In this document: piece by piece, positions 1-64,000 of the stretch
Layout: each line of letters starts with the position of its first letter
How positions within the stretch are numbered: the first letter of the stretch is position 1
Assembly: GCF_017876575.1 (NCBI RefSeq)
Contig: NZ_JAGIOE010000001.1
Span: 3,824,443 to 3,888,442, forward strand
DNA from: Paeniglutamicibacter psychrophenolicus
GTDB lineage: Bacteria > Actinomycetota > Actinomycetes > Actinomycetales > Micrococcaceae
Length of the DNA: 64,000 bases
Reading direction: 5' to 3'
The notes under the pieces: generated by a model
The model's database searches: none
What the model was told of the DNA's origin: nothing
The model's input: the letters and a program-made list of their open reading frames with translations, nothing else
Program-made: the position numbers and the translations under genes

Positions 1-746
1 TCGACCTCCTGCATCGGGTAGTTGAACAGCGATTTCAGCCCGTCCCCGAAGCGCATGGCCACCACGACGTCCTCGCGGGTCAACCCATGCACCTGGTGCA
101 ACAACTCGTATTTCACCGGCACCGTGGAGCTGAACACGATGTGGGTGGCCGCGGAAATGAAGTCCAGCTCGTGGATCGCGGTCCCCTCCAGCCCGATGTC
201 CAGGCCTTCGCCCAACAGGGCCACGACCCGGCGCCCGAGCGCAATGGACTCGGCATCGATGTCGATCCCGAGCGTGGACGCCCCTGTGCGCGCGGCGACG
301 TTCAGCAGCGTCATCGGGAAGGATCCCGAGCCGACGAGCAGCAGCTTCGAGTCCTTGGTCGGTGCGACGGCCCCGAATTCCTCGACGATGCAGGATTCGA
401 TATTGGCGAAGTAGCCCTCCGCTCCCGATTCACCCTCCAGCAGGCGCAGCGCGCGGTACTTCTCGATGACTGCCACGCAGCGCGCCGACTGCGTGCGCAG
501 CCCGTCCACCAGCTCGGCCGTGCCGGGCGCCGCGGCGAGTTGCGCAAAGGAGGCCTCGTTGCCCGGGTCGGTGACGAAGCGCGAGTAGTCGGCCAGCAGC
601 TCTTCGAGCTCGCCGGCGTGCCGGGTCGAGCCGTCGTACCCGTTGGCGGCCGAGGCAAAGCGGCGCAGGTAGCCACGCAGCGTGCCCGGCAGGCCCTGGG
701 CGGTTCCGCCAAGCGGCGCCGAAGTGTCGATTGCCGGTTCAGCCAT
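1..746 (-). CDS. cntL: CntL-like nicotianamine-synthase-family aminobutanoyltransferase (partial, cut by window edge)
   Basis: My reverse-strand translation from the ATG at 744-746 gives 248 codons running off the left edge. It has the layout of staphylopine synthase CntL, the nicotianamine-synthase fold enzyme that moves an aminobutanoyl group from S-adenosylmethionine to D-histidine. Visible are a Rossmann-type glycine stretch (LLVGSGSFPMTLL, about residue 137) with an acidic residue closing the next strand (LGIDIDAES, about 159) and the family segment STVPVKYELLHQVHG (about 211). The start overlaps the end of the upstream racemase by 8 bp, so the two are translationally coupled. S. aureus CntL is about 270 residues, so only the C-terminal end is missing. 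The next genes (opine dehydrogenase, exporter) would lie outside the window. The family call is good; the exact amino acid substrate is inferred. Confidence 0.85.
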   Translation of the reverse strand, partial: MAEPAIDTSAPLGGTAQGLPGTLRGYLRRFASAANGYDGSTRHAGELEELLADYSRFVTDPGNEASFAQLAAAPGTAELVDGLRTQSARCVAVIEKYRALRLLEGESGAEGYFANIESCIVEEFGAVAPTKDSKLLLVGSGSFPMTLLNVAARTGASTLGIDIDAESIALGRRVVALLGEGLDIGLEGTAIHELDFISAATHIVFSSTVPVKYELLHQVHGLTREDVVVAMRFGDGLKSLFNYPMQEV

Positions 747-1569
747 GGATGTATGCCGTCCCTTCGGCCACGATGGCAACCTGCCCGGTGACCCGCAGCC
801 CGGTCACTTTTCCGGAGCCGTAGTCGGCGTGGACGTACATGGTGCCGCCGGGCTGGCGCACGGCGGCGGACACCGGTGCCTGGGCCTTCGCGGCCAGGTA
901 GGCCCCGAGCGAGGCGGTTCCCGAGCCGCAGCTTCCCTCCCACACCAGGCTGCCCAGTGCGGGGACGTTGACCAGCGGAGCCAGCTCGCCACGCACCGGG
1001 TCGTAGAGCATCACCCCGACCACGGACACGTCTTCGCTGTTCCCCAGCTGCACGGCCACCTGCTCGGCGCGCTCGCGCAGCACCGCATCGTGCCCGGAGC
1101 ACTCGATGACCAGGTGCACCGCATCCGCATACCGCACCATGGCGGCACCCGAGGGGGCGCCCGGGAACGGGTGCGGATCGATCCGGATCGGCAGCGGACC
1201 GGCCAGCTCGCAGCGGTAGCCCGAGCCATGGCGTTCGACACGGCAGTCCAGCAGGTCCGCGGCCCCCGAGGCCTCCAGCCGGAGCTCGACGGGGCCCTCC
1301 AAGCTCAGCGTGGCGGTGTGGAGCGCGGCCAGCGCCATGGTGGCGTTGGCGCAGAACTCGTCCCCCGCCATGTGCAGGCGCGCCTGTGCCTCGGGCGATT
1401 CCGGGGGCAGGACGAACCCGACCTGCTCGGCGTGCACATGCTCGGCGCGCAGCAGCTGGTCGGCGATGGCGCGGTAGTGCCACTCCGGGTGCCTGCTGGT
1501 CACCAGCAGGGTGGTGTTGCAGGTCGGGCTCAGCTTGACGAAGTCGACCTCGGTGGAGCCCCCGGACAT
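739..1569 (-). CDS. cntK: CntK-like histidine racemase (DapF fold) of an opine metallophore pathway
   Basis: The protein has the diaminopimelate-epimerase fold used by CntK, which makes D-histidine, the first building block of staphylopine-like metallophores. Both expected active-site cysteines are present: EFCANATMALAAL and WEGSCGSGTASLG, each followed by the glycine/small-residue helix start typical of DapF. I chose the ATG at 1569 because it gives an N-terminus (MSGGSTEVDFVKLSP) that aligns with CntK. A longer reading from TTG at 1662 overlaps the stop of the binding-protein gene (TTGA) and would add 31 Pro/Arg-rich residues that look non-native, though coupled initiation there cannot be excluded. 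It is a paralogue of dapF, not the lysine-pathway enzyme, because it sits between a metal-uptake protein and a nicotianamine-synthase-like gene. Confidence 0.85.
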   Translation of the reverse strand: MSGGSTEVDFVKLSPTCNTTLLVTSRHPEWHYRAIADQLLRAEHVHAEQVGFVLPPESPEAQARLHMAGDEFCANATMALAALHTATLSLEGPVELRLEASGAADLLDCRVERHGSGYRCELAGPLPIRIDPHPFPGAPSGAAMVRYADAVHLVIECSGHDAVLRERAEQVAVQLGNSEDVSVVGVMLYDPVRGELAPLVNVPALGSLVWEGSCGSGTASLGAYLAAKAQAPVSAAVRQPGGTMYVHADYGSGKVTGLRVTGQVAIVAEGTAYIHG

Positions 1570-1658
1570 GGCGTGGCGCGGCCGGCCCGGTGCGGGCACC
1601 GCCTGTGCGCGCGGCCGTCCGGCGGGGCGCGCGGGCCGGCGCAGCTGCGTCGGCTGGC

Positions 1659-2681
1659 TCAAGGGGTGGCCAGCTTTTCGGCGAGCAGTTCCACCCCGTC
1701 AACGGCCAGCGGACCGGGCGAGGAATAGTAGTAGTTCAGCGGCACCACGGCCGCGTCGTCGTTGACCGCCTCAAGGCCATCGAGCTCGGGCCTCTCGCGT
1801 AGCTCTTCGAGCACGTCCCGGTCGGTTTCCATCGCCGAGGATCCGGTGGGCAGGTACATCGCGAAGACCTTGTCGGCCGCGCTGGCGACCAGCTCCTCCG
1901 TGGACGGTTCGAAGTAGCGCTTGGGCACCTTGCTGAACACGTTCTCCAGGCCCAGCAGTGACATCTGCTCCGAGACCAGCGACTCGTGCCCGTAGGACCC
2001 CAGGGTGCCGGCGGTCGGCACGTACAGGGAGAGCGCGCGTTGCCCCGCCCCCTCGTCGATGCGATCCGCTGCCGCCGCGACGCGGTCCCGCATGTCCTGG
2101 ACGGCTCCGGCTGCCACCTGCTGGGTCCCGAACAGGCGGCCGTAGGACTCGACGTCCCGGTAGATCTGGTCGAATCCGCTCAAGCCGCCGGTGGAGCGTC
2201 CCTCGAAACCGGCGCAGTAGCCGCTCACCGTCAGCATCTGCACCCCGGCCTGGTTGAGGCGGTCCGCGAGGGAATCGAGGTCAACCCCCGCCGCGATGTC
2301 GGTGCCGATGACAACGTCGGCTCCCGACCCGAGGATCATCTCGTAGGAGACGTCGTGCGAGTCTTCGGTAACACGTTCGGCCGCATCGACCACGGCCTTC
2401 GTCGCCGCGTCGAAGGGCACTTCCAGGCTGCCCGCGTAGTGCGTCAGCTTGTCGCCCGCACCGGCGGCAACCAGCAGCGCCGGCGCCTCCGATCCGACCG
2501 CGAGCACCCGCTGCGGTGGCGAGTCGAACACGACCTCCCGGCCGCAGCTGTCCAGCTTGATCGGACCGGCTGTCGCGTCAGTCGGGGCGCTGATTGCCGA
2601 GCCGGCGGGGGCACTGCAGGCAGTTGCGACCGCCAATATGACGGCGGGCATGACAACCATCCAGGGATTGATTTTTCTCAT
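1659..2681 (-). CDS. Metallophore ABC transporter substrate-binding lipoprotein (FecB/BtuF-like)
   Basis: A 340-residue exported lipoprotein: charged N-terminus, hydrophobic core, and a lipobox ending at Cys22 (VATAC). The mature part follows the two-lobed siderophore/cobalamin-binding fold (Peripla_BP_2): a first strand ending QRVLAVGSEAPALLVAAG, the connecting region GADVVIGTD, and late conserved segments around SEQMSLLGLENVF and DKVFAMYLP. It probably captures the metal-loaded opine made by the downstream enzymes. This differs from the staphylococcal system, where uptake uses an Opp/nickel-type binding protein (CntA). It is the first gene of the operon, has a GGAG ribosome site, and sits 84 bp downstream of a Zur box. 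No permease or ATPase gene is visible, so these must lie beyond the left edge or elsewhere. Confidence 0.85.
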   Translation of the reverse strand: MRKINPWMVVMPAVILAVATACSAPAGSAISAPTDATAGPIKLDSCGREVVFDSPPQRVLAVGSEAPALLVAAGAGDKLTHYAGSLEVPFDAATKAVVDAAERVTEDSHDVSYEMILGSGADVVIGTDIAAGVDLDSLADRLNQAGVQMLTVSGYCAGFEGRSTGGLSGFDQIYRDVESYGRLFGTQQVAAGAVQDMRDRVAAAADRIDEGAGQRALSLYVPTAGTLGSYGHESLVSEQMSLLGLENVFSKVPKRYFEPSTEELVASAADKVFAMYLPTGSSAMETDRDVLEELRERPELDGLEAVNDDAAVVPLNYYYSSPGPLAVDGVELLAEKLATP

Positions 2682-2764
2682 TGATTACTACTCCATGTTC
2701 GGTGGCCAGGGTTGCGACGCTTAGTCGCCGGGGACACTTCCGGCCAGCACCCCCCAAACACTAA

Positions 2765-2779
2765 TGAGAATCATTATCA
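2765..2779 (-). promoter_or_regulatory. Zur box inside the metallophore operon promoter
   Basis: TGAGAATCATTATCA matches the actinobacterial Zur consensus TGAnAATnATTnTCA at every fixed position. On the minus strand a TTGACA -35 hexamer (2787-2782) is followed by exactly 17 bp and a weak -10 (TTAGTG, 2764-2759). The box fills that spacer, so zinc-bound Zur would block RNA polymerase directly. Confidence 0.85.
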
Positions 2780-2787
2780 ATTGTCAA

Positions 2788-3143
2788 GACGAAGACAAGG
2801 ACTCTCGCCCAGGTTCCCGCAGGTCAGCCGCGGTTGCCGAGATGGCTTGCCCGCGTCACGCGGTTCCCCATCGGGCACAGGCAGCGAACCGGCGATGGCG
2901 ACACCCGCGAAGACACCACCCCACACGCCACGTCCCATTCGAAGGGGCCGCAGGAGGAAGAGGACATCGTCCTTGAGGAGGCGACCGTACGGGCAGTTGG
3001 CCCGGATATGTCATGGCGCGCCGGCAGCCGGGGTCTCGGGTGCAATTCGTTGGCCTGCAAAGCCATGGACGCGGCCGCCTCCACGCAGGCCGACCGGGAG
3101 TCCGGGCGTGCTCAAGGGCAGGACGCCAAGCACCGCTTAAACC
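2788..3143. other. Intergenic stretch, no supported gene
   Basis: Between the metallophore promoter and the rnj terminator I see no coding frame with convincing composition. Open frames here on both strands are short and Arg/Pro/Ser-rich. Confidence 0.6.
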
Positions 3144-3183
3144 AAGGAATCCCCAGCCACCTTGCGGTGGCTGGGGATTCCTT
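3144..3183 (-). terminator. Intrinsic terminator after rnj
   Basis: A perfect 18-bp stem (3144-3161 with 3166-3183) and a TTGC loop lie 10 bp beyond the rnj stop codon. The leftward transcript then reads GGTTT, a short U-tract. Confidence 0.85.
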
Positions 3184-3192
3184 GCCCAGGGC

Positions 3193-4899
3193 TTAGGCCT
3201 CGAGCACGACCGGGACGATCATGGGCTTGCGGCGCAGCTTGCGCGACACCCACGAACCGATGACCCGGCGGACGATCTGCTGCAGCTGGGCCGTGGTGTG
3301 CGTCGGGTTGTTGCGCACCGCGTCCTCGATGGCTTCGGCGATCTTCGGCTTGATCTCGTCAAAGACGTTGTCGTCCTCGGCCACGCCGCGGGCGTGGATC
3401 TCGGGTCCGGAGATCAGCTTGCCGGTCTGGCGGTTGATCACCGAGATGATCGAGATGAAGCCCTCTTCGGCCAGCGTGACGCGGTCCTTGAGGTCTTCGT
3501 CGGTGATGGTGCCGACCTTGGAGCCGTCCACGTACACGAACCCGCAGTCGACCTGGCCCACGAGCTTGGCCACGCCGTCCTTGAGGTCAACGACCGAGCC
3601 GTCCTCGGTGAGCAGCACGTTCTCCGCCGGCACGCCGGACTGGGCGGCCAGGCGGGCGTTGGCGATCAGGTGGCGGGTCTCGCCGTGCACCGGCATGACG
3701 TTCAGCGGCTGCAGGATGTTGTAGCAGTACAGCAGCTCGCCGGCCGAGGCGTGGCCCGAAACGTGGATCTTGGCCATGCCCTTGTGGATCACGTCGGCGC
3801 CCAGGCGCATCAGGCCGTTGATCACGCGGAACACCGAGTTTTCGTTGCCCGGGATCAGCGAGGAGGCCAGGATGACGGTGTCGCCCGGGCCGACCTGGAT
3901 GCGGTGGTCGCCGGTGGCCATGCGCGAGAGCGCGGCCATCGGCTCGCCCTGCGAACCGGTGGACATCAGCACGATCTTGTTGTCCGGCAGCTTGTCGACG
4001 TTCTTCATGTCCACCAGGATCCCGGCGGGGATGTGCAGGTAGCCAAGCTTCTCGGCGATGGTCATGTTGCGCACCATGGAGCGGCCGATGAAGGCGACCT
4101 TGCGGCCGTGCACCTGGGCGGCGTCGATGACCTGCTGCACGCGGTGCATGTGCGAGGAGAACGAGGCGACGATGATGCGCTTGCGCGCACGGCCGAAGAG
4201 GGCCTCGAGCACCGGGCCGATTTCCTTCTCGGCGGTGGTGAAGCCCGGGACGTCCGCGTTGGTGGAGTCGGGCATGAACAGGTCAACGCCCTCGTCTGCC
4301 AGGCGGGCGAAGTGGCGCAGGTCGGTGATGCGGCCGTCCAGCGGCAGCTGGTCCATCTTGAAGTCGCCGGTGTGCAGTACGTTGCCTGCATCCGTGCGGA
4401 TGAACACGGCAAGCGCGTCCGGGATCGAGTGGTTGACGGCAATGAATTCGGTCTCGAACGGGCCGAAGGTCTCCACGTCGCCCTCGACGACCTGGCGCAG
4501 CACCGGCTTGATGCGGTGCTCCTCCAGCTTGGCCGAGATCAGCGCGAGGGTCAGTCGCGAGCCGATCAGCGGGATGTCCCCGCGCAGGCGCAGAAGGTAC
4601 GGTACGGCACCGATGTGGTCCTCGTGGCCGTGCGTGAGCACGAGGCCGACGACGTCATCGAGGCGGTCCTTGATGTAGCTGAAATCGGGCAGGATGACGT
4701 CCACGCCCGGCTGGTGCTCCTCGGGGAAGAGCAGTCCGCAGTCGACGATCAGCAGCTTGCCGTCGATTTCGAAGACGGCCATGTTCCGCCCGATCTCGCC
4801 CAGGCCACCGAGCGGCACGATGCGCAAGGTGCCCGGCTTGAGCTTGGGCGGAAGGTTGTGGAGCACCGTATCGGTGACCACTGAAGAGGAATCGGTCAT
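3193..4899 (-). CDS. rnj: Ribonuclease J
   Basis: A 568-residue metallo-beta-lactamase/beta-CASP nuclease that acts as 5'-3' exonuclease and endonuclease in mRNA decay and rRNA maturation. The metal site motif HGHEDHIGA lies near residue 95, followed by HTGDFKMDQ, the beta-CASP region with IVASFSSHMHRVQQV, and the late HVSGHAS motif. The C-terminal RNase J domain is complete. Length is normal for actinobacterial RNase J. It starts 15 bp after the dapA stop, with its AAAGG ribosome site overlapping that stop, so dapA and rnj are one operon, an arrangement common in Micrococcaceae. Confidence 0.96.
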   Translation of the reverse strand: MTDSSSVVTDTVLHNLPPKLKPGTLRIVPLGGLGEIGRNMAVFEIDGKLLIVDCGLLFPEEHQPGVDVILPDFSYIKDRLDDVVGLVLTHGHEDHIGAVPYLLRLRGDIPLIGSRLTLALISAKLEEHRIKPVLRQVVEGDVETFGPFETEFIAVNHSIPDALAVFIRTDAGNVLHTGDFKMDQLPLDGRITDLRHFARLADEGVDLFMPDSTNADVPGFTTAEKEIGPVLEALFGRARKRIIVASFSSHMHRVQQVIDAAQVHGRKVAFIGRSMVRNMTIAEKLGYLHIPAGILVDMKNVDKLPDNKIVLMSTGSQGEPMAALSRMATGDHRIQVGPGDTVILASSLIPGNENSVFRVINGLMRLGADVIHKGMAKIHVSGHASAGELLYCYNILQPLNVMPVHGETRHLIANARLAAQSGVPAENVLLTEDGSVVDLKDGVAKLVGQVDCGFVYVDGSKVGTITDEDLKDRVTLAEEGFISIISVINRQTGKLISGPEIHARGVAEDDNVFDEIKPKIAEAIEDAVRNNPTHTTAQLQQIVRRVIGSWVSRKLRRKPMIVPVVLEA

Positions 4900-4914
4900 G
4901 AATGAGTTACCTTT

Positions 4915-5832
4915 CTAGATCTCCCATCCGCCCTCGCGCAAATCGGTGCGGATGGTTTCGAGTTCCGTTTCCGACGGTGCCACAAGCGGCAGCCGGACCA
5001 CGGTGTTCGGCAGGACTCCCTGCCAGTTAAGAATGTGTTTTGCCGCGACGGCGCCCTGGACGTGGCTCATCACCGCGCGCTGGATCGGGTCCAGCTCGAA
5101 GTGGGCGGCACGTGCGGTGGCCAGGTCCCCGGCGAGCATCGCGTCAACCAGGATGCGGTACTTGGCCGCTGCCACGTGCGCGGTCACCGAGACCACGCCG
5201 ACCGCTCCGGCCGCCATCAGCGGCAGGGTCAGTCCGTCGTCGCCCGAGTACACGTCCAGATCGGTGTTCGCCAGGACGGTGGTGGTGGACTGGTAGTCGG
5301 CTTTCGCGTCCTTCAGCGCCACGATCTTCGGGTGCTTGGACAGCGCAATGATGGTTTCGGGGGCAATCGCAATTCCGGCGCGGCCCGGGATGTCGTAGAG
5401 CATCACCGGCAGCTCGGTGGCCGAGGCGATGGCCTCGAAGTGGGCCTGGATGCCGGCCTGCGAGGGCTTGTTGTAGTACGGGGTGACGATCAAAAGTCCG
5501 TCGACGCCGATTTCGGCGGCGCGCTTGGACAGCTGGATCGAGTGGGCGGTGTCGTTGGTGCCGGTGCCGGCAATGACCTTGCAGCGGTCCCCGACGGCGT
5601 CCTTCACGGCCTTGAACATGCCGAGGTTTTCCTCGTCGGTCAGCGTGGAGGTTTCCCCGGTGGTGCCGGTGACGACCAGCCCGTCGCAGCCGTCGTCGAC
5701 AAGCTTGGTGGCCAGCTTCGCGGCCGACTCGTAGTCGACCTCCCCGTTTTCCTTGAAGGGAGTCACCATCGCGGTGAGCACCGTTCCGAAGGTGTAGTTC
5801 TTGCCCGGGGTATGCAACGCAGTTTCAGCCAT
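4915..5832 (-). CDS. dapA: 4-hydroxy-tetrahydrodipicolinate synthase
   Basis: A 305-residue TIM-barrel aldolase that condenses pyruvate with aspartate semialdehyde, the first committed step of lysine and diaminopimelate synthesis. It has the TGTTGETSTLT substrate-loop motif, the YYNKPSQ tyrosine segment, the YDIPGRAGI strand and the Schiff-base lysine in IVALKDAK. The start is placed at the ATG 5830-5832 (MAETALHTPG); the open frame extends ten codons further but adds no conserved sequence. It is first in an operon with rnj. Its pathway partner dapB lies on the same strand 12.4 kb upstream. Confidence 0.96.
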   Translation of the reverse strand: MAETALHTPGKNYTFGTVLTAMVTPFKENGEVDYESAAKLATKLVDDGCDGLVVTGTTGETSTLTDEENLGMFKAVKDAVGDRCKVIAGTGTNDTAHSIQLSKRAAEIGVDGLLIVTPYYNKPSQAGIQAHFEAIASATELPVMLYDIPGRAGIAIAPETIIALSKHPKIVALKDAKADYQSTTTVLANTDLDVYSGDDGLTLPLMAAGAVGVVSVTAHVAAAKYRILVDAMLAGDLATARAAHFELDPIQRAVMSHVQGAVAAKHILNWQGVLPNTVVRLPLVAPSETELETIRTDLREGGWEI

Positions 5833-5896
5833 GACTACTAGATTACCCTTTGGACCCTTCAAGGTTTGATTCGACGCATGCGTTTAGGCTGTAACT

Positions 5897-7141
5897 ATGA
5901 CGCAATTCTCCACCCCGGGCGCCGCCGCACGCGCCCATTCGGCCTCCGGGCGCGGTGCGCGCACCCGGATCGCGGGTGTCGATGCGGCGCGCGGCCTGGC
6001 GCTGCTGGGGATGGTTGCGGTGCACATCATGCCGCTGCGGATCATCTCGGCCGAGGGCGCAGCGGCACCCTCGTGGGCCGCCACGCTGTTTTCCGGGCGG
6101 GCCTCGGCCCTCTTTGTGGTGCTGGCCGGGGTCGGGCTCGCACTGCTGTCCGGCGGCGCGGCGAAGATCGGCGCACCGAAGCTGGCCGGGGTCAGGAGGA
6201 GCGTGGCCGTGCGGGCGGTGCTGATCTTCGTGATCGGCCTGGGCCTGGGGATCCTGGACACCAACGTGGCGGTGATCCTGGTGCACTACGGGGTGCTCTT
6301 CGCCTGCGCGATCCCGTTTTTGAACATGCGGGCCAGGACGCTGGGCTTCTGGGCCGCCGGCTGGCTGTTGCTCTCCCCCTTGGCGCTGTACCTGCTGCGC
6401 CCCTGGCTTTCCGGGGTGCTCGAGCCCTTCCGGCTGGGCGCCTCCCCGCTGCCGGAAGACCTGCTCACCCCGGCGGTGTTCGCCGCCGATGTGCTGGTCA
6501 CCGGCTACTACCCGGTGATCGTGTGGTTCGGCTTCATCCTGGCCGGGCTGTGCGTGGGGCGCCTTGGATTGGCCCGCCCGCCGGTGGCGCTGGCCATCGG
6601 GGCCGCCGGGGCCGTGCTGGCGGTGGGTGCCAAGGCGCTTTCCGCGTGGCTGCTGGCCCAGCCCGGAGCCATGGCTTCGTTGGCCAAGGCCACGGACCTG
6701 GGACGAAATGAATTCTCGGTGGCGATGGTGACGGGCCAGCGGCTGGGCGGGGCCTTGGACACGCCCTGGTTCCTGGCCGTGTCCGCACCGCACACCGGCG
6801 CACCGCTGGATGTGCTGCATGTGGTTGGCTGCGCACTGGCGGTGCTGGGCGCGGTGCAATTGGTGTGCCTGGCATTCACCGCGCTGCTTGGCTCGGTCGG
6901 CGAGATGCTGTTGTGGCCGCTGACCGGTGCCGGGGCGGCAACGCTCACGCTGTATTCGGCGCACCTGGTGGGCCTGGACCTGTTCAGCGATGTTTCCGCC
7001 CCGCTGCCCCGCACCAGCCTGTTCATCATCTACGCGGTCGCTTGCCTGCTGGCCGGGCTGGTCTTCAAGTTCCTGGGCCGGCGCGGCCCGCTCGAGGCGC
7101 TGGTGCATTCGGTGTCGCGGACGCTGGGACGCGCCACGTAG
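5897..7141 (+). CDS. Polytopic membrane protein, DUF1624/DUF418-type acyltransferase-like
   Basis: A 414-residue integral membrane protein with about ten hydrophobic segments. The N-terminus carries the signature RIAGVDAARGLALLGMVAVH of the heparan-glucosaminide N-acetyltransferase/DUF1624 superfamily. The C-terminal part, with the last helices and GPLEALVHSVSR, resembles DUF418. Family members are thought to transfer acyl groups to surface or periplasmic molecules, but the substrate is unknown. It starts 64 bp from the divergent dapA start, so the two promoters share a short intergenic space. Confidence 0.75.
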   Translation: MTQFSTPGAAARAHSASGRGARTRIAGVDAARGLALLGMVAVHIMPLRIISAEGAAAPSWAATLFSGRASALFVVLAGVGLALLSGGAAKIGAPKLAGVRRSVAVRAVLIFVIGLGLGILDTNVAVILVHYGVLFACAIPFLNMRARTLGFWAAGWLLLSPLALYLLRPWLSGVLEPFRLGASPLPEDLLTPAVFAADVLVTGYYPVIVWFGFILAGLCVGRLGLARPPVALAIGAAGAVLAVGAKALSAWLLAQPGAMASLAKATDLGRNEFSVAMVTGQRLGGALDTPWFLAVSAPHTGAPLDVLHVVGCALAVLGAVQLVCLAFTALLGSVGEMLLWPLTGAGAATLTLYSAHLVGLDLFSDVSAPLPRTSLFIIYAVACLLAGLVFKFLGRRGPLEALVHSVSRTLGRAT

Positions 7142-7207
7142 CACCGCCCCGCGATTGTTGATGAGGGACCCAGCGGCAGACGGCAAGGCCTTCTGGCAAG
7201 ATAAGCC

Positions 7208-7627
7208 GTGATGAGATCCACGACCGAGGCACCAGATGCAATGAACCACGATTCCCGCCGGGTACCCGGTGATCCGCTGAGCACCCATGAACGTGCCCTG
7301 CTGGAGCTCCTGTGCTCGGGCACTTGGCACGGAACCATCGAGGCCCGCCGGCAGCTGGCCCACGCCCGCTGGGGCGGTCTGGAATTCGATGACTGCGAAT
7401 GCTTCCTTGTCGTTGTGCCCGAGGACCTGGATCTTCCAAGAATCCCCAAGCGATCGGGCGGGCCGTTTTCGACCGTGGAGGTCCACGATGGAGAATCCGC
7501 CCTGGGCCACCTGAACCTCTGGTCGGTGGACGGACTCCTGCATTCGGTGGACTACATGACGTTCGACGCCCCGGATGAGCATCTCCCCGCCGTCGAGCTG
7601 CTCGGCGACGGACCGTTCAAAGGCTGA
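7208..7627 (+). CDS. Hypothetical soluble protein
   Basis: A 139-residue reading frame I do not recognise. Composition is typical of a real actinobacterial protein: acidic, with a regular pattern such as LELLCSGTWHGTIEARRQLAHARWGG followed by alternating hydrophobic strands (FLVVVPEDLDLP) and an FDAPDEHLP tail. An internal ATG at 7241 (MNHDSRR) is an alternative start. There are no signal peptide or membrane segments. It follows the membrane acyltransferase-like gene by 66 bp in the same direction and may be co-transcribed. Confidence 0.55.
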   Translation: MMRSTTEAPDAMNHDSRRVPGDPLSTHERALLELLCSGTWHGTIEARRQLAHARWGGLEFDDCECFLVVVPEDLDLPRIPKRSGGPFSTVEVHDGESALGHLNLWSVDGLLHSVDYMTFDAPDEHLPAVELLGDGPFKG

Positions 7628-7801
7628 ACCGGGCCGCGGCTACGGTCGGGCTGCGGGCCGAACATCGGACCGTACGACGCGATCGGTCACAGCCACCAGT
7701 TGCCGGGCCTCCGGCGGCCAATCGCCCACCGTGTTTCGCCGAGCTTCTCGACGCCGGTTCGCAGCACGCGCGCCCCGGTCGTTGGAATCGTAATCGAGCC
7801 G

Positions 7802-8526
7802 CTACGGGTCAACCAGCAGCGAGCGCAAAGATTCCCGCGTCGCCGTGTCCACCCCCAGCACATCGAAGATTTCCTGGACTCCCCCGGCAACCTCTCTCAA
7901 CATCGGGAGCTTGTCCACCAACCAGGAATCGACCGTGTTTCGGGTCCATTCGGCCTGCTGGTCGATCGTGGGTGAATGGTTCGCGACACCGGCCATGGCA
8001 CGGACGGAGGCGGCGTAGTCGGCGGCGACGAGCATGGGATCCACCCCGGCGTTGCCCAGAAGCAAGGCGGAGATCATCCCGGTGCGGTCCCGCCCCGCAC
8101 TGCAGTGGACCAGCACGCCCGGGGTGGCTGTGGCAATGGCTCGAGTGCCGCCCGCACCAGGTGCGGCTGCAGGCGCCAGTTGTGGCTCCAGTATTCGGGG
8201 GAATCCAGGATCGGGAAACACGTCTCCCGGAACGCGGGGTCTTCGTGGTCCTCGGTCGGCACGTGCCGGATCGTGATCCCGGCGAGCGCCTCGGCTGGAA
8301 CCACCGGGTCCGTGGTTTGGGCTCCGGTCTCGTAGTCACAGCGCAGGTCCACGATCGTGGCCAGCCCCCATTGCCGAGCCGCGTTCCAGCCCTCTTCATC
8401 CAGGCGTTCACGGCGCGGACCTCGTGCGAGCCGCCCCGGAATTGTCGCTCCGCCACCGGCAAGCGATGTCGGCAACCCACCCAGGTCCCTGGCATTGGGG
8501 TAGCCGCCCCATGCAAGTCCAGTCAT
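7802..8526 (-). pseudogene. Tyrosine/serine protein phosphatase, disrupted by a frameshift
   Basis: Two overlapping minus-strand frames together make one 241-residue protein of the tyrosine phosphatase family. The first frame (from ATG 8526) gives the N-terminal NARDLGGLPT motif and IVDLRCDYE. The second gives the catalytic P-loop VHCSAGRDRTGMISALLLG and the C-terminal helices. They join near 8140, where CTCGAG-CCATTG lacks one base; restoring a G gives an uninterrupted LE-AIATATPG join. Either the gene is a recent pseudogene or the read has a one-base error. The intact family acts on phosphotyrosine proteins or phosphoinositides. Confidence 0.8.
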
Positions 8527-9032
8527 CCAGCCACTTTACGACGCTCTGCGTTCGCGATCCTGAACCACGGGCGCATCCCTGCGTCCGGCCAGCGAGGCAC
8601 GGTGCGGATATCGTGCGGGGGCTCTGCGCGCAGGACCCGCCGCCCGGGGTGCTCGCCTACGACGGCTCGGACGTGGTGGGCTGGGCGGGTGTGCACCCGC
8701 GGGCCGACACGGCGCTGGCGCGCAGCCGCACGATCCCTCACGTCGATGAGCTCGATGTCTGGTCGGTGTGGTGCATCCGGGTGCGGGCCGAGCACCGCGG
8801 CCAGGGCATTTCCCACGCTCTACTTGCCGGGGCGGTGGAATTCGCCCAGGGATACGGCGCCCCGGCAATCGAGGGATACCCGCTGGACAACCAAGGCGGC
8901 AAGGCAGATCGCACCTCCGCGAATGTCGGCACCCGTGCCCTTTTCGGACGGGCGAGATTCGCTAAGGCCGCCGACACCGGCTCGGTTGTGGGCGGGTTTC
9001 CGCGCGTGCTGATGCGTCTGGACCTGCGCTGA
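8511..9032 (+). CDS. GNAT-family N-acetyltransferase, N-terminus doubtful
   Basis: From about 8600 to the stop the frame is a good GNAT: GVLAYDGSDVVGWAGVHPR, then VWSVWCIRVRAEHRGQGISHALLAGAV with the acetyl-CoA loop RGQGIS, and the late AIEGYPLD segment. The first 25-30 residues before that look random, lack the Cys-rich N-terminal motif of the closest subgroup, and overlap the 5' end of the phosphatase gene on the other strand. I therefore suspect loss or a frameshift at the 5' end. The start given (ATG 8511) is only the most compact in-frame choice. Confidence 0.55.
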   Translation: MQVQSSSHFTTLCVRDPEPRAHPCVRPARHGADIVRGLCAQDPPPGVLAYDGSDVVGWAGVHPRADTALARSRTIPHVDELDVWSVWCIRVRAEHRGQGISHALLAGAVEFAQGYGAPAIEGYPLDNQGGKADRTSANVGTRALFGRARFAKAADTGSVVGGFPRVLMRLDLR

Positions 9033-9381
9033 CGATGCGAGGGAATCATGTCAGAGGCTGGTGACCGGGGCGCCCACGTCGAAATACCCTTCGGCCGGGA
9101 CGACCCCGAGCCGCTCGCAGGGCAGCGCTCCGGGGTTGCCCGCCTCGACTTTGGGGCTGATGGCGGGCGGGCCCCCGATGCCATCGGGCCCGTGCTTGGG
9201 GGAAATGCCGGTGTCGTGATCAGCACGGCGACGCCGTCGACCGGTCACCCTCCCCCGGGGAAACGCTTGACCCGTTCCCCCTGATTCCCCGCTGACGCAT
9301 CTTGCGACCCGGCGCCGGACATTCGGGCGAGGGCAGTCCTGTGTTTCGAGCGCCAGTGGGCTGCTCGGCCGAGGCGGGCCG
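9033..9381. other. Intergenic stretch, no supported gene
   Basis: Both strands have open frames, but none has conserved motifs. A minus-strand frame ending near 9051 (NPGALPCERLGVVP) faintly recalls a GNAT C-terminus and may be a remnant. Confidence 0.4.
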
Positions 9382-9897
9382 TCACCCTGGCACCGACGCG
9401 GCGCCGCGGACGGTGAGCGGGCTCTGGACCGACAGGGAAATCCGGCGATCGTCGTCGGCGGCGGGCCGCAGGATCTGCACGATCCACTCGCCGTCCGGAT
9501 CGGCGAGACGGTAGACCGTGACAAATGGCATCGATCCGCCCTGGTCGACCGTCGGCTCCGCCGTCCAGCGCTGGTCCAGGAGGGAGGTGCCGACCGCGTC
9601 GGCCGCCTCGGCCGGGGTCGTCCCGGTGGCCACCACGACGGTCGACCAGGTCGTCCAGAAGGCGGTGTCGCGCTCCGGACCGCGCAACAATTCGGGCTCG
9701 CCGAACTGCGGCCGGGAGGTCATGCGGACCTCGAATGCGCCGTTCCTCGGCACGTGCGCGAGCATCCCCTCATGGATCTCCTCGGCGCGGTCCTCGTACT
9801 GATCAAGCCGGCTCTCCACGGCCGATGTCGAACACCCCGCGAGTGCCGCAGCCACCATGATGATCACGCCCAGCCCGACCCCACGCCACCTCCGCAT
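9382..9897 (-). CDS. Small secreted lipoprotein, unknown function
   Basis: A 171-residue protein from the ATG at 9897. It has Arg-rich n-region, hydrophobic core (VIIMVAAALAGC) and lipobox LAGC, so it should be a membrane-anchored lipoprotein. The mature region predicts a compact alpha/beta domain (AFWTTWSTVVVATG; FVTVYRLADPDGEWIVQILRPA) similar in shape to other actinobacterial DUF lipoproteins, but I cannot name the family. An upstream in-frame start at 9963 would place extra residues before the signal peptide and is unlikely. It is monocistronic, facing away from gluconate kinase. Confidence 0.7.
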   Translation of the reverse strand: MRRWRGVGLGVIIMVAAALAGCSTSAVESRLDQYEDRAEEIHEGMLAHVPRNGAFEVRMTSRPQFGEPELLRGPERDTAFWTTWSTVVVATGTTPAEAADAVGTSLLDQRWTAEPTVDQGGSMPFVTVYRLADPDGEWIVQILRPAADDDRRISLSVQSPLTVRGAASVPG

Positions 9898-10028
9898 GCC
9901 ACCAAGGTAGCATTCGAAGGATCCTCTCCGCCCCACATTGGTTGCATGGATCGCACGCTGCATCGGTCCGGAAACACATCCCCGGCGCTACTACTGACTT
10001 TGGGTGATTGCGGTGCCATCATGGCCAT

Positions 10029-10586
10029 ATGGGCGGCACTGGTGCGACAGTAGGGAACGATCCACGGGTATTGGTTCTCATGGGCGTCTCGGGTTGCGGG
10101 AAGACCACGGTTGCCGCATTGCTGGCCGGCCGTTTCGGCTGGGAGTTCGAGGAGGGCGACTCGCTCCACCCGCAGTCGAACGTTGAGAAGATGCACGCCG
10201 GGCACCCGCTGACCGACGAGGACCGCTGGCCGTGGCTGGCCAAGGTCGCGGACTGGATCGAGGCGGAGCTCGATGCGGGCAAGCACGGGGTCGTCACCTG
10301 CTCGGCCTTGAAGCGTTCCTACCGCGAGGTGCTCAACCGGCGGGGCACCGGGGTCGTGTTTGTCTACCTGGCCGGGACTCCGGAGCAGATCGGCGCCCGC
10401 CTGGCCGCACGGCAGGGCCACTTCATGCCGGCTAGCCTGCTGGCGAGCCAGTTCGCCGACCTCGAGGAGCCGGGCGAGGACGAACCTGCCATCCGCGTCG
10501 ACATCGGTGAAGCACCGCGGCACATCGTCCAAGCCATCGTCGATGACTTGGGTCTTGGATCTCCTACCCCTTTGGACAGAACATGA
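10029..10586 (+). CDS. gntK: Gluconokinase
   Basis: A P-loop kinase of about 185 residues that phosphorylates gluconate to 6-phosphogluconate for the pentose phosphate pathway. Motifs: Walker A GVSGCGKTT near the N-terminus, EFEEGDSLHP for gluconate binding, the GHPLTDEDRWPWL segment, SALKRSYRE, and the lid ARQGHFMP. I prefer the ATG at 10029; a start at 10008 is also open. The stop overlaps the permease start (ATGA), so kinase and transporter are coupled. No GntR-type regulator is adjacent. Confidence 0.92.
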   Translation: MGGTGATVGNDPRVLVLMGVSGCGKTTVAALLAGRFGWEFEEGDSLHPQSNVEKMHAGHPLTDEDRWPWLAKVADWIEAELDAGKHGVVTCSALKRSYREVLNRRGTGVVFVYLAGTPEQIGARLAARQGHFMPASLLASQFADLEEPGEDEPAIRVDIGEAPRHIVQAIVDDLGLGSPTPLDRT

Positions 10587-12103
10587 ACACCTTCAGCACG
10601 GGCGTGGCCATTCTTGCCGACGCCGCCTCCGACAAGATGCACGAGCCCTGGGCTGCACACGACACCCAGGTTTTGGTCGTTGCCCTGCTGGGCATCGCAC
10701 TGGTGGTGGTGCTGATCATCTGGGCCAAGATGCATGCCTTCCTGGCGCTGACCATTGCCTCGCTGCTGGTCGGGGTGTTCTCCGGGATCCCGCTGGCCGA
10801 TGTCACCAAGTCCTACGAGACCGGCGTGGGCGGGGTGCTGGGCTACGTGGGCGTGCTGATTGCCCTCGGCGCCATGCTGGGCAAGCTGCTGGGAGATTCC
10901 GGCGGGGCCGACAAGATCGTCGACACGCTGCTGCACGGCTCCAAGGCTTCGCTGCCGTGGAAGATGGCGCTGATCGCCGGGATCATCGGCATCCCGATGT
11001 TCTTCGAGGTCGGGCTGGTGCTGCTGGTTCCCGTGGTGATGCTGGCTGTGCATCGGTCCAAGGGCCCGGCCATGCTGCTGGCGATCCCGGCGCTGGCGGG
11101 CCTCTCGGTGCTGCACGGGTTCATCCCACCGCACCCCGGACCCGTGGCGGCGGTCGGCATCCTCAATGCCGACATCGGCATCACCCTGGCATTCGGCCTG
11201 ATCATCGCCGTCCCCACGGTGGCGATCTGTGGCCCGCTCTTCGGCAGGCTGGCCGCCCGCTGGGTCCCCATCGGGCCCGCCGGCGCCGGCCTGGCCTTCG
11301 TCGGGGCCGGGGCCTCACCCGCAGCCGGAGCGCAGCCCCAGGCCGGCGCCGCGATCTTCCATCCGGGCAAGCACGCCTCCGGCGAAGCGCTGGAACCCGA
11401 GACACCCCAAGCGGCGTCCACGCCCGGGGCCACTCGTGTCCCCTCCTTTGGCTGGACCCTGGCCACGGTTCTCTCCCCCGTGTTCCTGATGTTGCTGCGT
11501 GCCGCGGCCGACTTGTGGGTCTCCCCGGACACCGCCTTGTACAAGGGCCTGAACATCATTGGCGACCCGGTGGTGGCCCTGCTGATCGCGGTGTTGCTGG
11601 CCATGGTCACCTTCGGCACCTCGGTGGGCTTCACCGCGAAGGTGCTGGGCAAGAAGATCGGCGAAAGCCTGCTGCCGATCGTGGGCGTCATGCTCATCGT
11701 GGGCGCCGGCGGCGGCTTCAAGCAGGTGCTGGTGGACGGCGGCACCAGCACGGCGATCGGCAAGGTCGCGGTGGCGTTGAGCCTCTCGGCGCTGGTGCTG
11801 GGCTGGATCGTTGCGGTGCTGATCCGTGTGGCCACCGGCTCGGCAACCGTCGCCACGGTGACGGCGGCCGGCATCGTCGCCCCGCTGGCCGCGGGCCTTC
11901 CCCCGGCCCAGCTGGCCCTGGTGGTCCTGGCCGTCGGTGCCGGGTCGCTGTTCTTCTCCCACGTGAACGACGCGGGGTTCTGGCTGGTCAAGGAATACTT
12001 CGGGTTGAGCATTTGGGAAACCATCAAGACCTGGTCGGTGATGGAAACCTTGATTTCCGTTGTCGGCTTGCTGGGCGTATTGCTGCTTTCGGTGTTTGTC
12101 TGA
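10583..12103 (+). CDS. gntP: Gluconate:H+ symporter (GntP family)
   Basis: A 506-residue membrane carrier with 12-14 hydrophobic segments. Family signatures include the PPHPGPVAAVGILNADIG motif, the glycine-rich GGVLGYVGVLIALGAMLGKLLGDSGGADKI segment (written here as one family region), and the C-terminal HVNDAGFWLVKEYF. It imports gluconate for the kinase encoded immediately upstream, overlapping by 4 bp. A cytoplasmic loop near residues 240-285 is rich in Pro/Ala and longer than in enterobacterial GntP. Confidence 0.93.
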   Translation: MNTFSTGVAILADAASDKMHEPWAAHDTQVLVVALLGIALVVVLIIWAKMHAFLALTIASLLVGVFSGIPLADVTKSYETGVGGVLGYVGVLIALGAMLGKLLGDSGGADKIVDTLLHGSKASLPWKMALIAGIIGIPMFFEVGLVLLVPVVMLAVHRSKGPAMLLAIPALAGLSVLHGFIPPHPGPVAAVGILNADIGITLAFGLIIAVPTVAICGPLFGRLAARWVPIGPAGAGLAFVGAGASPAAGAQPQAGAAIFHPGKHASGEALEPETPQAASTPGATRVPSFGWTLATVLSPVFLMLLRAAADLWVSPDTALYKGLNIIGDPVVALLIAVLLAMVTFGTSVGFTAKVLGKKIGESLLPIVGVMLIVGAGGGFKQVLVDGGTSTAIGKVAVALSLSALVLGWIVAVLIRVATGSATVATVTAAGIVAPLAAGLPPAQLALVVLAVGAGSLFFSHVNDAGFWLVKEYFGLSIWETIKTWSVMETLISVVGLLGVLLLSVFV

Positions 12104-12169
12104 ACTTTTGGCAGCTACGGGCCGCAAGCATGCTGCTTCCCCGGCTGGGCCCAGCCTCGTTCCGCTGGA

Positions 12170-12463
12170 CTATGGACCGGAAACAAGCGTGATGGTCTGC
12201 AGCAGGCCAGGAACGAGCACCAGCCCCAGGACGCCCGAGGCGATGGCCCAGCCGAGTCGCCCCGCGCGGTGGGCGAGCCAGGCGCCCACCAGTCCAAGAA
12301 TCACCGGTACGACCATGAACCATGCAGGCAGCAGTGCCCCGGTTCCGTTCCAGTCCGGCAGCAACAACGTGATGGCCAGGGCGAGAAGCATCAGGATCCA
12401 GGTGGCCAGCGGCTTTCCATTGCGGCTGGAAACACCGTTGGCCTCTGGCTGCTGCGCGCTCAC
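12170..12463 (-). CDS. Small three-helix membrane protein
   Basis: A 97-residue protein starting with GTG at 12463, which overlaps the stop of the DUF952 gene (GTGA). After a polar N-terminus there are three hydrophobic helices (WILMLLALAITLLLP; WFMVVPVILGLVGAWLA; WAIASGVLGLVLVPGLLQTI). I cannot name a function. Coupling to the DUF952 gene suggests a bicistronic unit. Confidence 0.65.
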   Translation of the reverse strand: MSAQQPEANGVSSRNGKPLATWILMLLALAITLLLPDWNGTGALLPAWFMVVPVILGLVGAWLAHRAGRLGWAIASGVLGLVLVPGLLQTITLVSGP

Positions 12464-12840
12464 GGAGTGGCTCCTCGCGCACCTTCGAGGCCCGGTACCG
12501 ATAGTGTCCCGCCAATCATGGCCGCCGGGCGCGTGGCCCGGACCCACTCGATCTTCAATTCGCTGTAGAGATGCGGAAACATTTCCCCGTTGCCGCCGTC
12601 CTCGAAGCGGATCGCGGTACCCGCGGCCGCAATAGCGGTTGCGTCCAGCTCCAGCACCACCAGGTCGCCGGTGTAGTCGGCGTAAATGAAGGAGGCGACC
12701 ACCGGAAGCTGCTCCGGGAGCGAGCAATGGATGAAGCCTACCTCCGCAAGCGATGCGCCACGGGTCGATTGCCGGTATGCGCCTTGGGCTTGGGCAGCTT
12801 CCCAGTCCTGAAGCCGGGCCAGATGCAGGATGGTCGTCAT
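12460..12840 (-). CDS. DUF952-family protein
   Basis: A 126-residue protein with the DUF952 pattern: ILHLARLQDWEAAQAQGAYR at the N-terminus, FIHCSLPEQLPVVASFIY in the middle, and a C-terminal FPHLYSELKIEWV with the conserved FPHlY motif. Family members adopt an ADP-ribosyltransferase-like fold, but their biochemical role is unknown. The ATG at 12840 is chosen because the conserved domain begins there; the open frame continues 50 codons upstream without homology. It overlaps the next gene by 4 bp. Confidence 0.8.
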   Translation of the reverse strand: MTTILHLARLQDWEAAQAQGAYRQSTRGASLAEVGFIHCSLPEQLPVVASFIYADYTGDLVVLELDATAIAAAGTAIRFEDGGNGEMFPHLYSELKIEWVRATRPAAMIGGTLSVPGLEGARGATP

Positions 12841-13089
12841 GTCCCCATGATATCTTCGTGGGCTCCAACGGTCCGAGCCAAGGAGCTCGAGGGATCTTGC
12901 GGTTGCCCCACGCAGCACCTCGAGAGCACCGACGGTGCCCCTATGGTTGTCAATCCAATTCGCCCGGCAGGAGTCATTGCGTGCATTCATCGGTTTGGGA
13001 GTCCTTCACGGAACACCCTGGGCTGGCTGTTGCCATCGTCGCAAAGGACAATCCGTCACCCACAGGTTTGTGTGACAAATTTTGTCGTT

Positions 13090-13386
13090 CTAGGCGAGCT
13101 TGAGTTCCTTGCCGAAGGCCTTCGCCATTTTGGTTGCAGTGGCAATGGTCGGATTCGCCGCGCCCCGTTCGATTCGACTGATCTCAGATTGCTGCAATCC
13201 CGTCAGTTCGGCAACGTGCGCTTGGCTCCAATGCCTTTCACTGCGCAATGTCGCGAGTTGCCTGCCGAAAGCAATCTGAGCGTCTACATCTTCCTTGAAG
13301 TCCGTGGAAGCGCTCTCGTAGACCTTATGGTCGACCTCGGACCAGGATTCTTGAGCTCTACGCGCGAGGTCTCGAAAATTTTCCAT
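13090..13386 (-). CDS. XRE-family antitoxin (HigA-like)
   Basis: A 98-residue DNA-binding protein with a C-terminal helix-turn-helix (LATLRSERHWSQAHVAELTGLQQSEISRIERG, described as residues about 50-82) followed by NPTIATATKMAKAFGKEL. The ATG at 13386 has an AGGGAG ribosome site. It lies directly after a truncated HigB-type toxin frame on the same strand, the toxin-first order of host-inhibition modules. The gene looks intact although its toxin is not. Confidence 0.75.
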   Translation of the reverse strand: MENFRDLARRAQESWSEVDHKVYESASTDFKEDVDAQIAFGRQLATLRSERHWSQAHVAELTGLQQSEISRIERGAANPTIATATKMAKAFGKELKLA

Positions 13387-13412
13387 CTTCAACTCCCTGA
13401 AAATATGGGTTA

Positions 13413-13690
13413 TCACCCATACTTCAATCCTGCGTTACTGCCCGTAACAAGGCAACTCTTGCCGCTCTTCTTCCACGCATCATGAAGCTGGCGTGCCACT
13501 TTGATTTCCTTCGTTTGGCGCTTCTTGCTTGCGTCCTTGCCTTTGTCGTATCCATGATGGCTGAGGATGACTTTCTCTCCACGGAAGGCTCGAAGCAATC
13601 TGACCAGAACTCGAGGGTGGTCACTGACAAGAGCCATTTCAGTTCATGGTGGCAACCATCGGGCAATTGCCTGGCTCGTTGGCTTACACA
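13413..13690 (-). pseudogene. HigB/RelE-type toxin remnant, 5' truncated and frameshifted
   Basis: The frame ending at 13413 carries the C-terminal half of a Gp49/HigB-like toxin: RGEKVILSHHGYDKG, then KKRQTKEIKVARQL, the usual strand and basic helix. Upstream the signal jumps frame at about 13636 (LPDGCHHELK reads in the neighbouring frame), and the first 40-50 residues of a normal toxin are absent. What lies upstream is the terminator of the secreted nuclease gene. Confidence 0.6.
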
Positions 13691-13697
13691 GTAGGAA

Positions 13698-13728
13698 GGT
13701 GCCGCCGGATCTTTTCGATCCACCGGCC
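13698..13728 (-). terminator. Hairpin after the secreted nuclease gene
   Basis: GCCGCCGGATC pairs imperfectly with GATCCACCGGC around a TTTTC loop, just beyond the nuclease stop codon. No clear U-tract follows. Confidence 0.45.
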
Positions 13729-13741
13729 CCTGCCCTGGTTC

Positions 13742-15664
13742 CTACTTCTTGTTCAGCTGCAATCCCACGAGCACCGGGTCGTGGTCCGAGGAACGGAACT
13801 GGTCCGGGGAGAACAGCTGGGCCACGTTGTAGTTGTAGCGGCTGTATTCGTACGCCACGGACTCGGTGGCGTTGATGTTCCAGATGGTCTTCCCCGTGAC
13901 GTGCTGCGCCACCTCGCTTGAACCAAGGATGTGATCCAGGGAGCCGGTGCGACCTGCGAAGAGGTAGCTGCGGGTGGGTGCACTGGCACCGAGGTCCACG
14001 TATCCGGCCTGGGTCAGGACCTGGATCGGTTCCTCGGCGGAGTACGAGTTGAAGTCCCCTGCCAGCAGCACCTTGTTGGTGTTGCGCTCCTTCTTCAGCC
14101 CCTCCGCGAACTTCACCAGGGCCTTTGCCTGCTCAACGCGCGCGGCGTTCCAGGCGCCCGCGCCGTCGCCGTTGTCGGCGTTGGCCGAACCGTCCTTCGG
14201 ATCCGAGCCCTTGGACTTGAAGTGGTTCGCCACGGCCAGGAAGCGGGTGTTGGAGTTTCCGCCGACGCGCTGGAAGGCCTGCGCCAAGGGGTCGCGTGCA
14301 TTGTCGAAGGCCGCGTCATCCAGGATGACCGATTCGTCGATCGGCTTCACTGCGTCGTTCTTGTAGATCATCGCGGTGCGGATGACGTCCTCGTCGGCCG
14401 GAACCGCGACGGGGCTTGGCACGTACGTCCACTGCTGCGCACCTGCAGCCCGGTTCAGCGCACCCACCAGGGTGGCCAGCGCGTCATCGCGGTCCAGCCC
14501 GAAGCGGGCGGAGTTCTCGATCTCCTCGAGGACCACGACGTCTGCGTCGAACTTGTTCAGCGCCGAGACGATCTTGGCCTGCTGCCGCTGGAGGTTGGCG
14601 TCGTTGGCGGCGCCGCGGGCATCGCACCCGCCGCGCACGGTGACCGGCTGGCCCGTGCGGTCGGTGTAGTAGGTGCAGCCGGAAAGCTGATCCCCGGTGG
14701 TGGTGAAGTAGTTCAGCACGTTGAAGCTGCCGACGCTGACGTTTCCACCGACATCCGCTGGTTCCGCGTCGTTGGCACGCGCGAAGGCTGCCGGGATGTC
14801 CGCATCCTCGGCACCGACAACCTGGCCCTGGGGCTGGAACCGCCACAGGTCGTAGCGGTAGTCCATGATGACCGGCCCGGTGAAGGTTGCCTCGGCACCG
14901 ACGCTGACGTGCTTGTCGGCCGAGATGTACGGAAGCGGCACGGACTTGTTGGAGCTCGCGCCGAGGAAGTTCAAGGTGGCGCCGTCATCCAGCAGCAGCG
15001 CGCGCTGCTCGTTCTCGGCTTCAAGGGCGAGTGCCTGGGCGCTGCCCGGGGCAAACGCATCGGTGGCTTGGCGCAGGGTGCGCTCCCCCGGCAGGATCGA
15101 GCTTGTTCCCTGGGCCAGGGTGAGTTCGCCGAATTGGTTCAGCGAGTAGTTGTCGGCGACCGTCCACTGCCCCTGCGGATCAACCAGCATTGATTCGAAG
15201 CGCTCGCGCTCGCTGTCCGCGGAGGGGATCTCGATGGCCAGCGGCTTGACCGCGTCGGCCGGCTCGGTGAGCACTGTGACGCCGGAGGCCGAGGCGCTGA
15301 TCTGGGTCAGCCCGAAGTACTCGCTGACCGTGCCGGTGACCTGCACGTGGTCGCCCACGGCAACCTCGGACACGCCGCCTGGCGAGAAGACGAAGATGCC
15401 CGAGCTGCCCTCGGGGGAAACCTCTGCGCCGCTGCCGGCGGTCTGGATGTAGAAGCCGCGGATACCGCCCTCGGCGTAGGCGCCGGTGACCACGGCGCGA
15501 ACCGTCACCTGCTGGCCGGCCATCTGGCTGGCGGAACCCGTGCCCTGGATGGCCTCGATGGAGGTCGTCTGGGCCTCGTCCGCCGTGGCCGGAGCCATGG
15601 CCCCCATCGCCATCGAGGCCGCCAAGGTCGCGGTGGCCAACGCAATTGTTGCGCGGTTCTTCAT
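13742..15664 (-). CDS. Secreted ExeM/NucH-type endonuclease
   Basis: A 640-residue exported nuclease. It has a Sec signal peptide ending AMAPATADE, an OB-fold-like lead domain (residues about 30-140, GTGSASQMAGQQVTVRAVV), and a C-terminal endonuclease/exonuclease/phosphatase domain. Catalytic motifs are VGSFNVLNYF, VVLEEIEN, FLAVANHFKSKG, LLAGDFNSY and SSDHDPVLVGL. Members degrade extracellular DNA for phosphate or nitrogen, or in biofilms. An AGGGGA ribosome site precedes the ATG. There is no cell-wall anchor, so the protein is probably released. Confidence 0.9.
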   Translation of the reverse strand: MKNRATIALATATLAASMAMGAMAPATADEAQTTSIEAIQGTGSASQMAGQQVTVRAVVTGAYAEGGIRGFYIQTAGSGAEVSPEGSSGIFVFSPGGVSEVAVGDHVQVTGTVSEYFGLTQISASASGVTVLTEPADAVKPLAIEIPSADSERERFESMLVDPQGQWTVADNYSLNQFGELTLAQGTSSILPGERTLRQATDAFAPGSAQALALEAENEQRALLLDDGATLNFLGASSNKSVPLPYISADKHVSVGAEATFTGPVIMDYRYDLWRFQPQGQVVGAEDADIPAAFARANDAEPADVGGNVSVGSFNVLNYFTTTGDQLSGCTYYTDRTGQPVTVRGGCDARGAANDANLQRQQAKIVSALNKFDADVVVLEEIENSARFGLDRDDALATLVGALNRAAGAQQWTYVPSPVAVPADEDVIRTAMIYKNDAVKPIDESVILDDAAFDNARDPLAQAFQRVGGNSNTRFLAVANHFKSKGSDPKDGSANADNGDGAGAWNAARVEQAKALVKFAEGLKKERNTNKVLLAGDFNSYSAEEPIQVLTQAGYVDLGASAPTRSYLFAGRTGSLDHILGSSEVAQHVTGKTIWNINATESVAYEYSRYNYNVAQLFSPDQFRSSDHDPVLVGLQLNKK

Positions 15665-16038
15665 GGATTTCCCCTAGCTCGTTGTTTTCGCCGTGGCGCT
15701 GTGGCGCACGGTGTGTAGCCCGAACAGATTCGATCATCCGCGGGTGAACCGAGCATGAATGGGGCCTGAACCCCGCCGGCCCCTCCGCTTGATGGCCATT
15801 GAACCATCCAAGTCCATGATGTGCGTCACGTCTAGGTGTTGAGCTCGCCAGGAAAGGGGAGCCGGATGGACCCAGCCATGTCGCCGTGTTACCGCAAGCG
15901 GGGATCGGCCCTTCATAAAGCGGTCGGAGAGGGGCCCCAAGGTCGCGAATATTACACTTTTCGGATACGGTGACAGATATCTGAAAAACGTAATAAGATA
16001 CCCTGTATACGAATTTTGGAATAAGGAGCATCGCTGTC
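15665..16038. other. Divergent promoter region between nuclease and hipBA
   Basis: No gene. The last 80 bp before hipB are AT-rich, with several GATA/TATC half-sites (GATACGG...AGATATC, AGATACCCTGTATAC) that could form the HipB operator. I could not settle a consensus. Confidence 0.4.
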
Positions 16039-16263
16039 GTGCATGGCACCATCGATTCAACCAAGGACCTGGGCAGAGCCGTTGTTGCCGCCCGCCTTGC
16101 CCACGGAATGACCCAGTCACAGCTGGCTGCCGCCCTGGGCCTGACGCAGCGCTATGTGTCGGAACTCGAAACCGGCAAATCGAGAACCCTCAGCCCGAAG
16201 TTGTTTGATCTGCTCGACCAGCTTGGAATCCAACTTAGCTTCAGGATCGCTACAGATGACTAA
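16039..16263 (+). CDS. hipB: HipB-like XRE antitoxin
   Basis: A 74-residue helix-turn-helix protein (GMTQSQLAAALGLTQRYVSELETGK) with the HipB-type ending LDQLGIQLSFRI. It begins with GTG, preceded by AAGGAG at good spacing. The stop overlaps the hipA start by 8 bp. Antitoxins of this family repress their own operon and bind HipA. Confidence 0.88.
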   Translation: MHGTIDSTKDLGRAVVAARLAHGMTQSQLAAALGLTQRYVSELETGKSRTLSPKLFDLLDQLGIQLSFRIATDD

Positions 16264-17521
16264 GCTCCCCGTGCACCTCTACGGCGTCCACATCGGCAAC
16301 ATCAGCGACAGGGGCCCGGGGCGAGTGGGGTTCCGCGCTACGAACGAGGCCATCAGGGCCTACGGGTTGGGGTCGACGATCCTCTCCATGGGGCTACCCC
16401 TGACAGTGTTGCCCAGTGACAATGACGCAGCAACATCCTTCTTTGGCGGCATCTTGCCCGAGGGCCGCGGCAGGACAAACCTGGCCCGCCAAGCCGGCGT
16501 ACAGAACACCGACCTCTTCGCAATGCTGGAATACGCAGGAAAAGACGTCCCAGGGGCAGTCATCATCGGCGAGTCCTCCGCAGCGGAGCCTGGTTCCCAT
16601 GAACCGGCCGATGAGCACGACATCGAAAAAATGTTGAACCGAACCTCGGATTTCTCCATGGGCGCGACAGGCGGCGGCGGATCGTTGCCGGGAATCCAAC
16701 CAAAGGCGGTACTGGCTTGGATAGATGGGTGGCACTTCGCCAGGAACGGCGCGATGTCCACACACATCCTCAAGCCGGTAGCCGTTGGTGAGGAATGGGG
16801 TGCGCACTGGGAAGCGTACTGCTTGTCGCTCGGCCGAAAGCTGGGCCTACTCAGTTTCGCTGCCACCGTTGAGACGTTCGGCGAAAGAACCGCGCTGGTG
16901 GTGGAGCGCTATGATCGCGTGACCGGCCCAAACGACTTCGAGCGCATCCATCAGGAAGATGCAGCGCAAGCCCTCGGGCTGCCATGGGACACGGACGCCA
17001 AATTTGAGTCTGTGGATCGCAGAGCAAGGCACCGGAGCATTGCCGACCTACTGCCCAAGGTCCGCAGGTTTGGCTCCGAGCGCGGCGACCGCCATGTGTT
17101 GCTTGCCTACACAACGTTCAACGTGGCGATTGGCAACACGGATGCCCACGCAAAGAACTTTTCGATCATCCACCTCACTACAGGAAAAGTTCGCCTTGCC
17201 CCGATGTACGACGTCACTGCGTTGGCCCTGGCTCCGAACGGCCAACAGAACCTTGCACTCAGGGTGAACGACATCGCCTACCAGCCGTCCGTCACGGCAG
17301 AGGACCTGGTGCTGGAGGGAATGCTCTGGGGGCTTCCGGAGTCGGCGGCAAAGGAAGTGGTGATGGGAACGCTGGAGGCGCTTCGGCGAGCCGTAGACGA
17401 GACAGACCCTGGCCAGGCAGATTCGATCGTGGGCAGGTACATCCGTATGCAGGTGGACAATTTGCTCGGCGGGAAAGCCGCCTGGGCATCCGAGGCACCT
17501 GCCTATCTGAGGTTGTTCTAG
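16256..17521 (+). CDS. hipA: HipA-like serine/threonine kinase toxin
   Basis: A 421-residue kinase with all HipA hallmarks: the PEGRGR segment near residue 70, the G-rich loop SLPGIQPKAVL, the ATP-site lysine in STHILKP, the FERIHQEDAAQALG motif, the catalytic NTDAHAKNFS and the metal-binding APMYDVTAL. In E. coli, HipA phosphorylates glutamyl-tRNA synthetase and induces persistence. Start ATG 16256 overlaps hipB. No disrupting mutation is visible, so unlike the other modules in this window this one seems complete. Confidence 0.9.
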   Translation: MTKLPVHLYGVHIGNISDRGPGRVGFRATNEAIRAYGLGSTILSMGLPLTVLPSDNDAATSFFGGILPEGRGRTNLARQAGVQNTDLFAMLEYAGKDVPGAVIIGESSAAEPGSHEPADEHDIEKMLNRTSDFSMGATGGGGSLPGIQPKAVLAWIDGWHFARNGAMSTHILKPVAVGEEWGAHWEAYCLSLGRKLGLLSFAATVETFGERTALVVERYDRVTGPNDFERIHQEDAAQALGLPWDTDAKFESVDRRARHRSIADLLPKVRRFGSERGDRHVLLAYTTFNVAIGNTDAHAKNFSIIHLTTGKVRLAPMYDVTALALAPNGQQNLALRVNDIAYQPSVTAEDLVLEGMLWGLPESAAKEVVMGTLEALRRAVDETDPGQADSIVGRYIRMQVDNLLGGKAAWASEAPAYLRLF

Positions 17522-17554
17522 CCCAGCCCCGATTGCAGAGACCGGCGCTGGCAG

Positions 17555-17600
17555 TGGAGCCCGCTTCCGGATTCGCACCGAAGACCCCCTGTTTACAGGA
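17555..17600 (-). other. tRNA-Thr(TGT) 3'-end fragment, candidate attachment-site remnant
   Basis: On the minus strand, about 45 bases from the anticodon loop to CCA read like a tRNA: TGTAAACAGG, a T-arm GGTGCGAATCC (one base from GGTTCGAATCC), then AGCGGGC-T-CCA. The 5' half is missing. Such 3' halves are what tyrosine recombinases leave at island ends. It lies 34 bp after hipA. Confidence 0.5.
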
Positions 17601-17741
17601 CCTCGATTGCCCGAACGGCAGGGCCCCGACCCTAGGCTCGCCCGGAAACGCAAGGCGATCGCAGCCACCGCGCGCACCGCCGCCGCTCCCTTCCTTGCCA
17701 GGCCGGGCACATCAGCTGGAACGTCTCCCCACCAATGAAAA

Positions 17742-17783
17742 ATGCTCCCTCGCGCGGCTCTTGCGAACCGTTCGAGGGAGCAT
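17742..17783 (-). terminator. Intrinsic terminator after the TPR membrane protein gene
   Basis: An 11-bp stem (17742-17752 with 17773-17783), followed on the minus strand by TTTTTCATT, lies 18 bp past the stop codon. Confidence 0.85.
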
Positions 17784-17800
17784 CGCTCAGGCCTTGGCCT

Positions 17801-18250
17801 TTACTGCTTGCCCGCGGCCAGGTACAACCCGATGGCCTTGCGCATGGATTCGCGGGCCCGGCGGCGGTCTCCGGCGGCGTCGTAGGCCAGTGCCAGCCGG
17901 TGCCATGACTTCCACGACTCGGGGTTTGCCTCGACCTCTTCCTTGTACTGCACGAAGTCCTCGTCGGCCGCGGCCTTGACGATGCGACCCGAGGGTGTGC
18001 GGGGCAGGTTGTCCTCGGGCAGCAGCCCCTCGGAGGCCAGGATCGAGGCCATCTTTTGGGTGCGCGAACCGAAGAGCACTTCGCGGATCAGGATCCACAC
18101 CCCGACCAGCGGAATGACCAGGGCGGCAACGCCGATGACCTTGGCGATGGGCTCCTCGGCGGTGATGAAGCGGAGCGCCGAACCGAAGGCGGCCACCAGG
18201 TAGAACACGAAGAGCAGCAGGATGGCGCCGACCCAGAACTTGGTTTTCAT
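17801..18250 (-). CDS. Membrane-anchored TPR-like protein
   Basis: A 149-residue protein with two N-terminal membrane helices (WVGAILLLFVFYLVAAF; VIGVAALVIPLVGVWIL) and a C-terminal tetratricopeptide-like hairpin (WKSWHRLALAYDAAGDRRRARESMRKAIGLY). It follows dapB by 6 bp in the same operon, a pairing found in Micrococcaceae genomes. No enzymatic motif; probably a small scaffold. Its conservation beside dapB helps mark this as core chromosome. Confidence 0.75.
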   Translation of the reverse strand: MKTKFWVGAILLLFVFYLVAAFGSALRFITAEEPIAKVIGVAALVIPLVGVWILIREVLFGSRTQKMASILASEGLLPEDNLPRTPSGRIVKAAADEDFVQYKEEVEANPESWKSWHRLALAYDAAGDRRRARESMRKAIGLYLAAGKQ

Positions 18251-18256
18251 GCGCGC

Positions 18257-19015
18257 TTAGCGTCCCAACTCGAGGTAGCCGTCAAGGCCGTAGGTGAGAC
18301 CCGGGCGGGAGGCCACGGTCCGCAGGCCCAGCAGCACGCCGGGCATGAAGGAGGCGCGGTCGTAGGAGTCGTGGCGCAACGTGAGCTGCTCGCCTTCCCC
18401 GCCGAGCAGGACCTCTTGGTGGGCGACCAGGCCGCGCAGGCGCACCGAGTGCACGTGGATCCCATCGACCACCGCGCCGCGGGCGCCGTCGATCTGGGTC
18501 TCCGTGGCGTCCGGGCTCGCCGGGACGCCGGCGGCCGCACGCTCGGCGGCAATCAGTTCTGCGGTGCGTACGGCAGTGCCCGAGGGGGCGTCAACCTTGT
18601 TGGGGTGGTGGAGTTCAATGATTTCCACGGATTCGAAGTAGCGTGCCGCGGTGGCGGCGAAGGCGGAAGCCAACACCGAGCCCAGGGCGAAGTTCGGGGC
18701 GATGAGCACACCTGCTTCGGGGTGTTCGGCCAGCAGCGAGGTGAGGGATGCGCGCTTGGCGTCATCCCAGCCGGTGGTTCCGATCACGGCGTGGATGCCG
18801 TGCTCGACAGCGAAGCGCACATTGGCTTCGGTGCTTGCCGGGACGGACAGGTCCACCACGTGGGTGGCCCCGGTCTCCAACAGGATTTCCAGGGAATCCC
18901 CGCGGCCCAGCGCGGCCACCAGTTCCATGTCCGTGGCCGCATTGACGGCCTTGACGGCCTCGGCTCCCATTCGTCCCGCTGCGCCGAGGACGGCGACTTT
19001 CAGTGGTGCACTCAT
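18257..19015 (-). CDS. dapB: 4-hydroxy-tetrahydrodipicolinate reductase
   Basis: A 252-residue NAD(P)H enzyme that reduces the product of DapA in the lysine/diaminopimelate pathway. It has the nucleotide motif VAVLGAAGRMG at the N-terminus, the VIGTTGWDDAKRASL segment, the catalytic EIIELHHPNKVDAPSGTA motif, and a normal C-terminus (FMPGVLLGLRTV). It is first in an operon with the TPR membrane protein. Related genomes keep dapA a few genes away; here extra genes separate them. Confidence 0.95.
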   Translation of the reverse strand: MSAPLKVAVLGAAGRMGAEAVKAVNAATDMELVAALGRGDSLEILLETGATHVVDLSVPASTEANVRFAVEHGIHAVIGTTGWDDAKRASLTSLLAEHPEAGVLIAPNFALGSVLASAFAATAARYFESVEIIELHHPNKVDAPSGTAVRTAELIAAERAAAGVPASPDATETQIDGARGAVVDGIHVHSVRLRGLVAHQEVLLGGEGEQLTLRHDSYDRASFMPGVLLGLRTVASRPGLTYGLDGYLELGR

Positions 19016-19136
19016 GGGTTCCAGCCTATCTGGAAATCATTTGAGTCCCCGCCTCGATGACACCCGCTGCGCCATTCAGAATCGTGGGACGCCTTACTTC
19101 CACGAATGCAGCCGAATGCGCGGTGCGGAACGGGAT

Positions 19137-19343
19137 TCAGTCCTTCTTCTGTGGAATCCCGGCTCCCACGTGCACGACGAGAAATCGCCCAAACTCGTTG
19201 AGGTCAGCCAACCCCTACCTTCGCCGCTCATCTTTCGCGACCATCGCGCTGAGCGTTTCATAGAGTTCCTGAACGTGCTTCAATACGACGGCGTTTAGAA
19301 GCGCGGTTGCTGCAGTCTGCGACCCGATTGGGTCAGAACTCAC
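19137..19343 (-). pseudogene. Decayed second copy of the small gene at 24329-24535
   Basis: From GTG 19343 the frame reads VSSDPIGSQTAAT then HVQELYETLSAMVAKDERRR, then a TAG, then GLADLNEFGRFLVVHVGAGIPQKKD and a stop. The intact paralogue reads MSSDPIESRAAAT, ELSETLSAMVAEDERRK, ALAELNRFERFLVVHMGAKIPYKKK. The only disabling change seen is the in-frame stop in the middle. Function of the family is unknown. Confidence 0.75.
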
Positions 19344-19540
19344 GTCTTCTCCACCTTGCAACCCTCCTCTTTCGCAACCGGGCCGCCTATGGAGTTCGGC
19401 CGCCCTTCGACGATGGCCTAAACATGGAGCCGATCCGCCGAAAACATGGATGTCCAGCTCAATGCCGCAGGTATCGGGCATGGTTTCCAAGAACGCCCGG
19501 ACCCCCAGAGTGTCGTCTCGCCGGGAACTTCTGCGTTCAT
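19344..19540 (-). pseudogene. Truncated nucleotidyltransferase-like fragment
   Basis: An ATG at 19540 overlaps the preceding gene's stop (ATGA). After about 11 codons the signal shifts frame near 19507 into GVRAFLETMPDTCGIELDIHVFGGSAP, which resembles the first strand and GG[SA]A motif of small DUF6036-type nucleotidyltransferases. The expected T-D-x-D segment is missing, and the sequence runs into the decayed 68-residue gene. The family call is tentative. Confidence 0.4.
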
Positions 19541-19920
19541 GCAGTGGCCAGATCACGTTCGCGGATCCAGACATTCAAGGCCGCCATCTCTGGCGGCGTC
19601 TCGGTCCGGATCAAGTCCTTCATACGGTCGCCGACCGGATACAGCTTCTCGGACAAGAACACCGGTTCGGCCGACGGTCGGATACTTCGCGTCCATCCTG
19701 GAGACGGTGTTCCAGTTTTCCGGGAAACCCAACAGGTTATGGCGCCGAGCGCGGTCAGATACTGCGGGTCCGTGATGCTTGGAGCCGTCAGCATCAGGGC
19801 GCGCCCTGCCTTGAGCGAAACGCTGGCGTAATCGCCGATCAGGCGAAGAAAGAATTCATGGTCGCCCGCATTTATTGTCCTCTCAAATTCATGTTGGAAG
19901 TCCCTCTGCGTGTTCCTCAT
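19537..19920 (-). CDS. Accessory protein of a nucleotidyltransferase pair (hypothetical)
   Basis: A 127-residue protein from ATG 19920. The C-terminal half (AITCWVSRKTGTPSPGWTRSI, FLSEKLYPVGDRMKDLI, TPPEMAALNVWIRERDLATA) matches a pattern I know from actinobacterial genes that immediately precede DUF6036-type nucleotidyltransferases: a tryptophan-containing helix, a proline turn, and an ending of the form rNvwi..dLa.A. The next gene is coupled by ATGA but truncated, so this one may no longer function. No catalytic residues are recognisable. Confidence 0.55.
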   Translation of the reverse strand: MRNTQRDFQHEFERTINAGDHEFFLRLIGDYASVSLKAGRALMLTAPSITDPQYLTALGAITCWVSRKTGTPSPGWTRSIRPSAEPVFLSEKLYPVGDRMKDLIRTETPPEMAALNVWIRERDLATA

Positions 19921-20094
19921 TGGGGAGCCGACACGGTTGTCCGCGCCCGGGCCTTTCCTGGGTCGAATGCATGTTGAACAGGCATCGGTACAACCGCGTT
20001 CAACGTTGGCGTCGATTGTGCGGCGAAGCAGCGACCTGTCAGTTTGCTGGTACCGGGCCGGGCAAAGATCGGGCACACGATCGTTAGATCCTTG

Positions 20095-20982
20095 TTAATT
20101 GGTTTCAACCCTTCGAAATCTCGAGCAGAATGCTGCCAGCCAAGTGTCAACGTCAGCAAGCAGGTCCTGCTCTCGAAACCTTGCCGCTAGGCTGTCGACC
20201 ATGTGCTCGCGGACGATCGTGGCATTTTGTGCAGAATACATTCCCATGAGGAGATCTGCCCCCTCGTTTACGACTTCACGAATCTCAGCATGCGCTCGTG
20301 CGTGCATCATCATGGTCTCGGCAACTTCATCGCCGCGGGTGACCATCATCAGCAAGGCGACGTCGCCGGAGTCTTTCGGTCGCAGTCGGTCGGGATGCCG
20401 CTCCAACTCAGCCAATCTCTCGTGGATTTTGTGGGCTTTCGCGACCAGGAGCGCTGCGGGACCAGCCACATACGCTTTGGCGGATATGGATGGCTGCGTG
20501 TCCATCGTTGACAGTTTGGTAAGGATTCGGTCATGGACGGCCAATTCCAAACCATAAGACTGGGTCGTCGCCTTGTCCTGTCCTGCGATCTTTGCCGTGC
20601 GCCCCTTCTTGCCCGCGTAAACTGCAGGCACCAGCAGATCGATAGTAGTTCGTTGCTCCCACGCCATATCTCGCTCGCTGCCATACCCGTAAATACCCGG
20701 ACGATCCTCCAGCGCCGGTTCCATGCCAATGGAAGCCATGAGTTCCAAGATCTTAGGTTCTTCCGCAACAAATACCGGGTTGATGACGAGATCACCGTCT
20801 CTTGTCGCTTCCATGTCTATAGGCCCCCACATCTCTTGGACCCAAACGTGGACAGCATGAGCGCCAACAATGGTTAGCGCATCCAGATGCGGTGCCAGCG
20901 CACCGATGGTCTCGATGAGCAACCGCCTGGAACGTGCGGCTCCATATCGGGCATCCTCCATACGATGTTGGCCGTGATTCAT
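20095..20982 (-). CDS. AbiEii-like nucleotidyltransferase of a toxin-antitoxin/defence pair
   Basis: A 295-residue protein with a minimal polymerase-beta nucleotidyltransferase core: TIVGAHAVHVW as the G-x-A strand-helix, and EATRDGDLVINP with the paired aspartates about 20 residues later. Later helices (SAKAYVAGPAALLVAKAHKIHERL; DSGDVALLMMV) resemble AbiEii/MenT-type toxins, in which a lysine and aspartate complete the site. The ATG overlaps the stop of the upstream HTH gene by 4 bp. AbiE-type systems block phage growth or act as type IV toxin-antitoxin modules; here the partner is an XRE protein, not the winged-helix AbiEi. Confidence 0.65.
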   Translation of the reverse strand: MNHGQHRMEDARYGAARSRRLLIETIGALAPHLDALTIVGAHAVHVWVQEMWGPIDMEATRDGDLVINPVFVAEEPKILELMASIGMEPALEDRPGIYGYGSERDMAWEQRTTIDLLVPAVYAGKKGRTAKIAGQDKATTQSYGLELAVHDRILTKLSTMDTQPSISAKAYVAGPAALLVAKAHKIHERLAELERHPDRLRPKDSGDVALLMMVTRGDEVAETMMMHARAHAEIREVVNEGADLLMGMYSAQNATIVREHMVDSLAARFREQDLLADVDTWLAAFCSRFRRVETN

Positions 20983-21686
20983 TTCGCCGCGCGCGCTGAC
21001 TTGGCGAATGCCGGCAAGAGACTGAGGGCAACGTCAGCCTGACGTCCTGGAGACGCCAGAGCATCCAGCATTCCCCATTCTGGGCTCAGCATGGCAGTGC
21101 CCTGCACGTGGCGAACATACCTTTTTGTACTATCCGTGGATGGCAGGACAACGACACCGGCTTTTGCAGAGGGAGTCATGTCCGGAAGATCCGTGATTTC
21201 TTCAGGATTATCGACGTAGACAACGGGGGTGAATGAACTCGTTTGGGAAATGTCGCCGGAGACAGCTTCCAGTGACGAGACAACCGGGTTCGTTCCTTGG
21301 TCCGTAAGTCGCTGCAGAAATTCTTCAAGGGAGCTCTCAAGGGCAAATAAGCGCGCACCCCGCCTCTTGGCAACAGGTGCTAGATTCGCGGTTTGGGCAA
21401 GTTTTCCGATGAGTCGTGGCCGCTCGTCTTCGGTGGAATTCCGGATTCGTTCCAGGGCCGCCGCATACGGCAAGTCGCTACCTGATTCGGTCAGTGTTTC
21501 CGAGAGCCGGAAGCCGGCACCTGAGGCGATCCGTTGCAGCATCGCATACGTTGGTTCAACCACTCCAGACTCAATCCTGGTAATTGTTGATGCGGGCAGG
21601 CCAATTAGCTCAGCAAATGCCGTCTTGCTGAGCTGTCGCTTGAGGCGCATTCGCATAACTATGGACGCCGCAGTGGAAGTAGCCAT
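20979..21686 (-). CDS. XRE-type regulator/antitoxin partner of the nucleotidyltransferase
   Basis: A 235-residue protein. Residues about 10-65 form a helix-turn-helix (LKRQLSKTAFAELIGLPASTITRIESG) followed by PTYAMLQRIASGAGFRL. The long C-terminal half (FTPVVYVDNPEEITDLPDM; ADVALSLLPAFAKSA) is unlike ordinary repressors and could contact the nucleotidyltransferase. ATG 21686 is preferred to the open extension at 21713. It is the first gene of a two-gene operon with ATGA coupling. Confidence 0.65.
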   Translation of the reverse strand: MATSTAASIVMRMRLKRQLSKTAFAELIGLPASTITRIESGVVEPTYAMLQRIASGAGFRLSETLTESGSDLPYAAALERIRNSTEDERPRLIGKLAQTANLAPVAKRRGARLFALESSLEEFLQRLTDQGTNPVVSSLEAVSGDISQTSSFTPVVYVDNPEEITDLPDMTPSAKAGVVVLPSTDSTKRYVRHVQGTAMLSPEWGMLDALASPGRQADVALSLLPAFAKSARAAK

Positions 21687-21902
21687 ACAAAAACCATAGT
21701 CCCGCCCTTGCATATATGCAAGGGATGTAAATCGTGCTGCGGGCGCCTTCCCCCAGCCAGCATGACGGGGTTGGCCGGTTCTGAAGAAAAGGGAAGGCGT
21801 CTAGGAACAAGGTTATTGCGGCTTCTCAGACGCGACCGGCTGGCCCTTAGCTTGGTGCAATGAATTGAGGCCATTTCCAATTCCTGAACCATGAACATCA
21901 AT

Positions 21903-22110
21903 TTAGGCGCTGCCCACCCGTTCGTTCTCGCTGTCGGCGAAGAACTGGTCCTTCCACACCGGCGGGTGGGCCGTGACTTCCTCCACCAGGTCTCGGCAAG
22001 CCTCGAACGCCGCGCCGCGGTGGGCCGATGCTGTCGCGACTACCTGTGCCGCGGCCCCGATGCGTAGTTCCCCGGTCCGATGGGCCGCTACGAGCCAGGG
22101 TGATGGGCGG
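21903..22110 (-). pseudogene. 3' fragment of a second moaE
   Basis: The frame ends WKDQFFADSENERVGSA and begins to match near VAAHRTGELRIGAAAQV. It is clearly homologous to the last 65 residues of the intact MoaE at 25260-25709 (AAHRVGELHIGDSALV ... WKEQFFADGEVEWVGSA), but with many substitutions at protein and DNA level. The first 80 residues are absent. It is a diverged copy, not a recent duplication. Confidence 0.75.
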
Positions 22111-22232
22111 CCCGCGTCAGGCTCCGATGGGTGCCGGCTCCTGCCCGGACTGGTCAAAATGGCTCCCGGCCGCGGCAGCGCTGCCGCATGCCACCACCGC
22201 GGCGGTCAAGGGACCTATTGCGGGCAGCAAAA

Positions 22233-22262
22233 AGGCCGCCGGAAAACAGTGCTTCCGGCGGC
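22233..22262 (-). terminator. Intrinsic terminator after the DUF6953 gene
   Basis: An 11-bp stem (GGCCGCCGGAA with TTCCGGCGGCC) followed on the minus strand by TTTTTGC lies 12 bp beyond the stop codon. Confidence 0.8.
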
Positions 22263-22274
22263 CCATCGGTGGTT

Positions 22275-22517
22275 CTAGCTGGCGTCGATGACGTACCAGC
22301 AGCGATCCTCGCGGTTCCAACCCACCGAGGCATCGCGCAATTTGCGCAAGGACTTCAGGACGTCGCGGTTGATGGCCGGGTGCCCGTTTTCGTGGGTGTA
22401 GACCCACTCGTCGCCGAAGGCCTCCGCAATGCGTGGCACGAGGGCTTCCTGGTGGACGGTCTTCTCTTCGTGGATCGCATCAAGGATCCACTGGGCAATT
22501 TCTGGGGCATTGGTCAT
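22275..22517 (-). CDS. Small DUF6953-like protein
   Basis: An 80-residue protein: an N-terminal helix (EIAQWILDAIHEEKTVHQEALVPRI), then FGDEWVYTHENGHPAINRDVL, and a C-terminal strand pair (ASVGWNREDRCWYVID). The spacing of the ENGxxAI and W-x-R-x-x-x-C-W elements is that of DUF6953-type proteins of unknown function, widespread in soil bacteria. Monocistronic, with its own terminator. Confidence 0.65.
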   Translation of the reverse strand: MTNAPEIAQWILDAIHEEKTVHQEALVPRIAEAFGDEWVYTHENGHPAINRDVLKSLRKLRDASVGWNREDRCWYVIDAS

Positions 22518-22777
22518 CTACTCAGGGTACTGGGGTCCGGGGCGCAGCACACAACGCGCCCCTGTGGGGAATCGTCTTCACCGCCCGCGCATTCCTATGG
22601 GACAAAACCAAGAGAGTCGCTCCCGATGGGCGCAGGCGGTCCCACAGCAGCGGTATCGTACCCATCTCGGACGTCGAAGCCGTTCCCGGGCTCCAATGCT
22701 CTGCCCTGCGTCAGGACCGCTCGTGTTGGAGAGACGCAGGCGGGCTCTGTGTCTTCAATTCCTCGGAATCGCACGCT

Positions 22778-23878
22778 TCACCCCGGTTGGACGAGCAGGC
22801 GGACCTGCTCGACGAATATGGCCTGACGCTGTTTCCTGGAAGATTCCCATTCCTCCTCCAGAGCTTCCTCATCCAAGGCATCCTCGTCGGGGGCCTCGGA
22901 CTCATCGTATTCGGCCCAAAGGAGGTACGCGCCGTATATCCCGCCGAGCAGGTCTTCCAGGAGATCCGGAGCGGGCCTACGGGGATCGAGATAGGACAGA
23001 CTGGTCTTCCCCTCGAAATCGGTGCGATACAGCGGCATCTTCGCAGGCTCCCTCGCTGGTGCGATGGCGTATCCATCGGCGACGGCCATCGCGATGCGGA
23101 TCAACTCGCTGACGACGTCGTATGGATCGTCCCCTTCGATCAGCCGAGCCAACACTTCGGTCGGTGTCGCGACTGAGAGCTCTTCAATGTTGTCGGCTTC
23201 CATGACAACGGACTCTGCACCGATCCCGCTCAGGCTGGCGGCTACTCGTGCGGCGGCCAATAGCCATTGCCCGGCGGCCACCGACGCCGAGGTGGGGTCG
23301 ACCTGCTCCCGAAGCTCGCGGGAACCGAACGGATCGGCCTGCAGGAGGGCGAAGGCGACAGCGACCTGGGTGGGTGACGCCGACGCGCGCGACAACAGGA
23401 TGGCCTGGGCGGCTCGGTCCGTGAGATCACCTGATTCGGCCCGCTCGATGGTCCGGATCTCTTCATCAACTTCGATGGAGATAGCATCCGTGAATTCTGG
23501 GTTTCCGATCTCGTGAAGCAGGCGGCCGAGCTGCTGAGCCGAACCTTCGATGCCGCCGTAGGGCTGCACCAAGTATCCATTCATCGGAAGATTCGGATTC
23601 CTGAGCGCGTGTGCAACCCGGCCAATCTCTTCACGTTCCATTTCCCGTCGCCATCCCTCGGAGTTGGGTGATAGATCGTCCAACGCTGCGGAGGCGGGGT
23701 CTGTATAGGTGTGCCACAGTGTGCGGGAGAGTGCTGTCATCGTGGTGGCGATCTGGCGGTGGATATCCGTATCTTCGATGCCGTCGAAGTGCCAGACATC
23801 GCTGACTGTTTCCCCACCTGGTGTCGATAAAATCCGGACAAGTTGTCGCCGGGACGGATCCACTGCGTAGCGCGTCAT
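22778..23878 (-). CDS. Hypothetical protein with acidic C-terminus
   Basis: A 366-residue soluble protein I do not recognise. The ATG at 23878 has an AGGAGG ribosome site six bases upstream. The N-terminal third (RYAVDPSRRQLVRIL, WHFDGIEDTDIHRQ) looks like two beta-strands plus helices, the middle is helical, and residues about 325-350 form a strongly acidic run of Asp/Glu. There is no signal peptide, membrane segment or known catalytic motif. It lies alone in the mosaic region 19-25 kb with ordinary GC and codon use. Confidence 0.6.
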   Translation of the reverse strand: MTRYAVDPSRRQLVRILSTPGGETVSDVWHFDGIEDTDIHRQIATTMTALSRTLWHTYTDPASAALDDLSPNSEGWRREMEREEIGRVAHALRNPNLPMNGYLVQPYGGIEGSAQQLGRLLHEIGNPEFTDAISIEVDEEIRTIERAESGDLTDRAAQAILLSRASASPTQVAVAFALLQADPFGSRELREQVDPTSASVAAGQWLLAAARVAASLSGIGAESVVMEADNIEELSVATPTEVLARLIEGDDPYDVVSELIRIAMAVADGYAIAPAREPAKMPLYRTDFEGKTSLSYLDPRRPAPDLLEDLLGGIYGAYLLWAEYDESEAPDEDALDEEALEEEWESSRKQRQAIFVEQVRLLVQPG

Positions 23879-23884
23879 TCGCAC

Positions 23885-24328
23885 CTCCTGATGTCATCGT
23901 CGCACAGGAAGGACCGGCGACGACGACAAACACCGCAGAGTTTTCCGCGGTATCCGGGTATGTGCAGCAAGGGCACAGAATTGTCGTGTCCAGGACAAGA
24001 TTTGTCATCACATTGATTGAGGTGCAGGGTTTTGCCCTCGAACAAGGAAACTTGGGACTGGAAGTAGTGCCTTGGCGTTAATTCGCCCCGCTGCTATACG
24101 GACGCGGCACTGCAAATACGCGTTCCGCTTGGCTGCGGTTGTTTGCGGTTCGCCTTCAGCCGTAGGGCGTCCCACCATGCAGCCGGGCATTACTGTTTGC
24201 GTCCTGCTAAGAGTGTGGCTCACAGATGTTCCACTTGGCCAGCGGCCTGCCCACGAGGGTGCTGTGGAGGCCCGCACCAACAGGTGTACGTAATTCACGC
24301 GCCGCACGGCTTGCTTAAGGGGAGTGAT
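23885..24328. other. Intergenic stretch, no supported gene
   Basis: About 440 bp. Short open frames on both strands lack motifs and ribosome sites. No hairpin terminator or repeat stood out. Confidence 0.5.
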
Positions 24329-24535
24329 TCACTTCTTCTTGTAAGGAATCTTGGCGCCCATGTGCACGACGAGAAAACGCTCAAATCGGTTGAGCTCGGC
24401 CAGGGCTCGCTTTCGGCGTTCGTCCTCTGCGACCATCGCGCTGAGCGTTTCGGAGAGCTCCTGCATACTCTGCAGTGCAACGGAGACTGGGCGCTCAGTT
24501 GCAGCGGCCCGTGATTCGATTGGGTCTGAACTCAT
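24329..24535 (-). CDS. Small basic protein paired with a membrane protein (unknown)
   Basis: A 68-residue protein, helical and charged (SMQELSETLSAMVAEDERRKRALAELNRF) with a hydrophobic strand (RFLVVHMGAKIP) and a YKKK end. Its ATG overlaps the stop of the upstream membrane-protein gene by 4 bp. A second, stop-containing copy lies at 19137-19343 without the membrane partner. Conservation of the C-terminal strand and lysine tail between the diverged copies argues that this is a real protein. Confidence 0.65.
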   Translation of the reverse strand: MSSDPIESRAAATERPVSVALQSMQELSETLSAMVAEDERRKRALAELNRFERFLVVHMGAKIPYKKK

Positions 24536-25152
24536 GGCTTGTCCTCCCTGGAACTCTCTTCGATCGTAACTTCATTTCTCAACAAGTTCGTCAGCTTCTT
24601 GACGACCTCGTCGAAAAGTCTCCGAGCCGAATCGTCAACCAAATTCGGGTTGTCGACGTGATTGCGGGCCAGAAACTCAACAAGATTGGCGCCCATCAAG
24701 ATTGACTGTTCGTTTCCCGAAACCAACTGGTCCAAGGCATACTGCGTCCTCGACCACCAATCAGCCTTGCGGTCGGCTGCTTGCTTTTGCTTGAGCGCCC
24801 GCCAGGCTACAAATGCAATGATCAGGGTTGCTCCGGCCGTGAAAAAGTGTGCAGGGATCTTCGACGAAGCAATTATCCAGAGACCTCCAAGGCCCGAATC
24901 AACATATTTATTCACGGCGGGGAAGGCGAAGTAACTTACCGCGGCTATCCCGGGAACCAGGCAGATTAAGATGAACGCCCAGACCTTGGGCGCCTTTAGG
25001 GCCACGCCAAGCGCCCTGAAGAAGCCTCTCTTCGATAGGTGGGTTCGTTGCTTGTTTCTTGGGCGCAGGTTGATGCTTGATGACGATTCCATCGCGGTTC
25101 GCGGTTCCCTATCGGATGCTGCACCGGGCACGGCAACATCCGCAGACGCCAT
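24532..25152 (-). CDS. Two-helix membrane protein with cytoplasmic C-terminal domain (unknown)
   Basis: A 206-residue protein. A basic N-terminal region (about residues 30-45) precedes two membrane helices (VWAFILICLVPGIAAVSYFAF; FFTAGATLIIAFVAWRAL). The cytoplasmic C-terminal helix bundle contains SGNEQSILMGANLVEFLARNH and LFDEVVKKLTNLLRNEV. The topology recalls membrane-anchored partners in small toxin or phage-defence modules, but I see no enzymatic motif. It is coupled to the 68-residue gene. Confidence 0.6.
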   Translation of the reverse strand: MASADVAVPGAASDREPRTAMESSSSINLRPRNKQRTHLSKRGFFRALGVALKAPKVWAFILICLVPGIAAVSYFAFPAVNKYVDSGLGGLWIIASSKIPAHFFTAGATLIIAFVAWRALKQKQAADRKADWWSRTQYALDQLVSGNEQSILMGANLVEFLARNHVDNPNLVDDSARRLFDEVVKKLTNLLRNEVTIEESSREDKP

Positions 25153-25259
25153 CGTTGTTTTCTTGCCGGGGTTTTCGTTGGTTTCCAGGCTGAAAGCGTA
25201 AGCACGTTGCCTTCCGGCATGTGCTCCGGCCCAACCAACTGTGGGCAGCTAACGATGCA

Positions 25260-25709
25260 TTAGGCGCTGCCCACCCATTCAACCTCGCCGTCGGCGAAGA
25301 ACTGTTCCTTCCACACCGGCACGTGGGCCTTGACGGTCTCCACCAGGTCCCGGCAGGCCTCGAACGCAGGGCCGCGGTGGGCCGATGCAGCTGCGGCCAC
25401 CAGGGCCGAGTCGCCGATGTGCAGCTCCCCCACCCGGTGTGCGGCCCAGAGCCGGGTGCCGGGGTGCCGGGCGGCGACCTCGGCCACCAGTTCGGCCATG
25501 CGCGCCGGGGCGCTGGGGTGCGCGCTGTAGGTCAGCCGCAGCACCTCGCGGCCGGAATCGTGGTTGCGCACGATCCCGCCGAAGCTCACCACAGCGCCGG
25601 TGTGCGCGGACTCCACCGCGTCCCAGGCGGTCGCCGAATCGATCGGGGTGTCGCTGATCCCGGCAAAGACGACCTCGCCGGGAGCCGGGGTGTTGCTAGT
25701 GGTGGGCAT
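25260..25709 (-). CDS. moaE: Molybdopterin synthase catalytic subunit
   Basis: A 149-residue MoaE that, with thiocarboxylated MoaD, converts precursor Z (cPMP) to molybdopterin. Motifs: GAVVSFGGIVRNHDSG, YSAHPSAPARM, AAHRVGELHIGDSALVAAAASAHR, and VPVWKEQFF with the catalytic lysine. It overlaps the moaB-like gene by 14 bp at the end of a four-gene moa/moe operon. Its small subunit MoaD is encoded 17 kb away on the other strand. Confidence 0.94.
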   Translation of the reverse strand: MPTTSNTPAPGEVVFAGISDTPIDSATAWDAVESAHTGAVVSFGGIVRNHDSGREVLRLTYSAHPSAPARMAELVAEVAARHPGTRLWAAHRVGELHIGDSALVAAAASAHRGPAFEACRDLVETVKAHVPVWKEQFFADGEVEWVGSA

Positions 25710-26199
25710 GGCTTCCCTCGAGCTGCTCGCAGATATGGGTCAGGATGGGGCCAAGTACGGTGAGCCCGTCCATGACCCCGGACGGGGACCCGGGCAGGTT
25801 CACAATAAAGGTCTCCCCCGCGATGCCCGCATGCCCCCGGCTGAGCGAAGCCATCGGGGTCTTCTGCAGCCCGGCGGCGCGCAGCGCCTCCATGATCCCG
25901 GGCACGGTGCGGTCCAGCAGCGGCTCGGTCTGTTCCGGGGTCACGTCGTCTGCGCTCAGCCCGGTGCCGCCCGAGGTGATGATGACGCTGGGCTTGGCCA
26001 TCAGCAGGCCCTGCAGCGCCGCACCCACGGCAGGGCCGTCGGGCACGATGACCGCGGGGATGACGTCGAAGTTCTGTTCCTGCAGCCAGTCGGCGATGAC
26101 TGGGGCGCTGGCATCCTCGTAGATGCCCAGCGCGGCACGGGTGGAAGAGATCAAGATGGCAGCCTTGCGAGGGGCTCCCAGTGGTTCACAGGCGCTCAT
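25696..26199 (-). CDS. moaB: MoaB/Mog-family molybdopterin adenylyltransferase
   Basis: A 167-residue protein with the MoCF-binding motif [20 protein letters not shown] and the [11 protein letters not shown] segment. The family adenylates molybdopterin before molybdate insertion. The C-terminal [16 protein letters not shown] is conserved in Mog/MoaB. It overlaps moaC by 4 bp upstream and moaE by 14 bp downstream. Confidence 0.9.
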
Positions 26200-26744
26200 G
26201 CGCGTATTTCTCCTTCGGGGTTCGGGTGTTGTTGCGGGGCGATGTTCCAGGAACCGGACTTGCCGCCCGATTTGGCCAGCACGCGCATGTCGGTGATGCT
26301 TGCGTGCTTGTCGACGGCCTTGATCATGTCATACAAGGCCAATGCGGCGGTGGACACTGCGGTCAGCGCCTCCATTTCCACCCCTGTGACCCCGCGGGTC
26401 TTCACGGTGGCAATGATCCGCACGGAGTCCGCGGCATCGAGCTCGAAGTCGACGGTGACCTTGGAGATCGGCAGCGGGTGGCACAGCGGGATCAGCTCGG
26501 AGGTTTTCTTGGCCCCCATGATCCCGGCGATCCGTGCCACGGCCAGCGCGTCGCCCTTGGGCATCCCGGAGGAGGCAACCAGGGCCATGACCTCTTCCGT
26601 GGTGCGGACCCAGGCCTCGGCGGTGGCCTCGCGGCTGGTTTCGGCCTTCTCGCTGACGTCGACCATGTGGGCGCTGCCGTCTGCGCGCACGTGCGAGAGC
26701 TTGGCGGGTTCGGAACCGGTAGCCGGTGTGGTGTCGGGGCTCAT
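26196..26744 (-). CDS. moaC: Cyclic pyranopterin monophosphate synthase
   Basis: A 182-residue MoaC acting with MoaA in the first step of molybdenum cofactor synthesis. Conserved segments: [36 protein letters not shown] and [24 protein letters not shown], with a late KSGGKSGSW. It overlaps moeA by 4 bp. Confidence 0.94.
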
Positions 26745-27997
26745 GAGCCATCTCCAATGATCAATACCTGCACCGGGCTTCCGGCGGGCAGGACGGTGGT
26801 GTCCTCATCAATGAGGATGAACGAGTTGCTGCCGGCCAAGGCCGCAAGCAGGTGCGAGGAGGCCCCGCCCATCGGGGTGAAGACGCCCCCGGAATAACTG
26901 CCGCGGCGGATCTGGACCTTGTGGGGCATGGAGGCCACCTCTTCGGTGAGCGTTGCCAGGAGTTGCTGGCGCTCGGGCAGCCCCAGGAGTTCGGCGAGCG
27001 CGGGGCGCAGGAACATCTCGTAGCTGACAAACGCGCTGACCGGGTTGCCGGGGAAGGCTATGAAGGCCACAGGTGCGTGTCCGGGCAACCCCAGGATTCC
27101 CGCTCCCTGCGGCCCTCCCGGTTGCATGGCCACCGAACCGAATTCGATGCCGTGGTTGATGAGCACTTCCTTGACCACGTCAAAGGCGCCCATGGAGATC
27201 CCCCCGCTGCTGAGCACCAATCGGTAGGATCGCTCGCCGGCTTCCAGCGCCTGGCCCAACGAAGCCATGAAGCTCTCGGGGGAATCGTCAAGCACCCCCA
27301 CGGTGGTCACGGCGCATCCGGCGGATTCCAGTGCGGCGGCCAGCATCGTGGTGTTGGCGTCGTGGATTTGCCCGGGGGCAAGTTCCGTACCCGGTGCCAC
27401 CAGTTCGTCCCCGGTGGACAGCAGCAGCACGGCCGGGCGCCGGAGCACCGCAACCTCGCCGATCCCCAGTCCCGCGAGCAGCCCCAGGGACGTGGGCCCC
27501 AGCCGGGTGCCGGCTGCGAGCACCGGGTCCCCGGCGGCGATGTCGCTGCCGGTGGCGCGGATGTAGCTGCCGGGCTCGGCGATGGCAGGCAGCCGGACGC
27601 GGAAGCCGGAGGCGGTCTCGGCTTCGCCGGGGAACCTGTCGGGTTCGGCCGCCTCGATGGGGATCACGGTGTTGGCTCCGGCCGGGACGGGGGCACCGGT
27701 CATGATCGGTGCTGCGGTGCCCGGTTGCAGGGCCGGTGCGGCAATCCCTGCGGCAATCGGTGCCACCACGCGCAGCGATTCGGGCCCAAGGTCGGCGGTG
27801 TTCACCGCGTACCCGTCCATCTGCGAGTTGTCCCAGGGCGGCAGCGAGCGCGGGGCCGCGATCGGGGTTGCCAGTGTCCGGCCCAGGGCACGGTCCAGGG
27901 CCAGGATCTCGGTGCCCGGGTTGCCAAGGGCCTTTTCGATGATGTCCTTGAGGCCTGCCCGGTGCTCGGAGACACTGCGGCGGAAGGGAGAGGTCAT
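26741..27997 (-). CDS. moeA: Molybdopterin molybdotransferase
   Basis: A 418-residue MoeA that inserts molybdate into adenylated molybdopterin. Motifs: [58 protein letters not shown] and [21 protein letters not shown] place the start at the ATG 27997 ([12 protein letters not shown]); the open frame extends 11 codons further. It is the first gene of moeA-moaC-moaB-moaE, all overlapping. Confidence 0.94.
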
Positions 27998-28060
27998 GGC
28001 ATCCATCCTAGGCCGCAACCAGCCGGGCAAGCCCGTTCGCGGCAGTGCCGCGGTGAAGAA

Positions 28061-28654
28061 CTAAGCGCTGGTGGCCGGGGGTTGCTTCAGGCACTTGTAG
28101 CGCACCACCATGACACCCGTGCCAAAGCTTCGCGGTGCTTCCACCATTTCGAAGCGGCTGGCTTCCACCCCGTTGGGGAAGAGCTTCTTTCCGGTGCCCA
28201 GCACCACCGGGTACACCCACAGGTTCAGCTGGTCCACCAGCCTCGCCGTGAACAGCGACTGCAACAGATCCGCGCTCCCCCAGGTATGGATCTGGCGGTG
28301 GGCGGCCAGCAGGGCAGGGAGCGCTGCGGCGGCGTCCACGAGCTGGGTGGTGTTCTCCCAGGTGAGTTCCGGGGTGCCGCGGGAAGCCAGGTACTTGGGC
28401 GCCGCATCGAAGGCGACCCCGATCGGATCCGTCTTCCCCGGCCAATAACTGGCAAAGAGCTCATAGGTGATCCGCCCAAGCAACAGGGCATCGGATTCCT
28501 GCACATCGGCAATGATCTGCGCACCGGCCTCGGCCGTCCGGTAGGGGGTTTCCCATCCCGGGTATTCGAATCCCCCGTCTTGGTCGCTTGGACCGCCGTT
28601 GGCCTGGATCACCCCGTCCATCGTGATGTGCATGTTCACGTGCAGCTCACCCAT
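28061..28654 (-). CDS. RibD C-terminal/DHFR-like reductase
   Basis: A 197-residue protein of the dihydrofolate-reductase-like family: HVNMHITMDGVIQANGG at the N-terminus, ALLLGRITYELFASYWPG, HTWGSADLLQSLFTARLVDQLNLWVYPVVLGTGKKLF (family region, residues about 125-160). It probably reduces a pterin- or flavin-related compound with NADPH; the substrate is not predictable. The true start is ATG 28654; the open frame runs 70 codons upstream without homology. Confidence 0.85.
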   Translation of the reverse strand: MGELHVNMHITMDGVIQANGGPSDQDGGFEYPGWETPYRTAEAGAQIIADVQESDALLLGRITYELFASYWPGKTDPIGVAFDAAPKYLASRGTPELTWENTTQLVDAAAALPALLAAHRQIHTWGSADLLQSLFTARLVDQLNLWVYPVVLGTGKKLFPNGVEASRFEMVEAPRSFGTGVMVVRYKCLKQPPATSA

Positions 28655-29047
28655 GACGCGCTTCTTCCCATCAGTAGGAATCACCGGCGGCGTCACCGCC
28701 GGCCTTTTGATGCAGCCAGTGTAGGCCGCATCCCGATGGCAGGAAACGGTTCCCGGGGTCCGGTACTCGCACCAGCACGGTCGATGCCGGCCTCTCGACG
28801 GACGGGTAGCCACATTCCGCACCCGGCAGCCGGCCGTGAACCGCTGGTTGGCTGTGCAGACCATGCTGCACCGGGTTTGCGCCCAGCCGGGTTCAGGCCC
28901 AACGTCTGGCTTGCCCGGACAGACAAGAACGTGGGGACCGCATTCGGGTGCGGTCCCAGGCGGTCGGCAGCTACCGTGTCGGTGAAGCAGCAGTGACGCT
29001 CTGGCTCAATATTTATACAATTGGCCAACGATGGAAGGTGCCCCGTC
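28655..29047. other. Intergenic stretch, no supported gene
   Basis: Contains a 7-bp GC hairpin (28684-28702) followed by CCTTTTG on the plus strand, resembling a weak terminator but without an upstream plus-strand gene. Otherwise nothing recognised. Confidence 0.5.
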
Positions 29048-29260
29048 ATGGCAGTCGCAAAGGTCGATGTGGATCTGAAGTTGCTCGAGCGAGCACGGGC
29101 ACTGACGGGCGGGAAGTCGGATCGCGTTGTCCTCGACCTTGCTTTGCGCCGCCTGATCGCTTCGAAGCAGAAGGGCTCGATGATTGGCGGCATCTCTGAC
29201 TTGAGGGCTCTGGCGTCCGAGCTCGGCTCGCCGGTCGTGGTTCCGCCTCGCACCCCATGA
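29048..29260 (+). CDS. vapB: VapB-type antitoxin
   Basis: A 70-residue antitoxin with a ribbon-helix-helix-like core (VDVDLKLLERARALTGGKSDRVVLDLALRRLI) and a flexible tail (GGISDLRALASELGSP). The ATG at 29048 is better than an upstream in-frame start. Its TGA overlaps the ATG of a broken vapC. Confidence 0.75.
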   Translation: MAVAKVDVDLKLLERARALTGGKSDRVVLDLALRRLIASKQKGSMIGGISDLRALASELGSPVVVPPRTP

Positions 29261-29342
29261 CGGACTACTTGGTCAACAACTCCGTCTCGGCTCGCGCGGT
29301 GATGCACGCATCACCGCGCGACTACGGCACCTAAACATCGGT
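29257..29342 (+). pseudogene. VapC toxin remnant
   Basis: The ATG overlaps the vapB stop. The sequence reads MTDYLVNNSVSAR, the start of a PIN-domain toxin, but with Asn replacing the first catalytic Asp (LVDNS). A one-base loss near 29313 shifts the continuation GDARITARLRHL into another frame. The remaining ~100 residues of a PIN domain are not present. Confidence 0.65.
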
Positions 29343-29440
29343 GGCTTCAAGTGGGATGTCACCGTGCTTGAAAACCGGGAGCCGTTGATCATGGACGACA
29401 TTGGCCGCTACCTTCTGGACCAATCGACGGGAATGCCCGC

Positions 29441-29743
29441 TCAGGCAACCTTCAACGGCGTGATCGCTGCGATCTGGTCGGCCACGCGATCTTCCGCGAG
29501 ATCAAGTTCGTACTGAGTCTGCAGGTTGAGCCAGAACTGCGGGGACACCCCGAAGTACCGCCCCAGACGCAGGGCAGTATCGGCCGTGATGGCCCGCTTC
29601 CCATGCACAATCTCGTTGATGCCCCTCGGCGGCACACCGATCGACACGGCGACCTTGTTCTGCGTGATCCCGAAGCCCTCGATGAAGTTCTTCATCAGGA
29701 CCTCACCCGGGTGGATCGGCGGGTAAAGCTTCTCGGCCATCAT
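29441..29743 (-). CDS. higA: HigA-type antitoxin
   Basis: A 100-residue XRE antitoxin with the full family signature: PIHPGEVLMKNFIEGFGITQNKVA, IGVPPRGINEIVHGKRAIT, ADTALRLGRYFGVSPQFWLNLQTQYEL. It represses and neutralises its HigB partner. A GAGGAGG ribosome site directly precedes tandem ATGs. The toxin gene upstream is broken. Confidence 0.85.
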   Translation of the reverse strand: MMAEKLYPPIHPGEVLMKNFIEGFGITQNKVAVSIGVPPRGINEIVHGKRAITADTALRLGRYFGVSPQFWLNLQTQYELDLAEDRVADQIAAITPLKVA

Positions 29744-29749
29744 CCCTCC

Positions 29750-30033
29750 TCAGTGGCAGTCGACGATTTGCACGTCGCCGGCTCCGGCATCCGTCCAGCG
29801 AAAGCAGGTCCGCCATTGATCGTTGATGCGGATGCTGCACTGGCCCGCTCGGTCACTCTTCAGTGCTTCCAAGCGATTCCCTGGCGGCACGCGCAATCGA
29901 TCCAGGATTGTCGCAGCATCCAACTGGCGGAGCTTGCGATTCGCGGTCTTACGGAATCGCGGATCAAATCCTTTGCCGGTTCACAACGCCGTGACGCGCT
30001 CGGCGTCACGGTCGACTAAGGAACCGATCGCAC
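29750..30033 (-). pseudogene. HigB toxin pseudogene
   Basis: Reading leftwards, the frame gives VDRDAERVTAL, a TGA, then TGKGFDPRFRKTANRKLRQLDAA, LRVPPGNRLEALKSDRAGQ and INDQWRTCFRW to a stop 7 bp before higA. This is a nearly complete 93-residue HigB ribosome-dependent endoribonuclease. It is inactivated by the in-frame TGA at about codon 17 and a frameshift in the first few codons (GTG 30033, RSV then out of frame). Confidence 0.8.
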
Positions 30034-30064
30034 CACCAGTGTGTAACGCAGTGCGTCAATGACG

Positions 30065-30098
30065 CTAGACGTTGCACCGGAATTCCACCACGTTCCGC
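30065..30098. repeat. Left island boundary: ychF 3'-end-like sequence
   Basis: On the minus strand this reads RNVVEFRCNV-stop, the C-terminus typical of actinobacterial YchF. It matches the right boundary in direct orientation at 21 of 28 positions. It also matches it as an inverted repeat at 27 of 33 positions, the first 17 (TAGACGTTGCACCGGAA) perfectly. Confidence 0.7.
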
Positions 30099-30301
30099 AG
30101 CTGAATAACCTTAGGTGGTATGTGCATGGGATATGAGGCGAAGGAGCTGCGCGCGGACGTTCGGATCTGCCGATGTCCGGATGTTTTGTGCCGGCACCCC
30201 TAACGCAAGGCGCCACGCCCCCAGCGGGTATGCGCGGCAACCTTCCATGCGGGCGGGTTTTGACTTCCGCCAGGTGCATCTGCGCGCTCGCAGGTGTTCG
30301 A

Positions 30302-31459
30302 CTACTGCGGATCATCTTTGCTCAGTATTTGACTGGCAGGCGCGGGCCATGCTTCTCCGGTCTTGAGAAGAACACGCGCCTCGAAGTGGAATTTCGTACC
30401 TTCGACTTGGTCCATTTTCATCGCCTGCGACTCAATCCTGACCGCATCCGCAACGACTTCAGACGTAAGCCAAAGAACCTGACCGATGGTCAGGAATGGT
30501 CCGAAGGATTCGGTCTCGAATCCGATGATGGGTTCTCCGGGCGACGGAGCCTCGATATTGAATACCGCGACCTGCCATGGCTCGCCGAACAGGACCAGCT
30601 CGCCGAAAATGTCGCCCATAGTAAGGTCTAGCAGCCGATCCACCTCGCCGAACGCATCGGCATAGACACGCGCCGGACCCGAAAGCGACTCGACAACCTC
30701 GTTCATGGCGTAGGAGCGGTATTCGGCACGCGGTAGAGCGCGATTCGGCTCGTGGCTATCTAAGGCCTCGGCTGACAGCCGCCCCTTAAGTTCGTGCCGG
30801 GCCGCTCGTAACGCCTCCTTCGCGTCGTCGTCTAAATCAGACATCGCACTGTTAAAGTCGGACCACACCTGGGACTTCGTCAGCGCCATACTCACATCAC
30901 GGGCAGCCTGGTCAAGTTGTGAAGCACCCCTCGCATCCACGCCGAGCAGGTCCGGCACTGAAGGCGGCGCACCCCGCTGATTCAGTCCCGAAGCGAAGTC
31001 CTCCTTGAACCAAATGTAGCGCGGTGTCATCTCCCTGGTCGTCAATGGGGTGCTGGGCGCCAACTGCGGCGCACGAAGAAGCGGGTACCCCGCCAGTGAA
31101 GAGCGCAACCAACCCAAGGTAATCCTGTGCGCGCCCTCCAACTTCGCAGCCATCTGTAACCACTTGTCCAACTCATCTCGGTCGACCACAGGCATCCCGA
31201 ACCCAGCGACGAGAGGCTGATCAAGCAGCGCCGGGATATGGCTGGCATACTTTAGAGGCTTCATCACCATGCCAGCGCGAAGTTCGAGGTGCCGCACGAG
31301 TGCAGAGATGCCGACCGCCTTGTTTCCTCGTTCATCCAACGGGCGGTTCCGGGGCAGCGTTGCCGCGATCTCCCGGACCATGGGAATTTGCGACCAGACT
31401 TCGGCCAACCTCCAGATGGCTAACCACAGTTCAGGGGAGGTGTCTTTGCCAGAGTTCAC
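30302..31459 (-). CDS. Partner protein of the nuclease-NACHT NTPase (unknown)
   Basis: A 385-residue soluble protein with no motif I recognise. GTG 31459 is preferred because GGAAGG lies eight bases upstream; a TTG at 31477 is the alternative. The sequence is mixed alpha/beta with segments RITLGWLRSSLAGYPLL, PRYIWFKEDFASGLNQRG and a C-terminal strand-rich part (WQVAVFNIEAPSPGEPIIGF; FHFEARVLLKTGE). The gene starts 29 bp after the NTPase stop and is co-directional, so it is probably in the same operon and needed for the same function, as a sensor, regulator or target protein. Confidence 0.65.
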   Translation of the reverse strand: MNSGKDTSPELWLAIWRLAEVWSQIPMVREIAATLPRNRPLDERGNKAVGISALVRHLELRAGMVMKPLKYASHIPALLDQPLVAGFGMPVVDRDELDKWLQMAAKLEGAHRITLGWLRSSLAGYPLLRAPQLAPSTPLTTREMTPRYIWFKEDFASGLNQRGAPPSVPDLLGVDARGASQLDQAARDVSMALTKSQVWSDFNSAMSDLDDDAKEALRAARHELKGRLSAEALDSHEPNRALPRAEYRSYAMNEVVESLSGPARVYADAFGEVDRLLDLTMGDIFGELVLFGEPWQVAVFNIEAPSPGEPIIGFETESFGPFLTIGQVLWLTSEVVADAVRIESQAMKMDQVEGTKFHFEARVLLKTGEAWPAPASQILSKDDPQ

Positions 31460-31487
31460 GTGATGCGCCTTCCGCAAGTCGTTTGTT

Positions 31488-34127
31488 TCACAGCCAGTGG
31501 TTTCGTGTCAGTTTGGTTACCGCCTCACCGATAGCTTTAGCAGCGGTGACTTCCGGTGACGTTGACACCCGGGACACCACGTCGGTCGACGCGGAATATG
31601 CACCGGTTCGCTCCTCAGGTGGCGGGGAGGAGCCAGTCGCAGCGGCTAAATCGACGGCTATTGTGTGCCGATACCTGACCGGCCATCCGTCTAGGCCAAA
31701 GACGCGCCGCTGACGTTCGTAGACCACGCCGGTCATGCCGAGTGGGCCAATGGTCTCCTGCAATCGGTTGACCGCGCCGGGTGGGGCAACATCAGCCAGG
31801 ACTGCAGCCAGGGCAGCGATCACCTCGCGGCAGTGTGCGCTCAGCTGGTCGCAGGCCTCTTGACACGACCGAGGGGCTCGTGGCCGCAACCGGCGATCGC
31901 GACGTAGCCGCTGCTTGAGGATGAGTCGCCACAGTCGCACCGCGACCGCAGTAGGCCCATCGCTGTCCTCGGCTACCACCGTCGGCCCCTCGAAGACGGT
32001 CGGGGCCTGCGCCGGGTCGACCCACATTGTGGCTCCAGTTCCTGCCTGAGCCATCGTCTTCCCGTTCGCCGTCCGCCACATCGTCACCTCGACGTCCGTG
32101 TCATCGGGAAGGACAGCGTTCAGTAAAGCGGCCACGATTCCGGGCGCCTGCTCGCTGATAGTGTTGTGGTCCGAATCACTGACCCGCACCAAGGAAAAAG
32201 GCAATTGCTTGGCCACTGCCAGTACCTCTGAGTCGTTGAGCATCCGCATCTGGGAGGAAAACCATAAACGGTTCTCGTCATTTTCGAGCAAGGCCTCTGG
32301 CAGGTGGACCAGCCCGTCAGCGTGTGCACGAGCGGCGAAGTAGTCGGCAAAGGAGTCGTGAACAGGCACTCGGAGCGTAGTGCGCCCAATCCCGGTGATC
32401 ACGGCGTTGACCAGACCGCTTCGAGCAACCGCCTCGCGAATGGCGGCGACATCGGTCGCAACACCACGCTCCTCAAGGAACACTGCGGCTCCGGCGACCA
32501 TGCGTTCCCACTCCAGCGGGTTTGCGTACCGCCGTCCTTCATCTAGAAGCTCAGCGAACACGACACCGAGCACAGCGACCGCCAGGCGCACGTCACCGCC
32601 ATTGGCGCGGTCAGACATTCGCGAGACGGTCAACTCGTACACGGATGCCCGGTCGGTGAACGGGACTCCACCGGCCACCAGTTGTAGCGCCAGCTCGAGC
32701 AGCATCGGGTTGCCGGCGGCATCGCCCAACGCATGTTCAACCTGCGCCAACGCCTCGTAGCAGCGAGGAGAAAAGTCCTCCATGTCGCCTCCACTGGCTC
32801 CCGGCAGAGCTGCTGGTTTCCCACCGTCGGAGGTAACAGGCGAAGAGATGCCGCGCTCCGGTTCGCCCAGCACTTTCGCGGTCAAGGTGAGCCTCTCCAG
32901 ACGACCGAACGCACTCGGGTATAGCCGTTGCACCGTCGCTGAGGCTGGGAAAACGGCCGCGCACACCCCCTCGTCGCGCCCGACCCCCACCACCCGTGCC
33001 CCGCGGACCCCGGCGAGGTGTATGCGAAGATCTGCGGCGAGCTCGGACCTGACCTGCTGCGGAACCTCAGAAATACCATCAAGGATCACGGTCACGCTCG
33101 GATCCCCTAGTACTTGGCGGCCCACCCGGCGCGACAACGTACGGCCCACAGCAGTACCCACAGCATCGGCCACCAACCGGTCTAACCGTTGCGCTATGTA
33201 CGCCTCAGCATGACACATGACAACCTTCTCACCGGCACAAGCAGCACCGCGGCGCCACAAACGCGACAGAGTGGACTTGCCCGAACCGGTCCGTCCAGTC
33301 ATCAGGAGTGGTCCGCTAACAAGAGCGAGGTCCTCAAGCCGAATGGATGGGCTCTGCCAGCTGGCCCTCAACGTCGGCACAACAAGGTCATCGATTTGTT
33401 CTGACGCCACCGCAGTCACGTACTCCCCGACCAAAGAACCAGTCCAGCGATCAGTTTCGGCAAGTCGAGCGATGTCGCCGACAATGGAGACAATTTCGTC
33501 TCTCGCGATGAAGCGGTCATCCAAGTCCGGCAGACCTGAGCGAGTAGAGATGACCCGAAACAGCTCGTTGACCCGGTCGGCAGCGTCCTTCTCGGCGTCC
33601 GGATGAGTGGGGCCAGTTTCAAGCAGGGCTTTGACCTCCATCTCGGCAGAGAAGAGCAATGCCTCGACTGAGCCCGGTTCCGAAACAATTCGCGCCCGCC
33701 CCATGACCACGCATAAAGGGTCTTCGACGTCGACCCCTAGAAGCTCCGCGACCGTATCATACTTGCCATCGCGAGCTTCATCCAACGCAGCAGCAACGGC
33801 GCAGCCGGAAGGCCCGAGAGCGCCGTCCGTGAGCAAAGAGAATTCCGAATCTGCACTCAACGGCAGTTCAGCCCATCTGTGAACGATCGCGAGCAGCTCG
33901 GCCCGCGCCCACGTGTGAGGCTGAAGACGAGACTTCATCTGCAATCCGCGCACCACGAACGGTCCGGCCCCGCCCGGGTCATCCGCGATGACTTCCAGGT
34001 CTAGGGCGTCAACGGCCCCCTCGACACGGATACCGAGCACCGAGTTGTCAGCAGCTACGTCTAGAGCGATAAGAATCGCTTGGCAGTGCTGGTAGTTGAT
34101 GCCGCGGACCGTATCGACGCCGCTCAT
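31488..34127 (-). CDS. NACHT-type STAND NTPase with N-terminal DUF4297-like nuclease domain
   Basis: An 879-residue protein with the build of bacterial NLR-like defence proteins. Residues 1-110 fit a PD-(D/E)xK nuclease of the DUF4297/Cap4 type: INYQHCQAI, then E36-x3-D40-x2-D43, the Q63-x-K65 pair (LQMKS), W73, and FSLLTDG. The NTPase part has a Walker A GRTGSGKST (278-286), Walker B VTVILDGISEVP (345-356), NPMLLELALQL (473-483) and the NACHT-typical HDSFADYFAA (590-599). The C-terminal 280 residues have no recognised repeats and may be the sensor. By analogy to Avs and bNACHT proteins it may sense a phage product and then cut DNA. Family assignment rests on motifs only. Confidence 0.75.
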   Translation of the reverse strand: MSGVDTVRGINYQHCQAILIALDVAADNSVLGIRVEGAVDALDLEVIADDPGGAGPFVVRGLQMKSRLQPHTWARAELLAIVHRWAELPLSADSEFSLLTDGALGPSGCAVAAALDEARDGKYDTVAELLGVDVEDPLCVVMGRARIVSEPGSVEALLFSAEMEVKALLETGPTHPDAEKDAADRVNELFRVISTRSGLPDLDDRFIARDEIVSIVGDIARLAETDRWTGSLVGEYVTAVASEQIDDLVVPTLRASWQSPSIRLEDLALVSGPLLMTGRTGSGKSTLSRLWRRGAACAGEKVVMCHAEAYIAQRLDRLVADAVGTAVGRTLSRRVGRQVLGDPSVTVILDGISEVPQQVRSELAADLRIHLAGVRGARVVGVGRDEGVCAAVFPASATVQRLYPSAFGRLERLTLTAKVLGEPERGISSPVTSDGGKPAALPGASGGDMEDFSPRCYEALAQVEHALGDAAGNPMLLELALQLVAGGVPFTDRASVYELTVSRMSDRANGGDVRLAVAVLGVVFAELLDEGRRYANPLEWERMVAGAAVFLEERGVATDVAAIREAVARSGLVNAVITGIGRTTLRVPVHDSFADYFAARAHADGLVHLPEALLENDENRLWFSSQMRMLNDSEVLAVAKQLPFSLVRVSDSDHNTISEQAPGIVAALLNAVLPDDTDVEVTMWRTANGKTMAQAGTGATMWVDPAQAPTVFEGPTVVAEDSDGPTAVAVRLWRLILKQRLRRDRRLRPRAPRSCQEACDQLSAHCREVIAALAAVLADVAPPGAVNRLQETIGPLGMTGVVYERQRRVFGLDGWPVRYRHTIAVDLAAATGSSPPPEERTGAYSASTDVVSRVSTSPEVTAAKAIGEAVTKLTRNHWL

Positions 34128-34482
34128 AGGCAGTCATTCCCCCTTAACAGGCACGGCGCGAAGGTACGAATCGTGTCTATTCACACCACTATCAGATCAT
34201 ACTGGAGGGATAAATCTCGGCCATTTACTATTCGATGACCTACGTTCCGCACTGGCATCGACTGACATCTGTGTCGTGCCGTTAAAGACGCTCTCAGTTG
34301 TCGCCTGTCCATCCTTTTTAAGTCTCACGACGCGCTCGTTGCCGCCGGGTCTCCGCGACGAACGCTAGGCACGTCTCTCGCCTCCACTCGCCGGTCGGTC
34401 GGTGCCTTAGACGAGGCTCATGCCAGGTCGAAGATTGTCCTCGATCGCGACAGTTAGCGGGGGCGCTTTACCAGCTACTCGG
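34128..34482. other. Upstream region of the NTPase gene, no supported gene
   Basis: About 350 bp. The first 80 bp next to the NTPase start are comparatively AT-rich (near CAGATCATACTGGAGGGATAAA) and probably hold its promoter. No hairpin or repeat noticed. Confidence 0.45.
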
Positions 34483-34854
34483 CTACGCCGAAATCACTTG
34501 GATCAACGGTTCCGTCCGCGACGAGCAAACAGGCTGTCGGGCCAACTCGTGGTGTTCGCCGAACAGCACGTGGCCATCGAAAACCTTCACGAAGAGCTGC
34601 ACGACCATCAACGTGGATTCCGGGGACCACGTGAAGGCCGCAGCGACGTCCGCAGCACGGCACGTTCGTCGCTGCTCCGGATCGTGTCCCTTATGGGCGA
34701 GGACGCGCCGCGACAGAACTCTCGACAAGTCTGGGATCGGCCGGTACCCCGAGGCGAAATACAAAACGCCTGGCCATGGGATGCACCTACGGTGCTTCAC
34801 GGGGACCCGCCGGGCCCTCTCGGATCGCTCCTTCACACCGAATTGAGAGACCAT
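34483..34854 (-). CDS. Doubtful open frame at the island's right end
   Basis: A minus-strand frame of about 123 residues from ATG 34854 with plausible composition (GVLYFASGYRPIPDLSRVLSRRVLAHKGHDPE; STLMVVQLFVKVFDGHVLFGEHHELARQ). I cannot match it to integrases or other families, there is no good ribosome site, and the opposite strand is equally open. It could be a degraded gene of the island. Confidence 0.25.
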   Translation of the reverse strand: MVSQFGVKERSERARRVPVKHRRCIPWPGVLYFASGYRPIPDLSRVLSRRVLAHKGHDPEQRRTCRAADVAAAFTWSPESTLMVVQLFVKVFDGHVLFGEHHELARQPVCSSRTEPLIQVISA

Positions 34855-34973
34855 GGACAGCACCGGACCGCGCAAATGCGCCTCTGGTTCTGCCACCAGC
34901 CGTTTGACCGGAACGCGGCAGGGCGCTTTTCGACAGGAGGGCAAATCACAAAACCACTGGTCAGACGACACCT

Positions 34974-35019
34974 CTAAACGTTGAAGCGGAACTCCACGGA
35001 GTTCCGGTGCAACGTCTAA
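34974..35019. repeat. Right island boundary: two overlapping ychF 3'-end-like sequences
   Basis: Minus strand: SVEFRFNV then TAG (34976-34974). Plus strand: RNSTEFRCNV then TAA (35017-35019). The two share a central palindrome of 9-bp arms (CGGAACTCC / GGAGTTCCG). The minus-strand reading is nearly the canonical YchF ending; the plus-strand one is the mirror of the left boundary. Confidence 0.65.
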
Positions 35020-35092
35020 TGGGCCCAAGTCCAATACCCGGATTGCCACGCGGATCAATGGCCGGCAGCAGTCCGCGGCGAGACCCTAGTCT

Positions 35093-35305
35093 TCAGCCGG
35101 GCTGCGCACCCTCTCCCCTGGGGTCGAAGAGATCGTCGATCCTGCATCCAAAAACCTCGGCCAGGCGGAAGGCCAACGGCAAGGACGGGTCGAACCGTCC
35201 GCGCTCGATGGAGATCACCGTTTGCCGGGAGACGCCGAGCTCATCGGCGAGTCGTTGCTGTGACCAGCCGCGCTCCTGCCGGCGTTCGGGAAGGGAGTTT
35301 TTCAC
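35093..35305 (-). CDS. Small XRE-family transcriptional regulator
   Basis: A 70-residue repressor-type protein starting with GTG: SLPERRQERGWSQQRLADELGVSRQTVISIERG is the helix-turn-helix, followed by PSLPLAFRLAEVFGCRIDDLFDP. This compact class (YozG/HigA-like) often accompanies a small membrane protein. Its start is 2 bp after the stop of the upstream membrane gene, with GAGGGG as ribosome site inside that gene. It likely binds the repeats at 35804-35835. Confidence 0.88.
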   Translation of the reverse strand: MKNSLPERRQERGWSQQRLADELGVSRQTVISIERGRFDPSLPLAFRLAEVFGCRIDDLFDPRGEGAQPG

Positions 35306-35307
35306 CC

Positions 35308-35781
35308 TTAGCCCCTCTTCTTCGCCATGAGGTAGCGCACGAAGGTGCTGAAGAAGCCGACCACGATGACCCCGATGAGCGCCCAGAGGACGTCGAGCTC
35401 GTACCCCGTGATGGAGAGGATCGCCAGGACCAAACCGGTCAGCATGATGGTGTCGCGGAATGCTCCGGCCATGGCGGCGTCCAACCATGTCGATTCGATC
35501 GATTCATCCGGCTTGTCGATCGCTCCCCGCAGGCTCGACCGGTCCACAATGATCGCCCAGACCAGGCCCACGAACCCCCAGGACATCACCAGGGCGAACA
35601 CCCCGGCGACGGGCAGGGCATGTTCGCCGTCTGCCACACCTGTCCAGAGGGTGATTGCACCGACGCCGACGGCCAGCAGCAGCCCGACCGGGATGGCGAC
35701 GGCCATGGCGGGCAGCCGGCCTTCGGCGAAGCGGATGCGGCCCCAACGCGTGCGGCTGTCGGTTCTGGTTTCACTGCTCAT
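35308..35781 (-). CDS. Four-helix membrane protein co-transcribed with the XRE regulator
   Basis: A 157-residue membrane protein with four hydrophobic segments (MAVAIPVGLLLAVGVGAITLW; VAGVFALVMSWGFVGLVWAII; FRDTIMLTGLVLAILSI; VLWALIGVIVVGFFSTFV) and a basic end (MAKKRG). The start ATG 35781 has AAGGAG five bases upstream. Such membrane/XRE pairs are common in actinobacteria; the membrane partner's role is unknown. Confidence 0.75.
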   Translation of the reverse strand: MSSETRTDSRTRWGRIRFAEGRLPAMAVAIPVGLLLAVGVGAITLWTGVADGEHALPVAGVFALVMSWGFVGLVWAIIVDRSSLRGAIDKPDESIESTWLDAAMAGAFRDTIMLTGLVLAILSITGYELDVLWALIGVIVVGFFSTFVRYLMAKKRG

Positions 35782-35803
35782 GGACACTCCTTAAGTAAAG
35801 CGT

Positions 35804-35835
35804 GCTTGACTTGTAAAACAAGCTTGACATGTAAA
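35804..35835 (-). promoter_or_regulatory. Tandem operator-like repeats upstream of the membrane/XRE operon
   Basis: Two 14-bp direct repeats, TTTACATGTCAAGC and TTTACAAGTCAAGC on the minus strand, begin 18 bp apart in an AT-rich stretch 23-54 bp upstream of the start codon. A partial third copy (TTTAC) lies nearer the gene. They are the natural candidate site for autoregulation by the XRE protein. Confidence 0.6.
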
Positions 35836-36180
35836 GCTCGTTTTACGCAAGCCCTCGGCCCCGAAGCAGGAAGCAAGGAGCATGACTCGACGTTCGGTCA
35901 GCCGCATGGACGGCCGGCCCGCAACATGGGCCTGCAGCTCAGCGCATGGCCCCATCGCGTTCCGCGGGCGCAGGCGAACGCACCCCGGGCAGTGTCATCA
36001 GGTCACCGGCGACTTCCATGACGGCGGACCCGGGAACCGCGTGGAAGGCAGAGGACTGCTCCCGCGGCGTCCGCCGGAACCGATGCCACCAACCCTTCCC
36101 CGGCCCTTGCACCCGTGCCTACCATGGGGCCATCACGGTTGGCGTCAACCGGGCGCACCGCAAAAAGCAGGAGAAGAGCC
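35836..36180. other. Intergenic stretch, no supported gene
   Basis: Holds the promoter of the E1 genes and nothing else I can support; open frames continue into shadows of the E1 alpha gene. Confidence 0.5.
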
Positions 36181-37188
36181 ATGACGGTTCAATCTGCCCT
36201 GTCCGCAACGGACAGACTCAATCTATTGCGCATGATGGTGTTGATCCGCACCTTCGAGGAAGCCATCTTGCGCGAATACCATGCCGACAAGTCCCCGGGC
36301 TTCGACATCGGGGCCGGGCTGGTGCCCGGCGAAATGCACCTGGCCGCCGGCCAGGAACCTGTCGCGGCGGGGATCGGCGCACACCTGTCACTTGGCGACG
36401 CCATGACGGCAACGCACCGCCCGCACCACCTGGCCATCGCGCACGGCGTGGACATGCGCAAGATGGCCGCGGAGATCTTTGGACGGGAGACCGGGCTGGG
36501 CCGGGGCCGCGGCGGGCACATGCACCTCTTTGATCCCGAGGTCCATTTCTCCTGCTCCGGGATCGTTGCCGAGGGGTTGCCTCCGGCGCTCGGGCAGGCC
36601 CTTGCCTTCCAACGTGCAGGGACCGATAAGGTGGCGGTCGCCGTGGCAGGGGAAGGCGCCGCAAACTCGGGCGCGTTCCACGAGTCACTGAACCTCGCCG
36701 CACTGTGGAAGTTGCCGGTGGTCTTCGTGATCGAGGACAACGACTGGGGAATTTCGGTCCCGCGCTCGGCCTCGACCTCGGTGCCGTCCAACGCGGTCCG
36801 CGCCGCCTCCTATGGGATCCCGGGAACCCGCGTGGAGGACAACGCCGTCGAAGATATCTGGGCAGCTGTCGGCGAGGCGGTCCGCCGGGCCAGGGCCGGC
36901 GAGGGACCCAGCCTGATCGAGGTGCACACCCTGCGCCTGTGGGGCCACTTCGAGGGCGATGCCCAGGGCTACCGCGGCGATCTGGAGGGCGTGCCGGGGC
37001 GCGACCCGATCCCCACCTACCAAAAGCACCTCACCGACGCCGGAATCCTCGACGACGGAGCATTCACCGAGATGGGGGCCGCGGCCTCCGCCACGGTCGA
37101 GGAAGCGATCGCCTTTGCGAAGTCCTCGCCCCTGCCCGATCCCGCCGACGCCTTGAAGTATGTATTCACCGAAGGAGCACAGTCATGA
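36181..37188 (+). CDS. 2-oxoacid (acetoin/pyruvate-type) dehydrogenase E1 alpha subunit
   Basis: A 335-residue thiamine-diphosphate E1 alpha subunit. The cofactor motif runs from GEGAANSGAFHESLN to VFVIEDNDWGISVP, and GLGRGRGGHMHLFDPE and PHHLAIAHGVD are the substrate-channel motifs. It decarboxylates a 2-oxoacid or cleaves acetoin and transfers the acyl group to a lipoyl domain. ATG 36181 has AGGAGA upstream. It overlaps the beta gene by 4 bp. The sequence is closer in form to AcoA-type E1 than to the homodimeric AceE used for pyruvate by actinobacteria. Confidence 0.88.
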   Translation: MTVQSALSATDRLNLLRMMVLIRTFEEAILREYHADKSPGFDIGAGLVPGEMHLAAGQEPVAAGIGAHLSLGDAMTATHRPHHLAIAHGVDMRKMAAEIFGRETGLGRGRGGHMHLFDPEVHFSCSGIVAEGLPPALGQALAFQRAGTDKVAVAVAGEGAANSGAFHESLNLAALWKLPVVFVIEDNDWGISVPRSASTSVPSNAVRAASYGIPGTRVEDNAVEDIWAAVGEAVRRARAGEGPSLIEVHTLRLWGHFEGDAQGYRGDLEGVPGRDPIPTYQKHLTDAGILDDGAFTEMGAAASATVEEAIAFAKSSPLPDPADALKYVFTEGAQS

Positions 37189-38240
37189 GCACCGCGCCCA
37201 CGACACAAATTCAGCTGCCGCTCGAGCCCGAGGCGGGCCGCCGCAAGCTCTCCACCGCGAAGGCCATGGTCGAGGCCATCGCCCAACAGATGCACACCGA
37301 CGAGAAGGTCTTCGTGATGGGCGAGGACGTCGGCGCCTACGGCGGCATCTTCTCCTCGACCACCGGGCTGCTCGACGAGTTCGGCCCCGAACGCGTGATC
37401 GACACCCCGATCTCGGAAACCGCCTTCATCGGCCTTGGCATCGGGGCCGCGGTCGAGGGAATGCGCCCTGTGGTCGAGCTGATGTTCGCCGATTTCTTCG
37501 GGGTCTGCATGGACCAGATCTACAACCACATGGCCAAGATCCACTACGAGTCCGGCGGCAACGTGAGGGTGCCGATGGTGCTGATGTCCGCGGCCGGCGG
37601 CGGGTACTCCGACGGGGCCCAGCACTCGCAGTGCCTCTGGGGTACCTTCGCCCACCTGCCGGGCATGAAGGTCGTCGTCCCGTCGAATCCCTATGACGCC
37701 AAGGGGCTGATGACCGCAGCCATCCGCTCCGATGACCCGGTCATCTACCTGTTCCACAAGGGAATCATGGGACTGGGGTGGATGAAGAAGAACCCGCGCT
37801 CGATCGGCGCGGTGCCCACCGACGCCTACGAGGTGCCGATCGGCAAGGCCCGCGTGGCCCGGGAAGGGAAGGACGTCAGCATCGTGACGCTTTCGCTCTC
37901 CGTGCACCACTCCCTGGATGTCGCCGAGAAGCTCGCCTCCGAAGGCATCGACGTGGAGGTCATCGACCTGCGCACCGTGGTGCCGCTGGACCGGGAGGCG
38001 ATCGTGGCCTCCGTCGGCAAGACGCGCCGGCTGGTCGTGGTGGACGAGGACTACCAGTCCTTCGGCCTCAGCGGCGAGGTCATCGCCACGGCGGCCGAGG
38101 CACTGCCCGGCGGGCTCAAGCACGTCTCCCGCGTCGCGGTCCCCGACGTCCCGATCCCCTATGCCAGGGACCTGGAGTACTCGGTGCTGCCGACCCCGGC
38201 ACGCATCGAGGCGGCTGTGCGTCAGGCGGTGGCGGGATGA
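37185..38240 (+). CDS. 2-oxoacid dehydrogenase E1 beta subunit
   Basis: A 351-residue E1 beta subunit: VFVMGEDVGAYGG, RVIDTPISETAFIGLGIGAA, SDGAQHSQCLWGTFAHLPGMKVVVPSNPYDAKG and the C-terminal VIDLRTVVPLD segment are all typical. It forms the alpha2beta2 tetramer with the preceding subunit and contributes to the ThDP site. It overlaps both neighbours by 4 bp (ATGA), so the three genes are one translational unit. Confidence 0.9.
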   Translation: MSTAPTTQIQLPLEPEAGRRKLSTAKAMVEAIAQQMHTDEKVFVMGEDVGAYGGIFSSTTGLLDEFGPERVIDTPISETAFIGLGIGAAVEGMRPVVELMFADFFGVCMDQIYNHMAKIHYESGGNVRVPMVLMSAAGGGYSDGAQHSQCLWGTFAHLPGMKVVVPSNPYDAKGLMTAAIRSDDPVIYLFHKGIMGLGWMKKNPRSIGAVPTDAYEVPIGKARVAREGKDVSIVTLSLSVHHSLDVAEKLASEGIDVEVIDLRTVVPLDREAIVASVGKTRRLVVVDEDYQSFGLSGEVIATAAEALPGGLKHVSRVAVPDVPIPYARDLEYSVLPTPARIEAAVRQAVAG

Positions 38241-38467
38241 GCCAGATCCTGTTCCCCGTGATGACCGAGGATGCCGAAGCCAAGGGCGTCGTGGTCACCT
38301 GGTTCTTCGAGGACGGCGAGCAGGTGGAGGTCGGCGACCTGATCGCCGAGATTGCCATGGACAAGGTGGACAGGGAAATCAAGGCCGAAGACGCCGGAGT
38401 GCTCAGGGTGCTGGTACCCGAGGAGGAAGCGGTCATGCAGGGCGCGGTGATCGGAAGGATCGAATAA
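38237..38467 (+). CDS. Stand-alone lipoyl-domain protein
   Basis: A 76-residue single biotinyl/lipoyl domain (ILFPVMTEDAEAKGVVVTWFFEDGEQVEVGD) with the lipoylation lysine in IAMDKVDREI. It lacks the peripheral-subunit-binding and acyltransferase domains of an E2. It should accept the acyl group from the E1 pair encoded just upstream. What removes the acyl group is not encoded here: no E2 catalytic domain or E3 follows within the window. Confidence 0.85.
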   Translation: MSQILFPVMTEDAEAKGVVVTWFFEDGEQVEVGDLIAEIAMDKVDREIKAEDAGVLRVLVPEEEAVMQGAVIGRIE

Positions 38468-38488
38468 CCCAGACGTGGTCAGCAGGGC

Positions 38489-38528
38489 CCGCCCGCGGCC
38501 AACCCGACGATGGTTGCGCCGCGGGCGG
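38489..38528 (+). terminator. GC-rich hairpin after the E1/lipoyl operon
   Basis: An 11-bp perfect stem (CCGCCCGCGGC with GCCGCGGGCGG) 22 bp past the stop codon. No U-tract follows, so it may act as a weak terminator or mRNA stabiliser. Confidence 0.5.
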
Positions 38529-38979
38529 ACCTCGCTGCGTTCGGCCGGAAAAGCCGGGCCGGGGGCCTGCGGAAAAGCTGCGCGGAGAGCCACGCCCTGG
38601 GACCAAGCAACACCGATGGCACTTGCTGGCCTCGCGCAGGCGGGAATTTTTTGCGGGCGGACCTCGCGGGACTATGAGACCCCCCGGAGGCGCAGGGATT
38701 TCCGCCGGGGAGAATTTCGATCGCTCTTCCACCGCGGGTCGCCCCCTAAGGCCCGGAATTCCGAGCCCGTCAGACCCCTTGCGGGAGGGTGCGACAGAAT
38801 CGATGGCAAGAAGTCGCACCTCACGGGTTCCCCTTTTGAGGGGCGAAACATGGAAGTAGGCGGGTGGCAGCGGTTCTGATTTTTCCACGTAGCGCAATGC
38901 CGGGTAGTCGATGGCCTGACAATTACTCAATTTTCGTTAGAATTGGCTGGTTCACGCCCGCGTACGCCCGATTGAGTCC
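38529..38979. other. Intergenic stretch, no supported gene
   Basis: About 450 bp with Arg-rich shadow frames only. The last 100 bp (AATTACTCAATTTTCGTTAGAATT) are AT-rich and likely contain the promoter of the DUF5129 gene. Confidence 0.5.
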
Positions 38980-41520
38980 ATGAGCCGCAAAGCCACACCA
39001 CCGACCCGTTCCAACAACAAGCCGAATTTCGGTCTCCCCTGGATTTCCATCCTTCTCGGGGCTGCCACCGTGGTTTTCGGAACCACCGGGCTCGTGAACA
39101 TCGCCACCCAACCGGATTCCGAGGTCCGGATCGTCATTGAGGGCCAGCAGCCGTGGAATATCTCCCGGGAAACGGTCGAAGCCGCACTGGACCAACCCGT
39201 CGCTTCCTGGCAACCGCTCACACTCACGGTCACCGACCGGACGCTGAGTCTCGAGGAACAGCAGGGAAACCTCGCCCCGGGCACCGATATCCTGCTGAGC
39301 ACCAAGCTCCCGAAAGCCGCAAAGATCGATGTATACGACGGCTCGATCAGGCGAGCCCAGGCCCGCGACAAGGTGGCAATCCGCCCCTTCTTCGACGATC
39401 CGGCCCAAAACCTCGCCGTCGGCCAGGATATCCACGACGCATACCAGGCCAATGTCGGAATCGGCCACGGGCCGCTGGCGGTCATCGCCGCGGCACAAGA
39501 AGCATCCCTGCACCTCGACCACGGGTCTCCGCCTTCGCCCTGGCCCTGGATCATGGCCACCGCGCTGGGCCTGGCGCTGACGGCGTTCGCCCTCTCCAAG
39601 GCACAACGCCGCCGTTCCCGCTGGGGAGCCCGTTTCCGCCGGCTCACCGCCGCGCAGCGCCAACTTGCAGGCGTGGTCCTGGAGCTCGAAGCCCTCGAGG
39701 TCACCTACCTCGCCATCGACCCGGAGCAACGCCCCCGGGGGTTCACTGCCGCTTGGACCAAGGTGCGCGATGCATCGCTGGACTTGGCGCGCACCGAGGA
39801 AAAGGTCGTCGCAGCGGTGCATGCGCGCGGCAGCGGCATGACACCGGAAACCGCCCGAAAGCTCGAAAGTTTCGAATCCCTGGTGTCGCAATTGGCCGCA
39901 TCGGCCGACGCCGTGATGGGTGCCGGTGCCGTCATTGGACGCTTCCGCGGCGGCGAAAACACCTTCCAGCGGATGACCGCGCCGCTGGCATTCGCCACCA
40001 GGGAACTGTTGGCGCGCCTGCGCGCCGCCCCCGCCGGCGCGATCGATCCGCGGGCCGTCACCGGCCTTGAATCCGCATTGGACGCCCTGCTTGAGGCAAG
40101 CACCGGCAAGACGGGCGGGTCCGAACATGCCGTGCGCGCCTGGGACCAAGCGGAGCGTGCACTCCGGCGCCAGGCGCATGCGCTCTCCCGGAAGTTGGGC
40201 CGCCCGCGGAGGTTGCGCCGCATGCTTCGGCGACGCCCTTCGGCGGCCCCGAGGCCCGCCGAAGACCTGAGCGTGTTGCGTACGAGCCTTGGCTTGACCC
40301 CCCAGGGTTCGCGGCTGTCCCTGAATGCGGTGGACGAGGTGAACGCCATGGCCCGTGAAGCGTTCGGCAGGCTCCCTGAATTCGATGACGCAGCGGAACC
40401 GGCACGCCGCAAGACCCCGTTGCATCCCTCACTCCGCACGGGCATCCGCCAGGGCACCAAGGTGCTCGCCGGAATCGCCCTGGTGCTGGCCTCGGCCATG
40501 CAAAGCTCGATGGTCATCATCACTATCGAAGACGTGGCCGAAGCCGTGCCGACCGGAAACCGGCCATTGCAGGCATTGCGCTTTGAGCCCGACGACAGCA
40601 AGTTCGACGTGGAAGAAATCCGCCACGGCCTCCCGGTCGATTTCACCGAAGACCTGGACGTGACGGTGGTTGCCCGGGACGCTGAGGATGAGCTGCAGCT
40701 CACCCTGGACCCCGAGGTCCGAGCGAAGATTTACAACCCCTCCGACCCTTTCGCGCATACCCGCTTCGACCCCAAGCTGCTGGTGGAATCCATGTGGACG
40801 ATCAAGGCCCAATACCCCCACCTGGTTGACGAGGGCAGCGGGGAACTGCTCCCCGGACAGGTGGTGCTGCCTGTGTGGTTTTTTGATGATGGGTCCACCA
40901 CGGCGCCCGCGTGGTTGACCTCGGCGGTCGCAACCGGCGAAACCTCCGCGCTAGGCAGGTTCAACTGGAATACCAACAGTTTCTCCCCCGATATGTCACC
41001 CGAGTGGGCGGTGTCCAACACTCTGGATCGCCTGGCGAGGGTTCTGCCGCTGAACGACCATCGGGAGCTGGACTCCAACCTGGATCCCCTCTTCTGGTTA
41101 CTGCTCCCCACCAATGGGCTTGTCCTGGTCATCGGGTACCAGGTGCTTCGCTACGGCGGCAGCATGTCCATGCGCCTGGGCCGCTTCGGCAAGGGCTCCG
41201 CCAGGTTGCGCAACGTGCGCCGGGAACTTGAGGCGCTGACCCTGGGGTTGGACGATTCGCGGCTCAATGCGGTGTTCATGTTTGATCGCGGGTCGGTCCC
41301 GCTGGCGGCCTCCGGCGACCAAAGACTCTTCGAAAGTGCGCTGGCCGTGGCCTGGCGCATGGCCGAAGAACTCGCCGCCCGCCCGCTGGCCCAGCGCTTC
41401 GGCCCGGATTACACGGCGCAGATCCACAGGCTCGAATACCTGGTCTCGGTGCTCTCCGTGCGCGATGCCGATGTTGCGGGGCGCGCCCGGGCCCTGCTCG
41501 GGGCCATGCGCGAGGCCTGA
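38980..41520 (+). CDS. DUF5129-family membrane protein
   Basis: An 846-residue protein. Near the N-terminus a membrane helix (ISILLGAATVVFGTTGLVNIA) anchors an extracellular domain containing VRIVIEGQQPWNISRETVEAAL and IRPFFDDPAQNL. A second helix (WIMATALGLALTAFAL, about residue 195) leads to a long, coiled-coil-rich cytoplasmic part (200-490). Another helix (VLAGIALVLASAMQSSMVII), a second external region and a last helix (FWLLLPTNGLVLVIGYQVL, about residue 705) follow. The order matches actinobacterial DUF5129 proteins of unknown function. Monocistronic. Confidence 0.7.
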   Translation: MSRKATPPTRSNNKPNFGLPWISILLGAATVVFGTTGLVNIATQPDSEVRIVIEGQQPWNISRETVEAALDQPVASWQPLTLTVTDRTLSLEEQQGNLAPGTDILLSTKLPKAAKIDVYDGSIRRAQARDKVAIRPFFDDPAQNLAVGQDIHDAYQANVGIGHGPLAVIAAAQEASLHLDHGSPPSPWPWIMATALGLALTAFALSKAQRRRSRWGARFRRLTAAQRQLAGVVLELEALEVTYLAIDPEQRPRGFTAAWTKVRDASLDLARTEEKVVAAVHARGSGMTPETARKLESFESLVSQLAASADAVMGAGAVIGRFRGGENTFQRMTAPLAFATRELLARLRAAPAGAIDPRAVTGLESALDALLEASTGKTGGSEHAVRAWDQAERALRRQAHALSRKLGRPRRLRRMLRRRPSAAPRPAEDLSVLRTSLGLTPQGSRLSLNAVDEVNAMAREAFGRLPEFDDAAEPARRKTPLHPSLRTGIRQGTKVLAGIALVLASAMQSSMVIITIEDVAEAVPTGNRPLQALRFEPDDSKFDVEEIRHGLPVDFTEDLDVTVVARDAEDELQLTLDPEVRAKIYNPSDPFAHTRFDPKLLVESMWTIKAQYPHLVDEGSGELLPGQVVLPVWFFDDGSTTAPAWLTSAVATGETSALGRFNWNTNSFSPDMSPEWAVSNTLDRLARVLPLNDHRELDSNLDPLFWLLLPTNGLVLVIGYQVLRYGGSMSMRLGRFGKGSARLRNVRRELEALTLGLDDSRLNAVFMFDRGSVPLAASGDQRLFESALAVAWRMAEELAARPLAQRFGPDYTAQIHRLEYLVSVLSVRDADVAGRARALLGAMREA

Positions 41521-41642
41521 TTGCCGGAATGCCGAATGGCCGCCGGCAGGCGCATCCCCAAGCCTGTCGACATGGGTCGGTGTCCGCCAAGGGCCAAGCC
41601 ACAGAGGGCGCATTGCCCGGCAAGGTGGACTACCCTCGATAT

Positions 41643-42746
41643 ATGGCGACGAACACTGATACACCACGAAAAACCGTCAGCCTGCCCATGCCCACCATCC
41701 TGACCCCGGCCCCGGCGGACGCCCCCGGGCTCAGCGACAAGTTCGGCCGGCAAGCCACCGACCTGCGCATCTCGCTGATCGACAAATGCAACCTGCGCTG
41801 CACCTACTGCATGCCCGCCGACGGACTGGCCTGGCTGCCCAAGTCCAAGCTGCTCACCCTGGAGGAGATCAGCCGGATCGTGCGCATCGGCGTGCGCGAT
41901 TTGGGCATCCGCGAACTGCGCCTCACCGGCGGCGAACCCCTGGTCCGCGTGGACCTGGCCCAGATCATTGCAGCCGTCCGCGCCGAGCACCCCGAGCTTC
42001 CGATCTCGCTGACCACCAACGGGGTCGGGCTGGCCAAGAAGGCCGCCGCGCTCGCCGAGGCCGGGCTGACCCGCATCAATGTCTCCCTGGACACCCTGCA
42101 TGCCGAGACCTTTGCCAAGCTCACCCGCCGCGACCACATCGACTCGGTGTTCGCCGGAATCGACGCCGCGCTGGCCGCCAACCTGGCACCGGTGAAGATC
42201 AACGCGGTGCTGATGCGCGGGATCAACGACGAACAGGCCCCCGAGCTTTTGGCCTGGGCGCTGGAGCGCGGACTGGAGCTGCGCTTCATCGAGCAGATGC
42301 CGCTGGATGCCGACCACGTGTGGCGCAAGGACAACATGGTCACCGCCGCGGATTTGCGCGCCTACCTGGAAACCCGCTTCCGCCTCTCCCCCGACACCAA
42401 GCCCCGCGACGGGGCCCCGGCCGAACGCTTCCTGGTCTCCACCCTTGAAGACCCGGAGACCATCCTGGGCGCGGTGGGCATCATCGCCTCGGTCTCCGAG
42501 CCCTTCTGCTCCGACTGCAAGCGCACCCGCATCACCGCCGAGGGCAAGGTCATGAGCTGCCTGTTCTCCAAGGAGGAAACCGACCTGTCCGCGCTGCTGC
42601 GCGACGGCTCGGACGATGCGGCGATCTCCGAACGCTGGCGCGCGGCGATGTGGGGCAAGCCCCGGGCCCACGGCATGGACCATGCCGGGCTCGGCTCGAA
42701 GGACTTTGTACAATCGGAGCGCTCCATGAGCGCCATTGGAGGATAA
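41643..42746 (+). CDS. moaA: GTP 3',8-cyclase (radical SAM)
   Basis: A 367-residue radical SAM enzyme that converts GTP to cyclic dehydro-GTP for molybdenum cofactor synthesis. It has the CNLRCTYC cluster motif near residue 50, the ELRLTGGEPLVR motif, the C-terminal second-cluster cysteines in FCSDCKRTRITAEGKVMSCLF, and the functional C-terminal GG (MSAIGG). The ATG at 41643 is chosen over an upstream open extension. moaD begins directly after its stop. Confidence 0.95.
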   Translation: MATNTDTPRKTVSLPMPTILTPAPADAPGLSDKFGRQATDLRISLIDKCNLRCTYCMPADGLAWLPKSKLLTLEEISRIVRIGVRDLGIRELRLTGGEPLVRVDLAQIIAAVRAEHPELPISLTTNGVGLAKKAAALAEAGLTRINVSLDTLHAETFAKLTRRDHIDSVFAGIDAALAANLAPVKINAVLMRGINDEQAPELLAWALERGLELRFIEQMPLDADHVWRKDNMVTAADLRAYLETRFRLSPDTKPRDGAPAERFLVSTLEDPETILGAVGIIASVSEPFCSDCKRTRITAEGKVMSCLFSKEETDLSALLRDGSDDAAISERWRAAMWGKPRAHGMDHAGLGSKDFVQSERSMSAIGG

Positions 42747-43040
42747 TTGCGCATTCGCTACTTCGCCGCCGCCGCACAGGCCGCAGGCATCACCGAGGAA
42801 CACCTCAACCTGGTTCAGCTGCCCGGGGCCACCCTGGGCTCGGTGCTCGAGCACCTGGCCGCCCGCACCCCCGCCTCCGCGCCGGTGGCCGACGGGCCGC
42901 TGCTGCGCCGCACCACTTCGCTGGGCACGGTGCTGACCCGCTGCAGCTTCCTGGTTAACGGAACCAGCGAACAAGACAAGGACCGCGTGCTGCACCCCGG
43001 CGACGAGCTGGACGTGCTCCCGCCCTTCGCCGGCGGATAG
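42747..43040 (+). CDS. moaD: Molybdopterin synthase sulfur carrier subunit
   Basis: A 97-residue ubiquitin-like carrier starting with TTG immediately after moaA. It opens IRYFAAAAQAAGITEEHLNL and ends DELDVLPPFAGG; the terminal GG is thiocarboxylated and donates sulfur in MoaE. The partner moaE lies in the other moa cluster at 25.3 kb. Confidence 0.92.
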   Translation: MRIRYFAAAAQAAGITEEHLNLVQLPGATLGSVLEHLAARTPASAPVADGPLLRRTTSLGTVLTRCSFLVNGTSEQDKDRVLHPGDELDVLPPFAGG

Positions 43041-43055
43041 CCGCTACGACCCCGG

Positions 43056-43421
43056 GTGGCCCCGCACGTCACCGAATCCCTGAACGCCGCCTTCGGTGTC
43101 CGGTTCCCGGCTTCCGCCAACCAGCAGAAACCCATGGCCCAGGGCATCAAAAGCACCTGGACCAGCGACGACGACGCGGTTGCCATTCCGCAGGTCACAC
43201 CGGACGTGCTTCAGTTCGGCACCTCATTCGACACCTCGGCGGAACTCCTCGAACGCGTGCAACTCGCGTTGGCCGGGGAAACCGGCTTCCTGCTCGATGA
43301 AGGAGTGGTCGACGGACCCGAGGGCGCAGACCTATGCATGATCCACGAGGCTGCGCCGGGCGACACATTTGAACGCCGCGGACGGCCCCAAGGGTGGCAG
43401 CGGTGCATGATGTTGGAATGA
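43056..43421 (+). CDS. Hypothetical protein, doubtful
   Basis: A 121-residue frame opening with GTG 15 bp after moaD and overlapping the PucR gene start by 4 bp. Composition is protein-like (DVLQFGTSFDTSAELLERVQLALAGETGFLLDEG) but no family is recognised and there is no clear ribosome site. It could be a small gene or a chance open frame. Confidence 0.3.
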   Translation: MAPHVTESLNAAFGVRFPASANQQKPMAQGIKSTWTSDDDAVAIPQVTPDVLQFGTSFDTSAELLERVQLALAGETGFLLDEGVVDGPEGADLCMIHEAAPGDTFERRGRPQGWQRCMMLE

Positions 43422-44542
43422 TTAGTGCAATCTTCCAGCGCCTCGTGGCAGCCTTCGAAGACGATCAGGAAAGTGTCGGCTCTGCCGTGCGGAGAGTGAG
43501 GCGAGAGATTCCGTCTTACGCCGAGGTGTCCCACGAGCAGCTGGTAGCGAGTGTCAACCGCAACCGCGCGATGGCGCTTCGAGCCCTCGCCACCGGGCGG
43601 GTGCCCCCGGCCGATGAGATCTGGGAAGCCGAAATGGCTACCCTCGAGCGGCTGCGCGCGGGGGTGCCCATCGAGGACATCATGGCCGCCTTCAGGGTTT
43701 CCATAGCGAGCATCCAGGACCGGCTGGTCGAGCTCGCTTTCGAAGTGGGCATAGACAGCAGCCAGGTCGTGGCCATGACCACGCTCCTCTGGCGGCTCAG
43801 CGACGCTTTCGCGTCACGAGCCGGGGCCACCTACCGCCACGAGGGCCTGGCCCATGCGCTGGCCGACCAGCGCCGCCGGGACGAATGGTTCTCCGGGGCT
43901 CTGGGCGGCACCCTCAGCCCGACCCAGCTTGCCCACGGCTGCAGCGCCTACGGCCTGAACCCGGCCGGGACCTACCGGGTTCTCTGCGCAGCCCCGGCCG
44001 GGGACGAATCCCTCGAGCGAACCATGTCTGATCTGCAGGGTAGGCGGGACAAGCCCCTGCTCACGATGCCGCTGAACGGTCATATCGTCGGGCTCGTCGG
44101 GGACTTGTCCGTCGACAGTCCGCACCACCTCGTCGCCGTCGGAACGCCGGTTCCGCTTGAGCGGCTGCCCGAATCGCATCGAATCGCCGAACGCATCTTG
44201 GCCTCCGCGCGGTTTCAGTTCGCCGAAGGAGTCCACACTCTCGAAAGCCTCGGGTGGATGTTCGCCGTACCCTTGGCCAAGGAACTCCGCGCACTTCTCC
44301 GGGACCGTTACATTGGGCCGATGCGGGCGGCAGGCGAATTCGGCGACCAGGCCATCGCCGCCGTCCGCAGCTACCTGGCCCACGAGTGCAGCATCCCCCG
44401 CACCGCCGAGGCCCTGTTCGTCCATGTGAACACCTTGCGCTACCGCCTCGCCCGGTTCGAGGAGCTTACTGGCCGATCGCTGCGTTCCACGGACACCCTG
44501 GTCGAGCTGTCCTTGACGCTCCACGACATGCCCCCTTCGTAG
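43418..44542 (+). CDS. PucR/CdaR-family transcriptional regulator
   Basis: A 374-residue regulator. The N-terminal region (PSYAEVSHEQLVASVNRNRAMALRALATGR) is a helical sensor like those in RsbRD-type and CdaR proteins. The C-terminus carries the PucR helix-turn-helix (AIAAVRSYLAHECSIPRTAEALFVHVNTLRYRLARFEELTG, residues about 310-350). It stands at the head of a run of co-directional catabolic genes and probably activates them in response to the substrate or its CoA ester. ATG 43418 is favoured over the GTG/ATG readings further upstream. Confidence 0.85.
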   Translation: MISAIFQRLVAAFEDDQESVGSAVRRVRREIPSYAEVSHEQLVASVNRNRAMALRALATGRVPPADEIWEAEMATLERLRAGVPIEDIMAAFRVSIASIQDRLVELAFEVGIDSSQVVAMTTLLWRLSDAFASRAGATYRHEGLAHALADQRRRDEWFSGALGGTLSPTQLAHGCSAYGLNPAGTYRVLCAAPAGDESLERTMSDLQGRRDKPLLTMPLNGHIVGLVGDLSVDSPHHLVAVGTPVPLERLPESHRIAERILASARFQFAEGVHTLESLGWMFAVPLAKELRALLRDRYIGPMRAAGEFGDQAIAAVRSYLAHECSIPRTAEALFVHVNTLRYRLARFEELTGRSLRSTDTLVELSLTLHDMPPS

Positions 44543-44681
44543 CCAGCTACGAAAAGACGGTCAAAGCGTTGGAGTCACGTCCGTGGCGGCAGATGTGACG
44601 CGCGCCATATTGTTTCAGGAGGAGGCCGGATCGACGACCACGGCGCCCGTTACCTCAAGTACCTGAGACGAAGGAGTCCCG

Positions 44682-45980
44682 ATGCCGCTGCATCAAGCCA
44701 CTGCCCCCTCCCCTACCAAGGGCCGCTCGTACCGTACCAAGCAGCTCATGGCGGCATCGGTGGGCAACGCCGTTGAGTGGTTTGACTGGTATGTCTACTC
44801 GATGCTGGCCGTGTATTTCGCCACCCAGTTCTTCCCCGCGGAGGGCGATAGCCTTGTCCCGCTGCTTTCCACCTTGGCGATCTTCGCCGTCGGATTCTTC
44901 GCCCGGCCCCTCGGAGGGCTTCTGATCGGGCTTGCGGCCGACCGTTATGGCCGGCGCCGGGTGCTGAGCCTGACGATCGTCGGCATGGGCGTCGGCAGCC
45001 TCATGATTGGGCTGGCTCCCACCTACGCCCAGGTTGGCATCGTGGCTCCAATCATCCTGCTGGTCGCCCGGCTCATCCAGGGTGCCTCGGCCGGCGGAGA
45101 GTACGCCGCCGGATCTGCCTTCCTCATTGAATCCGCACCAGAGGGCAAGCGTGGCCTCTTCTCCAGCTTCTTCTACATCAGCGCCACGGCGGCCAACCTT
45201 CTGGCCATCGGCATCAGCGCCCTGCTGGCAAACACCCTGGATGCCCAGAGCATGGCGACGTGGGGGTGGCGGATCCCGTTCATCCTGGGGTCGCTCGCGG
45301 CCGTGGTGGGCATGTGGGTTCGCAAGCATGCCGAGGAGACTCTCCCCGAACTCGAAAAGAGCCCCGCCAAGAAGGTTCGTGTGGGCATGTTCGACTTCTT
45401 CCGGGAGCACCCCCGGCAGGCTCTGCAGATTTTCGGCCTGACTGCGGCCCCCGCCCTGGCATTTTATGTGTGGACCGCCTACCTCCCGACCTATGCGAGC
45501 ATCACGGTTGGCTTCGATTTGAAGCGGGGCCTCATGACGGGCGTTATCTCCCTGTCCGTTTTCCTGGTGCTCCAACCTATTTTCGGCGCCCTGTCGGACA
45601 AGGTGGGCCGCAAGCCCTTCCTGCTGACCTTCGGCCTGTTCTTCACCGTGGGCACCGTGCCCTTGTTGAACTCGCTCCAGCCATCCTTCGGGAGCCTGCT
45701 CTTCGTCCAGGTCATCGGACTGGTGTTCATCGCCTGCTGGTCGAGTGTCTCCTCCGCAGTCGTGTCCGAACTCTTCCCCGCCCGACTGCGCAGTTCAGGC
45801 ATTGGCTTCCCCTATGCGGCGGCCGTCGCCCTGTTCGGCGGCACCGGCCCGTACGTGGCCACCTACCTTGTCAGTGCGGGGAATGCCGGGTACTTCGCCT
45901 GGTATGTCGCCGCGCTCGCCCTCATCAGCACCGTGGTGTTCGCATTCATGCCTGAGACCGCACACCGCCCGCTCCGCTAA
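44682..45980 (+). CDS. MHS-family metabolite:H+ symporter
   Basis: A 432-residue major-facilitator transporter with 12 helices. MHS subfamily marks include GNAVEWFDWYVYSMLAVYF in helix 1, the loop motif ADRYGRRRVL after helix 2, LIQGASAGGEYAAGSAFLIE in helix 4-5, and SDKVGRKPFLL after helix 8. Relatives import organic acids such as 2-oxoglutarate, citrate or aromatic acids. It likely brings in the acid that the downstream ligase activates. Confidence 0.9.
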   Translation: MPLHQATAPSPTKGRSYRTKQLMAASVGNAVEWFDWYVYSMLAVYFATQFFPAEGDSLVPLLSTLAIFAVGFFARPLGGLLIGLAADRYGRRRVLSLTIVGMGVGSLMIGLAPTYAQVGIVAPIILLVARLIQGASAGGEYAAGSAFLIESAPEGKRGLFSSFFYISATAANLLAIGISALLANTLDAQSMATWGWRIPFILGSLAAVVGMWVRKHAEETLPELEKSPAKKVRVGMFDFFREHPRQALQIFGLTAAPALAFYVWTAYLPTYASITVGFDLKRGLMTGVISLSVFLVLQPIFGALSDKVGRKPFLLTFGLFFTVGTVPLLNSLQPSFGSLLFVQVIGLVFIACWSSVSSAVVSELFPARLRSSGIGFPYAAAVALFGGTGPYVATYLVSAGNAGYFAWYVAALALISTVVFAFMPETAHRPLR

Positions 45981-46001
45981 CCACTGAAGGTAAAACCAAC
46001 C

Positions 46002-47228
46002 ATGACTACACGAACCTGGATTGTCGGCGTCGGAATGACGAACTTCGGCATCCACGCCGACAAAACCAACCACGAGCTTGCCCAATGGGCTATCCGCGAC
46101 GCCCTCCAGGACTCCGGTGCGGACCGGGCAGACATCGGTGCCGTCTTCTACGGGACTGCGACGCACGGGCCCCTCGAAGGACAGGCGATGGTCTCGGGCC
46201 AGATCGCCTCCCGCGGCATCGGCATTGAAGGGGTGCCCGTCTTCAACGTCGAGAACGCCTGTGCCACCGGCTCAAGCGCGTTCAACCTGGCCGTCACGCA
46301 CATCCGCGCCGGAGAGGCGGACATCGCACTTGCCGTCGGCTCCGAGAAGATGCACATCGGCAACGCCGATCGCACGATGGCCCTCTTCGACTCGGCGTAT
46401 GACGTCACCGACCCCGAGGCCCTGAAGCGCACCCTCAAGGAACTTGGCGGAGAGATCGATGAGCCCGACCTCGGTCCCCGGTCCATCTTCATGGACATCT
46501 ACGCGGCGATGGCGCGAAACCACATGCGGACGTACGGGACGACGCCGGAGCAGATCGCGGCCGTCGCCGCCAAGAACCACGCCCATGCGGTGCACAACCC
46601 GCGGGCACACTACCGCAAGGCCATGACCGTGGAGCAGATCCTGGCCGCACGGAAGCTCTCGCACCCATTGACGGTCCCGATGTGCTCCCCCATCACCGAC
46701 GGCGCCGCCGCCGTAGTGGTGTGCAGCGACGAGGGACTGCGCCGGCTGCGCGCCGAGAGGCCCGTGCAGGTGTTGGCGTCCGTCATCGGCACCGGAACCG
46801 ACAGGGATACCACGGCCTTTGACGGCCACATCTCGCAGCACGTCGCGGCACGGGCATACGAGCGGGCAGGCGTCGGCCCCGCGGACATGGACGTCGCCGA
46901 AGTCCACGACGCGACGGCGTTCGCGGAGGTGATCCAGACGGAGATGCTCGGCCTCGTTCCCGCGGGGGACGGCGGTCCGGCGGCGGCACGCGGGGAGACC
47001 AGCCTCGGCGGCCGCATCCCCGTCAACACTTCGGGAGGTCTTGAATCCAAGGGCCACCCCATCGGGGCCAGCGGCCTCGGCCAAATCTTCGAACTCACCG
47101 AGCAGCTCCGCGGAACGGCCGGGCCCCGCCAGGTCTCCGGTGCACGCTTCGCCATTGCCGAGAACGGCGGCGGCTTCCACCGCGGCGAAGAGGCCGTCGC
47201 ATCCATCATTATCCTGAAAGGCAAGTAG
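46002..47228 (+). CDS. SCP2-type thiolase
   Basis: A 408-residue thiolase of the sterol-carrier/SCP-x type: the nucleophilic cysteine in FNVENACATGSSAFN, AEVHDATAFAEVIQTE in place of the usual NEAF motif, and the C-terminal VNTSGGLESKGHPIGASGLGQ. The usual GxCxGG C-terminal active-site cysteine is absent, the feature that separates this class from biosynthetic thiolases. It may cleave or condense a beta-keto acyl-CoA. It sits 21 bp after the transporter and 2 bp before the ligase. Confidence 0.88.
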   Translation: MTTRTWIVGVGMTNFGIHADKTNHELAQWAIRDALQDSGADRADIGAVFYGTATHGPLEGQAMVSGQIASRGIGIEGVPVFNVENACATGSSAFNLAVTHIRAGEADIALAVGSEKMHIGNADRTMALFDSAYDVTDPEALKRTLKELGGEIDEPDLGPRSIFMDIYAAMARNHMRTYGTTPEQIAAVAAKNHAHAVHNPRAHYRKAMTVEQILAARKLSHPLTVPMCSPITDGAAAVVVCSDEGLRRLRAERPVQVLASVIGTGTDRDTTAFDGHISQHVAARAYERAGVGPADMDVAEVHDATAFAEVIQTEMLGLVPAGDGGPAAARGETSLGGRIPVNTSGGLESKGHPIGASGLGQIFELTEQLRGTAGPRQVSGARFAIAENGGGFHRGEEAVASIIILKGK

Positions 47229-47230
47229 CA

Positions 47231-48787
47231 ATGGCAGTCATCGACTTTTTCGACCGTGGCTGGAGCCTCAACCCCGGCGGCACCGCGTACTGCACCGACA
47301 CGGAGACGTGGACCTTCGACGAGGCCGGCGAGATGTCCTGCCGCATCGCCAACGGGCTCCGTGCCTCGGGTGTGGGCCGGGAAACGAACGTCGCAGTGCT
47401 CTCGCCGAACGCGCCGCTCGCGTGGATCTGCGTGTTGGGCATCTGGCGGTCCGGGGCCGCCTGGGTTCCGCTGAACCCGAGCCTCCCCGAGCCCGAGACC
47501 GCCAAGCTGCTCGATCGCTTCGACATCGAGGTGCTGTTCTACCACCCCTCCCTGAGCGGGCAGATCGAGTACTTCCGCGCAGGGCTCGGCGATCGGATGA
47601 CCTTCGTCGCGCTCGGCGAGGGGACGGACGACAGCCCACTGGCGGAGTGGGTCGCAGACCAGCCCCCGTCCAAGCCTGAAATCCTCTACCCCATGGACGA
47701 CGTTGTCATGGTCGCCCCGACCAGCGGAACCACCGGCGCTCCAAAGGGCGTCATGAACACCAATCGCTCCATCCAGACAATGGTCGTGCACCAGATGTTG
47801 GCGCTTGAATATCCGGGGGAGGCCAGGATCGTCAATCTCGCGGCGGCGCCCATGACCCACACATCGGGCATGCTCAGCCTGCAGAGCACCGCCCGGGGTG
47901 GCACCGTGGTGGTGGTGCCGCGCGCCACCCCGGACCATATCCTCCCGGCCATCGAACGCCACGGGGTCACCGAGCTCTTCCTCCCGCCCACGGTTATCTA
48001 CCGGCTCCTCGAGGTGCTGGAGAACCAGCCCCGGGACACCTCCTCGCTGTGCTACCTTCTGTATGCGGCGGCCCCCATGTCCGTGGACAAGCTCCGGCAG
48101 GGGATCGCCATGCTGGGGCCCGTGTTCATCGAGTGCTACGGCCAGATGGAAGCCCCTGCCGCCATCACGTTCCTCCGCCCGCACGAACACTTCATTGACG
48201 GTCAGGTTGCCCCCGCCGACCGGCTGGCCTCCTGCGGGCGCCCTTTCCCCCTGGTGTCCGTGGCCATCAAGGACCCTGCGTCGGGCAAGGATCTGGGCGT
48301 CGGAGAGACAGGTGAGATCTGCGTGCGCGGCGACCTGCTCATGAAGGGCTACTACAAGGAACCCGAGAAGACCGCGGAAACCATCATCGACGGGTGGCTC
48401 CACACCGGGGATCTCGGACGCCTCGACGCCGAGGGCTTCGTGTACGTGACCGACCGCAAAAAGGACATGATCATCTCGGGCGGCTTCAACGTCTACCCCC
48501 TTGAGGTGGAACAGGTGCTCTGGTCCCACCCCGCCGTCGAGGACTGCGCAGTCGTGGGCGCCCCGGACGACGACTGGGGCGAACGGGTGGTCGCGGTCGT
48601 CCAGTTCAAGCCCGGCTGGGAGGCCGATCCGGAAGACCTGAGGCAGCTGTGCCGGGACCAGCTCGGCCCCATCCGCGCACCCAAGAATGTCGTGGTTGTG
48701 GACCGGCTACCTCGCAGCGCCAATGGCAAGGTCCTGAAGAAGGAGGTCCGAGAGCGCTTTTGGGAACACGCCGGCCGGGCCATCTGA
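47231..48787 (+). CDS. AMP-forming acyl-CoA synthetase/ligase
   Basis: A 518-residue ANL-superfamily ligase. Motifs: P-loop VAPTSGTTGAPKGV, IECYGQMEAP, TGEICVRGDLLMKGYYKEPEKTAE, HTGDLGRLDAEGFVYVTDRKKDMI and the catalytic lysine in SANGKVLKKEVR. It activates a carboxylic acid to its CoA thioester. The acid is not predictable. Its position between thiolase and SDR supports a short beta-oxidation-like route. Confidence 0.92.
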   Translation: MAVIDFFDRGWSLNPGGTAYCTDTETWTFDEAGEMSCRIANGLRASGVGRETNVAVLSPNAPLAWICVLGIWRSGAAWVPLNPSLPEPETAKLLDRFDIEVLFYHPSLSGQIEYFRAGLGDRMTFVALGEGTDDSPLAEWVADQPPSKPEILYPMDDVVMVAPTSGTTGAPKGVMNTNRSIQTMVVHQMLALEYPGEARIVNLAAAPMTHTSGMLSLQSTARGGTVVVVPRATPDHILPAIERHGVTELFLPPTVIYRLLEVLENQPRDTSSLCYLLYAAAPMSVDKLRQGIAMLGPVFIECYGQMEAPAAITFLRPHEHFIDGQVAPADRLASCGRPFPLVSVAIKDPASGKDLGVGETGEICVRGDLLMKGYYKEPEKTAETIIDGWLHTGDLGRLDAEGFVYVTDRKKDMIISGGFNVYPLEVEQVLWSHPAVEDCAVVGAPDDDWGERVVAVVQFKPGWEADPEDLRQLCRDQLGPIRAPKNVVVVDRLPRSANGKVLKKEVRERFWEHAGRAI

Positions 48788-48815
48788 GAACGAACGAAAA
48801 CTGGAAAGGGAGAAC

Positions 48816-49625
48816 ATGAAAGAGCTTGAGAGCAAGGTTGCACTCGTTGTTGGGGCCGGCTGCATCGCTGAGGGGATGGGAAACGGGCGGGCGACGGCGA
48901 TGACGTTTGCCCGTGAGGGCGCAACGGTCATATGCGCCGACATCAACGGGGAATCCGCACAGGAGACGGCCCGCCTCATCCGCGACGAGGGCTTCGAAGC
49001 CTCATCGGCCACCTTGGACGTGACCGACCTTGGTGATGTCGAGCGTGTTGTCGCCGAGGTCATGGGCACGCACGGCCGGATCGATGTCCTGGACAACAAC
49101 GTGGGCATCGCGTCCGTCGGCGGGGTGACCGACCTGCATCCCGACGAGTGGGAGCGCGTCTTCAAGATCAACTTGTCCGGTGCGTTCAACACCATGCGCG
49201 TGGTTATTCCGCACATGTCCGCCGCCGGCGGCGGGAGCATCGTCAACATCTCCTCCGTGGCCGGCATCAGGTGGAGCGGCGTCCCGTACGCGAGCTACTA
49301 CGCGAGCAAGGCCGCCCTCAACCACCTCAGCCGTACCACCGCGGTGGAATTCGCGCCGAAGCGCGTCCGCGTGAACGCCGTCCTGCCCGGACTTATGAAG
49401 ACCCCCATGGTCGCCACGTCCGGCCTGGCGGGCAGCTACTCGAGCGAGAGCGTGGACGCGATGTGGCGCAAGCGCGATCGACAGGTACCCCTGGGCCACA
49501 TGGGAGATCCCTGGGATGTGGCCAACGCCGCCCTCTTCCTGGCCAGCGACCGGGCCAAGTACGTCACCGGAATAGAGTTGGTGGTCGACGGCGGACTGAG
49601 TGTCGGTTTTTCCGCACCCGTTTGA
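48816..49625 (+). CDS. Short-chain dehydrogenase/reductase
   Basis: A 269-residue classical SDR. The cofactor motif is slightly unusual (VVGAGCIAEGMGNGRATA, with an insertion compared with TGxxxGxG). DIN after the second strand suggests NAD preference. Catalytic residues: NISSVAG serine and YYASKAAL tyrosine-lysine; the ending GIELVVDGG is normal. It probably oxidises a 3-hydroxyacyl-CoA or related alcohol in this cassette. Confidence 0.9.
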   Translation: MKELESKVALVVGAGCIAEGMGNGRATAMTFAREGATVICADINGESAQETARLIRDEGFEASSATLDVTDLGDVERVVAEVMGTHGRIDVLDNNVGIASVGGVTDLHPDEWERVFKINLSGAFNTMRVVIPHMSAAGGGSIVNISSVAGIRWSGVPYASYYASKAALNHLSRTTAVEFAPKRVRVNAVLPGLMKTPMVATSGLAGSYSSESVDAMWRKRDRQVPLGHMGDPWDVANAALFLASDRAKYVTGIELVVDGGLSVGFSAPV

Positions 49626-49715
49626 GGGCGTGGCAGGCGCCTGGTGCGCCCGCTTCTTGACCATCCCACCATTGCGGCCGAGATCCTGTGTTCCTGCGGC
49701 CCCAGAGAGGACCCG

Positions 49716-50768
49716 ATGACCCTTCCCCTGATTACCCTCACCGGCCATGCCCAAAAGGAAGCATGGCAGCTCAAGGTGCTGCCGCCCGTGGAACGTATCG
49801 GAGAGGAGATATGGTCCATTCCTGTTCCGTTCCCGAACAATCCCATGCGGTACACCCTCAGCTACCTGCTTCTGGGCGACGGTGACGCCGTTCTGATCGA
49901 TCCGGGCTGGGACAGTGAAACAGGCATGGAACATCTGGCCAAGGGCATGCGGCAGGCCGGCATTGGCCCGACCGACCTGACGGGGATCGTCGCAACCCAT
50001 TTCCATTCCGACCATCTGGGAATGGCCTCGCGGCTCCGGAAGAGCACCGGGGCATGGGTGGCCTTGGGAGAGAAGGAAGTGCGGCGGCTCACCGCTGCCG
50101 AGAACCTGGACCTCGTCCTGCGGGATGACCGCGAGCAGCTGGCCTTTTGGGGGGTTCCGGCGGATCGGCTGGCCGAGACCGCCTTGGATCGCCCCTCCCT
50201 GACCCATCTGCAGAACCTCGCCGATCCGGACCTGAGGCTCAGCCAGGACAGCCTGGTCCCCGCCAAGGGGCTGAACCTGCGGGTGGTCACCACACCGGGG
50301 CATTCACCCGGGCATATCTGTCTGGTCGATGAGCCCCACGCGATGATCTTCAGTGGAGACCATGTCCTGCCTCGCATCTCCCCGCACATAGCCTTGGAGC
50401 TGCCAGGACCGGTCAACCCACTCGCGGACTACTACGAATCCCTGGACCTGATCGCGTTCGAGGACGAAATGGAGGTTTGTCCCGCGCACGAGTACCGGTT
50501 TATCGGCATGCAGCGGCGGGTCGCACAGCTGATCGCCCACAACCGCGAACGTTCTGCGGAGGTACTCCAGGTCATGGAAGCCCACGGGCCCGAAACCGTA
50601 TGGGACATAGCGCTCCGCCTAACCTGGTCCCGTGGATGGGAATCCTTGCGCGATTTCTCGCTGCGCTTGGCTCTTTCCGAAACAGCCAGCCACGTCGTGT
50701 ATTTGCGCTCACAGGGCCACACAATCGATGTGCCCGTCACGGATCCAAGCTGGGCTGCCATCACCTGA
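49716..50768 (+). CDS. MBL-fold hydrolase
   Basis: A 350-residue metallo-beta-lactamase-fold protein: ATHFHSDHLGMA is the metal motif, with TTPGHSPGHICL, IFSGDHVLPRISP and CPAHEYRF as the further ligands. The pattern is that of glyoxalase-II-like thioesterases and lactonases. In this operon it could hydrolyse a CoA thioester or lactone. The start ATG 49716 has AGAGAGGA upstream; the frame is open 24 codons further. Confidence 0.88.
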   Translation: MTLPLITLTGHAQKEAWQLKVLPPVERIGEEIWSIPVPFPNNPMRYTLSYLLLGDGDAVLIDPGWDSETGMEHLAKGMRQAGIGPTDLTGIVATHFHSDHLGMASRLRKSTGAWVALGEKEVRRLTAAENLDLVLRDDREQLAFWGVPADRLAETALDRPSLTHLQNLADPDLRLSQDSLVPAKGLNLRVVTTPGHSPGHICLVDEPHAMIFSGDHVLPRISPHIALELPGPVNPLADYYESLDLIAFEDEMEVCPAHEYRFIGMQRRVAQLIAHNRERSAEVLQVMEAHGPETVWDIALRLTWSRGWESLRDFSLRLALSETASHVVYLRSQGHTIDVPVTDPSWAAIT

Positions 50769-50808
50769 CGGCAGCACCATCCGTCTGCCGCATGACGCGG
50801 GCGCGGAA

Positions 50809-52521
50809 CTACACGCTGCGGTGCCCCGTCCACCACCCACGCAGCAGCGGCAGCACCGAACCGATCATCAGCACGTTGCCCAGCACCTCATCGTCGGGCC
50901 GCAGGATCGCCCCGGCAATGAGCAGTGCACCGAAGAGGACCGCGTGGACGGCCCTGCGCCCGGTGCGCTCCAACCGGGCCACCCGGCGTTCGAAGCGCGG
51001 GTTGGCCACCGAAAGCGAGCCGTCCTCGATCCGGGCGGCAAGCCGGTCAAGCCGGCCGGGCAGCCCCAGGGCGATCACGGCAATCTCGAGTGCCTGATTG
51101 GCCACGTCGGAGGCCAGGTTGCCGCGCTCCTCGCGCAGCAATTGGGCGGCATAGGGTTCCACCGAGTCCCAGAGGTTGAATCCCGGATCCAACGAGCTGC
51201 AGGCCCCCGAGGTCAATGAGATGGCCCGGATGATCAGCAGGAAGTCCTCCGGCAGCTGGAACGGCAGGGTCCGGATGGTCTGCCCGAATTCATCGGCAAA
51301 GCCGCGGAATTCGCGCGGGTCCACCTCGCGCAGCTCGGCAAAGCCCATCCCGCCGAAGCGGGAGAACAGCTGGGTCATGGCCCGTTCAAGCTCGGAGGTG
51401 TCGGCCGAGGGCAGCAGCACGCCCACCTGGCTGATGGCCTCCACCAGTCCCTTGCCGTCGCGGGCCGCGGCGGCGATCAGCAGCTTGCGCAGGCCCGAAC
51501 GCGTGCCCGTGGGCACCTCCCCCATCATCCCGAAGTCGATGAATGTCACTTTCCACGGGTGGCCGCCGGAGGCATCCGGGGCAGGGGTGATGAAGATGTT
51601 CCCCGGATGCGGGTCGGCGTGGAAATATCCGTTGGTGAACAGCTGGTCGAACATCACCTCCGCGAACACCGGTGCCACCAGGACCGGGTCGATTCCGGCT
51701 GCGGCAAGCGCGCGGGAATCGGTGATCTTGAAGGCCGTGACGTCCTGCAGGGTCAGCACCCTGCGGGTGGTCCTTTCCCAGACAACGGCCGGGACCGCCA
51801 CCCGCGAATCGTCAGCGAAGTCGGCGGCAAAACGTTCCGCGTTGGCAGCCTCGTGCAGGTAGTCGATCTCCTGGAGGCTGGTTTGGGCAAACTCCGCAAC
51901 CAGCGCCGGCATGTCCACGCGCTTGGAGACGACCCGGAAATGGCTGAGCCAGCCGCCGACCTTGCGCAGCGCCGCCAAGTCCGCGGCAACGATCTCCTCG
52001 ATGCCCGGCCGCTGAACCTTCACCACCACGGTGTCCAGCCCGGTGTCTGCGGCATCGGCGGGCAGCAGCCGGGCGCGGTGCGCCTGGCCCAGGGACGCTG
52101 CGGCTATCGGGGTCTGCTCGATCCAGGCGAACCGCTGCCCCAGCGGCGCACCGAGCTCCTGCTCGGCCAGGGCACGGATCGCGTCAAAGGGAACCGCCGG
52201 CACCTCGTCCTGCAGCCCCTCCAGCTCCTCGGTGATTTCCGGCGGCAGTACATCAAGCCGCGAGGACATGAACTGCCCGACCTTGATCATCAGCCCGCCC
52301 AGTTCCAGGGCCAGGGCGTGGAAGCGCCGCGCGAAATCACGCTTCCGCTTCGCGCGGGTGCGCTCGGAGATCCTGGAGAGGCCGATGCGGTGCAGGAAGA
52401 GCTCATGGAACCAGATGGTCAGCAGGTGCCGCGCGGCAAAGCGCAGGATGCGGCGGTAGCGGGCGCGGGTGTTCCCCGTTCCGGCACCGGGATTCCCGGG
52501 GCCGGCGGGAACAGGGCTCAC
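50809..52521 (-). CDS. ABC1/UbiB-family atypical kinase
   Basis: A 570-residue protein with the family's KxGQ motif (LMIKVGQFMSSRLD, about residue 80), the alanine-rich loop AAASLGQAHRA, the catalytic FTNGYFHADPHPGNIFI and the metal-binding FIDFGMMGE. Two C-terminal hydrophobic helices (VHAVLFGALLIAGAIL; VLMIGSVLPLL) anchor it in the membrane. UbiB proteins support lipid or quinone metabolism. It lies 6 bp downstream of the PadR gene and should be co-regulated. Confidence 0.92.
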   Translation of the reverse strand: MSPVPAGPGNPGAGTGNTRARYRRILRFAARHLLTIWFHELFLHRIGLSRISERTRAKRKRDFARRFHALALELGGLMIKVGQFMSSRLDVLPPEITEELEGLQDEVPAVPFDAIRALAEQELGAPLGQRFAWIEQTPIAAASLGQAHRARLLPADAADTGLDTVVVKVQRPGIEEIVAADLAALRKVGGWLSHFRVVSKRVDMPALVAEFAQTSLQEIDYLHEAANAERFAADFADDSRVAVPAVVWERTTRRVLTLQDVTAFKITDSRALAAAGIDPVLVAPVFAEVMFDQLFTNGYFHADPHPGNIFITPAPDASGGHPWKVTFIDFGMMGEVPTGTRSGLRKLLIAAAARDGKGLVEAISQVGVLLPSADTSELERAMTQLFSRFGGMGFAELREVDPREFRGFADEFGQTIRTLPFQLPEDFLLIIRAISLTSGACSSLDPGFNLWDSVEPYAAQLLREERGNLASDVANQALEIAVIALGLPGRLDRLAARIEDGSLSVANPRFERRVARLERTGRRAVHAVLFGALLIAGAILRPDDEVLGNVLMIGSVLPLLRGWWTGHRSV

Positions 52522-52527
52522 AGTGCC

Positions 52528-53070
52528 TCAGCCCTGGGCGAGGATCGAGTACAGCTTGCGGCGGGCCTCGTCGAGCACCGCCACGGCCTCCTGCACCTGC
52601 TCCGCGGAGCCGGTGCGGCCCACCTGGGCCGCGGCCTGGGCGAGCTCGACCCCTGCCTTGGGCAGTGCGGCGAACCCGGACCCGGGTGCCGATCCGCCCG
52701 GCTCCCAGGGGACGGAGCCCTTGGCCTCGGCCACTTCCTCGCGGCCGGCCTCGGTCAGCGAGTAGATCTTGCGCCCGTTGGACTCCTCGGTGCTCACGAT
52801 CCCTTCGTCAGACAGCAGCTGGAGCGTGGGGTATACCGATCCGGCGCTGGGCTTCCAGCTGCCGTGGCTGCGTTCCTCGATTTCCCTGATGATCTGGTAT
52901 CCGTGCATCGGTTGCTCGGCGAGCAGGGCCAGGACCGCGGCGCGGACCTCGCCGCGGCCGGCACGGGTGCCCGAGCGCTTCTCAAAGCGCGAGCGCAGCT
53001 CGTCCATGGCCTGCCAGACGCCATCGAAGTTGTTGCCGGGAAATCCCCCGGCCGGGTGTGGATTGTGCAT
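52528..53070 (-). CDS. PadR-family transcriptional regulator
   Basis: A 180-residue PadR regulator with a winged helix: VRAAVLALLAEQPMHGYQIIREIEERSHGSWKPSAGSVYPTLQLLSDEGIVSTEE (family region, residues about 42-97), followed by GRKIYSLTEAGREE and a C-terminal dimerisation helix. The N-terminus has about 40 extra residues. The ATG at 53070 has AAGGAG at good spacing. Short CGATA repeats lie just upstream. Confidence 0.9.
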   Translation of the reverse strand: MHNPHPAGGFPGNNFDGVWQAMDELRSRFEKRSGTRAGRGEVRAAVLALLAEQPMHGYQIIREIEERSHGSWKPSAGSVYPTLQLLSDEGIVSTEESNGRKIYSLTEAGREEVAEAKGSVPWEPGGSAPGSGFAALPKAGVELAQAAAQVGRTGSAEQVQEAVAVLDEARRKLYSILAQG

Positions 53071-53097
53071 CACGAACTCCTTCGCAAAAAACTCGAA

Positions 53098-53122
53098 CGA
53101 TATATAGCGATACTCAACGATA
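53098..53122 (-). promoter_or_regulatory. Triple CGATA repeat upstream of padR
   Basis: CGATA occurs three times at exactly 10-bp steps (53098, 53108, 53118), one per helical turn, 28-52 bp upstream of the PadR start codon and over the likely -10 region (TATATAG on the plus strand). A candidate PadR operator. Confidence 0.5.
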
Positions 53123-53165
53123 CGTCCGGGAAACCTCGGATGGCAATGGCCTTGAAGCGCAAAAA

Positions 53166-53207
53166 AGCGGTCCGGTTCCCGGGAAAAATCCTGGAAACCG
53201 GACCGCT
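53166..53207 (-). terminator. Intrinsic terminator after the symporter gene
   Basis: A 12-bp stem (53166-53177 with 53196-53207) followed on the minus strand by TTTTT, just past the symporter stop. Confidence 0.88.
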
Positions 53208-53228
53208 TCAGTAATGCTGGCGAATCTA

Positions 53229-54767
53229 TTAGCGCTGGATGCGCTCGGACTCGCTGTCCATGGACAGGCGGGCCTTGCGGGACATGTGGCTGGAGCCGCG
53301 CACGTCGCCGGACTTCCATTCTTCCCAACCCTCGCGGTCCTTCATGAACGCCTCGATCTCGGCCTTGTCGGCCTCGAGCTTCGGGTCGTGCTTGAGGTAC
53401 CAGCGGGTTTCGCGCACGATCAGGCCGGAGAGCAGCAGCAGGCCGATGAGGTTCGGCAGTGCCATCAGGCCGTTCATCATGTCGGAGAAGTTCCACACGG
53501 CGGTCAGCTCGGTGGTGCAACCCACGTACACGATCAGCGAGAAGACCACGCGGAACGGCATGACTGCCTTGCGTCCCACGAGGCGCTCGATGTTGCGCTC
53601 ACCGTAGTAGCACCAGCCCAGGATGGTGGAGAAGGCGAACATGACCAGGCCGATGGTCACGATCCAGTGTCCCCATTCGCCGGGGAGGCCGAAGGTGAAG
53701 GCGTGTCCGGTCATCAGCGATGCAGCAATCTGCTCGCCGGTTTCCGGGTCGATGTAGTTCCAGGCGCCGGTGGTGATGATGACCAGGCCGGTGCAGGTGA
53801 CAACGATGATGGTGTCGATGAAGGTCTGGGTCATGGAGACCAGGCCCTGGCGCACCGGGTGGGTGGTCTGTGCTGCGGCGGCCGCGATGGCAGCCGAGCC
53901 CATGCCGGACTCGTTGGAGAAGATGCCGCGGGCCACGCCGAACTGCACGGCGATGATGATGGCCGAGCCGGCGAAGCCGCCGACAGCGGAGGTGCCGGTG
54001 AAGGCCTCGGAGAAGATCTGGCCCAGGGCGGCCGGGACCTGGCCGACGTTGGCGATCAGGATGTAGATGGCAGCGCCGACGTAGAAGACGATCATGACCG
54101 GCACGAAGCCGGCGGTGACCTTGCCGATGGACTTGATGCCGCCGACGAGCACGATCATAGACAGCACGGTCAGCACCAGGCCGGTGGTCCAGGTCGGAAC
54201 GCTGAAGGAGTTCTCCAGGTTGGCCGAGATGGAGTTGCCCTGGGTCATGTTGCCGATGCCGAAGCAGGCGAGGGTCGCGGCAATGGCGAAGAAGAGCGCC
54301 AGGAACTTGCCGAACGGGCCCTTGATGCCGCGTTCCAGGTAGTACTGCGGACCGCCGGACTTCTCACCCGCGGTGTCGGTGCCGCGGAAGCGGACACCGA
54401 GGTAGGCCTCGGAGTACTTGGCGGCCATGCCGACCAGGCCGGTGACCCACATCCAGAACAGTGCGCCCGGGCCGCCGATGCCGATGGCCGTGGCCACGCC
54501 GACGATGTTGCCGGTGCCGACGGTCGCGGCCAGCGCGGTGGTCAGTGCCTGGAACTGCGAGATGTCGCCTTCGGAGCCGGCGTCCTTGCGCTTGAGCAGG
54601 CCCAAGCGCAGGGCCACGCCCAGCTTGAAGAACTGGAGTCCGCCCAGGCGGATGGTCAGGTAAAGCCCGGTGCCCAACAGCAGCGGGATGAGCATGAACG
54701 GTCCCCAGATGACACTACTGATGTCTCCGAAGAATGTTGCAAGGTCTTCCATAAGTATGGTTCCCAT
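53229..54767 (-). CDS. Alanine/glycine:cation symporter (AgcS family)
   Basis: A 512-residue sodium-coupled amino acid carrier: ALTTALAATVGTGNIVGVATAI in the first conserved region, GGPGALFWMWVTGLVGMAAKYSEA, GGPQYYLERG, FGVARGIFSNESGMGSAAIAAAAA and GWCYYGERN. About 10-11 helices and a soluble C-terminal tail. Starts at ATG 54767 (GAGAAG nearby); ATG 54752 is an alternative. Monocistronic with its own terminator. Confidence 0.93.
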   Translation of the reverse strand: MGTILMEDLATFFGDISSVIWGPFMLIPLLLGTGLYLTIRLGGLQFFKLGVALRLGLLKRKDAGSEGDISQFQALTTALAATVGTGNIVGVATAIGIGGPGALFWMWVTGLVGMAAKYSEAYLGVRFRGTDTAGEKSGGPQYYLERGIKGPFGKFLALFFAIAATLACFGIGNMTQGNSISANLENSFSVPTWTTGLVLTVLSMIVLVGGIKSIGKVTAGFVPVMIVFYVGAAIYILIANVGQVPAALGQIFSEAFTGTSAVGGFAGSAIIIAVQFGVARGIFSNESGMGSAAIAAAAAQTTHPVRQGLVSMTQTFIDTIIVVTCTGLVIITTGAWNYIDPETGEQIAASLMTGHAFTFGLPGEWGHWIVTIGLVMFAFSTILGWCYYGERNIERLVGRKAVMPFRVVFSLIVYVGCTTELTAVWNFSDMMNGLMALPNLIGLLLLSGLIVRETRWYLKHDPKLEADKAEIEAFMKDREGWEEWKSGDVRGSSHMSRKARLSMDSESERIQR

Positions 54768-54934
54768 ATCTTCTCGTGCGAGTGTTGTATTGTGCCGGTG
54801 ATCAGCGTCACAAAGCACCCATCCTACTCGAACCCGCCCCCAGCTGGTGAGCCGGAGCACAACCCGCACGACCCGCGCACGACAACCGGTATCGTTTGTG
54901 CGATTAACGGTGCAAAAGGTCTTCGGGGCAACGA

Positions 54935-54981
54935 AAAAGACCGTCGTTTTCCCCTCTGAAAAGGGAAAACGACGGTCTTTT
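54935..54981 (-). terminator. Intrinsic terminator after the M16 peptidase gene
   Basis: A 19-bp perfect stem (54935-54953 with 54963-54981), A-rich on one side and T-rich on the other, so it should stop transcription from either direction. Confidence 0.9.
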
Positions 54982-55005
54982 GCAGACAAAGCGTCTTTGG
55001 GGGCG

Positions 55006-56403
55006 TTACATCCCGAAGTCGGCCGGGGAATCGAAGGGACCCACCACGGTGATGGTGCGCGGGCGCGAGGCCAGCAACGCAGCCAGCTCCTGCACCTGTG
55101 CCGGGGTGACGGCCTTGACGCGGTCCAGCGACTCGTCGATGTCGTGGAAGACACCGGTGACCAGTTCTGCCCGGCCCAGGCGCGACATGCGCGATCCCGG
55201 ATCCTCGAGGGCCAGCACCATGCCACCGGAGAGCTGGCCGACGGCCTTGCGCAGTTCCTCGTCGGTGATGCCGTGCTCGGCAAGCTTCTCCAGCTCGGAG
55301 GCCAGCAACTTGATGACGCGCTCGGTCTTGGCCGGGGCGCACCCGGCATACATGCCGAAGTAGCCGGCATCCGAGTATGCGGCGGAGAACGAGTAGGTGG
55401 AGTACACCAGCCCGCGCTTCTCGCGGATCTCCTGGAAAAGTCGCGAGGACATGCCCCCGCCCAGGATCGCGTTCAGCACGCTCATCACGTGGCGGCGCTC
55501 GTCGGTGGCCACGATGCCGGGGCAACCCATGATGATGTTGACCTGCTCGACCGGGCGGCGGATCACGTCGATGCGCTCGGAGCCGGTGATCTCGACCGGG
55601 ACCGTGGAGCGGCGTGGAACCGGGGAGGCACCTTCCTCAAGGTTCCAGCCGGCGGTGCGCAGCGCGGCGAGCACCTGTTCGCAGACGGTGTCGTGGTCCA
55701 GGGATCCGGCCACGGTGATGACCAGTTCGTCGGGGGTGTAGAAGCGCTGGTAGTGCTCCCAGACGGCCTCGCGGCCGATGCCGGTGATGGCCTCGGGGGT
55801 GCCGCCGATGGGGCGGCCCAGGGCGTGTTCGCCCAGCACTGCCTCGACGAAGCGCTCGTGGGCCACGTCCCCGGCGTCGTCGGCGTCCATCGCGATCTCT
55901 TCGAGGATCACGTCGCGTTCCTGCTCGAGCTCATTGGGATCGATCACCGCGGAGGTGACCATGTCGGCAATGACGTCGATCGCCATGGGCAGGTCGGTGT
56001 CCAGCACGCGGGCGAAGTAGCAGGTGCTTTCCTTCGCCGTGGCGGCGTTTGACTCGCCGCCCACCTCGTCAAAGGCGGAAGCGATCTCCAGCGCCGTGCG
56101 GCGCTTGGTGCCCTTGAACAAGAGGTGCTCGAGGAAGTGGGTCGAGCCGTGCTGACCGTCCTGCTCGTCGCGGGAACCCACAGCCACCCAGAAACCAATG
56201 GTGGCCGAACGCTGGCCGGGCATGGCCTCGGTAAGCACGCGAACACCACCGGGCAACACGGAGCGGCGCACCAGCGCCCCACCTGCTTCCCCGTGGATGA
56301 TGGTGGGGTCTCCCGCCTCGATGGGGGCTGCGGTGTCGGAGACACCGCGCTCCCCTGCCTTGGCAGGGGATACTCCAACGCCGTCGAGCGGCAGGGGAAT
56401 CAT
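55006..56403 (-). CDS. M16-family zinc metallopeptidase
   Basis: A 465-residue processing-protease-like peptidase: inverted zinc motif HFLEHLLFKG with the distal glutamate in ELEQERDVILEEI, and the second-domain glycine motif ILGGGMSSRLFQEIREKRGLVYS. The start is placed at ATG 56403 (MIPLPLDGVG); the frame is open 30 codons further. It follows pnp by 243 bp in the same direction, the usual actinobacterial order. Confidence 0.93.
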   Translation of the reverse strand: MIPLPLDGVGVSPAKAGERGVSDTAAPIEAGDPTIIHGEAGGALVRRSVLPGGVRVLTEAMPGQRSATIGFWVAVGSRDEQDGQHGSTHFLEHLLFKGTKRRTALEIASAFDEVGGESNAATAKESTCYFARVLDTDLPMAIDVIADMVTSAVIDPNELEQERDVILEEIAMDADDAGDVAHERFVEAVLGEHALGRPIGGTPEAITGIGREAVWEHYQRFYTPDELVITVAGSLDHDTVCEQVLAALRTAGWNLEEGASPVPRRSTVPVEITGSERIDVIRRPVEQVNIIMGCPGIVATDERRHVMSVLNAILGGGMSSRLFQEIREKRGLVYSTYSFSAAYSDAGYFGMYAGCAPAKTERVIKLLASELEKLAEHGITDEELRKAVGQLSGGMVLALEDPGSRMSRLGRAELVTGVFHDIDESLDRVKAVTPAQVQELAALLASRPRTITVVGPFDSPADFGM

Positions 56404-56585
56404 GACCACTGAGAATGTCCTTTGCTTTGCACAGAAAATTTGGGGGCGGAGCGCGCCGTCAAGGGCGCGAAACGCATTCATCCATTCTTCCACAGTGCCA
56501 CCGATAAGCAGTCGGACTATGAGCGGACTCCCAATTGGGCATACACCCCGGCCGCCTCTCCCCCATGGCTTCTGCCATAAACAGG

Positions 56586-56622
56586 AAAATCCCGGCCCAC
56601 CAAAAAGGTGGGCCGGGATTTT
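56586..56622 (-). terminator. Intrinsic terminator after pnp
   Basis: A 16-bp perfect stem (AAAATCCCGGCCCACC with its complement) and an AAAAA loop, 25 bp past the pnp stop, with a U-rich 3' arm in the transcript. Confidence 0.9.
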
Positions 56623-56646
56623 CTATCCTAGAAGACTAGGAACTGA

Positions 56647-58875
56647 TTACTCAGCAGCCTCGACGAGGTCTTCCTCGGCTACAACCGGGGCAAGCGAGAG
56701 CTTTCCGCGATCGTCGACCTTGGTGATCTCGACCTGAAGCTTCTGGCCAACGGAGACAACGTCTTCGACGTCGTCGACGCGCTTGCCACCGGCGAGCTTG
56801 CGCAGCTCGGAGATGTGCAGCAGGCCGTCCTTGCCCGGGGTCAGCGAAACGAACGCACCGAAGGTGGTCAGTTTCACGACGGTGCCGAGGTAGCGCTCGC
56901 CAATCTCAGGAACCTGAGGGTTGGCGATGGCGTTCACTGCGGAGCGTGCGGCTTCTGCCGACTCCCCGTTGGTGGCGCCGATGAGGACGGTTCCGTCGTC
57001 CTCGATGGAGATATCCGCTCCGGTATCTTCCTGGATCTGGTTGATCATCTTGCCCTTCGGGCCGATGACCTCGCCGATCTTGTCAACCGGGATCTTCACC
57101 GAGATGATGCGCGGAGCATAGGTGGAGAGCTCGTCCGGGGTGTCAATGGCCTGGTTCAGGACATTGAGGATGTGCAGACGGGCTTCGCGGGCCTGGGTCA
57201 GCGCAGCCGCCAGGACCGATGCCGGGATGCCGTCAAGCTTGGTGTCAAGCTGGATGGCGGTGATGAACTCGGCGGTACCTGCAACCTTGAAGTCCATGTC
57301 GCCCATGGCGTCTTCGGCGCCGAGGATGTCGGTCAGGGCCGCGTAGCGGGTCTGGCCGTCAACTTCGTCGGAGACCAGGCCCATGGCGATGCCGGCAACG
57401 GCAGCGCGCAGCGGGACACCGGCGTTGAGCAGCGACAGGGTCGCGGCACAGACCGAGCCCATCGAGGTCGAGCCGTTGGAGCTCAATGCCTCGGAGACCT
57501 GGCGGATGGCGTACGGGAATTCCTCGCGCGACGGCAGCACCGGCTGGATGGCGCGTTCTGCCAGGGCACCGTGGCCGATTTCGCGGCGCTTGGGGGAACC
57601 CACGCGGCCGGTTTCACCGGTCGAGTACGGCGGGAAGTTGTAGTTGTGCATGAAGCGCTTGCGCGTCACCGGCGACAACGAGTCGATCTGCTGTTCCATC
57701 TTGAGCATGTTCAAGGTGGTGACGCCCATGATCTGGGTTTCGCCACGCTCGAAGATCGCCGAACCGTGGACGCGGGGAAGAACCTCGACCTCGGCGGTGA
57801 GCTTGCGGATGTCGGACAGGCCGCGGCCGTCCATGCGGATCTGGTCGGTCAGGATGCGCTGGCGCACGACCTGCTTGGTGACTGCACCGAAGGCCTTGGA
57901 GATCTCGCCTGCGCGGGTCTCGAAGGCGGTTCCCTCTGCGGTGAGCTCGGCAACGATCTCGTCCTTGAAGGCGGAGGCTGCGGTGTCGCGCTCCTGCTTG
58001 CCGGCGATCTGGTAGATCTTGGCGAGCTTGGCGGTTGCCTTGGCTTCGACGGCTGCGTAGGCATCGTCTTCGAAGTCGCGGAAGATCGGGAACTCGACGG
58101 TCGGCTTGGCGGCGCGTGCTGCCAGGTCCGACTGTGCCTCGCACAGTGCCTTGATGAACGGCTTTGCAGCCTCAAGGCCCTGGGCGACAACCTCTTCGGT
58201 TGGGGCCGTGTGGCCCTGTTCCTTGATGAGGGTCCAGGCGTTGTCGGTTGCTTCGGCTTCAACCATCATGATGGCAACGTCGTCGCCAGCGATGCGGCCG
58301 GCAACGACCATGTTGAAGACGGAGTTTTCCAGCTGGCTGTGCTTCGGGAAGGCAACCCACTGGGCACCGTTTCCGTCGTCAACCAGGGCAACGCGGACGC
58401 CGCCGATCGGGCCGGAGAACGGCAGGCCCGAGAGCTGGGTCGACATCGAGGAGGCGTTGATGGCCACCACGTCGTAGAGCTCGTCCGGGTTGATCGCCAA
58501 AACGGTGACCACGATCTGGACCTCGTTGCGCAGGCCCTTGACGAAGGTCGGGCGCAGCGGGCGGTCCATCAGGCGGCAAGCCAGGATGGCTTCGGTCGAC
58601 GGGCGACCTTCGCGGCGGAAGAAGCTGCCCGGGATGCGGCCGGCAGCGTACATGCGCTCCTCGACGTCCACGGTCAGCGGGAAGAAGTCGAAGCCTTCAC
58701 GCGGGTGCTTGCCGGCGGTGGTTGCCGAGAGCAGTGCGGTCTCTTCGTCGATGTAGACCATGGCTGCACCTGCAGCCTGCTGGGCCAAACGGCCGGTTTC
58801 GAAGCGGATAACGCGCTTGCCGTACCGACCATTGTCGATCACGGCCTCTGCGAACTGAATTTCGGGACCCTCCAT
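56647..58875 (-). CDS. pnp: Polynucleotide phosphorylase
   Basis: A 742-residue 3'-5' exoribonuclease/polymerase, called guanosine pentaphosphate synthetase in actinobacteria. Two RNase PH domains with [29 protein letters not shown] and [25 protein letters not shown] (family regions), a KH domain ([26 protein letters not shown]) and an S1 domain ([26 protein letters not shown]). Complete. In related genomes rpsO lies just upstream; here an IS30-type element lies about 650 bp upstream. Confidence 0.97.
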
Positions 58876-58960
58876 TGGGGCGTGTCCTTTCGATCAATAT
58901 CCGCAGCACACTGCGAACAAGCCACACATGCGGTGCAACCTGGTCTTCGATCGAGACTCG

Positions 58961-58981
58961 CGCTCTTCATGAGGAAGAGCG
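58961..58981 (-). promoter_or_regulatory. Stem-loop in the pnp leader
   Basis: CGCTCTTC and GAAGAGCG form an 8-bp stem with a 5-base loop, 86-106 bp upstream of the pnp start. pnp leaders are often cleaved by RNase III and autoregulated; this hairpin is short for that, so the role is a guess. Confidence 0.35.
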
Positions 58982-59531
58982 AAAGCCACTACCGAGGACC
59001 GCGACTGTCTTCCGGTGGGTCAAGTGCGCGAGGTGCGCGGATATTTCGTCTTGTTTCTGTGCTGGTCATGCGAAATTGCAAACCATACGTATACCAGCCT
59101 ACCGGGTTAACGGATTCGGCGCAGTGAGGACGCGAACTCGTGGTTGGACGGGATCCCGCGGAGAGTCGAGCTGCATCACCGGCGGCGATCTCGAGCGCAT
59201 TGGACCTGCGCGGAATCGACGTGTACGGAGCCACGCCATGTGTCGAGGAGAAGTCCCAACCGAGTATTTTCGTCACCACAATAAAGGAGGCGCCTCTTAT
59301 CACGGTCGCTCCGTGCTGTTTGTTCATATGCACCCGTCAAAGACAACACTGCCGAAGCCATCCACGAACAATCGATCCGAATCCAGCGTTTGGTGCTGCA
59401 GTGAAGAATCCCCCCTCCCCGCCCCCCGACACACAAGCAGCAAAAATCCGGCATCCAAAAACGTTGAAAATTCAAGGAAGTCGAATTCGCGCATGACCAG
59501 CCCGCATTAATGCCCGGTGAAGGTACGGCGA
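58982..59531. other. Intergenic stretch between pnp leader and IS30 element
   Basis: About 550 bp without a convincing gene. rpsO is not present. A TATACGTATG stretch at 59085-59100 may be a pnp promoter. Confidence 0.5.
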
Positions 59532-59593
59532 ATTTTATCGGTCGACGCAACAAATGGACTAAACGGGGGCGTTTTTCCCCGTGTTCTAGAAGG

Positions 59594-62500
59594 CTACCCC
59601 AACGGCGCTGCCGGCGTTTGGCGTTCGGCCCTGAACCGTGCAGCCGGGGTGTCATAGGCGAGGTTCTTGCGGGGCCTGGTGTTGAGCTCCTTCATCACGT
59701 GGTTGACGTGTCGGGCGCTGTGGACGGCCAGGTTGGTGCCCTTGGGGAAGTACTGGCGGACGAGGCCGTTGAAGTTCTCGTTGGCGCCGCGTTGCCACGG
59801 GCTGGATCGTTCGGCGAAGAACACCGGAACGCCGGTCGCCTTCGTGAGTGCCTCGTGGCTGGCCATTTCCACGCCCTGGTCCCAGGTCAAGGTCCGCTTC
59901 AGGGTCGGCGGCAACGTGGAGAATGCGTTGGTGATGGCGGCGTTGACACTTGCCGCGGTATGGTCCCGGGGCAGGTTGACGATGATTCCGTACTGGGTTT
60001 TGCGTTCCCTCAGGGTCACCATCGCCGAAACGGACCCGACCCCGACGATGTAGGGTCGGGCCGGAGCGCGACACCGGGATTGCTCCCGGCTCGTTTCTCC
60101 GACCCGCCCTCCGCACCGGACGTGCGACTCTCATCGCATCCGGCGCTCCACGGATAGCCACTTACCCCGTGATTGCAGTCCATGGCGTCGGGATATTGTG
60201 CGCCCGCCACCGATACCGGGTCACCGGTACCGACGCGGTGTCGAACATCGTGATTCCCTCGGCCTGCGGCTGGTTTCCGGGCTTCCCTGTCAGGAACCGC
60301 CGGAACAATTCCCGCCACGTAATACGTGGGTGTCGCTTGCGAATCCATTGGGTCACCCGATGCCAAATAAACGCATCGAGATAGCCGAAGGTCGCCTTGG
60401 ATACCCCATGGCGGAAATAGTTGCACCAGCCACGCACGACCGCGTTCAGACGGCCGAGCAGGGCTGCAAGCGTGGGATGTTGCGCTCGACGTGTCAGCGC
60501 CCGCACCTTCCCGAGAATCGTCAACAAGGACTTCTTCGACGGGTAGGTGTAGACACTCATCTTTTGGGTTCCCTTCTTCAATCGCCGCTGGATGTGAAAA
60601 CCAAGAAAGTCGAACCCCTCATCAACATGGCAGACCCGGGACTTGGGCACGGAGATCTTCAACCCCAACGGGGCGATCACCTCCGCAACCTCGTCCCAGA
60701 GTGCCTCCGCATGGGCTTGGGTCCCCAGGACCATGATCACGAAATCATCCGCGTAGCGGATGATCCGATACGTGGCCCCGCCCCGTTTCCGGTGGGCTTC
60801 CCTGCGATACGGGGTGCCATGGGCATCCCATTTATCGCAGAAATGCTTGTCCAAGACCGTCAAGGCGATATTCGCCAGTAACGGCGAAATAACCCCTCCT
60901 TGCGGAGTTCCGGTGTCGGATTCCCTGAGTTTCCCCTCGACGGACATGATGCCCGCCTTGAGGAACTTGTTGATCAGCGTCAGCACGCGCTTGTCCGTGA
61001 CGCGCTTGCGCACCTCGGCCATGACTGCCGAGTGCTTGAGCTCGTCAAAACACGCCTCAATATCCGCCTCGAACACCCAGTGGTAATTGCGGGTGGCCAC
61101 GGCATGGATTTCGGCTATCGCATCCTGCGCCCGACGCTTCGGACGGAAACCGTAACTGACCGGCTTGAAGTCCGCCTCGAAGATCGGTTCCAACACCAAC
61201 GCCAAGGACGCCTGAACCACCCGGTCCCTTGCGGTGGGGATGCCCAAGCGGCGAAGCTTCGTGCTGTTCGGCTTGGGAATCAAGCGCTCCCGCACCGGCA
61301 ACGGAACAAAGGCCCGGGACTTCAAAAGCTCCCTGACCTCCTCCAGAAACTCCACGCTTTCGGCACCAACACCGATCAGGGCCGGAATGCGCCGGTCAAC
61401 ACCGGCGGTTCTGGCACCCTTGTTGCCCTTGACCCGGCCCCACGCAACGGTGAGGAAATCCCGGTCATGGACGAGGTTGAACACATCGTCAAAAAGACGG
61501 TCAGGATCGCTGACCGCCCAGTGGTGCAGTTTCGTCTGCATCGCACGTACCCGCACGCTCGCCTCATCGAGGTCGAGCCATCGCGGTTCACCGGTATTCA
61601 CCAATGCCTCCGTTCCTTGCAGTAGCTACTGCGTCATATCCGCTGGGGCCCTTCGCCATGTACGAGGCTTTCCCCCGCTCGGACTACTACGGCCCCTCCG
61701 CCCCATCGCGCGCCGATCGGCGGACAACACGCCCACCCGAAACCATGACCCTGGATGGGCCTACGATCACGGGAGATGCACGATGGTTCCCACGTTCACT
61801 GTTTACCGATTGGCAGGTTAGGTGCCCAGCTATGCCCCTGCGATATCGCCACGGCTACGCCGCAGGCCTTCACCGTGGCCTCGAATGCCAACGACCTAAA
61901 GCAACATCCGAGTTCCCGCCCCGTAATGAGGGGGCGGTGCGCATCGCAGGCCAGCCCATATCCACCGAATTTGAGCTGGCGGGAGACTTGAGAAGCTTTT
62001 AGCACTGGTTCCTCTCGTACACCTTCCTGCCTTGCTTGCCGGACCCGACCCATTCGGTAGTGCTGGTCCGTCCCGGCGTTGTCGGGGCTGCTTTCCGCCC
62101 TTCCCGGTGTTTCCCCGGGTCAGGCTGCCCCCAGCTTCGTCATGCTGCTGCGACAGCACAACGGCGAAGGTCTTCCACCTCCGCTCGGTAAAACAGCGCC
62201 TCGTGGCGCACGAGATCCCCTTCCCAATGGCCCGCCTCCAGGCGGGTTTCAACCTCGGCCGGACGCTGGTCGATCATGACCATGTTGCGGATCCGCGAGC
62301 CCCTTCCCGTGCGGGTTCGCCAACGCGTCTTGCGGATCCTTCGGCCGGTGCGCAGCTTGGCGGCGTAGCGCTTGTGCAGTCCCTGGCCCTCGCGCAGCAG
62401 CAACGACCGGTAGATCGTTTCGGGACAGATCCGCAGTTCCTGGTCTTCGGGGTAGGTCTTCTTCATCCAGCCGCTGATCTCGTCCGGGGACCAGCAACGG

Positions 62501-63510
62501 TTGAGCTTGCGTTGCACCAGTCCGCGCAGCCGAGGGCTGGCAACGAGCTTGTGGACCTTGGGCCGGGCCCGTTGCAGGCGGGCGTCATGGTCGGCGGTGC
62601 GGGGCAGGTAGCGGCCATCGGCGTCCCGGTGGCGGTCCAGCTCGCGTTTGATGGTGGAGGGCTGGCGACCCAGCTCACGGGCCACCTGGCGCATGGAATG
62701 CCCCAGCTCCAGGAGGTCGGCGATCTGCAGCCGTTCCCGGGCATCGAGATAGCGGCCCGTCGGCGCGGGCCGGGGCTCAAGTGACGGAATCCGGTAGTTG
62801 TGGGCATTCCTGAGTGACGTGCCTGTTCGCCTATGCATACCCAGAAGTCTGCATGCCTCGGCGTTGCTTTTGCCTTCGCGCATCAGTTGCCAGTATTTCG
62901 TGTCCCGTTCGGCCCGTCGGGCTTGAGACTCGGAAACCGTCGAGGCCAGGACCGCATCCGCGTAGCGGTTCGCGGACAAGACGGCGGCGTGCTGGGCCGC
63001 GGCCGAAGCGTTCCTTTCCTTGGCGAGGCGTGCGAGCCGTTCGCGTTCAAGGCCTTGGCAGCGGTGGCTCGTGAGCCGCAGAAGTGTCTGGCACCGCTTC
63101 AGGATGACCTTCGAGCCCCGAAGTTCGTCGAACCGGGCGCGGATCCACCGGTACGCCGTGGAGCGGCTCACCCCGGCGGCTTCGGCGGCCTGGTCAACCC
63201 TGGTTCCGCGGGCAAAGGCCGCCCAGAACTCGGTTTCGTCCTGGACGTTGGCCTGAAGGTGGTGCCGGCCAGTGGCCACGGCCACCGCGGCTTCCCAGGC
63301 CGGGAGCCGCGAGGTCGTGAATCCCAGCGCTTCGGTCGCCTCGGCCGGACCCAGGCCCTCGCTGCGGAAGCGCAGGTAGCTTTCCCGCAACCAGCGGTAT
63401 CCGATTTCCTTGTGGATTCCGGCCGCGCGGGCGGAGGGTTTGAGACCGTTTCCCTGCTTGATCGAGGCCAGAAACCGGATCCCTGTTGGGGAAGAAGAAC
63501 TCAAGTACAT
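59594..63510 (-). CDS. IS30-family transposase, split by a group II intron
   Basis: Exon 1 (63510-62212, 433 codons) starts MYLSSSSPTG after AAGGTGAT. It contains two helix-turn-helix regions (VDQAAEAAGVSRSTAYRWI; MRQVARELGRQPSTIKRELDRH) and ends at HWEGDL, the first catalytic aspartate. Exon 2 (60049-59594) resumes IVGVGSVSAMVTLRERK, then LTWDQGVEMASH (second Asp) and [23 protein letters not shown] (catalytic Glu). Joined, they give an intact 584-residue DDE transposase. The exons meet exactly between codons. Without splicing, the reading stops soon after the junction (end of frame at 62140). Confidence 0.85.
60111..60148 (-). ncRNA. Group II intron domain V
   Basis: The catalytic hairpin reads GAGCGCCGGATGCGATGAG then AGTCGCACGTCCGGTGCGG, matching the usual GAGC...GATGCGATGAAAGTCGCACGT...CGG form. 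It begins 14 bp after the maturase stop. Confidence 0.8.
60162..61604 (-). CDS. ltrA: Group II intron reverse transcriptase/maturase
   Basis: A 480-residue intron-encoded protein. RT blocks include VKGNKGARTAGVDRR, RRLGIPTARDRVVQ, ADIEACFDELKHSA, GTPQGGVISPLLANIAL and the catalytic RYADDFVIM. The C-terminal maturase domain X follows (LLGRLNAVVRGWCNYFRHG). No HNH endonuclease domain is present, as in bacterial classes that insert without it. No disrupting mutation seen, so the intron may be active. Confidence 0.93.
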   Translation of the reverse strand: MVNTGEPRWLDLDEASVRVRAMQTKLHHWAVSDPDRLFDDVFNLVHDRDFLTVAWGRVKGNKGARTAGVDRRIPALIGVGAESVEFLEEVRELLKSRAFVPLPVRERLIPKPNSTKLRRLGIPTARDRVVQASLALVLEPIFEADFKPVSYGFRPKRRAQDAIAEIHAVATRNYHWVFEADIEACFDELKHSAVMAEVRKRVTDKRVLTLINKFLKAGIMSVEGKLRESDTGTPQGGVISPLLANIALTVLDKHFCDKWDAHGTPYRREAHRKRGGATYRIIRYADDFVIMVLGTQAHAEALWDEVAEVIAPLGLKISVPKSRVCHVDEGFDFLGFHIQRRLKKGTQKMSVYTYPSKKSLLTILGKVRALTRRAQHPTLAALLGRLNAVVRGWCNYFRHGVSKATFGYLDAFIWHRVTQWIRKRHPRITWRELFRRFLTGKPGNQPQAEGITMFDTASVPVTRYRWRAHNIPTPWTAITG

Positions 63511-63586
63511 GATCGAATCACCTTGGAATAGGTGTTGCTTCGATCGACAGAATCTCGCGTGGGGCACAAACGCTCCACTCGAGGCA

Positions 63587-64000
63587 TGTCACCGCATCTG
63601 GTCGGGAACGCCCGCGTCTCCACCAACCAACTAGACCTCGCCTCCCAGCAGGCCGGACTCAGGGCACTCGACGTGCCCGACGACTTGGTCTATGTCGATC
63701 ACGGGCTCACGGGGGAACCGCGAACGCCCCGGACTGAACCAAGCACTGGCAGCATGCAGGGCCGGGGACACCCTGGTGGTCACCAAGCTCGACCGCCTTG
63801 CCCGCTCACTGCCCGACGCACGCGACATCGAAGACCTCACCAAGCGCAAGATCAAGATCAGCCTGGGCGACAACGTTCACGACCCCACCGACCTGGTCGG
63901 CCGGCTGCTGTTCAACGTCCTAGCGATGGTCGCCGAATTCGAATCCGACCTCTTCATCCGCGCCCGCACCCGCGAAGGCATGCAAATCGCCATGGCCAAG
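63587..64000 (+). pseudogene. Serine recombinase (resolvase/invertase), frameshifted, cut by window edge
   Basis: Starting at ATG 63587 the frame reads VGNARVSTNQLDLASQQAGLRAL (catalytic Ser in RVST) to VDHGLTG. After a run of five G at 63711-63715 the homology continues in another frame: NRERPGLNQALAACRAGDTLVVTKLDRLARSLPDARD, then HDPTDLVGRLLFNVLAMVAEFESD and RARTREG. About two bases appear lost. It begins 34 bp beyond the IS30 end. The C-terminal DNA-binding part lies outside the window. Confidence 0.75.

Follow-up and report, generated by a model that had tools for sequence, protein, structure and literature searches.

A pair of adjacent genes in a 64,000-nucleotide stretch of Paeniglutamicibacter psychrophenolicus DNA ("the window") encodes a protein, A, that by sequence and structure model joins a predicted Cap4/LmuA-type PD-(D/E)xK nuclease to a NACHT-like STAND NTPase, and a partner, B, that appears to represent a new family. 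We put at about even the chance that A and B form a two-gene, NLR-like (STAND/NACHT) abortive-infection system. The build of A resembles that of human innate immune receptors, except that A has a predicted DNA-cutting domain. The findings suggest an immune receptor whose work is divided over two genes and which moves from genome to genome in a small mobile cassette. The features of the locus are as follows.

34127-31488, minus strand: gene A, 879 aa; nuclease at the N-terminus, NACHT-like STAND NTPase in the centre, and a C-terminal region specific to the family
33813-34127, minus strand: residues 1-105 of A, core of the predicted Cap4/LmuA-type nuclease; E36, D40, D43, Q63, and K65 invariant in 9/9
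32868-33437, minus strand: residues 231-420 of A, NACHT-like NTPase; K284 in Walker A, D350-E354 in Walker B, R384
32331-32360, minus strand: HDSFADYFAA motif of A, residues 590-599; HDSFADY invariant in 9/9
31491-32312, minus strand: residues 606-879 of A, C-terminal region; may serve in docking or sensing
31459-30302, minus strand: gene B, 385 aa, of no recognised family; residues 9-291 helical, residues 295-363 a beta domain
34128-34434, minus strand: upstream stretch of A, probable promoter region; conserved in part
30069-30097, plus strand: ychF-end repeat, B side of the insert
34978-35006, plus strand: ychF-end repeat, direct copy, A side of the insert; forms an imperfect hairpin (34975-35018)

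Conservation of the gene pair

An initial annotation of this DNA proposed that A has a fixed partner, and the pairing is indeed conserved in other genomes. B lies directly downstream of A at all nine loci where A is intact, with A identity down to 29%; this adjacency rules out that the two are chance neighbours. With B as the query, five genomes were found, and A is present in every one. B is missing beside two A-like pieces, one of them a fragment and the other a decayed gene. Pairwise distances among A proteins correlate with those among B proteins (r = 0.986 over 36 non-independent pairs), and the well-supported splits in the trees are all common to A and B. The pair is rare and, among the genomes searched, is restricted to Actinomycetes.

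In the window, 28 nt separate the stop codon of A from the GTG of B. This GTG is the start used for the 385-aa protein; a TTG at 31477 begins a longer in-frame reading. Across four Micrococcaceae copies, the two frames show purifying selection (dN/dS of 0.21 for A and 0.28 for B), which excludes chance ORFs. The stretch upstream of A (34128-34434) is conserved over its full length only in one locus (L002), with the first ~80-140 nt also found in two others (L003 and L004). No RNA component was recognised by Rfam between 28800 and 36200, up to an E of 1.

A phage origin of the pair is unsupported by three sources: (i) phage records contain no match to it; (ii) viral contigs yielded no match in insensitive scans that used only two short peptide patterns each; and (iii) PHROGs contains no match for A, nor for the three of the nine B proteins that were checked. 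A literature search that had most subscription papers outside its coverage returned no paper naming the pair.

Domain composition of A and B

The coordinates, lengths, and motifs of the two genes in the initial annotation were borne out (E36, D40, D43, Q63, K65, GRTGSGKST, ILDGISEVP, and HDSFADYFAA are all present), and the nuclease-plus-NACHT-like build that it proposed for A is supported by invariant residues, predicted-structure matches, and the LmuA profile. The LmuA profile matches eight of the nine nuclease domains (best E = 5e-8; 0.023 for the window copy). Other profiles reach fewer members: Cap4_nuclease is weak in five of nine (best 0.02, with no match to the window copy), HamA profiles match two of nine, and DUF4297 matches one of nine. 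In the structure model, the nuclease domain has predicted strands at residues 30-37, 42-49, and 56-65, with a helix-strand-strand-strand-helix-strand order as in the PD-(D/E)xK core; D43 opens the second strand, and Q63 and K65 close the third. The predicted PD-(D/E)xK fold therefore holds in a weaker sense only, i.e., through the order of these modelled core elements and the presence of Cap4 among the PDB matches.

In the NTPase region, K284, D350, E354, and R384 are invariant in all nine A homologues, as is the HDSFADY motif. HDSFADYFAA resembles the H-x-S-F-x-E-F-F-A-A motif found in the winged-helix regions of NLRs, and this presumed likeness is the basis for calling the motif NACHT-type. 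Two observations count against an NLR-like (NACHT) reading of A. First, the window protein has no match to the Pfam NACHT model, which matches only two of nine relatives, at 20.4 and 17.5 bits, both below the 26.7 cut-off. Second, the Walker B of A reads DG-SE, while that of NACHT proteins is usually DG-DE. Searched against the PDB, the AlphaFold model of A has matches that include Avs3, NLRC4 (Foldseek E = 1.3e-6), NLRP3 (NACHT domain, TM 0.55 by target length), NOD2, and Cap4, and generic AAA+ proteins are weaker matches. Only ~270 residues of A follow HDSFADY, so a long sensor of the repeat type would hardly fit, and the C-terminal region (606-879) has no relatives outside the A family among the loci compared.

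The initial annotation described B as unrecognised, and so it remains in all the libraries used: neither Pfam, NCBIfam, and PADLOC nor a structure search assigned it convincingly to a family or fold. B contains no recognised catalytic motif, and no relatives outside the A-B pair were seen among the loci compared. Several candidate identities were rejected. B is not a split-off of the A C-terminus (profile-profile alignment probability only 0.2 on a scale to 100), and its similarity to RicA/YmcA (sequence E = 0.028; structure E = 1.8, TM 0.50 by target length) covers a short helical stretch and is too weak. Mimicry of a phage tail-tip protein is not accepted either, as the matches to viral models span 66-97 columns of a generic beta domain at an E of 0.028 at best; the sole viral-model match below 0.001 is unnamed, with an rmsd of 20.6. 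Weak Pfam matches of B relatives (TrbL_3 at 0.0026, ExoU_mid_dom at 0.011, and four others) each occur in one of nine members only, and a weak B-like match in a PHP-domain protein of a Kineococcus plasmid (E = 0.0016 against 385 ORFs) is absent with the nine-member profile.

We favour a role for B in sensing infection or licensing A, but the selection data count against a sensor: the dN/dS of B is barely higher than that of A, and no diversifying selection is seen in B by dN/dS in the four Micrococcaceae copies. A different role, which we consider unlikely, is that B is an antitoxin-like inhibitor or immunity protein that silences the A nuclease in uninfected cells, with sensing left to the A C-terminus. 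The fixed gene order with short gaps or overlaps, the intact predicted nuclease, and the reduced state of the two A-like pieces lacking B (one fragmentary, one decayed), as if A needed B to persist, are all consistent with this role. However, B follows A, and antitoxin genes more often precede toxin genes; B is also large for the role (385 aa) and has a two-part structure. Furthermore, to our knowledge, NACHT proteins are self-inhibited and do not need a partner. Less probable again is a role for B as a second effector or in DNA handling, in which it would act together with the nuclease once A is triggered. The B beta domain has short matches to the HerA barrel (probability up to 0.98), and HerA is the partner of the DUF4297 nuclease, the profile that matches a single nuclease domain here; but the HerA matches have E values of 0.39 or worse over only 65-86 columns, and the lack of a recognised catalytic motif in B also argues against this role.

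The mobile cassette and its neighbours

The real unit is larger than the region initially annotated: the A-B pair sits inside an insert of ~4.9 kb (30069 to 34978) that is bounded by direct copies of the ychF-end repeat and has no integrase. The insertion site is empty in one genome of the same genus, and the pair is also found on a plasmid. In three relatives, restriction, TIR/SLATT, and AAA genes lie beside the pair, in a neighbour-gene scan that hardly covered the five distant loci; in genome G111, a GmrSD gene occupies the same chromosomal site as the A-B insert. Both observations count for a role in defence. Counting against it, the part of the flanks that was scanned in the window showed no recognised defence gene next to the pair. 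That the pair is not anti-phage at all, and instead stabilises a mobile cassette or controls the genes of the element, is the least probable of the alternatives, since the other cargo of relatives includes restriction and TIR/SLATT genes and the nuclease residues are intact in all nine A proteins, even though the pair is mobile, in a repeat-bounded insert and on a plasmid, and regulators exist among STAND proteins.

A two-gene receptor and its known counterparts

For the preferred reading of the pair as an abortive-infection system, we infer phage defence, oligomerisation, DNA cutting, and a sensing or licensing role for B. In uninfected cells, A would be closed around its nucleotide. Upon infection, B would recognise a trigger, or license A, by docking on the family-specific C-terminal region of A. 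Nucleotide exchange in A would then allow oligomerisation through the NACHT-like core, and the oligomer would gather the Cap4/LmuA-type nuclease domains, leading to DNA cutting that would stop the infection, probably through cell death.

Among the nearest known proteins by description are bNACHT25 and bNACHT32 (bNACHT clade 6), which, according to PMC12169576, have an N-terminal PD-(D/E)XK DNase before the NACHT core, as in A, and defend and degrade DNA upon infection. That paper presents each of them, unlike A, as a single protein that has an NCH1 region, depends on host DnaJ, and lacks a partner gene. It describes bacterial NLR-like proteins as single chains that contain sensor, switch, and effector and reports short C-termini in some single-gene bNACHT proteins (PMC12169576); hence, a sensor acting in trans is not required, which argues against B in that role. 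Avs3, a STAND protein with a Cap4-type nuclease (as also in Avs4), is the best PDB match of the A model by E value (1.5e-10), although the TM scores are only 0.19/0.09 and the rmsd is 31.5. Avs3 has ~2000 residues in the PDB entry and a long sensor, whereas A has 879 residues and no long sensor, and the Avs families in PADLOC do not match A up to an E of 1.

The partner gene as such, which the initial annotation considered new, has precedents. Avs1 is a multi-gene NLR-like system with a separate nuclease (PMC12799240), and CARD-NLR operons are likewise multi-gene (PMC13236601). Like A-B, both encode an NLR-like NTPase together with partner genes; unlike in A-B, where one protein carries both nuclease and NTPase, the partners described there are an MBL-fold nuclease, a trypsin-like protease, and CARD/protease proteins (PMC12799240, PMC13236601). 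B has no match to the MBL nuclease, trypsin-like protease, or CARD families in Pfam, NCBIfam, or PADLOC. The nuclease domain of A resembles those of Cap4 (CBASS) and LmuA (Lamassu) by profiles, and that of Cap4 in the fold search as well, but it is carried on a NACHT-like core rather than on SAVED, and neither a cyclase nor an SMC-like partner was recognised. Hachiman (HamAB) also consists of two genes and shares the HamA profile matches, but HamB is a helicase, and B has no helicase match in the searched family libraries.

More tentatively, and with a probability that we put well short of even, the pair is a split bacterial NLR that spreads as an integrase-less cassette, among many Micrococcaceae cargoes bounded by ychF-end repeats. 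A may then combine the effector with the NACHT switch, while B, as a new family, may sense infection in trans and dock on the private C-terminus of A. This division of labour would be similar to that of NAIP/NLRC4 in animals and of sensor/helper NLRs in plants.

The pair is a compact two-gene system of ~4 kb, in which simple deletions might separate sensing from killing, and its fixed partner of unrecognised fold has been retained across ~70% sequence divergence. The ychF-end repeats point to a place for collecting further unknown cargo genes of Actinomycetes. If B is a sensor, bacteria have reached a two-part NLR layout resembling those of animals and plants.

Conservation of the A-B gene pair

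Gene A (879 aa; window 34127-31488, minus strand) encodes a predicted nuclease-NTPase and is directly followed by gene B (385 aa; window 31459-30302, minus strand); the initial annotation's placement of both genes agrees with the window sequence. The genome containing the window comprises 4.9 Mb in two contigs. As a single sequence, A matches only P-loop families, all under the cut-offs of Pfam, PADLOC and NCBIfam, and its match among PDB sequences is a weak P-loop match to NtrC (0.0045). B has no family match in Pfam, PADLOC or NCBIfam, and no match among PDB sequences.

Short patterns derived from A, run against species genomes, identified three close copies, in Pseudarthrobacter sp. HLT1-5 (locus L002), Arthrobacter cryoconiti (L003) and Sinomonas gamaensis (L004). 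In these loci, A is 85-91% identical to that of the window, and B, 76-81% identical, lies 28 nt behind A in each. Both genes are also present on the Kineococcus plasmid pKRAD01, with identities of 36.2% (A) and 35.9% (B), and in each of the Actinomycetes genomes G528, G394, G569 and G1108. The pairing proposed from the window alone is thus kept in other genomes: B is directly downstream of all nine intact A genes, including that of the window. The five closest loci have gaps of 28-31 nt; in the four others, the genes overlap or stand within ~30 nt, depending on the choice of start codon. Two A-like pieces without B count against fixed pairing: a fragment in genome G302, located on a contig of 3.6 kb, and a decayed piece in genome G1165; B was not found in either whole genome. 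The G1165 piece (locus L045, 7954-9198) is a relative of the nuclease and linker of A, split over two frames.

With B as the query, three of the 295 genomes sampled from the family gave a match, as did two of 396 from the phylum and two of 295 from a single genus; these represent five distinct genomes, all with A. With A as the query, five of 394 genomes from the class matched, one of them through the G302 fragment, as did 20 of 245 from the order of G394; those 20 comprise two full-length genes, the G1165 piece and 17 matches around the NTPase core only. At a stricter limit of 1e-15, A was found in 1 of 35 genomes from the order of G569 and 1 of 22 from that of G528, both already known. The genome samples used for these queries overlap one another. 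The A-B pair is rare, and within the scope of these searches it occurs in Actinomycetes alone; other phyla entered only by way of plasmid, phage and viral collections and of the short-pattern scan with A.

Among the four Micrococcaceae copies, A has a dN/dS of 0.21 and B one of 0.28; within A, the ratio is 0.77 for the loop at 421-455 and 0.11 for the helical part at 456-605. Distances for A correlate with those for B at 0.986 across 36 non-independent pairs, and the two gene trees have four of six splits in common, the unshared splits having support of 0.72-0.89. Elsewhere in the loci compared, nothing passed the inclusion threshold for a profile of B or of the C-terminal region of A (606-879).

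Predicted architecture of A and B

Residues invariant in the nine-row alignment of A include RGI..Q, E36, D40, D43, E45, Q63 and K65 in the nuclease part, as well as K284, D350, G351, S353, E354, R384 and HDSFADY. An AlphaFold model of A, built from eight of the nine rows, has a mean pLDDT of 79.9 and a pTM of 0.74, and Foldseek matched it to 37 PDB chains at E ≤ 0.001. The best match is Avs3 (E 1.5e-10), but with TM of 0.19/0.09 and rmsd of 31.5. NLRC4 (1.3e-6), NOD2 and Cap4 (2.1e-5) also match, as does NLRP3 (NACHT domain, TM 0.55 by target length), together with generic AAA+ proteins, e.g., Cdc6 and ORC. Pfam NACHT gave nothing above its cut-off on A, and a whole-A profile matched general P-loop proteins only among PDB sequences. 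The nuclease part matches PADLOC LmuA in eight of nine members (best 5e-8; window copy 0.023), HamA in two and DUF4297 in one; Pfam Cap4_nuclease matches five of nine (best 0.02), the window copy being without a match. Among PDB sequences, its best match is an AAA-family ATPase that shares the RG..YQ start (E 0.11). Taken together, the invariant residues, Foldseek matches and profile matches identify A as a predicted Cap4/LmuA-type nuclease with a divergent NACHT-like STAND core.

The equivalent model of B (eight of nine rows; pLDDT 75.9, pTM 0.79) has helices across 9-291 and beta strands at 295-363. Residues 127-160 are poorly modelled, yet carry the invariant P131, Q132, T141, W150 and A156. 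No PDB match was found at E ≤ 0.001 (best 0.17); those above this limit include short ones to the barrels of baseplate proteins and HerA. Against viral models, there was a single nameless match (2.1e-4, rmsd 20.6), followed by tail proteins from 0.018.

Insert between ychF-end repeats

DNA common to the window and the close copies extends at most over 30066-34434, with 30290-34210 common to all three. Outside it, the flanks do not match those of the copies, apart from 120 bases within the HigA gene in L004. Searching 14 other genomes of the genus recovered the flanks but neither A nor B, bar one 46-base match. In genome G050 the site is empty, with window position 30088 joined to 34979; in G111, a GmrSD gene occupies the place.

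Direct repeats at 30069 and 34978 bound the insert. At ≤3 mismatches, the window's genome has four copies of this repeat (reversed control, zero), the other two bounding ~6.2 kb. The first of those two forms the 3′ terminus of a gene ending GDVVEFRFNV, which we take to be ychF. The same gene is just upstream of the A-B cassette in L003, and upstream with an AAA gene between in L004. Further repeat-like copies follow in both loci, allowing ≤7 mismatches; the L002 copy has 7.

Positions of ychF-end repeat copies, by locus
L077, 6027-6055 and 12198-12226
L003, 9574-17753
L004, 16114-19035

At ≤2 mismatches, the repeat is present in 200 of 245 family genomes, with zero for the reversed control among the matches listed. 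In several of these genomes, copies on the same strand cluster at kilobase spacing (e.g., five in G004 at 263564-279710 and five in G095 at 392324-404173). Such clusters suggest that cargo lacking an integrase has accreted in tandem behind ychF. No integrase was recognised inside the window's insert; G528 differs, having two tRNA genes and a gene of the integrase family 1-3 kb behind B.

Genomic neighbourhood and likely function

The distant loci were covered by annotation or lists of ORFs, plus a few Pfam scans. Ten neighbour proteins from L002, L003 and L004, picked by inspection and hence non-random, were tested, of which eight matched Pfam and seven PADLOC at 0.001. They include GmrSD with RAMA and type I hsdM, hsdS and hsdR (L002); TIR, ThsB-type TIR and SLATT (L003); and AAA_15/AAA_21, with NsnB, AriA and Old as best PADLOC matches (L004). 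GmrSD-plus-RAMA genes of one kind occur at 7553-9742 in L002, directly upstream of A-B, and at 4719-6824 in L068, the window's insertion site in G111. In L003, genes between two ychF-end repeats (14118-17540) encode a TIR_2 protein, then a ThsB-type TIR protein and, immediately behind it, a protein with SLATT_3 and SLATT_1 domains; the latter two genes are possibly another two-gene defence module.

No recognised defence system was found in the scanned parts of the window's own flanks, where two antitoxin genes adjoin the insert:

Window 29048-29260, plus strand, VapB-like antitoxin gene
Window 29441-29743, minus strand, HigA-like antitoxin gene

No toxin partner was noticed for either. The corresponding place in G111 carries two HigA-like genes as well as a VapB-like gene with a 137-aa ORF behind it. 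Separately, window 38980-41520 (plus strand) encodes a predicted 846-aa protein with no Pfam match at E of 0.001.

Among known systems, Avs1 is described in passages of PMC12799240 as having a separate MBL-fold nuclease, and CARD-NLR systems in passages of PMC13236601 as operons. A partner like B is not described in those passages, in passages of PMC12169576 and PMC7159879, or in the literature searches made. It is very probable that A is a nuclease-NACHT-like protein that forms one functional unit with B; within it, the chances that B senses or licenses are about even. Because of the analogy with bNACHT25/32, as presented in passages of PMC12169576, and because of the neighbourhood, phage defence would most likely be the job of the A-B pair.
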